A stretch of DNA of 64,000 nt from an uncultured Opitutia bacterium (GTDB lineage Bacteria > Verrucomicrobiota > Verrucomicrobiia > Opitutales > Opitutaceae), in the NCBI GenBank assembly GCA_903834135.1, contig CAILHZ010000016.1, positions 335,001 to 399,000 on the forward strand. Direction: 5' to 3'. Of this stretch, positions 1 through 64,000 are shown piece by piece; the first letter of the stretch is position 1, and the number at the start of each line of letters is the position of its first letter. A program made the translations under genes and the position numbers. The notes beneath the pieces were generated by a model, which ran no database searches, was not told the origin of the DNA, and saw only the letters and a program-made list of their open reading frames with translations.

Positions 1-1439
1 AAGGCTATGCATCCGATTTAAAAGAAGGGTTTGAAGCATGCTTGAATCGTGATGATACGCGAATTTTTGCTCAGGATTTCTCGGCAATAGCACGTTATGC
101 GCAAACAGAAGCACCAGAACTTCATACGTGGCTTGAGCGTAAAAGTAACCGTTTGTTAGCGTCACTACAAAGACCAGAACTAGCATCGCGTCTTTTAATG
201 CTTCTTTCTGAATTAAAAACAGGTAAGAGCAAAAAAGCCTATGCAGACTTGGGTTATAGGCGCCTGCAAGAAATCGTATTAGCATCGAATGGGTTTTCTA
301 GAGTAAAACCCGTTCGCTCTATTAAAGATGACCAAATCGTTTGGGCAAGAAGCCCTGTACGCCTCGACTTAGCAGGAGGATGGACAGATACACCTCCTTA
401 CTGCTTTGAACATGGCGGCGCAGTTATAAACGCAGGTGTTTTACTTAACGGCCAACCTCCAATTCAAGTATTCGTTAGATCAATACCAGAAAAGTTATTC
501 CGTTTAAGATCGATTGACTTAGGATCTTCCGAAGAAATAAAGACATACAAAGGTCTATCGGGTTTCACAGATCCAAAATCTAATTTTAGCTTAGCTAAAG
601 CAGCATTAGCACTCTGTGGCTTCTACCCTGAATTTGCTACAGGAAAAGCTCATAAAACTCTACACTCTCGTATCACAGTATTCAATTCAGGGCTGGAAAT
701 AACTCTACTAAGCGCAGTACCCAAAGGCTCAGGCCTAGGTACATCCTCTATTCTCGGCGCCACACTCTTAAGTGCACTTAATCGTGCGTGCGGCCTTGGC
801 TGGAACGAGGTCGATCTTTATCAGCGTGTACTCACAATGGAGCAACTCGTGACAACAGGTGGCGGTTGGCAAGATCAAGCTGGCGCACTTTTCAAGAGCA
901 TAAAACTAGTTAAAACGGAGGTCGGTTTATCTCAAACGCCTAGTGTAAATTATTTGCCTAAAGAACTCATAGGAAGCGCACACGCAAATAAAACACTGCT
1001 TTTATATTACACCGGTATTACCCGGTTTGCTAAAGGCATACTTAAGGAAATAGTGCACGATATGTTCTTAGGGAGATCAGCAACATTGCGCGTTCTCAAA
1101 TTAATACGCCTTAATACAACACACCTAAATAAAGCTCTAACTCAAAATAATAAGTCTGAGTTTGATCGTTGTATTGCTCGCTCTTGGGCACTGAATCAAC
1201 GTCTTGATCCAGGAACAACCACACCTGAAGTAGAACGTATAATTATGACAGCAGGCACAGACCTAAGTGCCTGTAAACTACTTGGAGCGGGCGGCGGAGG
1301 CTATATGCTTTTGTGTGCAGCTACACCGCACGCAGCAAATCGCATCAAAAAACTTCTTGAGAAAAATCCTCCTAATCGAAAAGCACGGTTTGTTGACTTT
1401 ACTTTATCTGAAAGAGCAGTGGATGTAAGTGTAAGTTAG
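1..1439 (+). CDS. GHMP-type fucokinase domain, C-terminal part of a probable Fkp (5' end outside window)
   Basis: Catalyses ATP-dependent phosphorylation of a sugar, most likely L-fucose, at C1. In the Fkp arrangement a GDP-fucose pyrophosphorylase domain precedes this kinase. The frame is open without a stop to base 1 (reading GYASDLKEGFEAC before the TTG at 42), so the gene is truncated by the window edge and that TTG is not a convincing start. GHMP motifs are all present: SPVRLDLAGGWTDTPP near 351-398, the phosphate-binding loop PKGSGLGTSS near 718-750 and LLGAGGGGY near 1279-1305. The phrase LAGGWTDTPPY followed by NGQPPIQV is typical of the fucokinase branch, so I prefer it to galactokinase or D-glycero-D-manno-heptose kinase. 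It converges on the phosphatase gene, 5 bases away. Confidence 0.8.
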   Translation, partial: GYASDLKEGFEACLNRDDTRIFAQDFSAIARYAQTEAPELHTWLERKSNRLLASLQRPELASRLLMLLSELKTGKSKKAYADLGYRRLQEIVLASNGFSRVKPVRSIKDDQIVWARSPVRLDLAGGWTDTPPYCFEHGGAVINAGVLLNGQPPIQVFVRSIPEKLFRLRSIDLGSSEEIKTYKGLSGFTDPKSNFSLAKAALALCGFYPEFATGKAHKTLHSRITVFNSGLEITLLSAVPKGSGLGTSSILGATLLSALNRACGLGWNEVDLYQRVLTMEQLVTTGGGWQDQAGALFKSIKLVKTEVGLSQTPSVNYLPKELIGSAHANKTLLLYYTGITRFAKGILKEIVHDMFLGRSATLRVLKLIRLNTTHLNKALTQNNKSEFDRCIARSWALNQRLDPGTTTPEVERIIMTAGTDLSACKLLGAGGGGYMLLCAATPHAANRIKKLLEKNPPNRKARFVDFTLSERAVDVSVS

Positions 1440-1444
1440 AACAC

Positions 1445-2473
1445 TTATTTTAGCCGAAGCTCTTGTTTAAGTATTTTCTTAAGAGGCCCTCGAATCGTAC
1501 GAGCGAGTGCCTCATTCGCGTATCCCACCCAGGAAATTGATGATGTTGTGTCTAAAGGTCCTTGGATAGAACCTCCCAAAGGATTTTCTGCGATACCACC
1601 CGCTTCAATTAAAATCAGTGCAGTACAAATATCGTAGGGATGACAAACTAAAGCGACTGGCAAACGAAGTGCCTTAAAGACCATGGGTCTAATATCTACG
1701 ATCAACCGATCATGACCGCAGAGAAGCTCGTAGATCTGACCTCCTGTTGAAATATATTGATCTTCGAAAATCATGGGAGAGCCTTCTCCTTGTTGGCCGT
1801 AAAGTTTCTTCCATAACGCCTCTTCTATACGTGATGTAAGTATTTTGCCTTCAGGGAAAAACCGCGCAAAGGAGGCAAATCCGTTCACACAATTCTTTGC
1901 ACGTGACGATTTAAGTTTAAGTGAAACTGCACGTGATTTTTTAACTGTATCCCGACAATCGTAACTTTGTGCAACAATGCCCCTTCCCTTAACGGCGCTT
2001 ATTTGATCCGACCTCCACTGTTTTGTCGTCGGGACTTCTGTCATTACTGCTACAATCAAATCATCCAGTCTATTTGCCTTACCCTTTTGCAACGCCAGGG
2101 CTGACAATACCCAAGCCGAGCGCTTATCATACATTAACCCACGCGTGCCATCTATTGGGTCTAAAATACACTTAAAGACTGTCTGCTCTACAGGAGTACC
2201 TCTTGGAAAGGTAACAATTTCATCATCCTCGATACCTTCCATAATGATCTGGATTGGCCACTGTTTTGGCCATGAAGTCTGAAACCATCGAAAAATTGCT
2301 TTTTCACTTATCCGATCAATCGCGTAAATAGTATCAGATGCAGTAACTGCTGATACACGTGAAAGTTTTTCAGATCCATACCTGCGTACACTGCACACAG
2401 ATGCACGGATATAGATACCCAGCTCACAAAGGAGCAAACGGGCCTGTTCGTAAGATGCCTGAGTCTGTTTCAC
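1445..2473 (-). CDS. Inositol monophosphatase (IMPase/FBPase) family protein
   Basis: Metal-dependent sugar or nucleotide phosphatase of the IMPase fold; the substrate cannot be read from sequence. The metal-binding signature DPIDGTRG lies about residue 107, preceded by the acidic EGIEDDE stretch, and the second signature appears late as YDICTALILIEAGGIAENP. At 342 residues it is longer than typical IMPases (about 260), with an extended middle region. The start is GTG at 2471-2473, giving MKQTQASYEQ, with no Shine-Dalgarno sequence. It converges with the fucokinase gene, which leaves open a joint role in sugar activation, but that is only suggested by position. Alternatives are a 3'(2'),5'-bisphosphate nucleotidase or a fructose-bisphosphatase-like enzyme. 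Confidence 0.75.
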   Translation of the reverse strand: MKQTQASYEQARLLLCELGIYIRASVCSVRRYGSEKLSRVSAVTASDTIYAIDRISEKAIFRWFQTSWPKQWPIQIIMEGIEDDEIVTFPRGTPVEQTVFKCILDPIDGTRGLMYDKRSAWVLSALALQKGKANRLDDLIVAVMTEVPTTKQWRSDQISAVKGRGIVAQSYDCRDTVKKSRAVSLKLKSSRAKNCVNGFASFARFFPEGKILTSRIEEALWKKLYGQQGEGSPMIFEDQYISTGGQIYELLCGHDRLIVDIRPMVFKALRLPVALVCHPYDICTALILIEAGGIAENPLGGSIQGPLDTTSSISWVGYANEALARTIRGPLKKILKQELRLK

Positions 2474-2550
2474 GCTACTATATGCAAGCCCAGATTAAAT
2501 CCTAGAGCGAGCATTGTGAGACTCTAGGCCGCACGGAGCATCTTACGCGT

Positions 2551-2584
2551 AAAAAGGAAAACCCACCGCGATAAGCGATGGGTT
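2551..2584 (-). terminator. Intrinsic terminator downstream of the small basic ribosomal-type gene
   Basis: The arms AACCCA (2560-2565) and TGGGTT (2579-2584) pair, extended by CGC/GCG around a GATAA loop. Read on the minus strand the stem is followed by TTTTCCTTTTT. It lies 31 bases after the stop codon of the 33-residue gene. A second GC-rich hairpin (about 2599-2612) sits between. Confidence 0.7.
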
Positions 2585-2614
2585 GAAGTAATGAGGCACG
2601 CGCCAGGGCGCGGC

Positions 2615-2716
2615 TTATTTCTGCCATGTACGCTTTTTATGGCGATTGGCCTTCAAGCGCTTGCGGCGCTTGTGCTTATTCATCTTAAGACGACGTTTCT
2701 TTTTCAGGTTACCCAT
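2615..2716 (-). CDS. AURKAIP1/COX24-domain (bS22-like) small ribosomal-type protein, 33 aa
   Basis: A 33-residue, extremely basic protein beginning [20 protein letters not shown] and ending KKRTWQK, with 20 of 33 residues Lys, Arg or His. The pattern of KKRR-x-KMxKHKRRKR followed by NRHKK is that of the AURKAIP1/COX24 family, relatives of mitochondrial mS38 and of mycobacterial bS22, which binds the small ribosomal subunit near the decoding region. It is shorter than usual gene-calling cut-offs. ATG start at 2714-2716, no Shine-Dalgarno sequence, followed by a good intrinsic terminator, so it is probably transcribed as a short unit or at the end of the helicase-nuclease operon's opposite flank. 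I am confident of the family, less so of ribosome association in this organism. Confidence 0.85.
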
Positions 2717-2787
2717 GGTGCGAGGTACCAACGTGGAGGCCTAAAGTTTTTCTGTAAAGCTCGAATTTAAAATGATTCAAAAAGCTA

Positions 2788-5700
2788 TCAAATTAGCCCC
2801 GAGACTAAAGCCTTCGTAAAGACTACTAATGTTTTAACTTGTTCTATATCAATATTTAATAAAATTGAAACTACCTTTTGATATGAAGTCATTTGTGACC
2901 TATATCGAGCAGTTTCTAACTTTATGTCTGCATGATTATGCAATTTATTTGTCTTAAAATCGTAAACTGTTGCAGAAATCGCCTTTCCGCTTGGGTCTCT
3001 AACCACAACAACACGATCCATTACTCCACTGATCCACTTGCTGTCGTGCAGTACTTCAAATGCTTTTTCTCTCCACACCTCACAGAACAGTCCCTCTGGT
3101 AAAGCCCACACCTCGTTAAGTGCCGGTGCTTTAAGACAAGCTATAGCTTCATTTGCTGCGTTTCCATGATGGGACCAATCCTTAGCAAATTGCTTAACAT
3201 CAGCATCTTGAACCCATTCAACCTGCGCTAGTAAACGATGTACTAAAGTGCCGTAGTCGAGTGCAGATTGAGCTTCAAATAATGAATCTAATGCGACACT
3301 CACATTTTTCTCCACGGAGGGTCTCTCAGATTCGTGTCTATTCGCAACTTGAACCTCAATTGGATTTAAAAATGGAATCTGAATAGAACCAAGTGGCTTA
3401 TTAGATTTTTGCATATGGGCCGTGTACCAGATCGGATCTCCACAACTCCATGAACCATTTAACACTAAAGCACCGATTATTATCTCCGTGTCATCTGCTC
3501 CAAGAGTTCTACAAAGTAATTGCTTAAAGTTTGCCGAAGTTGAATTAGCTTTTGGTTTTTCGATTATGACATACGAAGCAAGTTTTGCCCGAGTCATTGC
3601 GACATATAGTAAAGATAGCTTCTCGTAACAGGCTTCGGCCTTTTCAAATTCAAGGTGAGCACTCAGACCAGGGTCGCGCTCACATATAATTTTTGTGGGC
3701 ATATCAAGCACCCAAGCAACGTGACGATCTTCTGTTTCATGAACAGCTAATCCATCTCGTCTTTGCGCTAAAGCATCACCTTCTAGTTCAGGAAGAATAA
3801 CGACATCAAAACCTAACCCCTTAGCTTTGTGTATAGTCATGATGCGTACCACCGCATCAGCCTCAGCATCACGCAACACGTGACGCTGCATGAAATCAGT
3901 AAATTCATCTAAGCTTCTACTTCCTGTCTGATCAAAAAGACCGGCAGCGGCTATAAATTGGCGAGATCGCAGCCTAGAAAAAGAATCATCATACACGAAA
4001 GCTGTTTCAATCAAATCTAACCAGTACTCCATAGTTCGCTCAAAGCCTAAGCTGTAAACTTGATTCAATAAGTACTCCGAAAGCTCATAGGGATGCTTAA
4101 TATTTTTTGATTCTAAAATTTTGTAAAAAGGAGTCATCCGAACATGACCCCAAGCAAGTGAATCACTTGGATGCGCGGCAAGTTTAACCATTGCAAGTAA
4201 CGCTAAACCCACCGGATTATCTACACACACATTTAAATCTGATTCAGCTACAGCTGAAATATTACCGTGGTGTCTTAAGAAATCAGCTAGCTCTGATGCA
4301 TGGTCATTTTGTTGAACAAGAATCGCCACAGTTAAACCACGTTCAAGTGGTTTAATTTCTTGTAACAATTTAAGACATACATCCCATCTTGCGTCTTCAT
4401 TATCAGCGAATAGCATACTCGCAAAGCCAGGTATTTTTTGAGCATGAGCTGAATGCGTAGACCATGCCTTCTTCCATGCATGAGCTGCCTCTTGTGGAAA
4501 TAGCTCGTCCATCACAGAAGCAGCACCGAAGACTTCATTAACCATTGAAATGACAGCAGGTGCTGAGCGACGAGATTCAACCAAGCGCTCTTCTTTAATT
4601 AAATTTGTAGAAGCATGATTATAACCCTGAAGCACCTCGTTAAAAAGCCTAGGGTCTCCTTTACGCCATGAGAAAATAGCCTGTTTAATATCTCCGACAC
4701 AAAAAAACGATCTCGCTCCCTCCGGATCCTGAACTACCTCGTCAATTAGATTTTTTAGAATTTTCCATTGTCCATAACTTGTATCCTGGAATTCATCGAG
4801 TAACCAATGATCTATACGACCATCTAATCGATAATCAACAAGCAGACGATCGGATGCTTGAGATTCATTTGAAAGTAACTCAGGCTCAAGAATACGCTGC
4901 ACGTCACTAAAGGTAAGTCTACCTTTAGAACGTACACTTGCTTGGTACGTTTCATCATAACTTTTAAGTACTGCATGAACACCTTGGGTAACTTCAAGTT
5001 TTTTAAGTAATTCTCCAGATATAATATACTGAATAAGTGTACCCAGTGCTTTCGTGGCTGATTGATCTAACGTCTGAACTGCACGGGCAAATTTCAATTC
5101 TACTTTTCCCGTGCAGATACTGTCCCAATCCTTAATTACTTTCTTTAGCACGTAAATCACTTCATCACTAAGTGACGCACCTGGATTCCATAGCTTTAAA
5201 GCATCTAAAAAGGAATTCCACCTTTCGCGTGCCTTCGAAGGTTCAGCCTGTGTGTTAACCCACTTTGCTAGTGTCGCAATGGCTTGATCAAAATCACCTA
5301 CACGCTGCAAAACCTGTGTTCCCTTAGGCCAGATCACATTAGGATTTCCCCAATACTTCGCATCAGGAACATCTAAGTACACTTGATGATACTGATCGAT
5401 GAAGCGGTCCAATTGCTGACCGAGTCGTTTCTCCTCTGTGCCAAAAGTAGCACGCTTAAAATTTTCTATAAAATCTTTTTGCGCCTCTTTCACACTCCCA
5501 ATAGCCCGGGTGTATAACTGCTCAAGGACCCTTCTACGTTCGAGCCGTGCTGCATGATCTTGAAGTAATTCAAAATCTCCAGAAAGCCCCAGCTCCAAAG
5601 GAAACGCCTTTACGATAGCTGCAAAAAAACCATCCATCGTACCAAGCCTCAATTTTGGCATATGATCGATAACTAGCTTAAGTAAATGAATAAAATCATC

Positions 5701-5949
5701 ACATTGCATCTCAGCCTTACCAATTGCTAGAGCAAGCTGCGTTGCCTTTTCAGGAAATTGAGAAGCCTGAGCAAGTTTGTGCAGAATCTCGTCAAAGAAT
5801 TCGCCTGCAGCTTTCTTGGTAAATGTGAGCGCGACTATTCGATCTGGTGATTGCCCACGAGCAAGTAATGCAACGTAGCGTGTTGTGAGTTGATATGTTT
5901 TACCCGAACCAGCAGAGGCTGAAATCATCACATGATTTATTTCATTCAT
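2788..5949 (-). CDS. AddA/RecB-like UvrD-family helicase with C-terminal PD-(D/E)XK nuclease
   Basis: Large subunit of a double-strand-break end-processing helicase-nuclease, feeding RecA-dependent recombination. Superfamily 1 motifs occur in order: Walker A ASAGSGKT (residues 11-18), DEFQDT (motif II), the CVGDIKQAIFSWRKGD segment (motif III), MTIHKAKGLGFDVVILPE (motif V region) and LLYVAMTRAK (motif VI). The last 100 residues carry the RecB-type nuclease residues VYDFKTN and YRSQMTSYQ. At 1053 residues it is slightly shorter than Bacillus AddA (about 1230). Its ATG overlaps the end of the upstream AddB-like gene by 4 bases, and it is one of the few genes here with a real Shine-Dalgarno sequence (GGGAGGT 5 bases before the ATG), suggesting coupled translation. 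Confidence 0.88.
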   Translation of the reverse strand: MNEINHVMISASAGSGKTYQLTTRYVALLARGQSPDRIVALTFTKKAAGEFFDEILHKLAQASQFPEKATQLALAIGKAEMQCDDFIHLLKLVIDHMPKLRLGTMDGFFAAIVKAFPLELGLSGDFELLQDHAARLERRRVLEQLYTRAIGSVKEAQKDFIENFKRATFGTEEKRLGQQLDRFIDQYHQVYLDVPDAKYWGNPNVIWPKGTQVLQRVGDFDQAIATLAKWVNTQAEPSKARERWNSFLDALKLWNPGASLSDEVIYVLKKVIKDWDSICTGKVELKFARAVQTLDQSATKALGTLIQYIISGELLKKLEVTQGVHAVLKSYDETYQASVRSKGRLTFSDVQRILEPELLSNESQASDRLLVDYRLDGRIDHWLLDEFQDTSYGQWKILKNLIDEVVQDPEGARSFFCVGDIKQAIFSWRKGDPRLFNEVLQGYNHASTNLIKEERLVESRRSAPAVISMVNEVFGAASVMDELFPQEAAHAWKKAWSTHSAHAQKIPGFASMLFADNEDARWDVCLKLLQEIKPLERGLTVAILVQQNDHASELADFLRHHGNISAVAESDLNVCVDNPVGLALLAMVKLAAHPSDSLAWGHVRMTPFYKILESKNIKHPYELSEYLLNQVYSLGFERTMEYWLDLIETAFVYDDSFSRLRSRQFIAAAGLFDQTGSRSLDEFTDFMQRHVLRDAEADAVVRIMTIHKAKGLGFDVVILPELEGDALAQRRDGLAVHETEDRHVAWVLDMPTKIICERDPGLSAHLEFEKAEACYEKLSLLYVAMTRAKLASYVIIEKPKANSTSANFKQLLCRTLGADDTEIIIGALVLNGSWSCGDPIWYTAHMQKSNKPLGSIQIPFLNPIEVQVANRHESERPSVEKNVSVALDSLFEAQSALDYGTLVHRLLAQVEWVQDADVKQFAKDWSHHGNAANEAIACLKAPALNEVWALPEGLFCEVWREKAFEVLHDSKWISGVMDRVVVVRDPSGKAISATVYDFKTNKLHNHADIKLETARYRSQMTSYQKVVSILLNIDIEQVKTLVVFTKALVSGLI

Positions 5950-8801
5950 GCATTACCTCCCTGCTTAAAATTCACGCTTTCTAAAATACCTCGATTAAAA
6001 AACGTGTTAAATTCGTCTACTCTTTCAGAAAGATTTTCATTCGGTGGCCAAAATTCACCACTCTTAATCGCCTCACATACACCCTGGGCACAGAGCATAG
6101 CAGAAGCATGTATTTCTGGTTTGTAATCAGACCAAATAGCTATCTCTGATTCGCCTGCTGCTTTAGGTAAGTTAAAATAACCTAATTGAATATCAGCCCC
6201 ATATTCATTTTTTAAAGCTTCACGGTAGACCGGGAGTTGTAAATCCTTCCACGTCTTTTCTAGTTTTTCCCCAAATCGTGCGAATGAAGGATAATGAGCA
6301 TTCTCTTTATTCACTCCACCAATGTGCGCCTGCACAGGTGTTGAAAATATATCTGAAGTTTTATAATCAATAACTCGGACTGCCTGAGTTAGCTCATTTC
6401 TTTCAATACGGTCTATTTTTCCAGATACAACAACTCCCGCTATCTCAAAAGTTATGTTCTTTTCCGTGGTAATAATACACCACCCTGCAGAGCGCTCTCT
6501 GACTTGTATTTGCGCTACGCGCGATAACCTTTGCCGTGCAGCTTCAATTTGAATTACCAAAGGTAAACTGACCCGATCTCCGTAGTTTTGCAGAATCAGC
6601 CGATCAAGTTCAGCCATTAAAAAATGCTTAATCTCGGCCTCACTACAACTCTCGCGCATAAGTGCATTTTTCCCCATCGCTTCAAGTGCGCCATGGCACA
6701 AAGTTCCAAAACTACTTTCACTTAATTCATTCCTCCATACATCAACTGCCGCCATCTTTTGTACGCGTTCCAAGTAAAACCGGAATGGACATCTCAGCCA
6801 CCGGCGAAGCCCTGTTACGCTTACTCGATCAAGACCATGCCTTAAGAAGCCTTCGCGTTCCTGAGACTTTGTTAGTGCATGAGGGATCGTTAGCTGCCAG
6901 GCACGCCTCCAGGCTTGATTTGCTCCTGAAATCGCAGGTTCTTTGAAAAGAGCCTCTACTCTGTTTGCAAGTTGCTTGTCTTCACATTGGAAAAATAAAC
7001 GCGAAGGTCTTAAGGGATCACCCGAAGCAGAGCGTTTACCAAAAAGTAAATCAAGCCGACCATTCTTTTCACGGCATGCACCTAGAGCTTTTAAGATATA
7101 AGCATCACGAGCATACCTCTCTTGATTACTTCTGAGGCCAAGTAGACACCGCAAGGACTCAGGCAAAAAGGCGTCAGCTGTAATAGCATGTGGCACCCTA
7201 CCGTCATTCATACCAGCCACAACTAGATGCGGAGCATCCTCCCAGAGAAGATCCAACCAACCCTGTAGCTCAATTGCACCGACAGGTTTATCCTCACTTA
7301 AAACTTCTGAAGCAAATAGACTTAGCGCAAGATCCCACACATGATCTGACTTAAGGCCTTCGGATGCGCTGTTACATTCAGTGGCTATTCGAGTCCAAGC
7401 AATAGCCGCCTCCTGTGCTCGTCTATCTTCTGCTTTATGTAAATCTAACCTTCGACCTTTAAGCAGTACTTGCGGAAGACTGAAAGCTGCTTCTTGAAAG
7501 CCCTTACTTAAATACTGCGAACGGAATTTATCTATACGCTCTAGAGCTGGAGCTAAAATTTGAGAATCTTTTAATTTAGAAGCGTGCGCTTGAGCTGCTT
7601 GTAAATCTACAGGGAAGCAATTGGCTTTCAGTTTATCGAGATCCGAAAGAAGAGCACCTAGCGAATAGGCGTTACCTAATTCTTGCTTAAGATAAGTATT
7701 AAAATCCGGACATCTCACTATGGCTTCAATGGATGAAAATAAAGTATCTTGTCCTAAATTACTTAAGGCCTTCAAAAGATGATATAAACTTTCCCCTGAT
7801 ACAGGCCTTCCTATCGGATTAAATCCAACGTGCTTTTCTTTTCTCAAAGCACTCTCAAATATGGTCACAAGTTCTGGATCGGCTACACCGACTCCAAGAA
7901 GGCTACTGTTTTCAGCATACTTTCTCGCCCATTCCACAATACGATCTGCTTGGTGCGCTGGCTCAAGCATAGGATGTACGTACTCTTCTATTTCACTTGG
8001 GCATACATCTCTTTTTTCCCAACCATTTACACTCGGGCGACCAAAACGATCGAACGCAGAGGCTTCAGTATCTGGAGCAAAAATAACAATTTCGATTGGC
8101 ACTTGGACACTCAGATGCTCGAGCTTGATTAGAGCAAGAGGCAGAGGATCGGGATTAGCTATAACAACGATACGTTTTATCTGAACACTGACTTGAGGAT
8201 TGAAAGCCCCTTTTATCGAGGCAGCTCTTGGATCAACTAAACCTCGGTTTAAAAGCGCAGCTTCATATCTGGATTCGAGGGCACCTAGTTCAGACCAACG
8301 TGCAATTTCAGGAAATGCTTTGTTCGTATTTGATACTACAGACTGCACCTGAGCTATACGTAATCCTGCTTCAGATAAAGTTATCTGAAGATTTAAAAAC
8401 GTATTAGCCAACCTAAGAGCCCAAGAAAAGTCACGTTGCTTAAGCGCTCCATTAAATACGTGTTCATAAGCATCTGGCTCGATCGAGAGTAAAAGATGAG
8501 ACCAGGCCAATAAGCATTCTGCTTTTGAAGCTACTTTTAGCTTACTATCAGGCGTCATAAACTGATCTGAAGTCACCACGGTTGGGGGGAAAACAGCTTG
8601 CCCATATTTTGCAGCATAGCTTGCTAGAGCTTCCCTTAACCTGCGCCCTGCCTGTGAAGTCATAACTACGATCAGCTGATCCGATAAATCAAGAGGTCCC
8701 TGCTTAAGCCATCCTTGAGCAAGCCATGCTGAAGCTTGCTCGGGTAAAGGTCTATCCCACGCAAGGAAGTGTCTTTTAATTAGAGGATTAAGATTAGCCA
8801 C
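5946..8801 (-). CDS. AddB-like PD-(D/E)XK nuclease subunit
   Basis: Partner of the AddA-like protein in a heterodimeric helicase-nuclease. The C-terminal quarter carries the nuclease core: RCPFRFYL (start of the RecB-nuclease fold), VIDYKTSD and the QLPVYREAL helix. The N-terminal helicase-like domain lacks a Walker A: the expected position reads SQAGRRLREAL, so ATP hydrolysis here is unlikely. The four-cysteine iron-sulfur staple of classical AddB appears absent; near the C-terminus only a C-x4-C pair is visible, with no C-x2-C-x5-C. GTG start at 8799-8801, 951 residues, no Shine-Dalgarno sequence. It overlaps the next gene by 4 bases (an ATGA-type junction), so the two form an operon. Confidence 0.82.
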   Translation of the reverse strand: MANLNPLIKRHFLAWDRPLPEQASAWLAQGWLKQGPLDLSDQLIVVMTSQAGRRLREALASYAAKYGQAVFPPTVVTSDQFMTPDSKLKVASKAECLLAWSHLLLSIEPDAYEHVFNGALKQRDFSWALRLANTFLNLQITLSEAGLRIAQVQSVVSNTNKAFPEIARWSELGALESRYEAALLNRGLVDPRAASIKGAFNPQVSVQIKRIVVIANPDPLPLALIKLEHLSVQVPIEIVIFAPDTEASAFDRFGRPSVNGWEKRDVCPSEIEEYVHPMLEPAHQADRIVEWARKYAENSSLLGVGVADPELVTIFESALRKEKHVGFNPIGRPVSGESLYHLLKALSNLGQDTLFSSIEAIVRCPDFNTYLKQELGNAYSLGALLSDLDKLKANCFPVDLQAAQAHASKLKDSQILAPALERIDKFRSQYLSKGFQEAAFSLPQVLLKGRRLDLHKAEDRRAQEAAIAWTRIATECNSASEGLKSDHVWDLALSLFASEVLSEDKPVGAIELQGWLDLLWEDAPHLVVAGMNDGRVPHAITADAFLPESLRCLLGLRSNQERYARDAYILKALGACREKNGRLDLLFGKRSASGDPLRPSRLFFQCEDKQLANRVEALFKEPAISGANQAWRRAWQLTIPHALTKSQEREGFLRHGLDRVSVTGLRRWLRCPFRFYLERVQKMAAVDVWRNELSESSFGTLCHGALEAMGKNALMRESCSEAEIKHFLMAELDRLILQNYGDRVSLPLVIQIEAARQRLSRVAQIQVRERSAGWCIITTEKNITFEIAGVVVSGKIDRIERNELTQAVRVIDYKTSDIFSTPVQAHIGGVNKENAHYPSFARFGEKLEKTWKDLQLPVYREALKNEYGADIQLGYFNLPKAAGESEIAIWSDYKPEIHASAMLCAQGVCEAIKSGEFWPPNENLSERVDEFNTFFNRGILESVNFKQGGNA

Positions 8802-8879
8802 GGAAAGTACTGTACACTGCCTAGCGAAAGACCTCTGAGGTTAAATACACAATCCTCAAAAGTAAAAATATGTGGTCAC

Positions 8880-8910
8880 AAAAAAACCTGCGTCTATAAA
8901 ACGCAGGTTT
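8880..8910 (-). terminator. Intrinsic terminator of rpsT
   Basis: A perfect 10-bp stem AAACCTGCGT (8884-8893) / ACGCAGGTTT (8901-8910), loop CTATAAA. On the minus strand it continues into a run of seven T, 25 bases after the rpsT stop. Flanking A/T symmetry makes it potentially bidirectional. Confidence 0.85.
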
Positions 8911-8934
8911 AAGATAAAACGAAATTCTAGCCGA

Positions 8935-9195
8935 TTATTTAGCTAGTGTGTACTTGGAAGCATGTGCCTTAGCACGAGAAGCGGCATTCTTATGAACTAC
9001 GCCGGACTTAACTGCTTTGTCCATAGCGCTTGTCCAAGCGATGCCAGCCTTCTTTGCTGCAGCTGCATCCTTGGCTGCAATTGCAGTCTCCAAGTTTTTA
9101 CGGAGAGTCTTGAGGAGGGTTTTAACCCCGCGATTACGCACTGTGAGTCGTACTGACTTACGGGCGGCTTTGATTGCAGATTTGGTATTGGCCAT
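8935..9195 (-). CDS. rpsT: 30S ribosomal protein bS20
   Basis: Small-subunit primary rRNA-binding protein that stabilises the 16S 5' domain and helix 44. It is 86 residues long, the usual size, and starts MANTKSAIKAARKSVRLTVR, with Ala/Lys-rich helices throughout and the family hallmark HKNAASRAKAHASKY at the C-terminus. ATG start with no Shine-Dalgarno sequence. It appears monocistronic: its own intrinsic terminator follows, and a leader with competing hairpins precedes it (see 9213-9248). S20 in other bacteria is autogenously controlled, so a regulatory leader would be in character. Confidence 0.97.
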   Translation of the reverse strand: MANTKSAIKAARKSVRLTVRNRGVKTLLKTLRKNLETAIAAKDAAAAKKAGIAWTSAMDKAVKSGVVHKNAASRAKAHASKYTLAK

Positions 9196-9212
9196 GAGCT
9201 AAATGAAGTTGT

Positions 9213-9248
9213 GAGTCGGCCAAAGACTCAAACCCGGGACTAAGAGTC
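9213..9248 (-). promoter_or_regulatory. rpsT leader with mutually exclusive short hairpins
   Basis: On the minus strand the leader reads GACTC (9248-9244), GAGTC (9229-9225) and GACTC (9217-9213). The middle GAGTC can pair with either flanking GACTC, so two alternative hairpins are possible just before the start codon. A TTGACT sequence at the upstream end could also be a -35 element. Regulatory use is inferred only. Confidence 0.3.
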
Positions 9249-9534
9249 AAGGGTATTGTCTGTATGGCCGTATTTTAGTGCGGGTTATATAACTGAATTC
9301 TCCTAAGAAATAACGGTAGTTTTGGAAATAAACAATGGAATACTGCAATTTTATGAAGATGTTTTAAATTACACAACTATATGATATACAATAGTTAATG
9401 TATAAACGTAGCTTGTTCTATAGTGTAACTCAAGCACACTCCTGCTAAACTTTATTGATCCTTTTGTGTGTCGTGAGACTAATTACTATAAAACTTATAG
9501 GATAAACTGGTTAAAACACCTGAAAAGAACCTGT
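9249..9534. other. Gene-free AT-rich intergenic stretch
   Basis: Together with its flanks this is about 410 bases between rpsT and the TonB receptor gene. I see no open frame of note, no tRNA fold and no repeat. The sequence is AT-rich and must contain the rpsT promoter on the minus strand; I cannot place it with certainty. Confidence 0.5.
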
Positions 9535-9568
9535 AAAAAAATCTACCCCCGCGTAAGCGAGGGTAGAT
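9535..9568 (-). terminator. Intrinsic terminator of the TonB-dependent receptor gene
   Basis: Stem ATCTACCC (9541-9548) / GGGTAGAT (9561-9568), extended by CGC/GCG around a GTAA-like loop. On the minus strand seven T follow. It lies 38 bases beyond the receptor stop codon. Confidence 0.85.
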
Positions 9569-9606
9569 GTGACATGTTAACTTATGTAAAAATAACCTAA
9601 AATGGC

Positions 9607-11868
9607 TTAAAATTCACCAGTTACGGTGAAGAATACTCCTCGTGGAACAAGTGGCGTGTACGCTTGATTAGCTACAGTAGCATTAGGTGCCTTTAGTAGT
9701 TTAACATCGCGGTTGAATAAATTCGTTATCTGCATACGAGCTTTAATACTCTTGATGAAATATCCAGCAGGTAGTTTCGTGCCGTACGTTAGGGAATAAT
9801 CAAAAAGTGTATATCCACCCTGTATAGCAGTTAAATTTGTTGCAGGTAATGGTAACGATGGATTTGTAGGTAATGACGTATAAACAGTGTAAGGTCCGAT
9901 GTACTTTGCTATTAGCGAAGTATTGAAACCTGCATAGTCATATGTAAATCCAAACAAACCAGTGGAGTGATTAACACTAGGAATTGCAGTTTTCGAATCC
10001 ATAAACACTGCCTTATTAATAGAACCGTTAGCAAAAACGCTTAAACCCTTTGCGAGATAATAAGTGCCTTCAGCTTCTACACCATAGTACTGTGCACCAC
10101 TGGAAAAATAATAAAGAACGTCACTAGTACTTGTACCAGCAGGGTTTTGCTGCGTGAAAGGGAAGTTGTTATAATTAATCCAATAAGCATCAACGTCGGC
10201 ATTGAAGCGTTTGGTTTTGTATACCGTACCTACTTGATAATTTGTGGTAGTTTGGATTTGTACCTGACTTAGTTGAGGATTAGGTATTTGAAATTGAGCT
10301 AATGCTGGAGTGAGCATGCCTTTAGCAAATTGTGCGTAAGCAGACCATTCGTTGGTGATCTTATAATTTAAATCTGTGAGTGGTAATGCTTTTGAGTAAA
10401 CACGACTCTGTGTGAAATAAACATTGTAAGGTGCTGTAATTTGATTTGCTGGGCCCCATGCGCGGCGGCTAACACTCATATATTTCAAGCCAACATCTAA
10501 AGTAAGTTTTGAAGTAACATTCCAAGCGTAATCGATATATGGATCGAATGTGTTAGTCCAAAAATGCATATTATATGCATACCCGTTATTGGAACCGGTG
10601 TGATTGAGATCTATAAAATCATTTTGTACTACAGGGCCCGCTGCAGCGTTGTTGTAATCATAATAATAATTGTAACGAGGACCGTGCTGATAATCTACCC
10701 AGAAGCCTGATTTAAATATACCATTGTTGTCTTCATGTGAGACTTGAAAATATGTACCGTAAGCACGCACTACGTTCACCTTAACCTGTCCACCGAAATC
10801 TTTCTTCGATGGTCCAGAATTAACATTTGGCGACTCATGGCTCATGTTATTGTAGTTAAACGTATAAATCTTATCATGTATTTCCCAGCCTGCTGGTAAA
10901 ACTGAGTCGTAAGAAATGTATTCAAGGTCTGCGTGTTTTTCTTGGTGATTACGCTGGTAATCATTACCAGCCGTATCCAGATAATTTACTTGGCCAAAAT
11001 TACGTCCAAGTGTGGCAATCTGACTTAGAGTGAAAGTAGTTTGGTTCGGATTGTTGAACTTAATATTATTGTAAGTGCCATATACTGTTATTTTAGCATT
11101 TTTCCCCACTGGAACTAGGTACTTAACTGCATAAGTATTACGCATAAGAGTACCAAATGTATGGTAGCCATCAGAGCTCATGTATTGGTAACCTGCCCAC
11201 AGTGATGAACCGTTCGCAAGAATACCGGAATTAACTTCGAGGTTTTCTAATGATGTATTCCAACTGCCATAGCTTAAAGTTGGGATAACGGAAGCATGAG
11301 TAGCAGGATCCTTGGAAGTCATAGCAATCGTACCGCCGAATGTCGCCATACCGATTGTTGCAGCTGTACCAGGACCACGGTCTATAGTTTGTTGTCCCAC
11401 TAGTTTCGCAGGAAAGTAACTTGTTGTATGATGGGTATAATCATTGCCATCACCGAAAGGAATTCCGTCAAAAGTGACGTTATACGTACCATCAGATAGG
11501 CCACGTAGCGATACCTTGGATTCATTCAAACCAGGGCCGTTTGTGTTACCCATAGCCATACTCGGAGCTAGATTTGCAATTAGTGCATAATCCGAAGTAG
11601 GAGGTAAATTATTTTGAATTGTTTGAAGATTAATAACTGATTGAGGCTGAACAGCATCAAGGCTACTTTCAAAGGGAGCCATTGTCTCTGCAGAAGTACG
11701 CGCTTCAATCACGACAACTTCTTCTAATCGTACAGTTTTATCTGTAGAAGATGCAGTAGTTGCATCAGCAGCTTTTAAACTAGCTGCAGATAATACTGAA
11801 ATTGAAATTAGCGCACTCAGTAATGTAGCGCTCAATAAACGGTTTGTAGTTACTTTGTAGGTGTTCAC
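9607..11868 (-). CDS. TonB-dependent outer-membrane receptor
   Basis: Outer-membrane gated channel driven by TonB-ExbBD for uptake of a siderophore, vitamin or carbohydrate; the ligand cannot be predicted. A signal peptide spans roughly residues 1-34 (LLSATLLSALISISVLSAAS, then KAADA). A TonB-box-like RLEEVVVIEA follows near residue 47, then a plug domain with VSLRGLSDGTYNVTFDGIPF and DRGPGTAATIGMATFGGTI, then a 22-strand-type barrel rich in Asn, Tyr and Thr, ending in an aromatic residue (VTGEF), as outer-membrane barrels do. 753 residues, GTG start at 11866-11868. It stands alone, between rpsT and rnpB, with its own terminator and no transport partner nearby. Confidence 0.88.
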   Translation of the reverse strand: MNTYKVTTNRLLSATLLSALISISVLSAASLKAADATTASSTDKTVRLEEVVVIEARTSAETMAPFESSLDAVQPQSVINLQTIQNNLPPTSDYALIANLAPSMAMGNTNGPGLNESKVSLRGLSDGTYNVTFDGIPFGDGNDYTHHTTSYFPAKLVGQQTIDRGPGTAATIGMATFGGTIAMTSKDPATHASVIPTLSYGSWNTSLENLEVNSGILANGSSLWAGYQYMSSDGYHTFGTLMRNTYAVKYLVPVGKNAKITVYGTYNNIKFNNPNQTTFTLSQIATLGRNFGQVNYLDTAGNDYQRNHQEKHADLEYISYDSVLPAGWEIHDKIYTFNYNNMSHESPNVNSGPSKKDFGGQVKVNVVRAYGTYFQVSHEDNNGIFKSGFWVDYQHGPRYNYYYDYNNAAAGPVVQNDFIDLNHTGSNNGYAYNMHFWTNTFDPYIDYAWNVTSKLTLDVGLKYMSVSRRAWGPANQITAPYNVYFTQSRVYSKALPLTDLNYKITNEWSAYAQFAKGMLTPALAQFQIPNPQLSQVQIQTTTNYQVGTVYKTKRFNADVDAYWINYNNFPFTQQNPAGTSTSDVLYYFSSGAQYYGVEAEGTYYLAKGLSVFANGSINKAVFMDSKTAIPSVNHSTGLFGFTYDYAGFNTSLIAKYIGPYTVYTSLPTNPSLPLPATNLTAIQGGYTLFDYSLTYGTKLPAGYFIKSIKARMQITNLFNRDVKLLKAPNATVANQAYTPLVPRGVFFTVTGEF

Positions 11869-11972
11869 ACATAAACTTTAACTCACAGAGGTTACAAAAC
11901 TATGGCGTAAAAGTTACGACTTTGTGACATTGAGATTATAAATGAACGTTTATAAATAACCATTTATTTTCT

Positions 11973-12468
11973 GGCAATTGCTTAGCCCTGAAGCCGATAA
12001 GCCGGATTCTGTTCCCTCTAAATTAATAGAGTTCAGCGGTCATTTCTCTCACTACATTTTGCAATATAGAGTCTACCTTCATACTACTTGCGCAGCACTC
12101 CAGTAAATGCGACATACCCGAGGCTATAGGACGGGCCGCCCAGCCTCTTATTTTGTCTTGCACCAGAAGGGGTTTTTCATGCCGTCCGCCTCGCGGCAGA
12201 GCGCGGTGGGCTTTTACCCCACCTTTTCACCCTTACCTAAACTATACCAGCAAGCTGATATAATTCAGGCGGTATATTTTCTGTGACACTCTCCGTCGCC
12301 ATGGGTTTACCCCATAACGCCTGTGCTTGCCGGTGAAAGCTCGCACAGCATCCTGCCCTATGGTGTCCGGACTTTCCTCTCCAAGGATTCAGCGGACAAG
12401 GGTGTTACCCTTGTCTTGGGATCAAAGAACTTAGAGCGACAGCCAGGCTCCAAAGCTAAGCAATTGCC
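11973..12468 (-). ncRNA. rnpB: RNase P RNA, bacterial class A
   Basis: Catalytic RNA that matures tRNA 5' ends. On the minus strand the diagnostic blocks are in order: GAGAGGAAAGTCCGGAC followed by ATAGGGCAGG (P4 5' strand and neighbourhood), the TAAGGGTGAAAAGGTGGGGT block (L15-type), AGAGAAATGACCGC, and ACAGAATCCGGCTTATCGG (P4 3' strand and 3' end). I set the ends by P1: GGCAATTGCTTAGC at the 5' end pairs perfectly over 14 bp with GCTAAGCAATTGCC at the 3' end. That gives about 496 nt, longer than the usual 350-420. It lies 53 bases downstream of the zinc-ribbon gene on the same strand and could be co-transcribed with it. Confidence 0.93.
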
Positions 12469-12521
12469 AAAGAACGAAGCTTAATAACTAGCGCTTAACC
12501 GCAGTGAGGGCAAGCAAGCGA

Positions 12522-13238
12522 TTAGGACTCAAAAAAGATAATACGGCCACACTGGTCGCAATTAGCTATCTCAGCGATGGCAGAAGATCCGCGTGAAGCT
12601 GAATCGGAATCACTAGATACCTTTAAATGACAACCGCCACACTTGCCCCCACGTATAGCAACAACAATGGGCATCATGTTTCGAGCAAGTAACCTATCGT
12701 AAATTCTAGCTGCAGGGACAGCAACAGGGACGCGAGCCATTTCAACATCCTTTTTTGCAGACTCTATTTCTACCTTAAGATTTTTTTCGCGCTCTTTAAG
12801 ACCATTGATACGTGTGTTATAGCCTGAAATATTACTCTTCGCTATCGTTTCTGCTGCTAAGAACCGTTTTTTTGCTTCATCAATCGCGTACATAATCTCG
12901 AGTTCCTTGCCTTCGAGATCTCCAATCAATGTCTGTGTTGTTTCAATTTCGTGCCCTAAAGCCTGATACTCTTCGTTCTTTCTGACAGCAGATTGCTGTG
13001 TGCGGTATTTGTTAAGACGATCATTTGCACCGCCAATTTGCGTTTCAATATCCTTTTTCTGCACTTCAAGTGTGCGCTGCTCTACACGAGCGGCTTCAAT
13101 CGCAGCATTTTCTGCAGCAATTGTTCGCTCAATAGCAGCGATTTCAGCAGGGACAGCCTTAAGCTGCGACTCTACGCCTAGCCTTTTACTATCGCGATCT
13201 TGCAAGATAAGGAGCAGTTCTAGCGTAGGACTTAGCAT
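12522..13238 (-). CDS. Coiled-coil zinc-ribbon protein (DUF164/CdsZ-like)
   Basis: A 238-residue protein with a long antiparallel coiled coil from about residue 10 to 175 (alternating Glu/Lys/Ala/Ile heptads), followed by a C4 zinc ribbon: KCGGCHLKV and NCDQCGR, separated by a Ser/Ala-rich insert of about 20 residues. This is the architecture of the DUF164 family, which includes chlamydial CdsZ (a type III secretion accessory) and many uncharacterised proteins with presumed nucleic-acid or protein scaffolding roles. The conserved turn RKNEEYQALGHEI is typical. ATG start at 13236-13238; divergent from gyrB by 198 bases and directly upstream of rnpB. Exact role unknown. Confidence 0.85.
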   Translation of the reverse strand: MLSPTLELLLILQDRDSKRLGVESQLKAVPAEIAAIERTIAAENAAIEAARVEQRTLEVQKKDIETQIGGANDRLNKYRTQQSAVRKNEEYQALGHEIETTQTLIGDLEGKELEIMYAIDEAKKRFLAAETIAKSNISGYNTRINGLKEREKNLKVEIESAKKDVEMARVPVAVPAARIYDRLLARNMMPIVVAIRGGKCGGCHLKVSSDSDSASRGSSAIAEIANCDQCGRIIFFES

Positions 13239-13412
13239 GATTTTGGATGGTGCAATGGGTCCAGCGCTTGGTCAAGAACGCTTACCCCCGTACCGGAATA
13301 CCCTTTAAAAATCTGAGGCCCGTTAAATCAAAAAGAAAGGCCTTAAAAACCCTCATTTTTACAAAGAAAACTCTCGCCACCAAATGCGTTTTCAGAGACT
13401 ATTTAATTCTGA

Positions 13413-15974
<2,562 letters not shown>

Positions 15975-16014
15975 ACCGAATTCAGAGCACCGTGCTACCT
16001 AACTTTTATTATTG

Positions 16015-18477
16015 ATGTATACAGGATCAGAAAAACTCCAGTCGGCTAACATCACCGACATCATGCAGACCGCCTACATTGATTACTCAATGTCGGTTAT
16101 TATTTCACGTGCTCTGCCCGATGCACGCGATGGTCTTAAGCCCGTACAACGGCGTATTCTTTACGCAATGCTTCGCTTAGGCTTATTGCATAATCGTCCT
16201 TTTAATAAGTGCGCTAAAGTGGTCGGCGAAGTGTTAGGTAACTACCACCCTCACGGTGATGCCTCCGTATACGATACTTTAGTACGTCTAGCCCAACCTT
16301 GGGTAGTTCGCTATCCGCTGATTGACCCTCAAGGAAACTTCGGTTCGGTGGACGGCGATCCACCAGCGGCTTACCGTTATACCGAAAGTCGCTTAGACGA
16401 AGTAGCTGAAGAACTCTTAAGAGATATCAACGAAGATACGGTAGATTTCGTTCCTAACTATAACGAAGAAACAACCGAGCCTACGGTTCTTCCTTCAGCC
16501 TTACCTAGTTTGCTCATGAATGGATCGACCGGTATCGCGGTCGGCATGGCAACGAATATTCCTCCCCATAATTTGGATGAACTTATCGATGCTACCTGCG
16601 CTATCATCGACAATCCGAATATTTCTGTAGATGACATCTGCAATATTATCAAAGGACCTGATTTCCCTTCTGGCGGTGTAATTGCAGGCCGTGAGGGTAT
16701 CTTAAGCTATTTAAAGACAGGTCGCGGCATCGTTCGTATCAAAGGCAAAGCCCACACTGAAGAAATGAAGGGTGGCTCAGAGCAGATCGTTATTACTGAA
16801 ATTCCGTATAACGTTAATCGTGCTACCTTGGTGACACGCATTGCAGAACTTGTTGGCGAAAAAGTACTTGAAGGTATTCGCGATCTTCGCGATGAGTCCG
16901 ACGAGAACACACGTATCGTTATCGAGCTTAAACGAGGCGAACAAGCTAAGGTTGTTATCAATCAACTGTTTCAAAAAACAGCTCTAGAATCTTCCTTTGG
17001 TGTTATTCTTCTAGCTATCGACCATAAACGGCCGAAGCAGATGAACATCAAGGAGCTTATCGAGTGTTACATCGCCCACAGACGCGAAGTTATTACTCGT
17101 AGAACACAATTCCGATTAAATGAAGCTGAAGATCGTGCTCATATTCTCGAGGGCTATAAAATCGCTCTTGATAATTTAGATGATTTTGTCCGCGTTATTC
17201 GTTCCTCAGGCAGCAGAGATGAGGCGAAAGTTAAGTTAATGGCGAAATACCCATTAAGCGAACGCCAGACTGATTCCATCTTAGAACTTCGCCTATATCA
17301 ATTAACAGGACTCGAGCGCGACAAAATCGAAGCCGAGTATCTTGAATTACTCAGAATCGTTGAAGAGTTACGCAGCATTCTTAATTCTGAAAGTAAATTA
17401 CTTGAACTGATTAAGAAAGAGCTTGGCGAAATGAGAGCTAAATACACCTCTCCTCGCCGCACTGAGATTGTCGCAGCGGCTGGTGAATTCCGTATGGAAG
17501 ACGTTATTCCTAACGAGGGCTGTGTCATTACAGCTTCTCACTTAGGATTCGTTAAACGCACACGCGTTTCAGACTATCGCTCGCAAAAGCGTGGCGGGAA
17601 AGGAATCATAGGTACTGAAACCTATGATGAAGATTTCGTAGAGCACTTGTTCACAGCAAGTACGCACGACTACATCCTCTTCCTCACTAACCTTGGCCAA
17701 TGTCATGCGCGTAAAGTATATGACGTTCCAGAAGGAACACGTACTTCAAAGGGCAAATCTGTCACAAGCTTCTTACGCTTATCTGACGGCGAAAAAATCG
17801 CTGCAATGATCTGCGTAAAAGACTTCACAGATGACTTGCACCTAATCATGGCCACCAAGGCAGGCATCACAAAAAAGACAACGCTTGCTGATTATACTAA
17901 CGCGACACGCGAAGGAGGCTTGCGCGGCATAAAACTTGAAGAGCATGATAGTCTAGTTGGTTGTGTTCTCACAACCGGTACAAACGAAATTATTCTCGTC
18001 AGCCATAAGGGCCAAGCTGTTCGCTTCACTGAAGAAGATCTTCGTGATCAAGGACGTGACACAGTTGGCGTAACAGGTATGCGCTTTAAGTATGACGGCG
18101 ACTATGTACAAGCTATCGAAGTGTGTGACAATGAAGCTCAGCTGCTTGTTGCACGCGAAGATGGAATTGGCAAACGCACTCCATTTGGTGACTACCGCTT
18201 AATTTCACGCGGCGGCTCAGGCGTAATTGCAATCGACCTCCCTGAGGACGGTTCTGTTAATGTCGCTGGAGCTCTAAGCGTGCGCAATGATGCTGAAGTC
18301 ATGTTCCTTACAGCTAAGGGACAAAGCATTCGAACACGGGTAAGTGAGATTCGCGAAACTGGCCGTGGAGCAAGAGGCGTAAAGCTGCTTACTCTCGCCG
18401 AAGGTGACCGTTTACTTAGCATTGCCCGCGTTATTGAAACCGCTGAAGAAGAAGCAGCAGGCGAACCAGAAGCCTAA
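16015..18477 (+). CDS. gyrA: DNA gyrase subunit A
   Basis: DNA cleavage and wrapping subunit of gyrase. Counting from ATG 16015 (an in-frame TTG lies one codon earlier), the catalytic tyrosine in [10 protein letters not shown] is residue 122, the same number as in E. coli. The C-terminal beta-pinwheel contains the GyrA box SQKRGGKG, which separates it from ParC. The quinolone-resistance-determining segment reads [17 protein letters not shown], with Ala at the position of E. coli Ser83. 820 residues, of usual size, with an acidic tail ([11 protein letters not shown]). The stop codon is embedded in a hairpin (18470-18497). No Shine-Dalgarno sequence. Confidence 0.97.
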
Positions 18478-18497
18478 GCCTTATAAAGCTTAGGCTT
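18470..18497 (+). repeat. Perfect 10-bp inverted repeat over the gyrA stop codon
   Basis: AAGCCTAAGC (18470-18479) and GCTTAGGCTT (18488-18497) pair around an 8-base loop. The left arm includes the gyrA stop. There is no T-run after it, so it is either a factor-dependent or processing hairpin, or a weak terminator. Confidence 0.55.
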
Positions 18498-18551
18498 AAC
18501 TAGCGTAAAATGAAATTGCCTAAAAAGGCATTGAAGACTGATTATGCCTTG

Positions 18552-19160
18552 ATGAAGACAATTCGTTTTTTAGCCATTTTTGCGCTTTCTTATACGAGTT
18601 TTTTATACGCAGAGGATACACGTTTTACTAAAGCCGTCACACCTGATGACTTTGCTTTGGCCGGCCTTTCTAAGTTATCCCCTTTAGAATTATACCGTCT
18701 AGATCAACTCATAGAACAATACAAAAGCGGTGCACTCACTGCAGCCAAACAAGAAACTGCTAAAGCAGAAGCTCGAGCAATCGAGGCAGAAAAAAAAGCA
18801 GAGATAGTTAGAGCAGATGCACAAAGCCAAATCACAAAAGCTAAAGATGATCTAAAAAAAGCATCAGCTAGCTTGATGGCTAAAGCTAAAAATCTTTTAA
18901 CACCGGGGACTACCGTAGAATACAAAACAACAGAAAGCCGTATAGTTGGGTCGATTTCAGGATGGGAACCTCACTCTGTCTTTGCATTGGAAAATGGCGA
19001 AGTTTGGGCCGTTGCAGATGCTAGCGAGTATGTAAACGGAGGGTTTGTAAAGAGTCCTAAGGTAATCTTAAAACCTGCGCGTTTTCTCGGCGGATTCCAG
19101 ATGGAAATCGTCGGGATGGGCACTCTGCGTGTACGTCTTATCGGAAGTACAAAAGAATAA
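18552..19160 (+). CDS. Secreted coiled-coil protein with C-terminal beta domain, unknown function
   Basis: I do not recognise a characterised family. Starting at ATG 18552 the protein has a clear signal peptide (MKTIRFLAIFALSYTSFLYA, then EDTRF); an upstream ATG at 18510 would add 14 residues and spoil it. Residues about 35-110 are a Lys/Glu/Ala-rich coiled coil preceded by LSPLELYRLDQLIEQYKSG. The last 70 residues look like a small beta barrel (VGSISGWEPHSVFALENGEV, then WAVADASEY), a pattern met in uncharacterised bacterial exported proteins. 202 residues. Follows gyrA after 74 bases, and converges with the exonuclease gene, 1 base apart. Confidence 0.7.
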   Translation: MKTIRFLAIFALSYTSFLYAEDTRFTKAVTPDDFALAGLSKLSPLELYRLDQLIEQYKSGALTAAKQETAKAEARAIEAEKKAEIVRADAQSQITKAKDDLKKASASLMAKAKNLLTPGTTVEYKTTESRIVGSISGWEPHSVFALENGEVWAVADASEYVNGGFVKSPKVILKPARFLGGFQMEIVGMGTLRVRLIGSTKE

Positions 19161-19161
19161 G

Positions 19162-19830
19162 CTATAGTCCTAATTCTGTTTGCTCCAACTCTTCTCTCTT
19201 TACTGGATCTAGCGTACTTAAAGTAATGAGCTGAGCTAAACTTAGCTGTGCTACATCTGGAATAAGTGCCAAAGCATTAAGTAGAAGTGCTCCTGCAAGA
19301 GCGTCATATAAAGCGCAGTGATAACTTCTTCTACTTAAAGGACAGTGTTTTTCGGCACAAAGCTGCAGTTCGTTTCTTAAACCAGCGGCTTCAATTATGT
19401 CTTCTAGTCCACCGGACTTAAAGTTGGGATAAAATTGACTGTATAAACGTGCAGTATCTATCCAAGGGCCCCATTCACGCACAGTAGCATTTGAGCGAAC
19501 AAAGTCAGGCGACTGTCTTGGATAAGGCCACGTCGCTTTCAAAAGAGAATTTTCCGCTCCAGCATAATGGGCAGCAAGAGGTGCCTGTTCTCTTAGTGAT
19601 GCGAAATATTCCCAGTCATCTGAAAAATTAGCTTCTAAGTCACACATCTCATTTTTTATCCCATGGATTTGTTGATCCTCTGGTCGAATAATTCCTTGAG
19701 ACCTGCACAAACGAGTCTTTGTTTCAACGACTACCCCGTCTGCTAATCTAACAACCCCGTATTCAATGACACCCGAATTTCGATTACCTTCAAAGTCTAT
19801 GAAAAATATAGGATGCTTAAGCCAGGACAT
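19162..19830 (-). CDS. DEDDh-type 3'-5' exonuclease domain protein (DnaQ-like)
   Basis: RNase H-fold exonuclease with a probable DNA or RNA 3' trimming role. The DxE of motif Exo I is in FIDFEGN (about residues 10-16), the middle Asp of Exo II in the HYAGAENSLLK/WIDTARL region, and Exo III-epsilon as HCALYDALAGALLL near the C-terminus, where His and Asp are five residues apart. 222 residues, close to a stand-alone DnaQ domain and without a polymerase partner. The start overlaps a weak GGGTGG sequence supplied by the end of the upstream flavoprotein gene, 9 bases away, so the two are probably co-transcribed. Exact substrate cannot be told. Confidence 0.75.
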   Translation of the reverse strand: MSWLKHPIFFIDFEGNRNSGVIEYGVVRLADGVVVETKTRLCRSQGIIRPEDQQIHGIKNEMCDLEANFSDDWEYFASLREQAPLAAHYAGAENSLLKATWPYPRQSPDFVRSNATVREWGPWIDTARLYSQFYPNFKSGGLEDIIEAAGLRNELQLCAEKHCPLSRRSYHCALYDALAGALLLNALALIPDVAQLSLAQLITLSTLDPVKREELEQTELGL

Positions 19831-19839
19831 AATGCCACC

Positions 19840-21063
19840 CTAGGTTAGTTGAGATTCACTCATAGCTCTACCGCCATGCCAACCTGTTGTCCAGGCAGCT
19901 TGAAAATTAAAACCTCCTGTTACTCCGTCAATATCGAGCACTTCACCAGCAAAATATAAATTAGGACAGATGCGGCTCTGCATCGTAGAAAAATCAATTT
20001 CACTTAATTTAACTCCTCCACAAGTAACAAACTCTTCCTTATTCATACTTTTACCTGTTACAGAGAATGAAGAAGAACCAATGAGCTGAGTTAAATTTTG
20101 CAAGAGTGCTTTCGATACCCCAGCCCACTGTACTTTGTCTCCAATGTTAGCATGTAGACATAGCCTCTCCCATAATCGTGCAGGTAAGCTAAAAGGATTC
20201 CCAGTAGTTATTTGCCTTTTAGGGTGAGTAATTTTTTGGGCGTTTAATGCAGCTTCAATTTGAATTAAACTCAGCGATGAAGCCCAATTAACTAAAAGTG
20301 TAAATTTGTAATCAATTTCATGAAGCTCTCGAGCAGCCAGTGAGGAAAGTTTAAGAATTGCAGGTCCACTTAACCCCCAGTGTGTAATTAATATTGGACC
20401 CTGAGTTATGTACTTAGCGTCTTTAATTTTTGCTTCAGCTTTGACTACTGCCAATCCTTCAAGCCCTTTCAAAAGCACACTATCAATGTGAAAAGTAAAT
20501 AGTGAAGGTACAGCAGGTATAATCGTGTGACCTAATTGCTGCGCAATTTGAATACCGGCCGAACTTTTATTTCCACCCGTTGCAATAAGCACTTTATCAA
20601 AGTGCTCTAATTCACCAGTCGTTAAATTTAAATCAAAGCCAGCACTACTTTGTAGCATTGAATTAACACCGCATCTGACTTTAACACTTACTCCTGCTCT
20701 CCTAGCTGCGTCCTGAAGACATGAACTGATAGTTTCGGAACTATCAGTAATGGGAAATACTCGTCCGTCATCTTCTGTTTTAAGTTCTACACCACGGCGA
20801 TTAAACCAAGCAAATGTCTCAGTGGGGCCAAACCTGTGGAAAGGCCCCAGAAGTTCGCGGCTACCTCTAGGATAATGCGTGACAAGTATCTTTGGCTCAT
20901 AGCAGGCATGTGTGACGTTACACCTTCCGCCACCTGAAACCTTAACCTTAGCGAGTAAATGTGCAGTGGCCTCGTACAATACGACATTAGTCCCAGGCGT
21001 TTCAGCTGCTGCAATAGCAGCGAAAAAACCTGCAGCTCCACCACCTATAACCGCAATACGCAT
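19840..21063 (-). CDS. HI0933/YhiN (BaiN)-type NAD(P)/FAD-dependent oxidoreductase
   Basis: Flavoprotein of the HI0933 family. The N-terminal dinucleotide-binding motif IAVIGGGAAGFFAAIAAAE spans residues 3-21, followed by the family fingerprint KVSGGGRCNVTH near residue 42. A second FAD contact, ILITHWGLSGPAILKLSS, lies mid-protein, and the C-terminal FAD motif reads LYFAGEVLDIDGVTGGFNFQ. 407 residues matches the family. The physiological substrate is unknown for nearly all members; the BaiN bile-acid enzyme is a distant relative. ATG start, likely co-transcribed with the downstream exonuclease gene. Confidence 0.88.
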   Translation of the reverse strand: MRIAVIGGGAAGFFAAIAAAETPGTNVVLYEATAHLLAKVKVSGGGRCNVTHACYEPKILVTHYPRGSRELLGPFHRFGPTETFAWFNRRGVELKTEDDGRVFPITDSSETISSCLQDAARRAGVSVKVRCGVNSMLQSSAGFDLNLTTGELEHFDKVLIATGGNKSSAGIQIAQQLGHTIIPAVPSLFTFHIDSVLLKGLEGLAVVKAEAKIKDAKYITQGPILITHWGLSGPAILKLSSLAARELHEIDYKFTLLVNWASSLSLIQIEAALNAQKITHPKRQITTGNPFSLPARLWERLCLHANIGDKVQWAGVSKALLQNLTQLIGSSSFSVTGKSMNKEEFVTCGGVKLSEIDFSTMQSRICPNLYFAGEVLDIDGVTGGFNFQAAWTTGWHGGRAMSESQLT

Positions 21064-21172
21064 GATTCAAATTGCCCCTTTATTCCCTCCCAAGCACCAA
21101 AAAAAGGCACGAACTGTTCATTTATAGCAATAAAGTAAGTAAATTTTCCGTGCCATCTAAGGCACTGTCGGC

Positions 21173-21952
21173 TTGAGTAAAAGGGTGGATCTAAAACCTT
21201 ATCGTGATTTCATGACCGAACTCGCCCTAAAAAGTGGCGATTTCATACGTCCTTATTTCGCTAGTCCCACACTCTTAGTCGAAACTAAAGAAGACCAAAC
21301 GCCAGTTACGGTAGCTGACCGTGGCGCAGAAGCCTTAATGCGCAGCTTAATCGAAAAAAAATTCCCTAACGATTCGATTCTAGGAGAAGAATATGGAGTG
21401 AAAAAAGGAACCTCTGACTTCACATGGATTCTTGACCCGATAGACGGAACTAAGTCTTTCGCTTCAGCCTGCCCTCTTTTCGGTACACTAATCGCCTTAG
21501 CATATCAAGGCACACCAATCCTTGGATGCATTAACCAGCCCGTGTTAAATCAGTTATTAATTGGTGATGGATCATCGACAGAGTTAAACGGACGTTCCGT
21601 TAAAATCAGAAGCTGCAAAGAAATTAGTTCGGCGACATTACTCACGAGCGACCCACTTAATCCCGGCAAATATCAAAACGGAAAAGCTTACGAAACATTG
21701 GCTAATTGTGTTAAATTAACAAGAACCTGGGGTGATTGTTATGGCTATCTTCTACTCGCTACAGGTTGGGCGGATATAATGTGTGATCCAATTATGAATT
21801 CGTGGGATATCCAGGCACTCATTCCGATTGTAAAAGGAGCCGGAGGAACAATTACTGATTGGCAGGGGAAAGATCCAGTAAACGGATCCTCGATCGTAGC
21901 AACAGGTAAAGAGCTACACCCACAGATTATAGCAGCGCTTAATAAGGCTTAG
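21173..21952 (+). CDS. hisN: Histidinol-phosphatase-like IMPase-family enzyme
   Basis: IMPase-fold phosphatase. Signatures: KEDQTPVTVADRGAE (residues about 37-51, metal site approach), GEEYG (Glu ligands), WILDPIDGTKSFASACPLFG (metal site 1) and MNSWDIQALIPIVKGAGGTI (metal site 2). The DGTKSFxxxxPLFGTLIAL pattern and the trailing DCYGYLLLATGWAD are typical of the HisN group of histidinol-phosphate phosphatases, so I assign that with moderate confidence. TTG start at 21173 (MSKRVDLKPY) or GTG four codons later. 259 residues. It converges on queF, 10 bases away. No other his gene is near. Confidence 0.75.
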   Translation: MSKRVDLKPYRDFMTELALKSGDFIRPYFASPTLLVETKEDQTPVTVADRGAEALMRSLIEKKFPNDSILGEEYGVKKGTSDFTWILDPIDGTKSFASACPLFGTLIALAYQGTPILGCINQPVLNQLLIGDGSSTELNGRSVKIRSCKEISSATLLTSDPLNPGKYQNGKAYETLANCVKLTRTWGDCYGYLLLATGWADIMCDPIMNSWDIQALIPIVKGAGGTITDWQGKDPVNGSSIVATGKELHPQIIAALNKA

Positions 21953-21962
21953 AGTAAAAAAC

Positions 21963-22331
21963 TTAACGCTTTTTACTCTTCTTTTTGGCAGTCCAGTCGG
22001 CAGTAATAATTGAGGTCACTCCGCCGCGGCCTTTCCAATCAGCTATAATAGTGAGTTCTCTTGGAGCCAAACACTTACCCAAATCGTCGCAAATTTTATT
22101 GGTTACAGCTTCAAAAAAAATTCCTTTATTCCGAAATGCATGGAAATAAAGCTTAAGCGACTTTAGCTCTACACACAGTTTGTCGGGTATGTAACGAACC
22201 GTTATGGTTCCAAAATCAGGATGGCCTGTCATAGGACACACCGAAGTAAATTCATGATGCGAATGTGCGATCACATAATTACGATGCGCCGCAGGATTAG
22301 GAAAAGACTCAAGAATTTTAGGATCAGCCAT
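21963..22331 (-). CDS. queF: NADPH-dependent 7-cyano-7-deazaguanine reductase (preQ0 reductase)
   Basis: Reduces preQ0 to preQ1 in queuosine biosynthesis. A single-domain (type I, 122-residue) QueF of the tunnelling fold. The catalytic cysteine lies in FTSVCPMTGHPDFGTI (Cys near residue 32, nucleophile; Asp near residue 39), and the QueF motif ELKSLKLYFHAFRNKGIFFE follows. ATG start, no Shine-Dalgarno sequence, 13 bases after the end of rny on the same strand (rny is upstream), so transcription may be shared. The other queuosine genes are not in this window. Confidence 0.95.
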   Translation of the reverse strand: MADPKILESFPNPAAHRNYVIAHSHHEFTSVCPMTGHPDFGTITVRYIPDKLCVELKSLKLYFHAFRNKGIFFEAVTNKICDDLGKCLAPRELTIIADWKGRGGVTSIITADWTAKKKSKKR

Positions 22332-22344
22332 GATAAAAAATACT

Positions 22345-23937
22345 TTATGTTGCCGTTTCAGTAAAGCGACTTTCCCGTATCACGGTAATCTTAATCGTGC
22401 TTGGGTATTGCAGTTCACTTTCAATTCTTTGACGTAATTCTTTTGCGATCTCACGAGCTCTATCTTCAGTGACATGCTGAGGTGCAACAACAACTCTAAT
22501 TTCACGACCAGCTTGTATTGCGAATGCTTGATGTACGCCTTCCAAGGACAGCGCTAATTTTTCTAACTTATCTAAGCGCTGAATATAACTATCCATGGAT
22601 TCAGCACGTGCACCAGGACGTGTTGCCGAAATAGTATCCGCTAAGATAACAAGCCCTGCATAAACAGTTTCAGGTTTTACTTCTTCGTGATGAGCAGCAA
22701 CCGCATTTATTACTATAGGGGTCTCACCGTGGCGTTTAATAAAGTCAGCTCCAATGATTGCATGACTGCCTTCAAGTTCTCCAGGAACGCCTTTGCCGAT
22801 GTCGTGAAGAAGTCCTGCACGTTTGGCTATATTTGGATCTAGCCCTACTTCACTTGCCAAAATAGATGCAAGGAATGCTGTCTCAACAGAATGATCTAAA
22901 GCGTTTTGATTGTATGAGAATTTATATTTAAGACGACCAAGCATCTTGATAATTTCAGGATGTAGTCCGTTGATGTTAAGTTTTGTTACGGCATCTTCAC
23001 CGGCCTGTGTCGTTACTAAATCGATTTCCTCTTGGGCTCGCTTAACAAATTCTTCGATGCTTGCTGGATGAATACGTCCATCCTTCACTAAAGCCTCAAG
23101 AGCAGAACGTGCTACTTCTCTACGCACAGGATCAAATGAGGATAAAAGTACCAACTGCGGGGACTCATCAATCATGAGTGTTACACCGGTAGCTGATTCA
23201 AAGGCTTTAATATTTCTACCTTCACGGCCGATAATTCTGCCCTTCATATCTTCAGTTGGAAGATGCACGAGAGTCGCTGTAAGATCATTATTGGGCTTAC
23301 TTGCGATACGCTGCATTGCAGCAACTAATATACGGCGTCCTGTGGTCTGGAGTTCTTGCTCTGACTTTTCTAAAGTCTCTCGCTTTAATGCGCGAAATTC
23401 ATCTTGGCACTCAAGTAAAACTTCTTCGCGTAATTGGCGTTTAATTTCTTCTCCGTCTAATTGAGAAACATTTTCAAGACGTTTACGAACACTCTTGGAA
23501 AGAGCGCGCATTGTGTCCCGGGCTTGCTTTATGGCCGCACTCTCACGATTTATACGATCTTGTCTCTGCTCTAATTGATAATCAAGCAGCGCTAAAGACT
23601 CCTCATGAGCACGTATTTCACGTAGTCTTACATCCACTTCAATTTCCCGCCGATCAAAATCACGGACAAGATCGAGTCGTTTATCTTGAATCTCTGTATC
23701 AGCCTTTTGCTTGATTTCTTCTGCAGCTACGGCTGCTTCACGCCTGGCAACTTCGATGAGTTCACCCGCTTGTTCATGCGCAGCTTTACGGGTTTGTCGT
23801 ACGACAATCCATGAAGCAACAAAGCCCAAAGTGACCCCTGCTATCCCTGCGATCAAGGATGCTGAGAGGGACCAATCGGCCCCATCACTCTGTGCTAGTA
23901 ATGGCTGGGCGAAATATGAAAGGTTCGCAAATATCAA
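22345..23937 (-). CDS. rny: Ribonuclease Y
   Basis: Membrane-anchored endoribonuclease that starts bulk mRNA decay. Order: N-terminal transmembrane helix (about residues 26-47, LIAGIAGVTLGFVASWIVV), a long Glu/Arg-rich coiled coil to about residue 200, a KH domain (VHLPTEDMKGRIIGREGRN) and an HD hydrolase domain with LLHDIGKGVPGELEGSHA as the metal site. 530 residues, the standard size. TTG start at 23935-23937; no better start is visible that keeps the membrane helix. Divergent from rodA by 57 bases. Confidence 0.95.
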   Translation of the reverse strand: MIFANLSYFAQPLLAQSDGADWSLSASLIAGIAGVTLGFVASWIVVRQTRKAAHEQAGELIEVARREAAVAAEEIKQKADTEIQDKRLDLVRDFDRREIEVDVRLREIRAHEESLALLDYQLEQRQDRINRESAAIKQARDTMRALSKSVRKRLENVSQLDGEEIKRQLREEVLLECQDEFRALKRETLEKSEQELQTTGRRILVAAMQRIASKPNNDLTATLVHLPTEDMKGRIIGREGRNIKAFESATGVTLMIDESPQLVLLSSFDPVRREVARSALEALVKDGRIHPASIEEFVKRAQEEIDLVTTQAGEDAVTKLNINGLHPEIIKMLGRLKYKFSYNQNALDHSVETAFLASILASEVGLDPNIAKRAGLLHDIGKGVPGELEGSHAIIGADFIKRHGETPIVINAVAAHHEEVKPETVYAGLVILADTISATRPGARAESMDSYIQRLDKLEKLALSLEGVHQAFAIQAGREIRVVVAPQHVTEDRAREIAKELRQRIESELQYPSTIKITVIRESRFTETAT

Positions 23938-23994
23938 AGGTTAGGTAGAATTAGCCTAAAGAGCTAAAAAAAAACCTCAAGCTGTAAGCTGGCG

Positions 23995-25338
23995 TTGCAA
24001 GACGCTCATATTCCCTATCACATTAGCCTACTCGTGAAGCCGATCCCCCTGTTCGATATCAACAGATTGTTTCGCACCTCCACGCGAGAGCGCTGGGATT
24101 GGGTGACGCCTTCAGCTATCCTTTGTTTGTCAATTATTGGTATAGCTTTTATTTATAGCGCACAATCTTCAAGTAATTCAAGTTCAACAACTTATAATAA
24201 TTCTGTAATAGAAATTGTTCGGCACAATTACTATCTAAAACAGTTTATTTTCCTGACTCTTGGAGCAGCCGCTTACATAGCAGTTTCTCTAGTTGATTAC
24301 CGCAGATGGCTAGGTATTGCCCAGTGGATTTACTTCATTTGCGTCATACCTCTTTTCTTAGTTTTAGTTATAGGGACTAAAACCTATGGATCACAGCGGT
24401 GGCTTGCTTTAGGCCCTTTTAGCTTCCAGCCATCAGAAACAATCAACGTCGCCGTACTTCTAATTACTGCAAGTATATTGATACACAGCAAGATAGGAAA
24501 TTTTTCGCAATCAATAAAAGTCCTTGGAAAATTGGCCCTTGCGGTGGGGGTACCCATGCTCTTGATTCTGATGCAACCCGATATCAAATCGGCAATTGTG
24601 CTGACCCCTATGGTCTTTTCTATGCTTTACGTTTCGAGACTCGCACCGCGATTTTTTGCGGCTGCTCTTGGTGCGTTTTTACTTCTTTTGGGAGTCATTG
24701 CATCGGACATTTGGCGTTATTCGAATTTCATGGATAATCTGCAGGCGCAGTATCAAGCCACACATAGCCAAACACATGAATCAGTTTATGTAAGGGCAAA
24801 GGGTTCCTACGAGCGTCACTCTTGGGTTCCGTTACATGATTACCAACGTAACCGTATTCTTTCATTTGTTAATCCGGATAAAATTGATCCGGTTGGAATT
24901 GGTTGGAATCAACGCCAATCATTAATTTCTGTAGGCTCTGGCGGCCTCACGGGCAAGGGATGGACTCAAGGAACTCAAGCACGACTTGGTTACCTTCCCC
25001 ATTCTGTTGCACATAACGATTTTATTTTCTCGGTAATAGCCGAGGAAAAAGGTTTTTTGGGAAGTATTACTGTTCTTGGCCTTTTTGGTTTAGTTTTGTT
25101 TAACGGCATACGCATTGCCGGTCTTGCAAAAGATCGTCTCGGCGCACTAATCGCTATTGGCGTCACTGTGCTGTTTACCGTGCATGTGTTTGTAAACATT
25201 GCGATGACCATAGGCCTTTTGCCCATTACGGGCATACCACTTCCCTTCATCAGCTACGGTGGTTCCTTTGTGCTTAGCTGCTGCATCATGCAAGGACTGG
25301 TCCAGAGCGTCTATCGCTTCCGGAAGGATTTCCAATGA
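23995..25338 (+). CDS. rodA: Rod shape-determining peptidoglycan polymerase RodA
   Basis: SEDS-family glycosyltransferase of the elongasome, which polymerises glycan strands with PBP2. About ten transmembrane segments; SEDS hallmarks include WIYFICVIPLFLVLVIGTKT, GSQRWLALGPFSFQPSE and the C-terminal ITGIPLPFISYGGSFVLSC. The large periplasmic loop (about residues 240-300) contains YQRNRILSFVNPDKID. 447 residues. The start could be the TTG at 23995 or the GTG at 24034, the latter giving MKPIPLFDIN. Assigned as RodA rather than FtsW because of the length of the N-terminus and because mreBCD-mrdA are present in the same window, though about 30 kb away rather than adjacent. Confidence 0.87.
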   Translation: MQDAHIPYHISLLVKPIPLFDINRLFRTSTRERWDWVTPSAILCLSIIGIAFIYSAQSSSNSSSTTYNNSVIEIVRHNYYLKQFIFLTLGAAAYIAVSLVDYRRWLGIAQWIYFICVIPLFLVLVIGTKTYGSQRWLALGPFSFQPSETINVAVLLITASILIHSKIGNFSQSIKVLGKLALAVGVPMLLILMQPDIKSAIVLTPMVFSMLYVSRLAPRFFAAALGAFLLLLGVIASDIWRYSNFMDNLQAQYQATHSQTHESVYVRAKGSYERHSWVPLHDYQRNRILSFVNPDKIDPVGIGWNQRQSLISVGSGGLTGKGWTQGTQARLGYLPHSVAHNDFIFSVIAEEKGFLGSITVLGLFGLVLFNGIRIAGLAKDRLGALIAIGVTVLFTVHVFVNIAMTIGLLPITGIPLPFISYGGSFVLSCCIMQGLVQSVYRFRKDFQ

Positions 25339-25437
25339 TAATGGATTCTTCCCACGATATTGACCGCTCTGCCGGAATCTCCTGCGCAGCAACTAAAGTC
25401 CTAAGGGGCACCGTGCATAACCCAGATAGCACCCACA

Positions 25438-27183
25438 ATGAGCGATCATCCCCACGACAGTCCAGAAAACCAATCAGCCGATCATCAAGAATATGATACT
25501 GAAATGGCAAATCCACCTCCTGTTAGAGAATTCACGGCTGCCACAGCAGATGAATTAAAAGCAGGAGCTGCAGAGCGCGCCCAACAGCGTCCTCTCCTTC
25601 AAAAAATACTAGCAGTTTTCAGGAAAGAAAAAGGCTCATACCGTGAGCTTATCATCAATTCTGAACCGCTTGAAAAACGCGTAGCCCTCCTTGTCGATGG
25701 CCGTCTCGAAAAATTCGAAATTGAACGCGAGTCCGACAACCGCATGGTTGGAGGCATTTTTAAAGGAAGGATCAAAAATTTAGATCCAGGCCTTAAGGCT
25801 GCATTCGTTGATATTGGATATAACAAAAACGCATTCCTTCACTATTGGGATATGTTACCAGCAGCAGCAGATTCTTCTGTTGAAGTTGTTCGTGTTAATC
25901 GCAGACGCGATGCACAGCCTAAAGGTGAAGTCACCGTTAAGGATATTCCAAGCATGTACCCTCCAGGTACAGAAATTGTTATTCAAGTTACTAAAGGACC
26001 TATCGGAACTAAAGGACCTAGAACAACAACAAACCTGTCTATTCCTGGACGCTATTTGATTCTCACTCCTTACAGTGACGGCTGCGGTATATCGCGTAAA
26101 ATCGAAGATCCTAATGAGCGCCGCAGACTAAAACAGTTAATCAACGAACTAACCATTCCAGAAGGAATGGGAGTGATTGTTCGTACAGCTGGAGAAGGCA
26201 AAAAGTCGCGTTACTTTGTTCGCGATCTTCACATTCTTCTTAAGAAATGGGAGGAAATTACGCGCAAGATCCAATCCGATAAAGCTCCTGTTAATTTATA
26301 CATGGAGCCTGATTTAGTTGAACGTACTGTGCGTGACTTCTTAACCGAAGAAGTAGATCGTGTCTTAATTGACGATAAGAGTGATTTTGAACGCACTCAA
26401 GAATTGGTGAGCCAAATCTCAAAGCGCTCACGCTCCAAAATTGCATCCTATAGTGATAGCATTCCAATTTTTGAACGCTTCAATATTGAGCGTCAAATTG
26501 AGCAAACCGGTCAGCGTAAGGTTCCACTGCCAAGTGGTGGTGAAATCGTTATCGACGAAACCGAAGCCTTGATCGCAGTCGACGTCAATACAGGCTCGCA
26601 CAAGAACAAATCGGGTGACGAGAAGAACACTATCTACGCAGTTAATCTTGAAGCAGCTCAAGAAATCGCCCGTCAGATTAGACTCAGAAATCTGGGCGGC
26701 TTAATCATCATCGATTTTATCGATATGAAAGAACGCCGTCACCGCAACTCTGTTTACGAAAAGATGGTTGAACTCATGGCGACCGATAAGGCGCGAAATC
26801 ACATTCTGCCAATTTCACAACTTGGGATCTTACAGATGACACGCCAAAGACAACAGGAATCCCTGTGGTCTAACTTATACACAGATTGTCCGTACTGCAG
26901 AGGCCGTGGTATTGTAAAGTCAGCGACAACAATGTCCGTTGAGCTACAACGCCGCTTATCTTCTGTGGCGCGTAGATTGCAGATCAGGGACGAATCAAAA
27001 CAATATTCCTTACGTGTTCTTGTTCACCCAAGTATTCTGGAACGCCTACGTAGTGAAGATGCCGATCTTCTTGTTAGGATGGAGCAAAGTCACAGCGTTA
27101 AATTAGCATTCCGTGCGGACCCTGCCTATCACGTTGAGCACTTTAAAATCATTAACTCAGATACGGGCGAAGAGTACCGCTAA
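25438..27183 (+). CDS. rng: Ribonuclease E/G family endoribonuclease
   Basis: Endoribonuclease of rRNA maturation and mRNA decay. Features in order: a hydrophilic N-terminal extension (about 60 residues), an S1 RNA-binding domain ([20 protein letters not shown]), the 5'-sensor region, the DNase I-like catalytic domain with [11 protein letters not shown] and LIIIDFIDM (the two metal-binding Asp), and the Zn-link CPYCRGRG that dimerises the enzyme. 581 residues, close to RNase G size with no long RNase E-type C-terminal scaffold. ATG start 99 bases after rodA, no Shine-Dalgarno sequence. Followed by a long hairpin (27193-27233). Confidence 0.95.
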
Positions 27184-27192
27184 CCTAAAAGC

Positions 27193-27233
27193 GCCTAATT
27201 AGCGTATACGGTTATCGTATACGCTAATAAGGC
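27193..27233 (+). repeat. Long inverted repeat after rng (17-bp stem, one mismatch)
   Basis: GCCT-A-ATTAGCGTATACG pairs with CGTATACGCTAAT-A-AGGC around the 5-base loop GTTAT; the inner 13 bp are perfect and only an A-A mismatch interrupts. No T-run follows, so a simple intrinsic terminator is not certain. It may act as an mRNA 3' end stabiliser or bind a protein. Confidence 0.6.
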
Positions 27234-27346
27234 ACTGCAGATTTACTATTTTAACGCTTTTGTCATAATAGAGCGATTGCTCTGCATGCCAATATGGCTC
27301 TTATTATAGTTTGCTGAATAAAAATTACTTTTAAAACCTATCTCAC

Positions 27347-28330
27347 GTGCCTTCTTTTCTTACACATATTTGGACATCGATTGTACAATGGATCGACTCG
27401 GATTATTCTGCTGAAAGCCCAGAAGTTCTAATGGCAAGACCCGATCGCGTTGAATGGACGCGGTGCCTACCTTTCATTATACTACATTTAGGATGTTTAG
27501 GCGTAATCTGGGCGGGTATTAGCCCTTTTGCGGTTATCCTATGTGTAGCTCTGTATTTTATACGTATGTTTGCCGTGACAGGAATATACCACAGGTATTT
27601 TTCCCATAAAACGTACCATATATCTCGGTTCACTCAGTTCCTATTCGCGATCTTTGCTGAAACATGTGTACAACGTGGACCACTGTGGTGGGCATACCAC
27701 CACCGCCATCATCACCAACACTCTGACGAAGAAGAAGATGCACACTCTCCCCATGTCCATGGATTTTGGTGGTCACACATAGGCTGGATCACAAGTACAA
27801 GGAACTTTCCCACAGACTATTCCCAAGTTAAGGATCTAGCTAAATTTCCTGAACTCGTTTTCTTGAACCGCTTTGATACTATTGTTCCAGCAGTGTTTGC
27901 TGCTTCGTTATGGTTTTTGGGTCATATACTCCAAATTCACTTTCCGTCGCTTCATACAAGTGGACTACAAACATTAGTTTGGGGATTCTTTATTAGTACT
28001 ACATTTCTTTTCCACGGTACTTCGTGTATTAATTCAATGGCCCATCTTATGGGCAAGCGCCGCTATAATACAAAAGATGACTCTCGTAATAGTTTTATTC
28101 TCACACTCATCACTTTAGGTGAGGGATGGCATAACAACCATCATCGCTATCAGTCTTCTACTCGAAATGGGTTTTATTGGTGGGAGATCGACATTACCTA
28201 TTACACACTAAAACTACTTTCGTTTACTGGATTAGTTTCAGGACTTAAAGCTGTACCTAAAAGCGTACTCGAAGAAGGTCGCAATCCTTTGGGTGCAAAA
28301 ATGCCAAACCCAGCAAGTCCAACAGTCTGA
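27347..28330 (+). CDS. Membrane acyl-CoA/acyl-lipid desaturase
   Basis: Introduces a double bond (probably delta-9) into fatty acyl chains with a di-iron centre. The three His boxes are intact: HRYFSH (about residue 83-88), HHRHHHQHSD (about residue 118-127) and HNNHHR (about residue 262). Four hydrophobic spans flank them. 327 residues. GTG start at 27347, no Shine-Dalgarno sequence. It leads the lipid cluster and is separated by only 3 bases from the FAD oxidoreductase that follows, so a single transcript is likely. The product would be the unsaturated substrate for the two Cfa-like enzymes downstream. Confidence 0.9.
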   Translation: MPSFLTHIWTSIVQWIDSDYSAESPEVLMARPDRVEWTRCLPFIILHLGCLGVIWAGISPFAVILCVALYFIRMFAVTGIYHRYFSHKTYHISRFTQFLFAIFAETCVQRGPLWWAYHHRHHHQHSDEEEDAHSPHVHGFWWSHIGWITSTRNFPTDYSQVKDLAKFPELVFLNRFDTIVPAVFAASLWFLGHILQIHFPSLHTSGLQTLVWGFFISTTFLFHGTSCINSMAHLMGKRRYNTKDDSRNSFILTLITLGEGWHNNHHRYQSSTRNGFYWWEIDITYYTLKLLSFTGLVSGLKAVPKSVLEEGRNPLGAKMPNPASPTV

Positions 28331-28333
28331 TCT

Positions 28334-29611
28334 ATGGAGCGTCTTGCGATTATAGGAACAGGCATAGCTGGATTAGGCTGCGCTCACTTTCTGCATCGTG
28401 ATTTTGATATAACGTTATTCGAGAAAAATGATTATGTAGGCGGTCACACCAATACGGTGGATGCGACCGAAACTGAAACATCTCGTGTTATACCAATTGA
28501 TACGGGTTTTATGGTCTTCAATAAACAGACCTACCCCTTATTAACACATTTTTTTGAGACCTTGGGAGTAAAGATTAAACCAGCACCGATGTCGTTTAGT
28601 GTAAAACACACGGACAAAAATATTGAATTTTCTGGATCCTCTCTAAATCATCTTTTTGCCCAAAGACGTAATCTGCTTAGACCTTCATTTTACCGTCTCC
28701 TGAGTGCAATAAATCGTTTCAATAAAGAAGCTGTTCAAGCCTTAAACTCTTCAGACCCAGAAGATATAACTCTTGCGGAATACGTTAACAGAGGTCGATA
28801 CGGCAGCGACTTTCTTAATCTCTACTTAGTTCCTATGAGTTCGGCGGTATGGAGTACGCCACCTGAACTAATGTTAGAATTTCCGGCAACTACGCTGCTG
28901 CGTTTTTTCCATAATCACGGATTTCTTGGATTAAACACACAGCACCCTTGGTTCACTGTAGATGGCGGTGCAAAAACATACGTTAATAAAATACTCGAGA
29001 ACACGAATATTAAAGTTCGTCTTAATTCAAAAATAAAGTCGGTAAGTCGTTTAAATCCAGGTATACAGATTATTACGGATAATGGCGATAATCACACATT
29101 TGATCGCGTCATACTAGCGTGTCATGCAGACCAAGCATTAAGAATGCTTACAGATGCGCAACCTAACGAAGCACGGCTACTTTCTGAATTTAAGTACCAA
29201 ACAAATAGTGCAACTCTGCATACAGATGAAAGCGTGATGCCGAAAACAAGACTAGCATGGTCGAGTTGGAATTACGAAATTTCGCGATACAAAAAAGGCC
29301 CCTACTCAACAGCTATTCACTACTGGATGAATTCGTTGCAGGGAGTCTCTCAAATAAAAAACTACTTTGTATCAATTAACCGTCCTGAAGCTATTGACCC
29401 TGTTAAGGTACTTAAACGTATACAATACGAGCATCCCTTATTTAACCTTGGTGCTATCAAGGCTCAGCAAGAACTCCCTCAGCTCAACGAGATAGCCATA
29501 GGAACCTCTCATACGTACTTTGCGGGCAGTTATTTTCGCTATGGTTTTCACGAAGATGCCTTCGGAAGTGCTGTGGCATTAAGTAAACTCTTACTCAGCC
29601 GCAAATATTAG
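28334..29611 (+). CDS. FAD-dependent amine-oxidase-type oxidoreductase of the DUF1365/Cfa cluster
   Basis: Flavoprotein with an N-terminal Rossmann motif IIGTGIAGLGCAHFL (residues 6-20) followed by EKNDYVGGHTNTV, the fingerprint of the NAD/FAD-binding proteins that sit next to DUF1365 and cyclopropane synthase genes. The C-terminal FAD contact GSYFRYGFHEDAFGSA is present. 425 residues. In Rhodobacter-type furan fatty acid pathways a flavin enzyme desaturates a methylated acyl chain; whether this protein does so is inference. ATG start, no Shine-Dalgarno sequence, 3 bases after the desaturase. Confidence 0.82.
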   Translation: MERLAIIGTGIAGLGCAHFLHRDFDITLFEKNDYVGGHTNTVDATETETSRVIPIDTGFMVFNKQTYPLLTHFFETLGVKIKPAPMSFSVKHTDKNIEFSGSSLNHLFAQRRNLLRPSFYRLLSAINRFNKEAVQALNSSDPEDITLAEYVNRGRYGSDFLNLYLVPMSSAVWSTPPELMLEFPATTLLRFFHNHGFLGLNTQHPWFTVDGGAKTYVNKILENTNIKVRLNSKIKSVSRLNPGIQIITDNGDNHTFDRVILACHADQALRMLTDAQPNEARLLSEFKYQTNSATLHTDESVMPKTRLAWSSWNYEISRYKKGPYSTAIHYWMNSLQGVSQIKNYFVSINRPEAIDPVKVLKRIQYEHPLFNLGAIKAQQELPQLNEIAIGTSHTYFAGSYFRYGFHEDAFGSAVALSKLLLSRKY

Positions 29612-29647
29612 GACTGCAAATTTGCGCTATAATCATTTTAAGGTATT

Positions 29648-30499
29648 GTGAGTAGTATGCAGAGTTGTTTATACGAATGCAGGGTGATGCACCACCGTCT
29701 TGTTCCCAAGGAGCACAAGTTTAGCTATCGTATTTTTGTTCTCGCACTAGATCTTGATGAATTAGAAACGTGCCATAAAGCATTTACTTTTTTCTCACTT
29801 AATCGCTGGAATCTGTATTCCTTTAATGAAGCAGACTATGTACCCACTTACGAAAAGATACATAATCCATCTCAAAACACTTCTATAAAACTGACCCCAG
29901 CTTTAAACAATTCTCTGAAGGAGCGTGTAATAAGCTATTTAGCACTTAATGGTATAGATTGCGCGGGAGGTAAAGTCACTTTAGTTACAGTTCCCCGCAT
30001 TTTCGGTTACGCTTTTAATCCAGTATCGTTTTACTATTGCTACAACCAAACAGGTGAACTTGTCGCTGCCATGGCTGAAGTAACCAATACATTCAAAGAG
30101 ATGAAACTGTACGTGGTTAATAAATCAACAGTGAACAACAGACCTAGATTTCAAGCACGCATACCAAAAAACTTTTATGTCTCTCCTTTTTCAAAAGTAG
30201 ATTTAGCTTTTGATTTTGATTTATATGAACCATCAGATTCGTTTGCGGTACGAATTGACGATTACGATGGTGAATTAAAAACGCTCATAAGCACAATGTC
30301 TGGCCCAAAACGTGATATAACGGATGCACGTCTTCTGGGTTGGTTATTCAAATACCCTTTAATTACCTTTAGAATCATAGCCCTTATTCATGTGCATGCT
30401 TTAAGACTGTACTTGAAGAAGATACCTTGGTTTAAAAAGACGTCTGCTGCTGATAGACAAAAAGATCTTTTTAGACCCCACCAATCCCTTAATCAATAG
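29648..30499 (+). CDS. DUF1365 family protein
   Basis: Uncharacterised family almost always found beside Cfa-type methyltransferases and the FAD oxidoreductase. Family signature at the N-terminus: CRVMHHRLVPKEHKFSYRIF, then ALDLDEL, and the central GYAFNPVSFYYCYN. 283 residues (GTG 29648; an alternative ATG lies three codons later). No transmembrane segment is obvious except a weak C-terminal span. A perfect TATAAT at 29628-29633 lies just upstream, but without a good -35. Function unknown; context suggests lipid modification. Confidence 0.82.
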   Translation: MSSMQSCLYECRVMHHRLVPKEHKFSYRIFVLALDLDELETCHKAFTFFSLNRWNLYSFNEADYVPTYEKIHNPSQNTSIKLTPALNNSLKERVISYLALNGIDCAGGKVTLVTVPRIFGYAFNPVSFYYCYNQTGELVAAMAEVTNTFKEMKLYVVNKSTVNNRPRFQARIPKNFYVSPFSKVDLAFDFDLYEPSDSFAVRIDDYDGELKTLISTMSGPKRDITDARLLGWLFKYPLITFRIIALIHVHALRLYLKKIPWFKKTSAADRQKDLFRPHQSLNQ

Positions 30500-30510
30500 A
30501 TACAGTCAGG

Positions 30511-31773
30511 ATGAATTCAAATACGCTAACAAAAGCTAGCCCGGCACGTACAGCCTCTAGGCCATCATTATGGCGCAGACCTCTGATATCTGCCTTTTCG
30601 CATATGAAGCAGGGATGCCTACAACTCATACTCCCTGATGGAAGTTTAAAAATATTTGGTTCACCTGAAAGCCCACACAAAGCTGTTATACAGATTAATT
30701 CAGAGGCGTTTTTTAAGCGATGTGTATTCTACGGAGATATCGGCTTTGCTGAGTCGTACCTGGATAGTGATTGGGAAACCGAAGATCTAACAGCGGTGAT
30801 TAGCTGGTTTATTATAAATTTAGAAACATCTCCTGGTCTTTCAGGATCAAAGGCGCCGCGAACAGCGGCACTCAATATCTTAAGATATCTAAACCATGCA
30901 GGCCACTGGTTCTCCAGGAATAGTAAAGAGCAGGCACGTCGCAATATAGCTGCACATTACGATCTCTCTAACGAGTTTTTTTCACTATTTCTTGATGAGT
31001 CCATGATGTACTCGTCGGCTAAATGGATTAACAGCGATGACACACTTGAGAATGCACAGTTACATAAAAATGATGCTTTATGCAGGAGTCTTGATTTAAA
31101 GACTAAGGACCATGTATTAGAAATCGGGAGTGGTTGGGGTGGCTGGGCAATTCATGCTGCTAAAACATACGGATGCAGAGTTACAAGCATTACACTTTCA
31201 GAGCAGCAGCTTAAACTAGCTACAGAACGTGTAGCAGAAGCGGGATTAAGTCATCTCATTACATTTGAGCTAAGAGACTACCGTGATCTAAGTACAAAGT
31301 TTGATAAGCTTGTGTCTATTGAGATGATGGAAGCCATAGGGCACTCATATCTCCCTCAATTTTGCCAGTCTATAGACAAATCCCTTAAACCAAACGGAAT
31401 AGCTGCTCTTCAATTTATTACATGCCCGGACTCTCACTATGAGGAGATGCGTAATGGTGTAGATTTCATACAAAAACACATCTTTCCTGGATCCCTACTT
31501 CTCTCTTTAGGGCGCTTGAATCGTATAATGAAGCAATCAGGTGCGTTTCTAATGACTCACATTGATGACTTAGGGCAAGATTACGCCAAAACGTTGCGCA
31601 CGTGGCAGGACCGATTTAACTCAAAATTGCCTGCAGTTAAAAAAATAGGTTTTGATGATTATTTTATACGTAAATGGCAGTATTATTTATCTTACTGCGA
31701 AGCAGCCTTTACTCATAAAAAGATATCTGTGGTACAAGCAGTCTATAGACGCTCTACAGTGAAGGCTATATAA
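30511..31773 (+). CDS. Cyclopropane-fatty-acyl-phospholipid synthase family methyltransferase
   Basis: SAM-dependent enzyme that methylates or cyclopropanates unsaturated acyl chains of membrane phospholipids. N-terminal lipid-binding domain (about residues 25-130), then the class I methyltransferase domain with motif I LEIGSGWGGWAIHAA (about residue 203), TLSEQQLKLA, SIEMMEAIGH and the family tail FIQKHIFPG. 420 residues. It shares the cluster with a second, different Cfa-like gene (32567). Initiates 11 bases after the DUF1365 gene; its end overlaps the next gene by one base (TAATG). Confidence 0.88.
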   Translation: MNSNTLTKASPARTASRPSLWRRPLISAFSHMKQGCLQLILPDGSLKIFGSPESPHKAVIQINSEAFFKRCVFYGDIGFAESYLDSDWETEDLTAVISWFIINLETSPGLSGSKAPRTAALNILRYLNHAGHWFSRNSKEQARRNIAAHYDLSNEFFSLFLDESMMYSSAKWINSDDTLENAQLHKNDALCRSLDLKTKDHVLEIGSGWGGWAIHAAKTYGCRVTSITLSEQQLKLATERVAEAGLSHLITFELRDYRDLSTKFDKLVSIEMMEAIGHSYLPQFCQSIDKSLKPNGIAALQFITCPDSHYEEMRNGVDFIQKHIFPGSLLLSLGRLNRIMKQSGAFLMTHIDDLGQDYAKTLRTWQDRFNSKLPAVKKIGFDDYFIRKWQYYLSYCEAAFTHKKISVVQAVYRRSTVKAI

Positions 31774-32561
31774 TGAACTTAAGTCTTATTGTTATACTGT
31801 GCACTTGTGTACTAGTTATACTTTTTGGCCTTTGTAGCTTAATAGCTGAACGTACTAGTAATTATGGGATTGTTGATATACTTTGGTCATACTCTTTTGG
31901 CATAGTTGTATTACTTTTTTTCTACTTGATTCACGCAGCGACAAGTAGCCAATTACTTATCACAGGACTAGTGCTTACGTGGAGCATCCGCCTAGGAACA
32001 CACTTACTGATACGAGTAGTCAATCATCACCCGAAAGAAGACGTAAGATATGCTCAGCTTCGTATAGAATGGGCTAAAAACCTGAAGTTGAAAATGGCAT
32101 GTTTTTTTCAAATACAGGCTATATCAGTAGTACTCCTATGCACCCCATTCTATTTTATATTCGCTAATGCATCAAATAACTTGGGGTACATAGAAATTGC
32201 GGGTTCTCTACTTTGGGTGATTGGAGTTGCAGGTGAATCAATTGCAGATTTACAGCTATCCCGTTTTAAGAATAATCCTTTAAATCATAAGGAAGTGTGC
32301 AGCCAAGGTTTATGGCGTTACAGTCGTCATCCTAATTATTTTTTTGAATGGATAATCTGGGTGTCTTATTTTATCATAGCATGCAGCACACCCTACGGGT
32401 GGTTATCAATTATTAGTCCAGCGATTATTCTCTATTTGCTACTCACAAAAACAGGTGTTCCTATGGCAGAAAAACAGTCTTTGCTGAGTAAAAAAGAAAA
32501 GTATTCTAATTACCAAAAAACGACTTCAGTATTTTTTCCCTGGTTCACAAAAAGTAATTAA
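31773..32561 (+). CDS. DUF1295 family membrane protein (steroid 5-alpha-reductase-like fold)
   Basis: Integral membrane protein with six or seven hydrophobic spans and the family motifs GIVDILWSYSFG (about residue 31), SIRLGTHLLIRVVNHHPKED and GLWRYSRHPNYFFEWIIWV near the C-terminus. This is the DUF1295/isoprenylcysteine-methyltransferase-like fold, some members of which bind NADPH or methyl donors. 262 residues. Starts in the TAATG overlap with the Cfa gene, so translation is coupled. The reaction in this cluster is unknown; a reductase acting on an unsaturated or methylated acyl chain is one possibility. Confidence 0.8.
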   Translation: MNLSLIVILCTCVLVILFGLCSLIAERTSNYGIVDILWSYSFGIVVLLFFYLIHAATSSQLLITGLVLTWSIRLGTHLLIRVVNHHPKEDVRYAQLRIEWAKNLKLKMACFFQIQAISVVLLCTPFYFIFANASNNLGYIEIAGSLLWVIGVAGESIADLQLSRFKNNPLNHKEVCSQGLWRYSRHPNYFFEWIIWVSYFIIACSTPYGWLSIISPAIILYLLLTKTGVPMAEKQSLLSKKEKYSNYQKTTSVFFPWFTKSN

Positions 32562-32566
32562 TCGCT

Positions 32567-33595
32567 ATGATAGATACAGTTTTAGAAAAAGATTTACTCC
32601 CAGAATGTATTATTCGTTTCGGCATAAGACGACTACTTAAGCAACGCATTCAAGAGATCACACATACTGAGATCTCTTCTAGTTCAGCTAAAATACAAGC
32701 ATATGCTGATGCTCTCAAAAAAAGTCCTATTGCAGAATCTACCCAGGCAGCGAATGAGCAGCACTATGAAGTACCCGCAGAATTCTACCAAAAATGTTTA
32801 GGTAAGAATCTAAAGTACTCAGGATGTTTATATCCGACAGGTAGAGAGTCTTTGTCTGAAGCTGAAGATGCCATGCTTGCGCTATATGCAGAGCGTGCAG
32901 AACTTATAAACGGTCAAAATATATTAGAACTAGGGTGCGGATGGGGATCACTCAGTTTATATATGGCTAAGCACTACCCAAATTCACACATAACTGGGGT
33001 ATCGAATTCTAGTTCTCAGAAAGAGTACATTGACAACCAGGCACGTCTTAGAGGCTTAACCAATATCACAATTATAACCTGTGATATGAATGTATTTACC
33101 CAACCCAGTTCTACTTACGATCGCGTAGTCTCAATTGAGATGTTCGAGCATATGAAGAACTATAAACTTCTACTCGCACGTATAGCTGCCTGGCTAAAAG
33201 CTGATGGGAAATTATTTGTACATATTTTTACCCACTGCAAATATCCCTATCACTTCGAAGCTAAGGATAACTCTGATTGGATGGCTAGATACTTCTTCAC
33301 TGGTGGCCAAATGCCTTCGCATGATTTATTAAGCTATTTCCAAGATGATCTTAAGCTCTCAAAGGACTGGAAGGTAAACGGTACACATTACCAGAAAACA
33401 GCTGAAGATTGGTTGCGTAATATGAAAGAGAATAAAAAAACTTTAATGCCTTTCTTCCACCAAACTTACGGAAAAGATGCAGTCAAATTCTGGGCCTATT
33501 GGAAGATATTTTACATGAGTTGCGCCGAATTATGGGGCTTTAACTCAGGTAACGAATGGCTCGTTAGCCACTATCTTTTCGAGAAGAAATCTTAA
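32567..33595 (+). CDS. Second Cfa-like SAM-dependent methyltransferase
   Basis: Class I methyltransferase with motif I LELGCGWGSLSLYMAKHYP (about residue 118), SIEMFEHMKNYKLLL, and a C-terminal half (CKYPYHFEAKDNSDWMARYF) that matches the branch related to plant coclaurine N-methyltransferase more than true cyclopropane synthase. It lacks the long N-terminal lipid-binding domain of the other copy. 342 residues, ATG start 5 bases after the DUF1295 gene. Substrate unknown; within the cluster a fatty acyl or lipid head-group methylation is plausible. Confidence 0.78.
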   Translation: MIDTVLEKDLLPECIIRFGIRRLLKQRIQEITHTEISSSSAKIQAYADALKKSPIAESTQAANEQHYEVPAEFYQKCLGKNLKYSGCLYPTGRESLSEAEDAMLALYAERAELINGQNILELGCGWGSLSLYMAKHYPNSHITGVSNSSSQKEYIDNQARLRGLTNITIITCDMNVFTQPSSTYDRVVSIEMFEHMKNYKLLLARIAAWLKADGKLFVHIFTHCKYPYHFEAKDNSDWMARYFFTGGQMPSHDLLSYFQDDLKLSKDWKVNGTHYQKTAEDWLRNMKENKKTLMPFFHQTYGKDAVKFWAYWKIFYMSCAELWGFNSGNEWLVSHYLFEKKS

Positions 33596-33617
33596 TCTTG
33601 GTTTTTAAGAGGTAATG

Positions 33618-33664
33618 CTTGATTGATACTGGTAATACAATCAAGTAGGCCGCTTAAGCAGCGG
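33618..33664. terminator. Hairpin pair between convergent genes, possible bidirectional terminator
   Basis: CTTGATTG (33618-33625) pairs with CAATCAAG (33638-33645), and CCGC (33650-33653) with GCGG (33661-33664). It lies between the end of the lipid cluster and the end of the cyclotransferase gene. No strong T-run on either side. Confidence 0.4.
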
Positions 33665-33676
33665 ATAAACTTAAAA

Positions 33677-34036
33677 TTATTTCTGCAACTCAAGCCATTC
33701 AATCCAATCACCCTGTGTTTTGGGTGTGCCTGGTAAAATCTTATACTTCGAATAGAGATATATATCTGCTTTCACACATCCTACTGTAAGTATTGATGTT
33801 CTTTCATAAAGCGTAGGATGCCCCTCTAAGGTATCAAGGTCTGATAAACAAGAAGCCGTAACTTCATACAACTCGACAGCTACAGCCCCTTCACCAGGTG
33901 TCAGATATGGATACTGCCCAGCATACAAATCAAAGCCAGCAACACTATCAGTACCTATGTAACAAGCTCCACCATTTTCTAAGAGGGCGTGATTTTCAAG
34001 TCCGCGTCTTAAAGTACCATAAACTGCTATAACCAT
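33677..34036 (-). CDS. Gamma-glutamylcyclotransferase-like (AIG2/GGCT fold) protein
   Basis: A 119-residue single-domain protein of the GGCT fold, with the glycine-rich substrate loop VYGTLRRGLENH (residues 5-16) and the typical LDTLEGHPTLYER. The usual catalytic Glu is expected in or close to the LEGHP region. Members release 5-oxoproline from gamma-glutamyl amines, but most bacterial AIG2-like proteins are uncharacterised. ATG start at 34034-34036; it lies downstream of the sigma factor gene by 6 bases and probably shares its transcript. Confidence 0.8.
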   Translation of the reverse strand: MVIAVYGTLRRGLENHALLENGGACYIGTDSVAGFDLYAGQYPYLTPGEGAVAVELYEVTASCLSDLDTLEGHPTLYERTSILTVGCVKADIYLYSKYKILPGTPKTQGDWIEWLELQK

Positions 34037-34042
34037 ATTCTA

Positions 34043-35068
34043 TTATGAACGGCCCATTATTTTATCTGATTTCGAATCTGTAATAGCTAATAAGTTTCTC
34101 GATTGAACAAACTGCTTAACAACCTCCATACGCCCTTTCTCTATACTGTCCTCTACAATCTCTTCTGAGCTACGTTGATTATCTCTGTTCTCCATAAGTC
34201 TACGCATGTGTTTTATAGAAAGCTGTTCAAGCTGACGAATACGCTCACGCGTTACATTAAATTTTTTACCAATTTCTTCTAATGTCATTTCATCGTTTCC
34301 GTCTAAACCAAATCGCATACGAATGATCATTGCTTCGCGCTCGCCAAGTGAATTAACAGCACGAGCCAAATCACTTGATACGTTTTTACTGCCAAGTGCT
34401 TCGGAAGGACTTGAAGCACCCTCATCACGAACAATATCACCCAATAAGGAGGCATCGGCAGACTCACCAAGAGGCGCATCTAACGATGCTGGATGCACTG
34501 CAACTGACCTTAAATGTATTAGCTTCTCAAGTGGCATACGTAGTTCCGCTGCCAATTCCTCATCTGTAACTTCATGCCCTAACTTCTCTGTCAAGGCACG
34601 CGCGGTCTTACGTATTTGTGAAATCTTTGCTACTGCATGTACAGGCAAACGTATAGTCTTTGATTGATTAGCAAGTGCTCTTTGAATCGACTGTTTTATC
34701 CACCAAGAAGCATAGGTACTTAACTTGCCACCTTTAGAAGGATCGTATCTATCAACTGCTTTAATTAGCCCAATATTTCCTTCACTAATCAAATCCTGAA
34801 GCGGTAATCCGAAATCCTTATAATCAAGTGCAATACGAACTACTAAACGTAAATTAGCACTTATCATATGCTGACGAGCAGATTTGTCACCCTTTCTGAT
34901 CCGTGCAGCAAGCTTCAACTCTTCTTCAATTTTAAGTAATGGCGTCTTACCAATCTCGTTAAGGTAGATCTTAAGGCTATCTCTATCAGATTGCAACGAA
35001 GGCTCTCTAGCACCTGGTGCAACATCTTCAATACGAGCTGGCTCAGTTTGTTTTAAATGCGTGGGCAT
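34043..35068 (-). CDS. Group 2 sigma-70 family RNA polymerase sigma factor
   Basis: Primary-like sigma factor without region 1.1. Region 1.2 begins LKIYLNEIGKTPLL; region 2 has the RpoD box motifs NLRLVVRIALDY and LQDLISEGNIGLIKAVDRYD, then YASWWIKQSIQRALAN (2.3-2.4); region 3 includes KISQIRKTARALTEKLG; region 4 ends [20 protein letters not shown], a helix-turn-helix. The 341-residue length and absence of the acidic 1.1 segment separate it from rpoD (53038-54864). Could be an RpoS- or SigB/HrdB-type general stress or stationary-phase factor. It lies between a TetR regulator and a GGCT-like gene, and converges on the lipid cluster. Confidence 0.9.
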   Translation of the reverse strand: MPTHLKQTEPARIEDVAPGAREPSLQSDRDSLKIYLNEIGKTPLLKIEEELKLAARIRKGDKSARQHMISANLRLVVRIALDYKDFGLPLQDLISEGNIGLIKAVDRYDPSKGGKLSTYASWWIKQSIQRALANQSKTIRLPVHAVAKISQIRKTARALTEKLGHEVTDEELAAELRMPLEKLIHLRSVAVHPASLDAPLGESADASLLGDIVRDEGASSPSEALGSKNVSSDLARAVNSLGEREAMIIRMRFGLDGNDEMTLEEIGKKFNVTRERIRQLEQLSIKHMRRLMENRDNQRSSEEIVEDSIEKGRMEVVKQFVQSRNLLAITDSKSDKIMGRS

Positions 35069-35088
35069 GGAAGTAGTAGGTAAATTTT

Positions 35089-35709
35089 TTATACAAGCAC
35101 TTCTGCATATGGATGACTACTAACCCGTAGCAGGTCGAACGCCATAGATGGTAAACGTAGTAAGATTTCCGGATTATTTATGATTCTAGCCTGTGTTAGT
35201 AGTCCATCTGCTATTGCTATCAGGCTATCTGTTTTCTCGGCGAGATTACATTGCGGGATATGCTTCATCGCTACTGCATCTTCTATGGCTGATTTGAAAT
35301 AACTGCGTTTTGCATCTCCAATAGATTGGACTTTATCTCTAATACTCTCCTCTTGAGTGCATATCTCTGAACCTACGGAACAGAAGGGACATCCTAGGGT
35401 TTTTCCATATTTCTGCTTCAATTCAATTTGCTTAGAATATAGAAAATCGAAATATCCTGTGATACGAACGAGTGGTAAAGGATGGGCAAAAATCTCCTGA
35501 TAGTGAGGCTTTAGTACTTCGCCCCATAAACGGTCTAAGGCAAAAACTGCTAAAACGGCCTTAGATTCAAAAAAATAATAGAAGCTGCCTTTGCGTACAT
35601 CAGCACGCAGACAAATGTCATCAATAGTGACAGCTCCGTAGCTTTCTTCCCAAATGAGATCTACGGCTGCAGCCATTAAACGTTCTCTAGCATCGCTTGT
35701 TCTACCCAT
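35089..35709 (-). CDS. TetR/AcrR family transcriptional regulator
   Basis: A 206-residue TetR-type repressor. The N-terminal HTH is classical: RERLMAAAVDLIWEESYG, then VTIDDICLRADVRKGSFYYFF (recognition helix in RKGSFYYFF). The C-terminal ligand domain has two Cys pairs-like positions (CPFCSVGSE), a feature of the group whose ligands are often electrophiles or antibiotics. An 18-base near-palindrome (35719-35736) overlaps its promoter, so autorepression is likely. The sigma factor gene starts 20 bases downstream on the same strand, so the TetR protein may control that gene too. Confidence 0.88.
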   Translation of the reverse strand: MGRTSDARERLMAAAVDLIWEESYGAVTIDDICLRADVRKGSFYYFFESKAVLAVFALDRLWGEVLKPHYQEIFAHPLPLVRITGYFDFLYSKQIELKQKYGKTLGCPFCSVGSEICTQEESIRDKVQSIGDAKRSYFKSAIEDAVAMKHIPQCNLAEKTDSLIAIADGLLTQARIINNPEILLRLPSMAFDLLRVSSHPYAEVLV

Positions 35710-35715
35710 ATGCTT

Positions 35716-35744
35716 ATAGTTGACTAACTAGTAAACAATTGCAA
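35716..35744 (-). promoter_or_regulatory. TetR gene promoter, -35 TTGCAA / -10 AACTAT
   Basis: On the minus strand TTGCAA (35744-35739) is separated by 17 bases from AACTAT (35721-35716). A start point seven bases further is at about 35709, which is the first base of the ATG, so the mRNA would be leaderless. The operator-like palindrome lies in the spacer. Confidence 0.45.
35719..35736. promoter_or_regulatory. Probable TetR operator palindrome
   Basis: GTTGACTAACTAGTAAAC: the arms GTT-x-ACTA and TAGT-x-AAC are inverted repeats around AC, with one mismatched pair. It lies between the -35 and -10 boxes of the TetR gene, the classical autorepression position, and resembles ACTAGT-centred TetR operators. 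Confidence 0.6.
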
Positions 35745-35784
35745 GAAACAAAGCATTACCTATAACTCGTTATTCAATAATAAC

Positions 35785-36885
35785 TTACCTAACTTGTAGG
35801 GTATCACCTTCGAAGGTGAGGTCCAATGGCGGTATAACTACCGCTTTTCTAGAACCTTCTTTGCTAACAGATCCCGCAATCCAAGCATCATAGCCAGCCG
35901 CTTTTGCTGCCTCAATTGTTCTGTCAGCTAATGCAGGATCAACATATGCAGCAAAACCAACTCCCATATTAAAAGTGGCATATGCTTCACGTAGACTCAC
36001 AGGTCCTTTCTCCATAATAAAACTAAAAAGCGCAGGAACAGGTCTTAGATTAGAAATTGTGTATACAAACGGTTCCTCCAAGCGCATGAGTTTTCTCCAA
36101 CCATGGCCAGTAACATGCGATACATAGTTTAATTTGATGCTACGTTTTTGGCACTCAACTACGAACGCTACATATATTTCTGAAGCACACAGCAATGCTT
36201 CACCATACGTTCTACCATCACCTATCGGTGTTTTATAACCATGCGGCAGCGATTCTGCTAATTGTCTGCAAAGGGTAAGCCCATTAGTTTGAACACCTGA
36301 GGATGCTAAAAATATAATCGAGTCTCCTGATTTAACATTTCCGATTATTCTTTCTGATTTAGGGAAAATGCGTCCGATTGCAGAACCTGCCAAAACAATA
36401 GCCTCAGGTTCTACAAGTCCGCGCAATGTAGGTGTTTCACCACCACCCCAAACAGCACCCGCTGAGCGACACCCTTCAGCAAATCCGTTTACAAGTAACG
36501 CAGCGCGCTTCTCATTTGAAAACCAATTTGAATCACCTACGGCAGCATGCATAGCTACAGAAATTGGCCGAGCACCGCACGTGATCAAATCATTTACAAT
36601 TGTAGCAACCGTATCGATACCAATTTCTTTATAAAAAGATAGTCCTGTTTCTTTTTCAACTATATCTGCGACTAGATTTTTAGTTCCTAGTCCTTCTTCT
36701 ACATGTGCTAAATAATGATCATCAGCTTCAATAAGATAAGCACTTTCGCCGCGAGTTTCTGCAGGTTCTTTATAACCGTGACCAGACAAAAGATCTACTG
36801 TCTGAGCAGCAGCTTTTTGACATGCACGCTTAAACGTATCCAATTGATCATAGCGCACACCTGATTTTTCGTAACTCAGTGACAT
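35785..36885 (-). CDS. purM: Phosphoribosylformylglycinamidine cyclo-ligase (AIR synthetase)
   Basis: ATP-dependent closure of the imidazole ring: FGAM to AIR. PurM fold: KLVADIVEKE-like entry replaced here by KNLVADIVEKETG, followed by TVATIVNDLITCGARP, then GCRSAGAVWGGGETPTLRG (the glycine-rich ATP loop). 366 residues, of usual size (about 345) with a short extension. Last gene of the pur operon, 4 bases after purF. ATG start, no Shine-Dalgarno sequence. Confidence 0.92.
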   Translation of the reverse strand: MSLSYEKSGVRYDQLDTFKRACQKAAAQTVDLLSGHGYKEPAETRGESAYLIEADDHYLAHVEEGLGTKNLVADIVEKETGLSFYKEIGIDTVATIVNDLITCGARPISVAMHAAVGDSNWFSNEKRAALLVNGFAEGCRSAGAVWGGGETPTLRGLVEPEAIVLAGSAIGRIFPKSERIIGNVKSGDSIIFLASSGVQTNGLTLCRQLAESLPHGYKTPIGDGRTYGEALLCASEIYVAFVVECQKRSIKLNYVSHVTGHGWRKLMRLEEPFVYTISNLRPVPALFSFIMEKGPVSLREAYATFNMGVGFAAYVDPALADRTIEAAKAAGYDAWIAGSVSKEGSRKAVVIPPLDLTFEGDTLQVR

Positions 36886-36889
36886 AAAT

Positions 36890-38806
36890 TTAATATGATC
36901 GACCTGCTAATTTTTCGTAATACTTAATATAAGCCTGATTTACCACACGGTATCCACCCGGCGTTGGGTACTTACCAGTGAAATACCAATCACCTGTGTG
37001 TTTTGGTACTGCAGCGTGAAGATTCTCAATTGTCTGAAAAATAACTTCTATTTGCCCTTTCCACTCAATTCCAGACGGCCGAACCAATTCTACAATCTTT
37101 GCTGATATTTGATCAGGCGTAAAAGATTCATAAATTTTACTTACTTGGTTTTTCAATGCTGTACCTAGAGGCTTTGCAACTTCATCTCGGCACAAATTAT
37201 AAACCTCTTCTAATACATGCTCACGACCGCTTTCTTTAAGGAGTGCGACCGTAGCTTCAAAAGCTATAAACTTACCGAGTTCAGACATATCTATACCATA
37301 GCAATCAGGATATCGTATCTGTGGAGCAGTAGACAGAATTATAATTTTCTTTGGATTTAACCTGGAAAGTATGCGTAGGATTGAACGACGTAGTGTTGTT
37401 CCTCTAACAATAGAATCATCTACGCAAACAAGATTGTCTTTAGGCTCAACGGAACCGTACGTGATATCATACACATGACTCCCAAGCTGATTACGCATAT
37501 TTTCTTTTCCGATGAAAGTGCGTAATTTAATGTCCTTGCTGACTACTTTTTCACCACGTGGCCAATTTCTAAGAATTAATTCATCTAGAACTGTTTCAGT
37601 GAGCTCACCCGATTGGCTCGCTTTTAAAATAGCCTCTTTTACTTCATTACGTCTGCGCACTCGTAATGCAGACATGAGTCCATAGTAAGCTACTTCAGCA
37701 GTATTAGGTATAAAACTAAATACTGTATTACCCCAATCATGCCCAATGGACTTAATGGCTTGATCCGCTAAATTGCCACCTAATGCCTTACGTTCTTTGT
37801 AGATATCTACATCATTACCGCGCGAAAAATAAATACGTTCAAATGAACAAGATGTTTTAGGAAGTACTTCCGTAAAACGTGATACTTTTACTTCACCACG
37901 TCTTTTAATTACAACAACATGACCGGGAGGGAGTTCTTGGATTTGATCAACTGCAAGATCAAATGTCGTCATTAATGGTGCTCTTTCTGAAGCAAAACTA
38001 ATCACCTCCTCGTTTTGAAAATAGTAGCAAGGGCGAATACCTGATGGATCACGCGCAACAAAGCTATCTCCATTACCAATAAGACCTGCGAGAACATAGC
38101 CTCCATCCCATTTAACTGATGCACGTGTTAACACACGTGCTAAATCTAAATCTTCACTAATTTGCTTAGACATATCTGTCCCGGCTAGATCTCTTTTCCT
38201 TAGAAAACGATAAATGTCTTCGTGTTCTTCATCTAGAAAAAAGCCTATCTTTTCTAAAATAGCCTGCGTATCTGTAGCAAAAATAGGATGTTGCCCCATT
38301 GCGATCAGACTATCGTTCAAGTCCTGTGTATTAGTCAGATTAAAATTGCCGCACAGTGCTAAATTACGCGTAGGCCATGGGCTTCGTCTAAAAAAGGGAT
38401 GGCAGGCGCTAATATTATATCCACCACTTGTGCCATATCTTAGATGCCCTAAAAATAATTCTCCTCCAAAATCAAAATGCTTTTTTACGGTTTCTGTAAA
38501 CTCGGGGTGAATTTCTCCGCTATCCACTTTATCATTATATTGTGAAAGCAGTGACCTAAAAATACGGTCCAAAGAATCAGATTTTACATTCCGTTCTCTG
38601 AACATGAATGGCTCACCTGCAGGCATGTCTAACTTAACACATGCAACACCAGCACCGTCCTGACCCCGATTATGCTGCTTCTCCATCAAAAGAAACAATT
38701 TAGTGAAACCCCATAAAGGATTCCCGTACTTCTCTTGATAGTGTGAAAGAGGCTTAAGTAGGCGCACTACGGCGATACCGCATTCGTGGGAAAGGAAATC
38801 GCTCAT
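36890..38806 (-). CDS. purF: Amidophosphoribosyltransferase
   Basis: First committed step of purine synthesis: PRPP plus glutamine to phosphoribosylamine. The class II glutamine amidotransferase nucleophile is Cys9, after an 8-residue propeptide (MSDFLSHE, then CGIAVVRLL). HNRGQDGAG and GHLRYGTSGGYN form the glutaminase site. The PRPP-binding motif VCVDDSIVRGTT lies near residue 460. At 638 residues it is about 130 longer than the E. coli enzyme, as in the longer PurF of Bacteroidota and Verrucomicrobiota; the extra length is mostly in the middle and at the C-terminus. ATG start. Confidence 0.93.
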   Translation of the reverse strand: MSDFLSHECGIAVVRLLKPLSHYQEKYGNPLWGFTKLFLLMEKQHNRGQDGAGVACVKLDMPAGEPFMFRERNVKSDSLDRIFRSLLSQYNDKVDSGEIHPEFTETVKKHFDFGGELFLGHLRYGTSGGYNISACHPFFRRSPWPTRNLALCGNFNLTNTQDLNDSLIAMGQHPIFATDTQAILEKIGFFLDEEHEDIYRFLRKRDLAGTDMSKQISEDLDLARVLTRASVKWDGGYVLAGLIGNGDSFVARDPSGIRPCYYFQNEEVISFASERAPLMTTFDLAVDQIQELPPGHVVVIKRRGEVKVSRFTEVLPKTSCSFERIYFSRGNDVDIYKERKALGGNLADQAIKSIGHDWGNTVFSFIPNTAEVAYYGLMSALRVRRRNEVKEAILKASQSGELTETVLDELILRNWPRGEKVVSKDIKLRTFIGKENMRNQLGSHVYDITYGSVEPKDNLVCVDDSIVRGTTLRRSILRILSRLNPKKIIILSTAPQIRYPDCYGIDMSELGKFIAFEATVALLKESGREHVLEEVYNLCRDEVAKPLGTALKNQVSKIYESFTPDQISAKIVELVRPSGIEWKGQIEVIFQTIENLHAAVPKHTGDWYFTGKYPTPGGYRVVNQAYIKYYEKLAGRSY

Positions 38807-38856
38807 GGGTTAATTTAGTTTAAAGTAAAAGGTTAACGAATACTCCGTTAAAATAA

Positions 38857-41235
38857 TTAATTAAGACCAGGACGCCTCATTGCATTTTCAATTGTTGTTT
38901 CCCAGCCTGTTCTTAATGCAGCAACATTCCACTGCGTTTTAATTGAACCCTTAGCTAAACTAAGGACACCTGAGGCATTCACTTCACCAATCGTAGTTGC
39001 TGGTAAGCCAACACTTGCAGCCAAAGACAGTAACTCTTTTTCAACAACACTCGAAACTGCAATCACAGCGCGTGCTTGGCTCTCACCAAACAGCAGTGCA
39101 TCTAAGCGCGAAGCGCTTAGTGACGAAAGATCAAGAGCAGCTCCAAGTGTAAGCGCGTTGGGAGCGCCGACTTCTGGAGTAAATAACATTTCTGTTACTG
39201 TAACCATTAAGCCGCCTTCACTAATGTCATGAGCTGCAATTACTCGCCCAGCTTTAATTTGAGTGAGCAAGAAAGTTTGAAGTAGACTTTCTGCATTCAA
39301 ATCAACCTCTGGCGCATCACCTGCCTTAATGCCGTGACAAAGACCTAAGTACTGACTTCCACCTAATTCATGCGGAGCTCCACCTAGGAGTATTAAACGG
39401 CTGCCAGAAGTGCTCACGGTCTGCCGTGTAATATGTTTTTCGTCTTCGATTAATCCAACTATGGATACTGTTGGTGTTGGATCGATCGACCCTGCTGGTG
39501 ACTCATTATATAATGAAACGTTTCCACCTACTACTGGAACGTCGAAGAATCGGCATGCTTCAGCTAGACCCTGAATACATTCACTGAGTTGATAAAAATT
39601 TTCAGGCTTATATGGATTTCCGAAGTTAAGATTATCTGTCATTGCGAGCGCCTTAGCTCCACTGCATGCAAGATTTCTTAAACATTCCACCATCGCAATG
39701 AGTGCTCCTCGTTTAGGATTTAGTGCACAATAGCGCCCATTACAGTCGTTGCTGATAGCAATAAATTTTTCAGCATCGCCCAAGCGTAATCTTACAACAG
39801 CTGCATCACTACCAGGACCCACTGCAGTACCATGCTGTACCATGTTATCATATTGCCGGTAAATCCATCGCTTCGAGGATATCGTAGGACTTGCAATTAA
39901 AGCACTCAGTGCTGCTTCAACCCCCTTAGCATCTAGATCGGGTAATGCTGCAGGCGTCCACTTACGTGCGTTAATCGCCCATTCACCTTCTTTTGCTTCT
40001 CGTTTATAAAGTGGCGCCTGATCTGTAAGTACATTCGCTGGAATATCTGCAACTGTAATACCATGCTGTTTAACCACCATGCGGCCAGTGTCTGTTACAG
40101 TACCGACATTGGAAGCATGCAGATCCCATTTTTCAAAAATAGCTTCAATTTCTTTTTCTCTACCTTTCTTAACGATCACAAGCATGCGTTCCTGAGATTC
40201 GGAAAGCATGATTTCGTAAGAATTCATTCCAGTCTCACGCTGGGGAACTTGATCGAGTTCAATTTCAATACCTGCTCCACCACGACTTGCGGTTTCACAG
40301 GTTGAACACGTAAGCCCTGCTGCACCCATATCTTGTATACCAACGACTAGTCCGGGAACTGCCATCATCTCAAGACAAGCTTCGATTAAAAGCTTCTCCA
40401 TAAAAGGATCGCCTTTTTGAACTGCAGGACGATCAGCAGCACTTGCCTCACTTAATTCGCGGGATGCAAATGCTGCACCACCAAGTCCATCACGGCCTGT
40501 TGCTGCACCAACATAAAATACGGGATTACCAACACCTGTTGCTTTACCTAAACGAATTTGGTCATGCCTTAATACACCTAAGCAAAGAGCGTTTACTAAA
40601 GGATTACCTTCGTAGCTTGCATCAAAATAAACATCTCCTCCTACAGTAGGAACTCCAACACAGTTTCCATAATGAGCAATCCCAGCAACAACACCCCTGA
40701 GTAATCGCTTGGTTGCAGGAGAACTTAATTCACCGAAACGCAGTGAGTTAGTTAGTAGCACGGGACGAGCGCCCATGGTAAAAATATCTCGAATGATCCC
40801 ACCTACTCCAGTTGCTGCACCTTCAAACGGTTCAATTGCACTCGGGTGATTATGGGATTCGATTTTAAATGCGACTGCCCATCCATCTCCTACATCAATA
40901 ATACCTGCGTTTTCTTCCCCAGCTTTAACAAGCACACGGCCATAATCTTTTGTTTCACCCTTTTTTTCAGTAGGGAAGCCTTTCAACAACGACCGACTGT
41001 TTTTATAGGAGCAATGCTCAGACCACATCACAGAAAATATACCTGTCTCCGTTAAAGTCGGCTGACGTCCTAAACTTTTACAAATCAGCTCAAACTCATC
41101 AGGGAGTAGTCCATGTTTGCGGATTAACTCGGGTGTGATCGTCTGATTTAAAAGCGGATCTGGATTTGGAGGCAGAAGTGCAGCTACTCCCAAGGCGGGA
41201 TCGCGTGGTGATTGTTGCGAGGCGGCCTTTGACAT
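38857..41235 (-). CDS. purL: Phosphoribosylformylglycinamidine synthase subunit PurL
   Basis: Catalytic subunit that aminates FGAR to FGAM, using ammonia from PurQ with PurS as a bridge. Small-type PurL with duplicated PurM-like domains: N-terminal ATP site with [16 protein letters not shown] (His near residue 73), [18 protein letters not shown], then [16 protein letters not shown], and the second half with [13 protein letters not shown] and [14 protein letters not shown]. 792 residues, slightly longer than the usual 720-750. The gap to purQ is 37 bases. No Shine-Dalgarno sequence. Confidence 0.95.
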
Positions 41236-41272
41236 TTTAAAAATAAGTTAGCGTGAGAAATGCAAAAGAGGT

Positions 41273-41956
41273 TTATGCAGTATGTTTGAGTAGTTCAGGA
41301 AACTTTGTAGCAAGCACTGCTGTAGCCACTTTAAGTCCATCCATACTTGGATGAAAACGCTCAAACGCACGATCAGGGTGAGGCATCATACCAAAAACGT
41401 TTCCAGCTTCACTGCGAATTCCAGCGATATCACTAAGTGATCCGTTTGGATTATTTTCATAGCGCAATAATACTTGTTTATTTGCTTCTAAACGAGCAAG
41501 CCCTGCTTCATCGATTCTAAAATTTCCTTCACCGTGTCCAATAGGTAATTTAACACTAGCTCCTAAAAAGTTTGGATTAAAACTAGCATTGCTTGTCTCT
41601 ACTTTAAGAGCACAAGTAATGCAGCGATACTCAAGAGATGAATTGCGGATCAATGCTCCAGGAAGAAGACCTGCTTCGCACAAAATTTGAAATCCGTTAC
41701 AAATACCGTAAACAACCCCGCCTTGCTGCGAAAAGGCTTGGACTGCTTTCATAACAGGAGAAAAACGAGCAATTGCACCGCAGCGTAAATAATCGCCGTA
41801 GGAAAATCCTCCAGGCACAACCACTAAGTCAGCATCTCCAAGTGAAGTCTCTTTATGCCAGACGTACTTCGTATTAACTTTCAAGCCACTTGCAAACAAG
41901 TGAAAGGCGTCTTGGTCACAATTCGATCCCGGGAATTGCAGTACAGCTACTTTCAT
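41273..41956 (-). CDS. purQ: Phosphoribosylformylglycinamidine synthase subunit PurQ
   Basis: Class I glutamine amidotransferase that supplies ammonia to PurL. Nucleophile Cys86 in VVYGICNGFQIL; the His-Glu pair lies in MMPHPDRAFE. N-terminal VLQFPGSNCDQD is the family start. 227 residues. Its ATG overlaps the purS stop (ATGA), a standard translational coupling. Confidence 0.97.
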   Translation of the reverse strand: MKVAVLQFPGSNCDQDAFHLFASGLKVNTKYVWHKETSLGDADLVVVPGGFSYGDYLRCGAIARFSPVMKAVQAFSQQGGVVYGICNGFQILCEAGLLPGALIRNSSLEYRCITCALKVETSNASFNPNFLGASVKLPIGHGEGNFRIDEAGLARLEANKQVLLRYENNPNGSLSDIAGIRSEAGNVFGMMPHPDRAFERFHPSMDGLKVATAVLATKFPELLKHTA

Positions 41957-42198
41957 CGCGCAACGATCTCGTAACGATAGTCTTCAATGACCGGGTTGCT
42001 GAGCAGATCTTTGCAGACCTGATCAAGACGTGTTCTGAACTCAGGCGAGTCAACGGCCTCGATCTCAAGCTCAATTAGCTTACCTACGCGTGTAGTTTTA
42101 AGCTTAGGAAATCCTAAGCTTTCGAGGGCATGGCCTACAGCCACTCCCTGTGGGTCGAGTACGTTCTTCTTAGGAGTTACAATTACGCTTATTTTCAC
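41953..42198 (-). CDS. purS: Phosphoribosylformylglycinamidine synthase subunit PurS
   Basis: Small bridging subunit of the PurLQS complex. 81 residues, family motif VTPKKNVLDPQGVAVGHALE at the N-terminus and LGF-x-x-LKTTRVGKLIELE. GTG start at 42196-42198. First gene of the purS-Q-L-F-M operon on the minus strand. The promoter must lie in the 116 bases before tadA's end, but I cannot place it. Confidence 0.95.
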   Translation of the reverse strand: MKISVIVTPKKNVLDPQGVAVGHALESLGFPKLKTTRVGKLIELEIEAVDSPEFRTRLDQVCKDLLSNPVIEDYRYEIVAR

Positions 42199-42314
42199 AG
42201 GACGTTAATGGAACTCCATGCCATTGTTTATCTCAGACTGGTCAAGGGGTTTTTGACGATCTTGTGTCAGTTGTAACAAATCTTTCAAACAAGTGCCTAA
42301 AAAGATTAAAATTT

Positions 42315-42827
42315 TTACTCAAATGCGTCTTCGGTCCGCTTAAGTTTAAAAAATGCCTGTATAAGTTCGCGGCATTCATCCTCAAGAACCCCTCCAGCTG
42401 TGATTTCTAGCCTATGGTTAGACCTTGGTAGATCATTCAGGTTAGTCGCCCCTCCTAAACACCCCATCTTAGGGTCCTTAACAGCATAGCAAACCCGTTT
42501 TACTCGAGCCATGACTAATGCTCCAGAACACATAGGGCACGGTTCTTTGGTTACATAGATTGTTGCATCCGAAAGACGCCAATCCCCTAGTTTAGAGGCA
42601 GCTTGGGTAAGAGCTAAAATTTCAGCGTGGGCAGTTGGGTCTTTGATACCCTCCACTCGATTGTGTGCGGCACCAACGATTTCTCCTCCAATTTCGATAA
42701 CAGCTCCAATAGGAACCTCATCTTCCCTCCATGCATCGATAGCCTGATTAAAGGCATAATCCATGTAAAACTGGTCATCTCGAACGAGTTGCGAAGGGAA
42801 ACGCTTATTAAAAGGAGAGGGTTGCAC
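42315..42827 (-). CDS. tadA: tRNA adenosine(34) deaminase TadA
   Basis: Zinc-dependent deaminase that makes inosine at the wobble position of tRNA-Arg(ACG). Zinc and catalytic residues: HAEILAL (His and Glu) and TKEPCPMCSGAL (two Cys). The N-terminal ALNQAIDAWREDEVPIGAVI-like segment is conserved. The longest frame starts GTG 42827, but an ATG 21 codons later (MDYAFNQAID) would give the usual start of this family, so the real start is uncertain. Divergent from infA. Confidence 0.9.
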   Translation of the reverse strand: MQPSPFNKRFPSQLVRDDQFYMDYAFNQAIDAWREDEVPIGAVIEIGGEIVGAAHNRVEGIKDPTAHAEILALTQAASKLGDWRLSDATIYVTKEPCPMCSGALVMARVKRVCYAVKDPKMGCLGGATNLNDLPRSNHRLEITAGGVLEDECRELIQAFFKLKRTEDAFE

Positions 42828-42906
42828 GTTTTTAAAGTCTGTTATAGAAATAATGCCTTATTCTCGTCTTTTCGTAAATCCTTGGCTTACTAGGGTGTTT
42901 ACAACC

Positions 42907-42935
42907 TTACAAGGGTCTTTATATTTAAACATAAT
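42907..42935 (+). promoter_or_regulatory. Probable infA promoter, -35 TTACAA / -10 CATAAT
   Basis: TTACAA (42907-42912) and CATAAT (42930-42935) with a 17-base spacer, upstream of infA. The leader to the ATG at 42981 would be about 39 nt and has no Shine-Dalgarno sequence. Confidence 0.4.
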
Positions 42936-42980
42936 CTATGACACTACTCCCCCTTAACGCCCTTTGCGGTTATTACATCC

Positions 42981-43241
42981 ATGGCTGACGGTACCGCAAT
43001 TGAAGTCGAAGGCAAAGTGGTATCTGTGCTACCAGGCACAATGTTTAAGGTACAACTTTCGAACGGTCATGTCGTGTTAGCCCATATATCGGGCAAACTG
43101 CGCAAGAATTTTATCAAAATTGCTGCAGGCGATATGGTTAAGATGGAAATGAGCCCATACGATTTAGAAAAGGCTCGTATCACATTCCGTATGAAAGAGA
43201 GCAATCCTCCTCCTATGCAGCAGATGCGTAGACGGTACTAA
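42981..43241 (+). CDS. infA: Translation initiation factor IF-1
   Basis: S1/OB-fold factor that occupies the A site of the 30S subunit during initiation. 86 residues; the family core [40 protein letters not shown] and [20 protein letters not shown] is intact. The C-terminal tail ([12 protein letters not shown]) is slightly longer than usual. ATG start, no Shine-Dalgarno sequence. Confidence 0.98.
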
Positions 43242-43321
43242 GAAACTAATTTAGATTTTTTGATTCAATCCCTAGCTTAGGGGCTGGAAGTTAAAATGTA
43301 AGCCGCCATGCTTTCTTATCC

Positions 43322-44275
43322 ATGGCTCGCTTAAATCAAGGGGCACGCCTAAGCCCAAGTAAGGCAACTGCTGAATTTGCATCAGACATAGATGCTTTCA
43401 TTGCCTTCATGGATTTAGAACGCGGTCTTTCAAAGAATACTCGTGAAAATTATCAGCGCGATCTTGACCAGGCTTCTTCTTTTTTAGTGAAGCAAGGTGT
43501 TAAGGATTGGCGGACTGTGACTGAAGATCAGGCTGGATCTTGGCTACGCCATTTATCCGAAACAGGAATGGCATCAGCAAGTCTTGCACGTAAATTAACA
43601 GCAATGCGCGTCTTTGCCCGTTTTCTTGTTAGAGAAAGTATAAGGCCCCATGATTTTACAGCACTCTTAACAGGTCCAAAACTTTCTCGTCGGTTACCTG
43701 AAACCCTTTCGGCAGAAGAGGTAATTCGGCTTATGCAAGCTCCCCAAGGCGGAGATCCACCAAGATTAAGAGATAAAGCTTTAATGGAGCTTTTCTACTC
43801 AAGTGGTCTTCGTGTCTCTGAACTAGCGGGACTAAATATCCAGCAAGTTGACTTAGAACAGGGCTTCTTACGCGTTTTTGGTAAAGGCTCTAAAGAGCGC
43901 GTTGTTCCAGTGGGAGGCCGTGCAAGCGATGCTCTTAAAATATACCTGCAATCCGGAAGACCTCATTTTGTTAAACAAAAAACAGGCAGTCAACTTTTCT
44001 TAAGTAATCGAGGCGCAGCACTTTCCCGTGTTCGTCTTTGGATGATTGTTCAAGAATATGCCAAGCGAGCAGGCATACGTAAGGCAGTTAAGCCCCATCT
44101 TTTACGTCACTCTTTTGCTACACACCTCTTAAGCGGTGGAGCTGATTTAAGAGCGATCCAAGAAATGCTTGGCCATGCAAGCATTGCAACGACTCAAATC
44201 TATACCTCTGTGGAATCAAAACGCTTATTAGACCATCACGCTAAATTTCATCCCAGAAATAAAACTAAACTTTAG
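43322..44275 (+). CDS. Tyrosine recombinase of the XerC/XerD type
   Basis: Chromosome dimer resolution recombinase. N-terminal SAM-like domain (about residues 15-110), then the catalytic domain with Arg164 (SSGLRVSELAG), Lys188 (FGKGSKERV), His259 and Arg262 (HLLRHSFATHLL), His285 (LGHASI) and Tyr294 (YTSV, nucleophile). 317 residues, Xer size, and no phage genes or att-like sites around it. I cannot choose between XerC and XerD from one copy. ATG start, no Shine-Dalgarno sequence. Confidence 0.92.
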   Translation: MARLNQGARLSPSKATAEFASDIDAFIAFMDLERGLSKNTRENYQRDLDQASSFLVKQGVKDWRTVTEDQAGSWLRHLSETGMASASLARKLTAMRVFARFLVRESIRPHDFTALLTGPKLSRRLPETLSAEEVIRLMQAPQGGDPPRLRDKALMELFYSSGLRVSELAGLNIQQVDLEQGFLRVFGKGSKERVVPVGGRASDALKIYLQSGRPHFVKQKTGSQLFLSNRGAALSRVRLWMIVQEYAKRAGIRKAVKPHLLRHSFATHLLSGGADLRAIQEMLGHASIATTQIYTSVESKRLLDHHAKFHPRNKTKL

Positions 44276-44298
44276 AGCTAAAGATAGCCTTCATACAA

Positions 44299-44326
44299 TT
44301 GACGTAAGCTAGTCTGTGCATACATT
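44299..44326 (+). promoter_or_regulatory. Probable superoxide dismutase promoter, -35 TTGACG / -10 TACATT
   Basis: TTGACG (44299-44304) and TACATT (44321-44326), 16-base spacer, about 35 bases before the ATG at 44361. Confidence 0.4.
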
Positions 44327-44360
44327 AACAAATTCACTTAACTCTTAACTGACTTCTTTT

Positions 44361-44993
44361 ATGGCATTCGAACTACCCTCCCTCCCTTATGATGTAAAAG
44401 CGCTTGAGCCTCATTTTGATGCTCGAACTATGGAAATCCACCATACAAAGCATCACCAAGCATACATCAACAATGCTAACAATTTATTAAAAGATCATCC
44501 TGCGTTAGCTTCTCTTTCTGCAGAAGCTCTCATCGTAGACTTAAGCAAAGTGCCTGAAGCTATTCGTGGCGGTATTCGCAACAATGCAGGCGGTCACAGC
44601 AATCACTCTTTTTTCTGGCAAATTATTGGGCCAGGTAAAGGCGGAGCACCTAAGGGAGCATTGAAGGCTGCAATCGACTCAACCTTTGGTTCGTTTGATA
44701 AATTTAAAGAAGAATTCGCAAAAGCTGCGACCACTCGTTTCGGCTCTGGTTGGGCATGGCTGATTGTAACCGCAGATAAAAAAATTGCTGTAGGTTCCAC
44801 AGCAAATCAGGACAGCCCACTCATGGGTAAAGCGGTTGCCGGCATCGAAGGTCAACCTATCATTGCGTTAGACGTCTGGGAGCACGCCTACTATCTGCAT
44901 TACCAAAATCGCCGCCCTGATTATATCGGAGCGTGGTGGAATGTAGTAAATTGGGACGCTGCTGAAGCACACTATCAAGCTGCTTTAGCTTAA
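44361..44993 (+). CDS. sodA: Superoxide dismutase, Mn-type by residue pattern
   Basis: Dismutates superoxide in the cytoplasm. Metal ligands: His in [13 protein letters not shown] (about residue 27), His in [10 protein letters not shown] (about residue 78), and Asp/His in [12 protein letters not shown]. The residues that discriminate metal type are NNAGGHSNH (Gly) and the Gln of NQDSPLM, both of the manganese type rather than the iron type, though cambialistic enzymes exist. 210 residues. ATG start, no Shine-Dalgarno sequence. Its end faces the tolB-like gene. Confidence 0.93.
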
Positions 44994-45021
44994 TAGTGTA
45001 ATCAGACAATTTATACCGATT

Positions 45022-46212
45022 TTAACGGGACCACACGTTTGCTTGCAGTGTGGATCCCAGACTTGAAGGGCCCACTGGCGTACTGCGGTGGGTCTCTGTA
45101 TCTAATATGCAAATACGACTTACGTGGGAATTACGTGCCGTATAAACGACATGGCGACCATCAGGTAGCCACGAAGGTTCGACTCCATCAAAAGCGGCTT
45201 CAGAAGCCTGCTCTGCAGCACCTTTACTGAAATCATATACGCCAATTTGGAAGCGGCCACTTGCGCGGAATGTGAACGCAACTTTTTTAGGATTTGCTCT
45301 ACTCCAATCAGGTTCAGAGCAGTAGGTACTTAAGCCTGTGGAAATGCGTTGTGCATAACCGCCACTTGCACCCATCACATACAGCTGTGGACCAGGCTCT
45401 TGAGCAAAAATGATTCTAGAGCCATCCGGAGACCAACAGGGTGAAGCTTTAGTTAATTCGGAGTGCGTTTTACGCACAAGCCCATGACCACGTGAATCAC
45501 TGACCCAAATTTCAGGAGATCCGCTACCGGATAAAATCATTGCTACTTTACTGCCATCAGCACTGTAGCGTGCACTCATATTAAGACCCTTAAAACTTTC
45601 GAACGTGTTACGTTGATTAGTAGAAAGATCCATTACGTAAATATCTGGAAAGCCGTGCATATAACTTGTGTAGATAACCTTAGTGCCATCTGGAGACCAG
45701 CGAGGCATTAAAGCATCAGCACGGTCGTTTGTAATGCGATGTACTTCGCCAAAAAACAGATCGCCTTCATACACTTCTGAGCGTCCAGTTAGATTACTTA
45801 TAAAAACAAGTTTCGAAGCGAAATAGCCTTTAAGACCCAGGCCGTTTGTTTTCTCAACTGCTACATCTGCTGCTTTAAGGAGTGCATTGCGGGCACTTGT
45901 ACCAGTCACTACTTCTGAGGCTAAGTGTTCTCCGGTTTGACCTTTAGTGACATCCACTCGGACTTCCTTTGGGCCTACAGTAGCGAAGTGAATATCATAT
46001 GCAAATGCACTGGCCTGTAGGCGGTAGCGGCCATGGGACCTGAAGGCCTGGATCGCCAGAGCATTCATCTGCACATTGTCAGCAGAGACCCGTACGGGTA
46101 CAGTTTTGCTGAGTTGGACAACCTCAACAGCGCCTAGATCACGCTGGCCATAAGTTGCACCCAACCCACACGTTAGAGTTAGAACTAAAGTAATTAATGT
46201 TTTAATGCTCAT
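45022..46212 (-). CDS. TolB-like periplasmic beta-propeller protein
   Basis: Probable Tol-Pal component for outer-membrane constriction, or a PD40-type beta-propeller. Signal peptide MSIKTLITLVLTLTCGLGAT from ATG 46212; an ATG 12 codons upstream gives a longer N-terminus (MKLLRANRKVYL). The N-terminal domain (about 120 residues) is followed by at least five WD40-like PD40 repeats with the hallmarks PRWSPDGTKVIYTS, SARYSADGSKVAMI, PCWSPDGSRIIFAQ and PSWLPDGRHVVYTA. No tolQ, tolR, tolA or pal gene is in this window. The last residues are VWSR. Divergent from mrp. Confidence 0.8.
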   Translation of the reverse strand: MSIKTLITLVLTLTCGLGATYGQRDLGAVEVVQLSKTVPVRVSADNVQMNALAIQAFRSHGRYRLQASAFAYDIHFATVGPKEVRVDVTKGQTGEHLASEVVTGTSARNALLKAADVAVEKTNGLGLKGYFASKLVFISNLTGRSEVYEGDLFFGEVHRITNDRADALMPRWSPDGTKVIYTSYMHGFPDIYVMDLSTNQRNTFESFKGLNMSARYSADGSKVAMILSGSGSPEIWVSDSRGHGLVRKTHSELTKASPCWSPDGSRIIFAQEPGPQLYVMGASGGYAQRISTGLSTYCSEPDWSRANPKKVAFTFRASGRFQIGVYDFSKGAAEQASEAAFDGVEPSWLPDGRHVVYTARNSHVSRICILDTETHRSTPVGPSSLGSTLQANVWSR

Positions 46213-46288
46213 CAGATACACCTTTCTATTTGCACGTAAGAGCTTCATAACAACTCTTATTTACTAAAAGACTAATATTTTTATTTTT

Positions 46289-47374
46289 GTGAACGCCGAA
46301 ACTATTAAGGAATACCTTAAACAAGTGAAATATCCCGGTTTCAGTAGGGATATCGTTTCATTTGGCCTTGTACGTGCAACCTCTTTCGAAAACGGAATCG
46401 CACATGTCGAATTAGCAGTCACCACAAGTGACCCTAAAGTGCCTCTAGCCTTAAGGCGTGAAGTAGAAGCCTGCTTAAAAGCACAGGGTCTAGAGAAAAT
46501 TGAGGTAGAGGTAGCCGTTTCTGCAGCTAAAACACCAGCACCTACGGGTAATATTGCAGGGGTGCAACAGGCACCACGTGCAATCCGATACGCCGTTGCA
46601 ATTGGCTCGGGCAAAGGTGGTGTTGGTAAAAGTACCTTTTCTGTAAATTTAGCCTGTGCTATCGCACAAATCTTCAAAGAAAAAGGTCAAACAAACGCTG
46701 TAGGCCTTCTGGACTGCGATATTTATGGCCCTAGCTTGCCTCTAATGATGGGACTGCATGGCAGGCCTGAAATCCAAGGCAATGGCGCTAATGCCAATCT
46801 AATCCCTATGCAACGCCATGGGGTTAAAGTAATGAGTATGGGCTTTTTAGTAGATGATAACACCCCAGTGGTCTGGCGTGGTCCCATGATCATGAAAACA
46901 ATCCAGCAATTTGTACAAAATGTAACCTGGGGAGATCTTGAAATACTCCTGGTAGATCTTCCGCCAGGGACGGGTGACGCTCAACTCTCCTTAGTTCAGA
47001 CACTTCCCCTTGACGGTGCAGTTATTGTAACTACCCCGCAACCAGCGGCGTCAAACGTTGCTCGCAAAGGTGGTATTATGTTCCAAAAAGTGAACGTACC
47101 TATCCTGGGCGTAGCTGAAAACATGAGTTACTTCCTTGATCCTTCTGGACAAAAACACGCCCTTTTTGGTGAAGGCGGAGGCCTCATTACCGCTGAAAAA
47201 TTAGGTACAATTATGCTAGGACAAGTGCCCTTAATTAATGAGATCAGAGAAGGCGGAGACCAAGGGGAGCCTATCACTGTTTCTAAACCAGATAGCATAG
47301 GGTCAAAAGTATTCCGGGAAATCGCGGAAAAAATACTCTTCAGGCTTACCGAGCAAACTAAGCGCTCAGTGTGA
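46289..47374 (+). CDS. mrp: Mrp/NBP35-type Fe-S carrier P-loop ATPase
   Basis: Iron-sulfur cluster assembly and carrier ATPase. N-terminal DUF59/MIP18 domain (residues about 1-75), then the deviant Walker A GSGKGGVGKST (106-116), Walker A' and DLPPGTGDAQLSLVQ (switch region). The usual CxxC cluster ligand after ENMSYF is missing: the sequence reads ENMSYFLDPSGQKHALFGEG. 361 residues. GTG start at 46289, no Shine-Dalgarno sequence. Divergent from the tolB-like gene. Confidence 0.9.
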   Translation: MNAETIKEYLKQVKYPGFSRDIVSFGLVRATSFENGIAHVELAVTTSDPKVPLALRREVEACLKAQGLEKIEVEVAVSAAKTPAPTGNIAGVQQAPRAIRYAVAIGSGKGGVGKSTFSVNLACAIAQIFKEKGQTNAVGLLDCDIYGPSLPLMMGLHGRPEIQGNGANANLIPMQRHGVKVMSMGFLVDDNTPVVWRGPMIMKTIQQFVQNVTWGDLEILLVDLPPGTGDAQLSLVQTLPLDGAVIVTTPQPAASNVARKGGIMFQKVNVPILGVAENMSYFLDPSGQKHALFGEGGGLITAEKLGTIMLGQVPLINEIREGGDQGEPITVSKPDSIGSKVFREIAEKILFRLTEQTKRSV

Positions 47375-47444
47375 CAATTTTGGAAATTGTCTGCATTGAC
47401 ACAGACCATCCACTCCTTCTCTATATAAATACTATTAAAGACGC

Positions 47445-47708
47445 ATGATTACGACGCACAAAGAGCAGGACTCCTCGTCGAGAGAATTCGTCAAGCAGTC
47501 GAGTCTTTACCAGGAATTTCTCGCTGAGCGTGAAGAGATCTTAAAGCATAAATGGCTCGAATCTGAGCGTTTAGGCTATGATATTGGCTTTGAAAGGGCC
47601 TTGCTGGATTGGATTAGAAAACATCGCGAAAGCTGGCGAGCAGCCCGCCGCAGCCAACTCGGTCAATCTACCTCCACGTCCCACCAATCAAACGAAAAAG
47701 CGAGTTAA
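47445..47708 (+). CDS. Small conserved-looking protein of unknown function
   Basis: I do not recognise it. 87 residues with no transmembrane or signal segment. It contains LAEREEILKHKWLESERLGYDIGFERALLDWIRKHR (two stretches), a Trp-rich acidic-basic helix that resembles the motif seen at the N-terminus of some DUF4032-type proteins, but this is a weak impression. Charged helix, then a Gln/Ser-rich tail. ATG start 71 bases after mrp, no Shine-Dalgarno sequence, and a terminator-like hairpin behind it. Confidence 0.55.
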   Translation: MITTHKEQDSSSREFVKQSSLYQEFLAEREEILKHKWLESERLGYDIGFERALLDWIRKHRESWRAARRSQLGQSTSTSHQSNEKAS

Positions 47709-47746
47709 CCTCACTGTTAAAATCCTCTTATCTGTTTAGTTAAGAA

Positions 47747-47775
47747 CAAAAAAAGACGCGTAAAATACGCGTCTT
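47747..47775 (-). terminator. Intrinsic terminator of rpmG (possibly bidirectional)
   Basis: Stem AAAGACGCGTA (47751-47761) / TACGCGTCTTT (47765-47775), AAA loop. On the minus strand a T-run follows (the A-run at 47747-47753). Lies 32 bases past the rpmG stop and 38 bases past the small gene at 47708, so it may serve both. Confidence 0.8.
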
Positions 47776-47807
47776 TGTTATTTACAGAGATATAGGTAAG
47801 CCAGTGC

Positions 47808-47972
47808 TTACTTAATTTCTCTGTGAATGGTGTGGCGCTTTAAATGCCAGTTATACTTCTTCTTCTCAATACGCTCCGTGACGGTCTTCTTGTTACGGGT
47901 AGTGAGGTAACGGGACACAGGCTTGTTCTCTTTACGGGCTTCTGTGCACTCCAATGTGACGAGTTCTTGCAT
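47808..47972 (-). CDS. rpmG: 50S ribosomal protein bL33, zinc-free form
   Basis: 54 residues, reading [20 protein letters not shown], then [20 protein letters not shown] and the typical end. The family pattern (LECTEA..., [16 protein letters not shown]) is unmistakable, but the two CxxC zinc motifs of the C+ form are absent; only one Cys remains. Too short for many gene callers. ATG at 47970-47972, terminator behind it. Confidence 0.95.
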
Positions 47973-48060
47973 GGTAGGAAATAGGTTGAAGGAAGATCAA
48001 AACCTAAGCTAGGGGCAGGCTGCAACTCCAAAAACCGATATTTAAGCTAACTGCCCTAAA

Positions 48061-49404
48061 CTAACGGCGCTTATCGGTCAGCGGGAGCATCACTCCTCTT
48101 CTGAAAAGCGTTACCTGTCCGGTACTTGAGGAAACAACAATAGATATACAGTCCGAGGTAACACTAATTGCGGCAGCAGCAGCATGGCGGCTACCAAGAC
48201 CACTCGGTAGGTTATGATCGCTATCCGTTGCCTGGATCAAGCTTCCTGCGGATTCAACAACTCCGTCCCCCCGAATAATAAAGGCTCCATCGATCGATGA
48301 AAATTCCTTAACTGTCTCATCCATGAACGGGTTAAGTATGTTTCTATCTTCTTCTTTATAACCGTAGAACGGGTTTAAAACCAGCGGTTTAGTGAATTGC
48401 GCTACTTTACTTGTATCGCCTACTACAAATAAACAACCCACAGGGCGGCCCTCCCTACCCTCAACGGCTAGTTCTGTAGCTACAGCGATTACACGCTCAA
48501 GGACCTCAGGGGTAACATCCGATGGAAGTAAATCTGAAGTAGACCCAGTTATAAGGGTTTGAAATTCACGTTCTATATCAACGACCACCAAGGTATCGAA
48601 CTGATTGCTCCCAGTGATTCCGCCCACGCAACACACGCGATCTTTAAACGCGATAATGCCACGAGTAAGTGCAACCAATATAGCACTTCTAAGCTGTGCT
48701 AAACGTTGACTTGAAAAAGATCTAACTTGGATAGTTTCAGAAAAATGAGCCTCTCCTTCAGATGCTTCAATGGGAGTTCTAGTAACTAAGATCATTTTCA
48801 GTTTCGACTTCATTGAACCAGGTTCAATACCGCCAACAAAGGTATCCCCAAACACCATGATTGCTTTGCAGGCTGCGCCACGTGCCACACTTTCTGCCTC
48901 TCGAAACATTAAGCGATTAATACGACTTTGCTGAGCCTGCACAGGACGCAGTCCACCAAAACCGCTGACCAATCGTTCAAATAAAATATCTAGATCAGAT
49001 GCATTAACGAGCCCATCTAGGAGTTCCGGTTCTTTGACTTGTCTAGCAATAGCAGCAAGGACCTGTAAGTAATCGCGCGCTTTTTCATCAGCGATTAACA
49101 TAAACACAAGCCGTATTGGCTCGTCTGAAATTGACCCATCGTGACGAATACCTACACGACTACGGCCAACCGCTAAAATATAGCGCCTAGGCATTTTAAT
49201 TCGTATGTGCGGTAATGCCACCCCATGACCCAAGTAGGTTGTCATGGTGCTCTCTCGCACCAATAAACCCTTAAGTAGCGTCTCTTGTTTAAGATCCGGA
49301 AACTTAGAAACAACAACGCCTGCAAGCTCATCTAAAGCTGCTTCCAATTCCACACTTCTTAAATCAACCACTCGGGTCCTCGCGATGACTTTATCGAGCC
49401 TCAT
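48061..49404 (-). CDS. PTS EIIA-type domain fused to a diadenylate cyclase (DAC/DisA_N) domain
   Basis: Probable c-di-AMP synthase under control of a phosphotransfer-like domain. Residues about 1-145 are an EIIA-Fru/Ntr-like domain with the active-site histidine His66 in GHGVALPHIRI. A middle domain (about 155-290) has no clear family. The C-terminal DAC domain has the motif DGA at 372-374 (SIDGAFII) and, where RHR is expected, SRHA (residues 405-408). The acidic SEETG motif is replaced by SSSTG. 447 residues. Whether the enzyme is active is uncertain. Downstream of nuoA (46 bases) on the same strand. Confidence 0.78.
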   Translation of the reverse strand: MRLDKVIARTRVVDLRSVELEAALDELAGVVVSKFPDLKQETLLKGLLVRESTMTTYLGHGVALPHIRIKMPRRYILAVGRSRVGIRHDGSISDEPIRLVFMLIADEKARDYLQVLAAIARQVKEPELLDGLVNASDLDILFERLVSGFGGLRPVQAQQSRINRLMFREAESVARGAACKAIMVFGDTFVGGIEPGSMKSKLKMILVTRTPIEASEGEAHFSETIQVRSFSSQRLAQLRSAILVALTRGIIAFKDRVCCVGGITGSNQFDTLVVVDIEREFQTLITGSTSDLLPSDVTPEVLERVIAVATELAVEGREGRPVGCLFVVGDTSKVAQFTKPLVLNPFYGYKEEDRNILNPFMDETVKEFSSIDGAFIIRGDGVVESAGSLIQATDSDHNLPSGLGSRHAAAAAISVTSDCISIVVSSSTGQVTLFRRGVMLPLTDKRR

Positions 49405-49450
49405 AGTGGTATATAAATTTCAGGACAATTGCCTGATTAAAATAAAAAGA

Positions 49451-49828
49451 TTACTTCTCCCACTCTAGAGCACCCTTCTTAACCTCATAAAAAAGGCCAA
49501 GTACAAGAACTCCAAAAAAGAAAAGAATAGGACCTAGAATTGCAACGTGATGAGCGAGAAAATCGCGGTAGATAAAACTCCAAGGCAGGAGAATAACGAT
49601 TTCTAAATCGAACAGCATAAAAAGTAACGCTGTAACGAAAAATTTAACTGAAAACCGGGAATGGATCATACCATCTCCAGGAGAGCCGCATTCATATGCG
49701 GTATCCATGATTTTGGAATGCTTGCCTCGTTGGCCCATCAAATGACTGACGAGCACAATCGCGCATGCAATCGATCCTGCAAGAATCGCTTGGATAAGAA
49801 ACGGGAAATAAACACTATTAACAGTCAT
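49451..49828 (-). CDS. nuoA: NADH-quinone oxidoreductase subunit A
   Basis: Membrane subunit of respiratory complex I (NDH-1). 125 residues with three transmembrane segments; the family motif YECGSPGDGMIHSRFSVKFF sits in the loop after the first span, and FDLEIVILLPW in the second. No other nuo gene lies in this window, so it is an orphan here. ATG start at 49826-49828, no Shine-Dalgarno sequence. Confidence 0.93.
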   Translation of the reverse strand: MTVNSVYFPFLIQAILAGSIACAIVLVSHLMGQRGKHSKIMDTAYECGSPGDGMIHSRFSVKFFVTALLFMLFDLEIVILLPWSFIYRDFLAHHVAILGPILFFFGVLVLGLFYEVKKGALEWEK

Positions 49829-49887
49829 GACTTATAAGTAATGGGCCTATATCAGGCCCGTAGACAAGCGGGAATTTTATAGAATGT

Positions 49888-50988
49888 TTACTCTCCAACG
49901 GGAACCATGCGTACATTTTGAATCCTCGTAGAACCAACACCGAGAGTTTCAGCGAATTCTAATGTACGAATATCTTCGGAGATATCTTCGAATCCATCTC
50001 TACGGCGCCAGCGATTCATACGGGAGCGCATGAGTGAATCCATAATTACAGGGTCAGCACTAAGCCAAACATGTTGTTCAGAGGCTGTATAAAGTGAATT
50101 AAAGAAAGGCCCACCAATGTATTGATATATTTCAAGGCTAGCGATTGTGAACATCCAAGTTTGTCTGAGTTCAGGAATTGCACTCATTTCAGCCACAGCA
50201 GCTGGTGCGTTCGCTGGTGAACGAAAAAAACGCGCTGTATTGGAAGCATTCCATAGCGTTGCATTTACTAAAGCGCCGTTTACCCCAAGCACAGGATGAT
50301 CTGTGTAAACAGGAAGATTGATCCAAAAGTCTGCATCTAGAAAAAGCGGCGTAGCTAAGAAACTCTTACGGTCCTCATCCTTAGATGAATTATTTGCATA
50401 GCTGCGTGTTTGCTGCTCAGCCAAGATAGGATCAAAGCGCTCAGGAAGTGGACTGTCATAGAACCAGACAGGGTCGTAATAGCGTCCTGATTCTAACACA
50501 TAAACGGGATTACCTTGGAAAGCCGTTTTGCCAGTTACAAGCGATGGCAAATAACCAGTCATACGCATGCGCAATTGATTAAGACCTACTAAAAAGATGT
50601 TTTTATTTTCAAAACCACGACGTACTAACGCACGAATTACCGCATGCACCAAAGGACTTGGCGTTGAAAGACCAGGACCTGAATCGGAGTAAATTTTCAA
50701 ACCAACTCGCTTTTTGACACCTGGCACCACTCGTTTTCCTACGGATTGCTCATAGTTTGATATCAAAGACTCTACTGCGCGGTCATAGTTACTCTGGTCA
50801 AATTGAGGAATTTGAGCATCCCAAACCGGCTCTTTTGGTGTACGAGATCGCGTAGGTGCCGTAGGATTAACGGGTTCCACACTAACGCCTGTGGATATCA
50901 CAAGCCCCAAGCCAAGGATAAGTCCACACATACGTGGTCCCACCAAACACAATAAAGGCCTAAACTTGGGCTTAAAATTGAAGATCAT
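49888..50988 (-). CDS. Exported DUF362-like protein
   Basis: 366 residues with a hydrophobic N-terminal signal or anchor (CGLILGLGLVISTGVSVEP, about residues 21-40). The body resembles DUF362: KRVGLKIYSDSGPG, PLVHAVIRALVRRGFENKNI and ADFWINLPVYTDHPVLGVNG followed by ALVNATLW. DUF362 proteins sometimes bind iron-sulfur clusters, but I see no cysteine motif here. Function unknown. ATG start; divergent from dnaG across 125 bases. Confidence 0.6.
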   Translation of the reverse strand: MIFNFKPKFRPLLCLVGPRMCGLILGLGLVISTGVSVEPVNPTAPTRSRTPKEPVWDAQIPQFDQSNYDRAVESLISNYEQSVGKRVVPGVKKRVGLKIYSDSGPGLSTPSPLVHAVIRALVRRGFENKNIFLVGLNQLRMRMTGYLPSLVTGKTAFQGNPVYVLESGRYYDPVWFYDSPLPERFDPILAEQQTRSYANNSSKDEDRKSFLATPLFLDADFWINLPVYTDHPVLGVNGALVNATLWNASNTARFFRSPANAPAAVAEMSAIPELRQTWMFTIASLEIYQYIGGPFFNSLYTASEQHVWLSADPVIMDSLMRSRMNRWRRRDGFEDISEDIRTLEFAETLGVGSTRIQNVRMVPVGE

Positions 50989-51113
50989 GTTACTGTAAGT
51001 CGCCCAAAAACGGGCAAAGTTTCATAAATTAAGAGGTAAACTTGACAGTATCCCCAACCGGTTGAAAGTGCATTCTTCAGACACGTGCTATTAATCTATG
51101 GTACGCGTATTCT

Positions 51114-52982
51114 ATGGCCGTCATTAAACCCACCTGTATTCGTGACCTTAAGCTGCGTGTAAATATTGCAGATGTGGTGTCGCGTACCGTGGCTTTGAAA
51201 AAAGCAGGGGCTAGACTCAAGGGGCTTTGTCCATTTCATAACGAAAAAACACCCTCCTTTAATGTCGATGCGGACAAAGGTTTCTACAAGTGCTTTGGCT
51301 GCGGCAAAGCGGGCGATATTATCAGTTTTGTACGCGAGACAGAACAACTCTCCTTTTCTGAAGCAATCGAAACACTCGGACAGAGATTTGGTATTGTTAT
51401 TGAGTATGAAGAAGGCTCGGGTCCAACCAAAGAAGATAGGTCACTAAGACAAGAAATCTACGACCTGCATGAGCAAACTGCAGATTATTATCATGAACTC
51501 TTTAAAGGTACTCAGCCTGCCGGAGAGTATATACGCAATTACTGGGTAGAAAAACGAAAATTCCCTCTAGAATTAGCAGATGAATTTAAAATTGGCGTAG
51601 CTCCCGCAGATGAAAGCGCATTAGCCATGCGTCTTTGGAAACGGAAATATTCAGAAGAAGCATTTAGGCAGAGCGGTTTATTTTTTGTTAGAGATAACTC
51701 AGTCATGACTCCGGGTGCTCTACGTCCAAGATTTCGTGGTAGATTAATGATTCCTATTCGCGACCATCAAGGCAGAGTTGTTGCTTTCACTGCACGTCAA
51801 ACAGATCTAACTGTAAAAGAAGATCCATCATACGAAGCTAAATATGTTAATTCACCCGAGACCCCAATTTTCGTTAAAGGCCAACTGCTGTTTAATTTAG
51901 ACCGTGCTCGCGCTGCAGTTTCAGACGACAAACCCTTTCTAATGGTTGAAGGGCAACTTGACGCCATGCGGTGTTGGCAAGTTGGCATTAAAACCGCGGT
52001 AGCTCCTCAAGGTACTGCTATAACCGAGGGACAACTCGCCTTACTGCGCAGGTATAACCCGAAGATAGATTGTTTTTTTGATAGCGATTCAGCGGGACAA
52101 AAAGCAGCCCTAAGACTTCTTCCTATGGCTCTGCGAACAGGTATGGAGGTGCGCTATCTTGGGCTTACTGGTTCTGCTAAAATAGACCCTGATTTACTTT
52201 TCTTGGAAAAAGGGGCTTCAGCTTATGAAGACTTGAAAAAAGACTCCTTAAGTGGAATGGCCTTTGCCTGCCACGCGAATTTACCGGAAGGCCAGCAAGT
52301 ATCAGCAGAAGAAAAAAGTAGAGTTGCTCAGGCTGTCCTGGAAATCATTGCTGCAGCAGAAAGTGAAGTTTCTCGTTCAGCTTTTGTAGCTGAAGCAGCC
52401 GGCCTTTTAAAGATTTCTACAGACGCTCTTCAACGCGATTTCGACCGCCTTCTTAAGCGTGGTGAACGCCAAGCAAGGAGACCTGCATCTCTGACAACTC
52501 CCGCAGTAACCCCGAATGCTGCACCTGGTTCAGACGGGTCTAAGACCCCGGAAGTTGAGCTTTTGTCCTTATGTTTACACAAAGAGGCTATGGGTAAGCC
52601 CATCAGTTCGGCTCTACCCTCAGCTTGGATAGATACCACCCATATTGCTGGGGTGCTACTAAACCGCTTTTTAGCTGAATTTGAACAAGATAACTGGCCG
52701 GGAAGAGACCATCTAGACTCCCTGTTAGAAACCCCTGAAGAAAAGGCTCTTATAGCATCCCTACTGTTTGATACCCCCTTATTAGACAATCCGGTCAAAA
52801 TAGCCCAAGAGGGTTTAAAGCGCCTCAGAGCCCGTTCTATAGAGCCTAGGCTACGGCAAATTGAACTTGCATTAGCCAGTACCCCAGACGAGAGTAAGGA
52901 TGACGCAATTTCACTCCTAAAAGAGAGCTTTGAACTGCACCGCGAGCTACGAAAAAACATCGTACTTGAGGTTGCGGGGTAA
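51114..52982 (+). CDS. dnaG: DNA primase
   Basis: Synthesises RNA primers at the replication fork. N-terminal CHC2 zinc finger with Cys39, His42, Cys60 and Cys63 ([12 protein letters not shown] and [10 protein letters not shown]). The Toprim core follows with [14 protein letters not shown] and [15 protein letters not shown], then a C-terminal helicase-binding domain that is only weakly conserved. 622 residues. Upstream of rpoD, an old and common gene order. ATG start, no Shine-Dalgarno sequence. Confidence 0.96.
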
Positions 52983-52988
52983 GGCTTA

Positions 52989-53016
52989 TTGTCGTTTTTT
53001 GAGTTCTAGCTATAGT
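52989..53016 (+). promoter_or_regulatory. Probable rpoD promoter, -35 TTGTCG / -10 TATAGT
   Basis: TTGTCG (52989-52994) and TATAGT (53011-53016), 16-base spacer, right behind the dnaG stop. The predicted leader before ATG 53038 is only about 15 nt. Confidence 0.5.
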
Positions 53017-53037
53017 TTTTTACAGAAAATTTATTCC

Positions 53038-54864
53038 ATGCCGCGCAAGTCAAAGTCAGCAGCTCCCGCACATTCAGAGGCCGTAGAAGAGGTCCTTTCA
53101 CGCACACGCGTATCTGCGTCAGCAGATGGTGTTGATTTACCCGAGGGCGCTGAAGCCGCCGCTCCTGGTGGTATCAACGAAAAGATCCGTCAATTAATCC
53201 GCCTTTCAAAAGAACAGGGCTACCTAACAATCGATGATATCAATGAAGCGCTACCTGACTCCGTTGAAAATCAAGACGAGATTGATAACGTTTTGTCTAT
53301 TCTCTCGAACTTAGAAATCGAGATTCTAGAACAAGACCAAGTCGAAGACTACAAACAAAGACAGGAAGAAGCAGAAGAACAGGAATCTAAAACGTCTCAA
53401 AATGACATTCTAGATGATCCTGTAAGAATGTACTTAAAGCAGATGGGGCAAGTGCCACTGCTTACTCGTGAGCAAGAAGTTGAAATTTCAAAGCGCATTG
53501 AAAATGCTGAGCTCAAAGCCCAGGAAGTTCTCTTCCAAGCTTCAGTCATCGGCACTTATGTTGCAGGACTTGGTTCCAAGCTGATCACTCGTGAGGAACG
53601 CTTCGATCGCATCGTCATCGACAAAAAAATTGAGAGCCGTGACGCATATTTCAAAAATCTTCCTAAACTCGTAGAGGCTATCCAGAAAGCAGAACTATCA
53701 GTAGCTGAAGGTTGGCTGGAATTACAGAAAGCTAAAAACGAAGTTGAGCGGAAAAAGATTAATACGAAATTCAAGAAGCGTGAAACAGTTCTTCGCTCTC
53801 ACTTTGGTAAATTCTTTTTTAAACTAAAAGTTTATGAAGAATATTTGGATGTCATTTTTCCAGTTATTGATGAAATCGAAACACTGCAAAGTCAGCTCGA
53901 TCGTGCTAAACATCCAAAGACTAAGAAAGATTTAGCAATTGATACAAAAGCAATTCAAGCACGTTTCAAAAAGATCGAATCTGATCAACGCATTGCTCCT
54001 GAAAACTTAATTGCAATTATTCGTCAGACACAGGTTCACATTCGTGAAGCCCACAAAGCGAAGACCGAGATGGTCGAAGCAAATTTACGTCTGGTTATTT
54101 CGATTGCGAAAAAATACACCAACCGTGGACTATCTTTCTTAGATCTTATTCAAGAGGGTAACATGGGGCTTATGAAGGCCGTAGAAAAATTTGAGTATCG
54201 CCGGGGTTACAAATTCTCAACCTACGCTACATGGTGGATTCGTCAGGCAATCACACGTTCAATTGCAGATCAGGCCCGGACGATTCGTATTCCGGTCCAC
54301 ATGATCGAAACACTTAACAAAGTGATGCAGGTGCAAAAACAACTGCTTCAAGAGTACGGTCACGAACCTACGCCAGAAGAAGTAGCAGACGAAATGAACC
54401 TGCCCGTAGAACGCGTGCAGCAAATAATGAAAATGGCTCAGCAGCCAATTTCACTGCAATCACCTGTAGGTGATGGCGACGACACAAACTTCGGTGACTT
54501 CATTGAAGATAAATCTGCTGAGAATCCATATGACATGACAGCTTACTCACTCTTACGTGAGAAAATTATCGATGTATTGGATTCACTTACAGAACGTGAA
54601 AGACGAGTGCTTTCATTACGTTTCGGTTTAATTGATGGTTATAGCCGAACTCTTGAGGAAGTAGGTAAACAATTTAAAGTAACTCGCGAACGTATCCGTC
54701 AAATTGAAGCGAAGGCTCTTCGTAAGATGAGACATCCAACGCGCATACGTCAGCTGCATGGCTTCTTTGATGCTGAGCAAATCGACAATGCTCAAAATCT
54801 ACTGAAAGCAGCAACAAGTTCAAAAACTCCTGCCCAAGCAGGGGTACCTGAACCTATAGCTTAA
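53038..54864 (+). CDS. rpoD: Primary sigma factor RpoD (sigma-70)
   Basis: Housekeeping sigma factor. Start at ATG 53038 ([18 protein letters not shown]); the in-frame extension to TTG 52930 overlaps dnaG and is not likely. Region 1.1 is present ([20 protein letters not shown]), region 1.2 as [17 protein letters not shown], the non-conserved region (about residues 170-330), then [40 protein letters not shown] and [17 protein letters not shown]. Region 4 ends with the [23 protein letters not shown]. 608 residues, standard. Confidence 0.96.
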
Positions 54865-54945
54865 TAATTGTAAATCAGTAGTTTGCATAGACTAGCCTGC
54901 TTTCAACCTTTACAGGCAAGCTGGCAAGGATAGGCTGATTGTACT

Positions 54946-55185
54946 ATGTTAACGTACAGCGCTACCCTCGGAGTACTCGGAATCGGCGGTTCAGAGCTAT
55001 GGCTGATCCTAATTATTGTTCTCGTGCTTTTCGGAGGTGCTAAACTTCCATCCCTTGCCCGCGGTCTTGGACAATCCATTAAGGAATTCAAGAAAGCTCA
55101 AAAAGATGATGAAGAAGTTAAACCAGCAGATGCAAAGGTTGATGCTACTAAAAAGGTAGAACCAACAGCTCCTAGTTCTCACTAA
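54946..55185 (+). CDS. tatA: Sec-independent protein translocase TatA/E family
   Basis: Pore-forming subunit of the twin-arginine export machinery. One N-terminal transmembrane helix with [19 protein letters not shown], the family hinge, then the amphipathic helix [20 protein letters not shown] and an acidic-basic tail. 79 residues. ATG start 82 bases after rpoD. TatB and TatC are not in this window. Confidence 0.92.
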
Positions 55186-55201
55186 TTTTTCTTAATTTAA
55201 G

Positions 55202-55230
55202 CCCCAAGCGATTTACTCGCTTCGAAGGGG
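55202..55230 (+). terminator. Hairpin between tatA and mreB
   Basis: AAGCGA (55206-55211) / TCGCTT (55217-55222), flanked by CCCC (55202-55205) and GGGG (55227-55230) with a 4-base bulge. No T-run follows, so its role as a terminator is only possible. Confidence 0.35.
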
Positions 55231-55262
55231 TTAACCCAAAGACCCGAAAGCGTTTTGTAATC

Positions 55263-56273
55263 ATGTCCAACTTCTTCGGTTACTTTTCGAACGATATCGG
55301 TATCGACCTCGGCACCGCAAACACACTTGTATACGTAAAAGACAAGGGGATAGTTCTTCGTGAACCTTCTGTAGTAGCTCTCGATACGCAGACAAGAAAA
55401 GTCAGAGCAGTTGGTATAGAAGCTAAAAAGATGTTGGGAAGAACTCCCGGCAATATTACTGCGATTCGTCCTATGAAGGACGGTGTTATTGCTGACTTTG
55501 ATGTGACTGAAGCGATGCTTCGTTACTTTATTCAAAAAGCGAGCCAGAGTTTTAGAGCTCCTCCTCGCGTGGTTATAGCAATTCCTTCAGGTATCACAGC
55601 GGTTGAAAAACGTGCAGTGATGGATTCAGCAACTCATGCTGGAGCTAGAAAAGTAATCACAATCCCTGAACCGATGGCAGCGGCCATAGGCGTAGGTTTA
55701 CCGATCGATGAGCCAGCAGCTAATATGATTGTAGATATCGGTGGTGGAACTACCGAGATTGCTGTTATCTCACTAAACGGAATTGTGTTCTCTAAATCTA
55801 TTCGCGTTGCAGGCGACGAACTTGATGCCGCTATCATCAACTACATGAAGCGTGCTTACAATTTACTGATTGGTGAAAGAACTGCGGAAGAAATTAAAAT
55901 TACAATAGGCTCGGCCTACCCTCTGCAGGAAGAAAAATTAATGGATGTTAAAGGTCGTGACTCAGTAGCAGGTCTGCCAAAAACTATCCAAATAACATCA
56001 CAAGAAATCCGTGAAGCCCTTTCCGATACGATTGCAGCAATCGTTGATGCCGTAAGGACAACCCTCGAGCGTTGCCCCCCTGAACTTTCAGCAGATTTGG
56101 TGGATCGCGGTTTCGTTATGGCAGGTGGTGGGTCACTCATACGCGGGATTGATCAACTTTTAAGTGAAAAAACGGGCCTACCCGTAACTATTGCAGATGA
56201 TCCCCTTTCTGCAGTAGCCAATGGCACTGGAGCGGTCTTAAACGACCTTTCTTGGCTAATGGATAACGTATAA
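55263..56273 (+). CDS. mreB: Rod shape-determining protein MreB
   Basis: Actin-like filament that organises lateral wall synthesis. DLGTANTLVYVKDKGIVLREPS (in two parts) is the phosphate 1 motif, IVDIGGGTTEIAVIS the phosphate 2 motif, MAGGGSLIRGIDQLLSEKTG the adenosine motif. 336 residues, standard. First gene of mreBCD-mrdA. ATG start, no Shine-Dalgarno sequence. Confidence 0.97.
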   Translation: MSNFFGYFSNDIGIDLGTANTLVYVKDKGIVLREPSVVALDTQTRKVRAVGIEAKKMLGRTPGNITAIRPMKDGVIADFDVTEAMLRYFIQKASQSFRAPPRVVIAIPSGITAVEKRAVMDSATHAGARKVITIPEPMAAAIGVGLPIDEPAANMIVDIGGGTTEIAVISLNGIVFSKSIRVAGDELDAAIINYMKRAYNLLIGERTAEEIKITIGSAYPLQEEKLMDVKGRDSVAGLPKTIQITSQEIREALSDTIAAIVDAVRTTLERCPPELSADLVDRGFVMAGGGSLIRGIDQLLSEKTGLPVTIADDPLSAVANGTGAVLNDLSWLMDNV

Positions 56274-56355
56274 ACGAAGGGAAAAGCAGTTTCCTTAATC
56301 CTGCTTAAACTGTTGCCGTGACTTTATCGGTTCTTCGGATCAGAAAGAAGGTCCT

Positions 56356-57192
56356 TTGGCTAAACGATTTGATCAAGCTCGCCCCTTTATTACGCTAGGT
56401 GTTGTTGCGATTATCTGGATCGCAATCCCTGTTGCCGTAAAAACGTTCGTACGTGCCAGTTTTTTCGAACTCACTGCACCCGTACCGGTTGCTGAGTCCT
56501 ATTTGAGGGATCTACAGGCTTACTGGTCATTGAGGATGCATAGCAATAACGACCTCATCGAAGCAGGCAGGGACTTAGCACGAGTCAATGCATCGTATTC
56601 ACTTTCGGTTCAGCAAAACAGTGCACTACAAGCAGAGAACGCGCGTCTAGAGCATATCCTAAATATTCCTCCTCGCCCTGATTTTCGTTATGAAACTGCG
56701 CGTGTTGTGGAACGTGATTTTTCTGCATGGTGGCAGCGTATCACAATTAGAAAGGGCAACGATGCTGGCATTACTGTCGGTTCTCCAGTTGTGTGGACAG
56801 AAGGAGTTGTAGGCAGAGTCACCGAAGTGCACAGTTATACTTCAGTTGTCGAACTCATCAGCAGTCCTGGTGTTAGAATTGCAGGCCTCATTGAAGGCTC
56901 TCCTCAACCAGTAAGTTATCAAGGAGGCACAAATCCAACCTTCTCTAGACCTCAGGGTACAGTAGAATTCGTACCTCTTCAAATCATCGCAGAACCTAGT
57001 ACACCCAAACGTCTTGTTACCTCAGGCTTAGGTGGAGTATTTCCACCAGGGCTTTCCTTAGGACAAGTCATTCGCGTAGAACCTAGCACTGACGGTCTAT
57101 TTAAAACTGGCGAAGTAGAACTAGATTCTAGATTAAGTGAATTAAGTGAAGTCACCGTACTAGTACCACTTAAACCGGAAGTCTTACCGTAA
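56356..57192 (+). CDS. mreC: Rod shape-determining protein MreC
   Basis: Bitopic elongasome protein. One N-terminal membrane helix (about residues 12-31), a coiled coil (about 60-95), then the beta-rich periplasmic domain with RKGNDAGITVGSPVVWTEGV, VGRVTEVHSYTSVVELI and VTSGLGGVFPPGLSLGQV. 278 residues. TTG start at 56356, with AGAAGG a few bases before it. Followed by mreD after 3 bases. Confidence 0.92.
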   Translation: MAKRFDQARPFITLGVVAIIWIAIPVAVKTFVRASFFELTAPVPVAESYLRDLQAYWSLRMHSNNDLIEAGRDLARVNASYSLSVQQNSALQAENARLEHILNIPPRPDFRYETARVVERDFSAWWQRITIRKGNDAGITVGSPVVWTEGVVGRVTEVHSYTSVVELISSPGVRIAGLIEGSPQPVSYQGGTNPTFSRPQGTVEFVPLQIIAEPSTPKRLVTSGLGGVFPPGLSLGQVIRVEPSTDGLFKTGEVELDSRLSELSEVTVLVPLKPEVLP

Positions 57193-57195
57193 GCT

Positions 57196-57711
57196 ATGCG
57201 TGCGTTATTTATAATATTTCTCACACTTCTTGGGCTAGAACTTGTATGCATAGAATTAAATCATGCCCTGTCTTCGCTTCATCTTTATCTATTTACAGGC
57301 GGGCTGCTGATCTCATCAGCGTTATTTTCTCTTTCATATAAGCAAGGATTGGTGGCTGTCTTTGCGATAGGCTTGTCCTATGATGCACACGCATCAATTT
57401 ACTTTGGCACGCATGCTCTATTATTTATCTCCGTATATGCGATGCTCATACATCTACGTAATCGCTTACCCTATGATCACTTAGCTGGCAGAGTGGTAAT
57501 AGCACTAATTTGCAATTTAGTTGTCTTTGTTGCTTTGACTTTTTTGAGGATAGATTTGGTAGCACAGCCCACGTCGATGTGGCCTAGAGTGATAGTGGAT
57601 ATTATTATTTCACAGATATTTGTTTCTTTAATCGCTCCTTGGTTTTTCTCGCTCCAAAGCCGCGCCCTAGAATTAGGTAACGCAACAGCAAGCCGCTCTA
57701 ATTTCAACTAG
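57196..57711 (+). CDS. mreD: Rod shape-determining protein MreD
   Basis: Poorly conserved membrane protein of the elongasome, recognised mainly by its place between mreC and mrdA and by five hydrophobic segments (for example IIFLTLLGLELVCIELN and HALLFISVYAMLIHL). 171 residues. ATG start. Confidence 0.78.
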   Translation: MRALFIIFLTLLGLELVCIELNHALSSLHLYLFTGGLLISSALFSLSYKQGLVAVFAIGLSYDAHASIYFGTHALLFISVYAMLIHLRNRLPYDHLAGRVVIALICNLVVFVALTFLRIDLVAQPTSMWPRVIVDIIISQIFVSLIAPWFFSLQSRALELGNATASRSNFN

Positions 57712-57715
57712 CCGC

Positions 57716-59689
57716 ATGCCTAATCATTCCGAGTCATCTGATAGCTCAGGGCACCTAATTGAAGAGCATGTTGGATTCGATCCACGTATTATTTCATTCT
57801 ATGGCATTATTGGTGTAATGCTGCTGTTTTTGCTGGCAGGCACAGCATACAGACAATTAGTTAAATCAGAAGCTTATGGACAAAGTGAACATCAACAAAC
57901 CCAGAGGCGTGTGCTTATTCCGGGCCCTCGTGGTAATATCTATGACCGGTATGGCCGCGTTCTTGTAAGTAATGAAGCGAAATTTTCCGTAGTTCTTTAT
58001 CTCGACGAATTACAAAAAGATTTTCGTGCTGAATCTATTCGCATACGAAATAATTACAGAGCCCTGGGAGATAAAGATCTGCCTAGTACTGCAGAAATGG
58101 AGCAAATTGCTCATGTCACGGTAGCCCAGCATTACCTAAATATAGTAAACCATGTATTGCGTCGTCATGAGACAATAAACGCCAAAGATCTAACCCTTCA
58201 CTTTAGTCGAAGACTGTACATGCCTTATACGCTCATCGATGGACTATCACGGGAAGACTTTGTTCGTCTCTTAGAAAACATTCCTGTCGGCTCACCGATA
58301 CAACTCTATACCTCAAATGAACGCTACTATCCTTATTCTGGAGCAGCTGCCCATGTTTTAGGTTACGTGGGTTCTGGCGATAATGCGATAGCAGAGGATG
58401 AACCAGGAGATGACCTAAAGACATTTTCCATGCGGGGTACCATAGGACGAGCAGGGTTAGAAAAACAATTCGACTCACTCCTGCAAGGAAACACTGGAGG
58501 GTCAATTTTTCGCGTAAATCCTGCAGGCTATAAAGTTAATCCTCCACTAGAACACCATACGCCCTCACAAGGAGAAAATCTTGTCACTTCAATTGATATC
58601 GATCTGCAACGAGCAGCAGAATATGCAATCGGAGAACAAATTGGTTCGGCAGTGGCCATAGATGTTAATACAGGCGAAGTACTTGCACTTGCAGATAAGC
58701 CGTCCTACGACCTAAATCAATTTTCTCCTAAACTAACCGAAGCATACGCCGCACAAATTACTCACGATCAGGCTTGGATAAATGTAGCGATAGGTGAAGG
58801 CGGTACAGGATATCCTCCAGGTTCAACGTTCAAAACCTTAGTCACAATTGCTGGCCTAAGGCGCGGCACTTTAAATCCAAACGACACCTCTATTGATTGC
58901 ACAGGATTTATTCATATCGGTAATTCACTAAAGTCGTGCGACAATGGCTTGGGCCATCACGGAAGTCTTAATTTAAGCCAAGCCATAGCTCAGAGTTGTG
59001 ATATATATTTTTACGAGCACGGCATGCAAATTGGAGCTGCCGCAATTGCAGATGAAGCAAGGCGCTTTGGTCTAGATAAGCAAACAGGTATAGAACTTCC
59101 CACTGAGCGTAAAAAAATGCTGATTCCAGATCCTGAATGGAAAAAACGAGTGCGCGGTGAACCTTGGACTAGCGGTGACACAGCTAATATAGCTATTGGG
59201 CAAGGAGACATTTTAGTGACTCCACTTGCTATGGCCTGCTATGCAGCCTCGCTTGCACGCAATGAAACAATAACTCACCCTACGTTGATTCATAAAGTTG
59301 ATCGCGCTACTCAGCACAGTGAACCTATCGGACTAACTGAAGCACAGCGTGCAGTTCTCATTAAAGGCATGGAGGGTTGCACCCAACCTGGAGGCACAGC
59401 AAGCGTTCTGTCGAATCTAGAAGAGTTAAAGATACCAGGTATTCAAATTGCAGGCAAAACAGGAACTGCTCAATTTGGAAATCAGCTCAATGTTGCTTGG
59501 TTTATATGTTTTGCTCCTTCGATTAATCCTAAAATAGCAATGGCTGTTGCAATTCGCAGCGAGAAACCAGGAGAAAACTACGCAGGCGGTCTTTATGCAG
59601 CACCTGTAGCAGCTATGGTAATGAAGAAATATTTCGAGAAAGAAGCCGCCATGGCACCTCGCTCACTTAGCGTCAGTTCTTTACGCTAG
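57716..59689 (+). CDS. mrdA: Penicillin-binding protein 2 (elongasome transpeptidase)
   Basis: Class B PBP that cross-links lateral-wall peptidoglycan with RodA. N-terminal membrane helix (about residues 26-44), the PBP dimerisation domain with PGPRGNIYDRYGRVLVSNEA, then the transpeptidase motifs STFK (GYPPGSTFKTL, about residue 370), SCD (QSCDIYFYEHG) and KTG (AGKTGTAQF). 657 residues. ATG start 4 bases after mreD. The last 9 bases overlap the convergent phosphorylase gene. Confidence 0.93.
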   Translation: MPNHSESSDSSGHLIEEHVGFDPRIISFYGIIGVMLLFLLAGTAYRQLVKSEAYGQSEHQQTQRRVLIPGPRGNIYDRYGRVLVSNEAKFSVVLYLDELQKDFRAESIRIRNNYRALGDKDLPSTAEMEQIAHVTVAQHYLNIVNHVLRRHETINAKDLTLHFSRRLYMPYTLIDGLSREDFVRLLENIPVGSPIQLYTSNERYYPYSGAAAHVLGYVGSGDNAIAEDEPGDDLKTFSMRGTIGRAGLEKQFDSLLQGNTGGSIFRVNPAGYKVNPPLEHHTPSQGENLVTSIDIDLQRAAEYAIGEQIGSAVAIDVNTGEVLALADKPSYDLNQFSPKLTEAYAAQITHDQAWINVAIGEGGTGYPPGSTFKTLVTIAGLRRGTLNPNDTSIDCTGFIHIGNSLKSCDNGLGHHGSLNLSQAIAQSCDIYFYEHGMQIGAAAIADEARRFGLDKQTGIELPTERKKMLIPDPEWKKRVRGEPWTSGDTANIAIGQGDILVTPLAMACYAASLARNETITHPTLIHKVDRATQHSEPIGLTEAQRAVLIKGMEGCTQPGGTASVLSNLEELKIPGIQIAGKTGTAQFGNQLNVAWFICFAPSINPKIAMAVAIRSEKPGENYAGGLYAAPVAAMVMKKYFEKEAAMAPRSLSVSSLR

Positions 59690-60379
59690 TATTTCTAAAA
59701 TACGGGTAAATAATCGGTTTACTAAGATCTGATTAGATTTTACGGCATCTTTGAAATTACTGAAATCAATTTCAGTACCCTCAAGGCCGTTAGCGTAATT
59801 GTCGATAATCGCAAAACTGTTGTACCGAAGTCCAATTTCGCCACATAGATCTGCTTCGTGCGCTGCAGTCATACCAACAACATCACCCCAATGTTGAACA
59901 ATTTTAATTTCTGCCTTGGTCTCAAAGCGAGGTCCTCGCATCTGGACGTATACCTTACCTGAGTGAATAGTGAATTCAGGCGTTAGTTTACCGATTAATA
60001 AAGGCATGAGATTATTAGCTATACCTGCTGCACCACCTTTAAGTTCTTTATCATAGAAGGTAGCTGGACCTTGTTGTAAGCCTACGTAATCAGAGCAGGA
60101 TACCAAGGTGCCTGGAGGTAAGTCTTTTTTTAAAGAACCGACAGAATTTAATGAAACAATATCTGTGTAGCCCAGATCTGCTAAGCCGCGGATATTTGCC
60201 CTATAATTAATTGAGTGCGGAGGCAAAGGGTAGCCATACCCATGTCTATTAATTAAAGCAAAGTCGCCCTTGGTCTTATAAGTCACTGAGCCGTAAGGGG
60301 TATCTATAGTCTTGGTCTCCCAGGACGCAAATAGAGCAGAATTCACAATACTTGTACCACTAATAAAGGCGACTTTCAT
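59681..60379 (-). CDS. Purine nucleoside phosphorylase / 5'-methylthioadenosine phosphorylase family
   Basis: Nucleoside phosphorylase of the MTAP/PNP (trimeric) fold. Motifs: VAFISGTSIV (residues 3-12, phosphate loop), INRHGYGYPLPPHSINYRAN (typical MTAP entry), VQMRGPRFETKAEIKI and VGMTAAHEADLCGEIG (purine site). 232 residues, slightly short (MTAP is about 280). MTA is the most likely substrate but inosine or guanosine cannot be excluded. ATG start. It overlaps mrdA end-on by 9 bases and is divergent from uppS. Confidence 0.82.
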   Translation of the reverse strand: MKVAFISGTSIVNSALFASWETKTIDTPYGSVTYKTKGDFALINRHGYGYPLPPHSINYRANIRGLADLGYTDIVSLNSVGSLKKDLPPGTLVSCSDYVGLQQGPATFYDKELKGGAAGIANNLMPLLIGKLTPEFTIHSGKVYVQMRGPRFETKAEIKIVQHWGDVVGMTAAHEADLCGEIGLRYNSFAIIDNYANGLEGTEIDFSNFKDAVKSNQILVNRLFTRILEILA

Positions 60380-60511
60380 GGTCTAAAAAACGGCTATCTA
60401 ATGACTTAAGGCAACGCCAAAGCAACAAGTCGTCATTTTGCCTTTTTTTAAGGATGGGTTTCCAAAGCTTGCCACCTAGCGCCTACATTAGCCACGATTG
60501 CAGCTTCACGC

Positions 60512-61270
60512 ATGTCATCCGAATCTCCTGCTGGAATCAACTCGGCTTCGGTACCGGGCCACATTGCCATCATTATGGATGGGAATGGGCGCTGGGCAAA
60601 ACAGCGTGGCCTCCCACGTATGGAAGGCCATCGACGTGGAGTTGAAACAGTTCGTACAATAACCTTTGCAGCCAGAGACCTCGGCGTTAAACGCCTAACC
60701 TTATATGCATTTTCGGTAGAAAATTGGAAACGCCCTCAAGACGAAGTGGGAGCCCTCATGGGATTACTCGAGTTTTATTTAAAAAAAGAACTCGATACAT
60801 TTGTGCGAGATAAGGTTCGATTTGAAACGATAGGACAAACCCAAGACATGCCAGCGAGTATTCGCAATCTGCTGGAAATAACAGTTGAAAAAACAAAGCA
60901 CTTTACCGAATACACCCTTGTTTTAGCGCTAAATTATGGCTCTAGAACAGAAATGGTTGATGCAACGAAAGCCTACACCCAAGCCGTCATAAGTGGGAAA
61001 GAAGATCTAGCACAACTATCTTGGCCTATTCTAAGTAAATACCTCTATACTCAATCTTCTGCAGATCCTGATTTAGTGATACGCACCTCTGGAGAAACAC
61101 GCATAAGTAATTTTCTTTTAATGCAGGCGGCTTATGCTGAATTTATATTTACGCCTGTATTGTGGCCCGACTTCACAAAAGCTAACTTAGCTGAAGCTAT
61201 AACCGAATATACAAAACGTGAACGCAGGTTCGGTTTAACAAGCGAACAACTCTCCCCTAAAGCTCAATGA
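60512..61270 (+). CDS. uppS: Isoprenyl transferase (undecaprenyl diphosphate synthase)
   Basis: Cis-prenyltransferase that makes the C55 lipid carrier for cell-wall polymers. N-terminal IAIIMDGNGRWAKQRGLPRM with the catalytic Asp, then RRGVETVR, LTLYAFSVENWKRPQDEV, and RTSGETRISNFLLMQAAYAE near the end. 252 residues. ATG start; its stop overlaps the cdsA start (ATGA). Confidence 0.95.
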   Translation: MSSESPAGINSASVPGHIAIIMDGNGRWAKQRGLPRMEGHRRGVETVRTITFAARDLGVKRLTLYAFSVENWKRPQDEVGALMGLLEFYLKKELDTFVRDKVRFETIGQTQDMPASIRNLLEITVEKTKHFTEYTLVLALNYGSRTEMVDATKAYTQAVISGKEDLAQLSWPILSKYLYTQSSADPDLVIRTSGETRISNFLLMQAAYAEFIFTPVLWPDFTKANLAEAITEYTKRERRFGLTSEQLSPKAQ

Positions 61271-62097
61271 CAAAACGAATTTTAAGCACTATCTGTCTTT
61301 GGACCTTTATCGGAGCACTGCTATGGCGCTTTAGCAATCCAGGAGCTGTTGTTTTAGTAGGAGTTATTGGCATGCTTACATTAAGGGAATTTTATAAATT
61401 TCAAACTTCGGCAGGCCGTGCACCTTTCGCTAAACTTGGGATGATTTTTGGTACCTTAATTACAGTAGCTCCTTGGCTAGAGGCCCGATATGGATGGCAA
61501 AGCGATCGTCTTATGGCCTTAGCTGTCATTCTTTTTTCTATCCGGATTTTAGGTGAGCGTGAAGCAAACCGAAGAGCCTCATCCTTAAGTTCTACATTGT
61601 TTGGCTTAGCATATGTTGCTGTAACCCTACAATATTTAGTGCGCATTCTTACACCTCATGGAGGGGACACTATCTCGGCGGAAGGTAGAATGCTATTATG
61701 TCTATGGATTGTTGTCGTAGCAAAGATGTGCGACACAGGAGCACTACTCACAGGCTTAGCGCTGGGTAGACACAAAATGGCTCCTGATATTAGCCCTAAA
61801 AAAACATGGGAAGGTGCAGTTGGAGGAGTACTCACATCCGTTTTGGTCGGAACTGTGTTTGCGTGGTTCTCACGCAACCAAACTGGGGTGTGTCTTTCCT
61901 TAAGCAAAGCTGCTCTAATTGCGGTCCCTGTAGCAGTTGTATCAATCGTATCTGACCTGATTGAATCTATACTCAAACGTGAAGCTGATATCAAAGACTC
62001 AGGTAGCTCTATACCAGGCATTGGTGGAATATTTGATTTAAGTGACAGCATTCTGCTGGCGGCACCCGTCGGTTTCTTTCTGTTGGGTATTAAGTAA
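61267..62097 (+). CDS. cdsA: Phosphatidate cytidylyltransferase
   Basis: Makes CDP-diacylglycerol for phospholipid synthesis. Seven or eight membrane spans; the C-terminal CTP-transferase signature reads SDLIESILKREADIKDSGSS, then IPGIGGIFDLSDSILLAAP. A mid-protein motif DISPKKTWEGAVGG is also typical. 276 residues. Translation coupled to uppS by ATGA. Confidence 0.94.
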   Translation: MTKRILSTICLWTFIGALLWRFSNPGAVVLVGVIGMLTLREFYKFQTSAGRAPFAKLGMIFGTLITVAPWLEARYGWQSDRLMALAVILFSIRILGEREANRRASSLSSTLFGLAYVAVTLQYLVRILTPHGGDTISAEGRMLLCLWIVVVAKMCDTGALLTGLALGRHKMAPDISPKKTWEGAVGGVLTSVLVGTVFAWFSRNQTGVCLSLSKAALIAVPVAVVSIVSDLIESILKREADIKDSGSSIPGIGGIFDLSDSILLAAPVGFFLLGIK

Positions 62098-62107
62098 ATA
62101 ATTCACC

Positions 62108-63283
62108 GTGAGCAGTTCATCACAACGTAAACGCGTCGTATTACTTGGTGCTACCGGCTCAATCGGTGAAAGCACACTGCGCGTCATCGCAGCGCATTCC
62201 GACAAACTTCAACTTGTAGGCATTGCTGCACGCTCAAGTGTTGAAAGACTCGCGGAAATTGCCCTGGCCTTTAATGTTAAACATGTCGGCATTTTTGATC
62301 ATCAGATTGCCTCGAGTGCTAAAACTTCAGGTGCCTTTAAGCCAGGGACAGAACTTGTCTCAGGCCTTTCAGGCTTAGTCCATTTGTCCCAACTGCCAGA
62401 AGCAGATATTGTATTAGTTGCCGTAGTAGGCACTACTGGACTAGAGCCCGCACTTGCTGCTTTAGCTGCTGGCAAGCAGCTGGCACTAGCTAGTAAAGAA
62501 ATCCTAGTTCTTGCAGGAAAATTCGTAATGCAGGCTGCTCGCAAATCAGGGGCGAAATTAATTCCTGTTGATAGTGAGCATAATGCCGTGTTCCAGTGTA
62601 TTGAAGGACATGATGTGACTGCAATTAGTCGCGTATTTCTGACAGCAAGCGGAGGAGCTTTTAGAGATTGGCCCTTAGATCAGTTAAGTCGCGTAACACC
62701 TGAAGATGCTTTAAAGCATCCTAATTGGACGATGGGTCCTAAAATTACAGTCGATTCAGCAACGCTTGCAAATAAAGGCTTGGAACTGATTGAGGCTCAG
62801 TGCCTTTTTAACCTTAAAGCTGAGCAGTGTGAGGCTGTAATTCACCCTCAAAGTATCGTGCACTGTATTGTGGGTTTTAACGATGGATCGATGTTAGCTC
62901 AGTTATGTCCTCCATCCATGACATTCCCAATCCAACATGCACTACTACACCCCGTAAGATCACCTGGCGTATCTGCTCCATTGGACTTGGGTAAATTAAT
63001 GTCTCTAGAATTTAGACCGATAGATCAGGCACGTTTTCCCATGCTAGGCCTTGCTCGGCATACCATGACTAGCGGGGGTATTACCCCTGCTATATTCAAT
63101 GCTGCTAATGAAATCGCCGTAGAAGCTTTTTTGGGCCATAAGATCCCTTTTCTTGCGATTTCTAAAGTCGTTGAACACACTCTTAGCTCAATTCAAAATT
63201 TCGAACCCACCACCCTTACCTCAGTCATCGAAGTCGATGCTGAAGCAAGACGTATAGCTCAGCTGCAAATCGCTAAACTCTGA
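62108..63283 (+). CDS. dxr: 1-deoxy-D-xylulose-5-phosphate reductoisomerase
   Basis: NADPH-dependent enzyme of the MEP isoprenoid pathway. NADPH motif LLGATGSIGESTLRVI (about residues 12-27), catalytic region LASKEILVLAGKFV, metal site PVDSEHNAVFQCIEG, and MTSGGITPAIFNAANEIAVE late in the chain. 391 residues. GTG start at 62108, no Shine-Dalgarno sequence. Confidence 0.96.
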   Translation: MSSSSQRKRVVLLGATGSIGESTLRVIAAHSDKLQLVGIAARSSVERLAEIALAFNVKHVGIFDHQIASSAKTSGAFKPGTELVSGLSGLVHLSQLPEADIVLVAVVGTTGLEPALAALAAGKQLALASKEILVLAGKFVMQAARKSGAKLIPVDSEHNAVFQCIEGHDVTAISRVFLTASGGAFRDWPLDQLSRVTPEDALKHPNWTMGPKITVDSATLANKGLELIEAQCLFNLKAEQCEAVIHPQSIVHCIVGFNDGSMLAQLCPPSMTFPIQHALLHPVRSPGVSAPLDLGKLMSLEFRPIDQARFPMLGLARHTMTSGGITPAIFNAANEIAVEAFLGHKIPFLAISKVVEHTLSSIQNFEPTTLTSVIEVDAEARRIAQLQIAKL

Positions 63284-63291
63284 ACTCTCTC

Positions 63292-64000
63292 ATGGCTACT
63301 GTATTAATTCATTCCCTTTTTTCGCACGTCTGGTCCATATTCTTAGTAATACTCTTTTTTGAAGGATCCGTATTTGTACACGAGCTAGGGCATTTCTTGG
63401 CAGCACGTAAATGCGGAGTTAAAGTCGAGCGCTTTGCAATTGGGTTTGGACCCGCAATTTGGTCTTTCACTGGTAAAGATGGAGTTCTTTATAGTATTTG
63501 TTGGATACCCTTAGGAGGCTATGTACTACTGCCACAACTGGCAGATCTTTCTGAAATTGAAGGTGAAAGTTCCGTAGATGTAACAAAACTACCTCCTGTT
63601 TCGTATGGCTCTAAGATGTTGATTTTTGTTGCAGGCGCTACCTTCAATATCCTTTTTGCGTATCTACTCGCATGTGTGCTATGGGCAATCGGAACTCCGG
63701 AAAGCAAAGAAACAGCTACCACAGAAATTGGTTTCATTATTCCAAAGATTGAAGTCTCAGCAGGTGTTAGTGTTCCAAGTCCTGCTCTAGTAGGAGGACT
63801 GCAAGTCGGTGATATTATCACTCAGATAGATAACGATCCCGTGAGCGACTGGAACCAAGTAAGGCAGGATATAACAATGAGTAGCGGACGTGACCAAGCA
63901 GGTCATCCTGAAACCACATTTACCGTAAAACGTAATAATGAAATCAAAACTATTGTGATTCTTCCGCTACTAGCGACAGAGGATAAACTCCGTCAGGTAG
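63292..64000 (+). CDS. rseP: RseP/site-2 protease, 5' part (3' end outside window)
   Basis: Intramembrane zinc metalloprotease of the M50 family, often regulating envelope stress sigma factors. HELGH (zinc site) is at about residue 30, in FEGSVFVHELGHFLAARKCG. A membrane span and a PDZ domain (about residues 160-230) follow, with QVGDIITQIDNDPVSDWNQV. 236 codons are visible and the frame is open to base 64000, so the gene is truncated by the window edge. ATG start, 8 bases after dxr. Order uppS-cdsA-dxr-rseP is common in bacteria. Confidence 0.93.
   Translation, partial: MATVLIHSLFSHVWSIFLVILFFEGSVFVHELGHFLAARKCGVKVERFAIGFGPAIWSFTGKDGVLYSICWIPLGGYVLLPQLADLSEIEGESSVDVTKLPPVSYGSKMLIFVAGATFNILFAYLLACVLWAIGTPESKETATTEIGFIIPKIEVSAGVSVPSPALVGGLQVGDIITQIDNDPVSDWNQVRQDITMSSGRDQAGHPETTFTVKRNNEIKTIVILPLLATEDKLRQV

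Follow-up and report, generated by a model that had tools for sequence, protein, structure and literature searches.

A putative DacZ-class diadenylate cyclase fused to a phosphotransferase EIIA domain in Opitutales

Introduction

The stretch of DNA analysed here (the window, 64,000 nucleotides from an uncultured Opitutia bacterium) encodes a protein in which an EIIA-type domain of the phosphotransferase system (PTS) is joined to a diadenylate cyclase (DAC) domain, and it raises the question of whether this protein makes c-di-AMP and, if it does, whether phosphotransfer controls how much. The control of diadenylate cyclases is described as poorly understood (PMC8573169). PTS proteins of the EIIANtr type and c-di-AMP are separately known as controllers of K+ homeostasis, and the two would here be brought together in one protein. 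In a search of the open-licence literature, none of the titles and abstracts listed concerned such a fusion; 'All DACs in a Row', a review of DAC domain architecture, may list it.

Domain organization of the protein

The reading frame of 447 residues at 48061-49404 is on the minus strand, and frame 1 of the plus strand over the same interval contains many stops. A domain search confirms the original prediction that an EIIA-type domain is fused to a DAC domain, both lying above their Pfam cut-offs (Table 1), and the residues that it named (His66, D372-G373-A374, R406-H407-A408 and S425-S-S-T-G429) are all correct. The middle portion, to which it could give no family, turns out to be DacZ_P, a curated Pfam domain named after DacZ and the highest-scoring of the three in the protein. 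DacZ_P shows weak similarity to pyruvate-kinase profiles (E 0.004-0.005), with PK_C reaching 10.7 bits against a cut-off of 28.

Among the best 80 of 181 confirmed homologues, each at a distinct locus in another genome, alignments extend over residues 1 to 445-447 with 71-81% identity in the best segment, and because of these near-full-length matches the three-domain reading frame is not a product of chance or of assembly. The named records of these 80 closest relatives are mostly metagenome-assembled genomes of Opitutaceae or Opitutae (Verrucomicrobiota). Over 80 homologues, mean identity to the window protein is highest in the DAC domain (88%), intermediate in DacZ_P (74%) and lowest in EIIA (69%), and the strong conservation of DAC speaks for an active cyclase.

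Table 1. Features of the fusion gene and its upstream neighbour, with positions in the window.
Feature	Position	Strand	Evidence
EIIA-DacZ_P-DAC protein, 447 aa, putative DacZ-class diadenylate cyclase	48061..49404	-	ORF and Pfam
PTS_EIIA_2 domain, residues 21-143	48976..49344	-	Pfam PF00359, 63.3 bits, cut-off 27, E 3.1e-17
DacZ_P, probable sensor domain, residues 162-283	48556..48921	-	Pfam PF21755, 102.4 bits, cut-off 27.4, E 1.8e-29
DAC catalytic domain, residues 313-438	48091..48468	-	Pfam PF02457, 77.5 bits, cut-off 27, E 7.9e-22
His66, expected phospho-acceptor	49207..49209	-	His in 143/147 homologues, window protein included
Tyr112, place of the second EIIA His	49069..49071	-	Alignment to PtsN, at the H of AHLEIL
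DGA motif, residues 372-374	48283..48291	-	D and G in 152/152 homologues, A in 147/152
RHA, residues 406-408, RHR equivalent	48181..48189	-	R and H in 152/152 homologues
SSSTG, residues 425-429, SEETG equivalent	48118..48132	-	S425 in 152/152 homologues
nuoA (NADH dehydrogenase chain 3), directly upstream of the cyclase gene	49451..49828	-	PF00507

Relationship to known diadenylate cyclases

The best NCBIfam model for the protein is DacZ (NF041371), at 120.6 bits and below the equivalog cut-off of 430. Membership of the CdaA class was considered and rejected (TIGR00159, 36.6 bits against a cut-off of 188.8, with RHA in place of RHR), as was membership of the DisA class (PRK13482, 18.3 bits against 201). 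In an unrooted tree of 42 DAC-domain sequences (LG+G4), the CdaA group is set apart by a long branch with 100% support; the haloarchaeal DacZ proteins adjoin a bacterial DacZ_P protein that has no EIIA domain (70%), and the CdaA branch attaches beside another EIIA-less DacZ_P protein (85%). Many of the inner nodes are weak, so that the tree gives the split from CdaA and not the order of events within the DacZ side. Judged from its sequence, the DAC domain of the window protein is thus on the DacZ side and not with CdaA, and bacterial proteins within the DacZ branch have already been noted (PMC6741144). The catalytic part belongs to this known class.

Comparison with individual enzymes shows how the parts are shared. 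The haloarchaeal DacZ proteins, typified by that of Haloferax volcanii (Pfam DACZ_N and DAC, NF041371), likewise have DGA and an RH without the third arginine, as read in two Haladaptatus DacZ proteins, and in those two there is also an N-terminal sensor-like domain, but it is DACZ_N in place of DacZ_P and there is no EIIA. In H. volcanii, DacZ is reported to be the sole DAC and to be active with manganese only (PMC6741144), and the presence of c-di-AMP has been confirmed (PMC8646023). CdaZ/DacY of Methanocaldococcus jannaschii (PK_C and DAC), which we liken by its published description, has a pyruvate-kinase-C-like N-terminal domain and proven activity (PMC6741144); PF21755 was below its cut-off in M. 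jannaschii in one search and gave no match in another. CdaA/DacA, the common bacterial cyclase, shares the DAC domain, the DG motif and often a PgpH in the same genome, but differs in falling into the separate group of the tree and in its motifs, with RHR in all 12 and SEETG in 11 of the 12 Verrucomicrobiota CdaA-type proteins read (from 14 matches).

Catalytic motifs of the DAC domain

The original prediction took the altered motifs as a sign that activity may have been lost, and comparison with homologues does not support this. Two alignments were used: one of close homologues, with 98 distinct sequences including the window protein (one of them gapped at the motif columns), and a wider one of 153 distinct sequences that reaches other classes of the phylum (152 ungapped). 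RHA is present in all 97 of the close homologues and Ser426 in 94, the window protein included. In the wider set, the third position of the RHR equivalent is A in 141, T in four, S in three, and V, N, I and L in one each, and not one of the 152 has an arginine there. At position 426 the residue is S in 128 of the 152, A in nine, E in eight, G in five, and T and Q in one each; the eight with glutamate are five EIIA-DacZ proteins from outside the class, two DacZ_P proteins without EIIA, and the protein of one small genome of the relatives (G042, discussed below). These phylum relatives with the SEETG glutamate likewise lack the third arginine. Two plasmid-borne Haladaptatus DacZ proteins, both above the NCBI equivalog cut-off for DacZ, have RHH and SES at these sites, with the glutamate present.

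RHA and SSSTG are therefore altered with respect to CdaA and DisA, but RHA is ordinary within the protein's own DacZ branch. The loss of the SEETG glutamate, which is near-universal in the Opitutales sequences, is a real and the one remaining clade-specific oddity. A damaged enzyme was considered and rejected, the state of the motifs being fixed family-wide, and the absence of RHR gives no ground for calling enzymes of the DacZ branch dead. Whether RHA-like motifs are usual in homologues with proven activity can be answered in part: DacZ of Haloferax is reported to be active (PMC6741144), and the proteins in which RHH was read are the two from Haladaptatus. In the mechanism that we propose, the active site would use D372 and G373 together with R406 and H407 to make c-di-AMP from two molecules of ATP, the third arginine of the bacterial RHR would not be part of the DacZ active site, and DacZ_P would be an integral domain for sensing or dimerisation.

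The EIIA domain and the phosphotransferase system

Alongside the expected phospho-acceptor His66, the residues R50 (144 of 147 homologues), E51 (145 of 147) and R68 (144 of 147) are strongly conserved. Residue 112, where the second histidine of EIIA would be expected, is tyrosine in 135 of 148 homologues and histidine in one. The host genome has a single EI gene with a TSH motif and a single HPr gene with a GIHARP motif, motifs that hold the active histidines; EI was found in 52 and HPr in 55 of 57 genomes. A second EIIA protein is also encoded in the host genome (contig C18, locus L175, 1727-2527; 267 aa, with a VPH motif), directly behind a P-type cation ATPase gene, and could be the main target of HPr.

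In sugar systems the second EIIA histidine takes part in transfer to EIIB (PMC13104625), and a tyrosine in its place is fitting for a terminal regulatory acceptor. PtsN (EIIANtr) resembles the window domain in belonging to the EIIA_2 family, in its active histidine and in its regulatory role, with K+ proteins and SpoT as targets (PMC13104625, PMC4848567), but it stands alone, whereas the window EIIA is fused to a cyclase and scores 37.1 against the PtsN equivalog cut-off of 138.7. In Caulobacter, phosphorylated EIIANtr is reported to act on SpoT, a (p)ppGpp enzyme, and to raise (p)ppGpp (PMC4848567); in Escherichia coli, unphosphorylated PtsN is reported to bind TrkA, YcgO and KdpD (PMC13104625).

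Because an EIIA domain with a phosphorylatable histidine is fused to a DAC domain, and EI and HPr are both encoded in the genome, phosphotransfer control of the cyclase, as originally predicted, is plausible. Phosphate would pass from PEP to EI, to HPr and then to His66 of the EIIA domain as the last acceptor, where it would stay and not be passed on, the second histidine being replaced by tyrosine; the phosphorylation state of EIIA would then set the activity of the cyclase. We infer that such control is probable, although the natural variants of the fusion give it no support. In G195, G221 and G349, which belong to a single genus and are 97-98% complete, His66 is replaced by serine, serine and cysteine, respectively, yet DAC, PgpH and EI are kept; a fourth genome (G039) has tyrosine at this position even though EI and HPr are present. 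Phosphorylation is thus dispensable in some lineages, since in all four His66 has been lost and the DAC domain kept. Conversely, in G042 (0.9 Mb, 93% complete) no EI or HPr was detected and His66 is kept, the opposite of what a pure relay would predict unless the assembly misses EI and HPr. Loss of the histidine is accordingly not linked to loss of EI: EI persists in the His-less genus, and the histidine persists in G042, where EI was not detected. In the three genomes of the His-less genus (loci L140, L141 and L142) the EIIA domain is decaying, with much of its signature gone, and DAC is well kept; the EIIA Pfam score is below the cut-off in L140 and L142.

These same genomes suit a different reading, in which the protein is an active c-di-AMP synthase whose EIIA domain works without phosphorylation, either as an interaction or oligomerisation module or through PtsN-like binding to HPr or to a protein of K+ transport: the DAC domain stays where His66 is lost, G042 retains the domain with no EI or HPr detected, and PtsN is described as working through partner binding (PMC13104625). 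Set against this is the retention of H66, R50, E51 and R68 in 143-145 of 147 homologues, even though EIIA is the least conserved of the three domains, and we regard a phosphorylation-free role as unlikely, if deserving of serious consideration.

A putative sole cyclase with a phosphodiesterase, and riboswitches in relatives

The DAC domain of the window protein is the only one found in its genome (94% complete). Within the set of 57 genomes (the host and 56 relatives) a DAC match is present in 50, and in every one of these a single match passes the cut-off. A further match in G035 falls below it, and in G003 the DAC gene is cut by a contig end. The check for EI, HPr and a c-di-AMP phosphodiesterase that accompanied the original prediction finds all three in the host genome, the last being a PgpH with 7TMR-HDED, 7TM and HD domains, and PgpH (PF07698) is likewise present in 50 of the 57. 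DAC and PgpH occur together in 42 of the 46 near-complete genomes; DAC is missing in G003 (the contig end), G053 and G054, and PgpH in G033, G053 and G054, so that two genomes have neither. Co-occurrence among these 46 gives a one-sided Fisher p of 0.009, or 0.003 if G003 is counted as having DAC, uncorrected for kinship. Further genomes picked by hand include two without either gene (G343 and G423), one with PgpH and without DAC (G192), and two with a CdaA-type DAC and without PF07698 (G090 and G111).

A match to the c-di-AMP riboswitch RF00379 is present in nine of the 57 genomes, and in eight of the nine the sole DAC is this one; no DAC match was found in the ninth, G052, which is 50% complete. 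With the stricter filters used, the riboswitch had no match in the host genome, which is one of 48 without it. One of the eight, G033, has DAC and the riboswitch without PF07698. The gene that follows the riboswitch encodes a KimA-type K+ transporter in G011, G012, G028, G033 and G036 and Kup in G015; one of the five KimA-type proteins matches KimA in the PDB (6.4e-61), and the other four are 63-77% identical to that one. NCBIfam gave no name to any of the seven riboswitch-controlled genes submitted. In G013 (L185) and G026 (L187) the riboswitch is followed by Band_7/SPFH genes, which are not K+ transporters, and in G052 by a gene to which no family could be assigned. A read-out of c-di-AMP that controls K+ import requires a synthase, and in the riboswitch genomes this DAC is the only candidate found.

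Loss of catalytic activity is unlikely, because the motifs are normal for the branch, the DAC is the sole one in the genome, PgpH is kept, and eight relatives with this sole DAC have riboswitches. The original prediction allowed that the DAC domain had lost activity and become a nucleotide sensor, and the missing third arginine of RHR and glutamate of SEETG would agree with a catalytically dead domain that senses ATP or c-di-AMP, as would reports that changing RHR to AAA abolishes the activity of Mycobacterium tuberculosis DacA/DisA and Mycobacterium bovis CdaM (PMC3328451, PMC13022847). However, those mutants, as described, lost R, H and R at once and so say nothing about the third arginine alone, whereas the window family keeps R and H invariantly; archaeal DacZ and the glutamate-bearing relatives in the phylum also lack that arginine; and a dead domain would be the sole DAC of genomes that keep PgpH and, in eight cases, c-di-AMP riboswitches. 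We consider such a sensor highly improbable. The gene most likely encodes the only c-di-AMP-making enzyme of the cell, an enzyme of a type most familiar from archaea. We hold it to be a reasonably well-founded reading overall that the protein is an active DacZ-class cyclase, the sole such enzyme of its host, tuned by EIIA phosphorylation, where the activity, the phosphorylation of His66 and the direction of its effect are what we infer from the evidence above.

Distribution, origin and gene neighbours

DacZ_P was found in 67 of 387 genomes of the phylum, the host included; 59 of these are in the same order and eight are outside the class. Five of the eight have the EIIA part (G089, G205, G293, G422 and G363; by Pfam in three and by alignment in the others), and none is seen in G162, G390 or G291, the last of which is at a contig end. 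DAC was examined in seven of the eight, all of which have an additional one of the CdaA type (five read, two assigned by score and length). In the other orders of the class, seven hand-picked genomes from five families have one DAC each, of the CdaA type. Within the order, G218 is an exception in having a second DacZ_P-DAC protein, without EIIA. The simplest reading is that the DacZ fusion displaced CdaA in Opitutales.

A broader proposal can be offered more tentatively, and we would not put it beyond an open possibility: most of a bacterial order may have swapped CdaA for an archaeal-type DacZ wired to the PTS phosphorelay, with phospho-His66 setting the output of c-di-AMP and PEP or carbon status thereby acting on K+ uptake. 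A single polypeptide would then join carbon status to c-di-AMP-controlled K+ uptake, and if so it would be, to our knowledge, the first phosphohistidine-controlled diadenylate cyclase. Such a link from carbon to potassium is directly testable with three proteins, namely EI, HPr and EIIA-DacZ.

Four of the genomes outside the class belong to one family (f43). G205 (L145) has an EI gene convergent with the fusion gene and, two genes upstream of the fusion, an EIIA gene with a C4 zinc ribbon; in G293 (L147) a similar EIIA gene, assigned by resemblance, is also two genes upstream. No EI or EIIA gene was seen near the fusion in G089 or G422. A reversed flow of information, in which the nucleotide state of DAC and DacZ_P alters the draw of EIIA on HPr phosphate and so informs the PTS of ATP or c-di-AMP, could draw on the kept EIIA active site and on such neighbours in G205 and G293, two of four f43 genomes viewed, but it is very doubtful given that the tyrosine in place of the second histidine makes phosphate transfer to a permease unlikely, that lineages without His66 retain DAC, and that the other two f43 genomes have no such neighbours.

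A tblastn match to nuoA is found upstream and on the same strand at 147 of 165 loci (some genomes counted twice), with gaps of 9-227 bases; 14 loci have no such match despite at least 500 bases of sequence, and the other four are too short. The nuoA and cyclase genes could possibly be on one transcript, and in the window a short terminator-like hairpin lies between them. The window nuoA has as its neighbours the cyclase gene and an open reading frame of 366 aa with weak similarity to DUF362. Directly downstream of the cyclase gene, also on the minus strand, is the gene for ribosomal protein L33 (47811-47972; 54 aa, PF00471).
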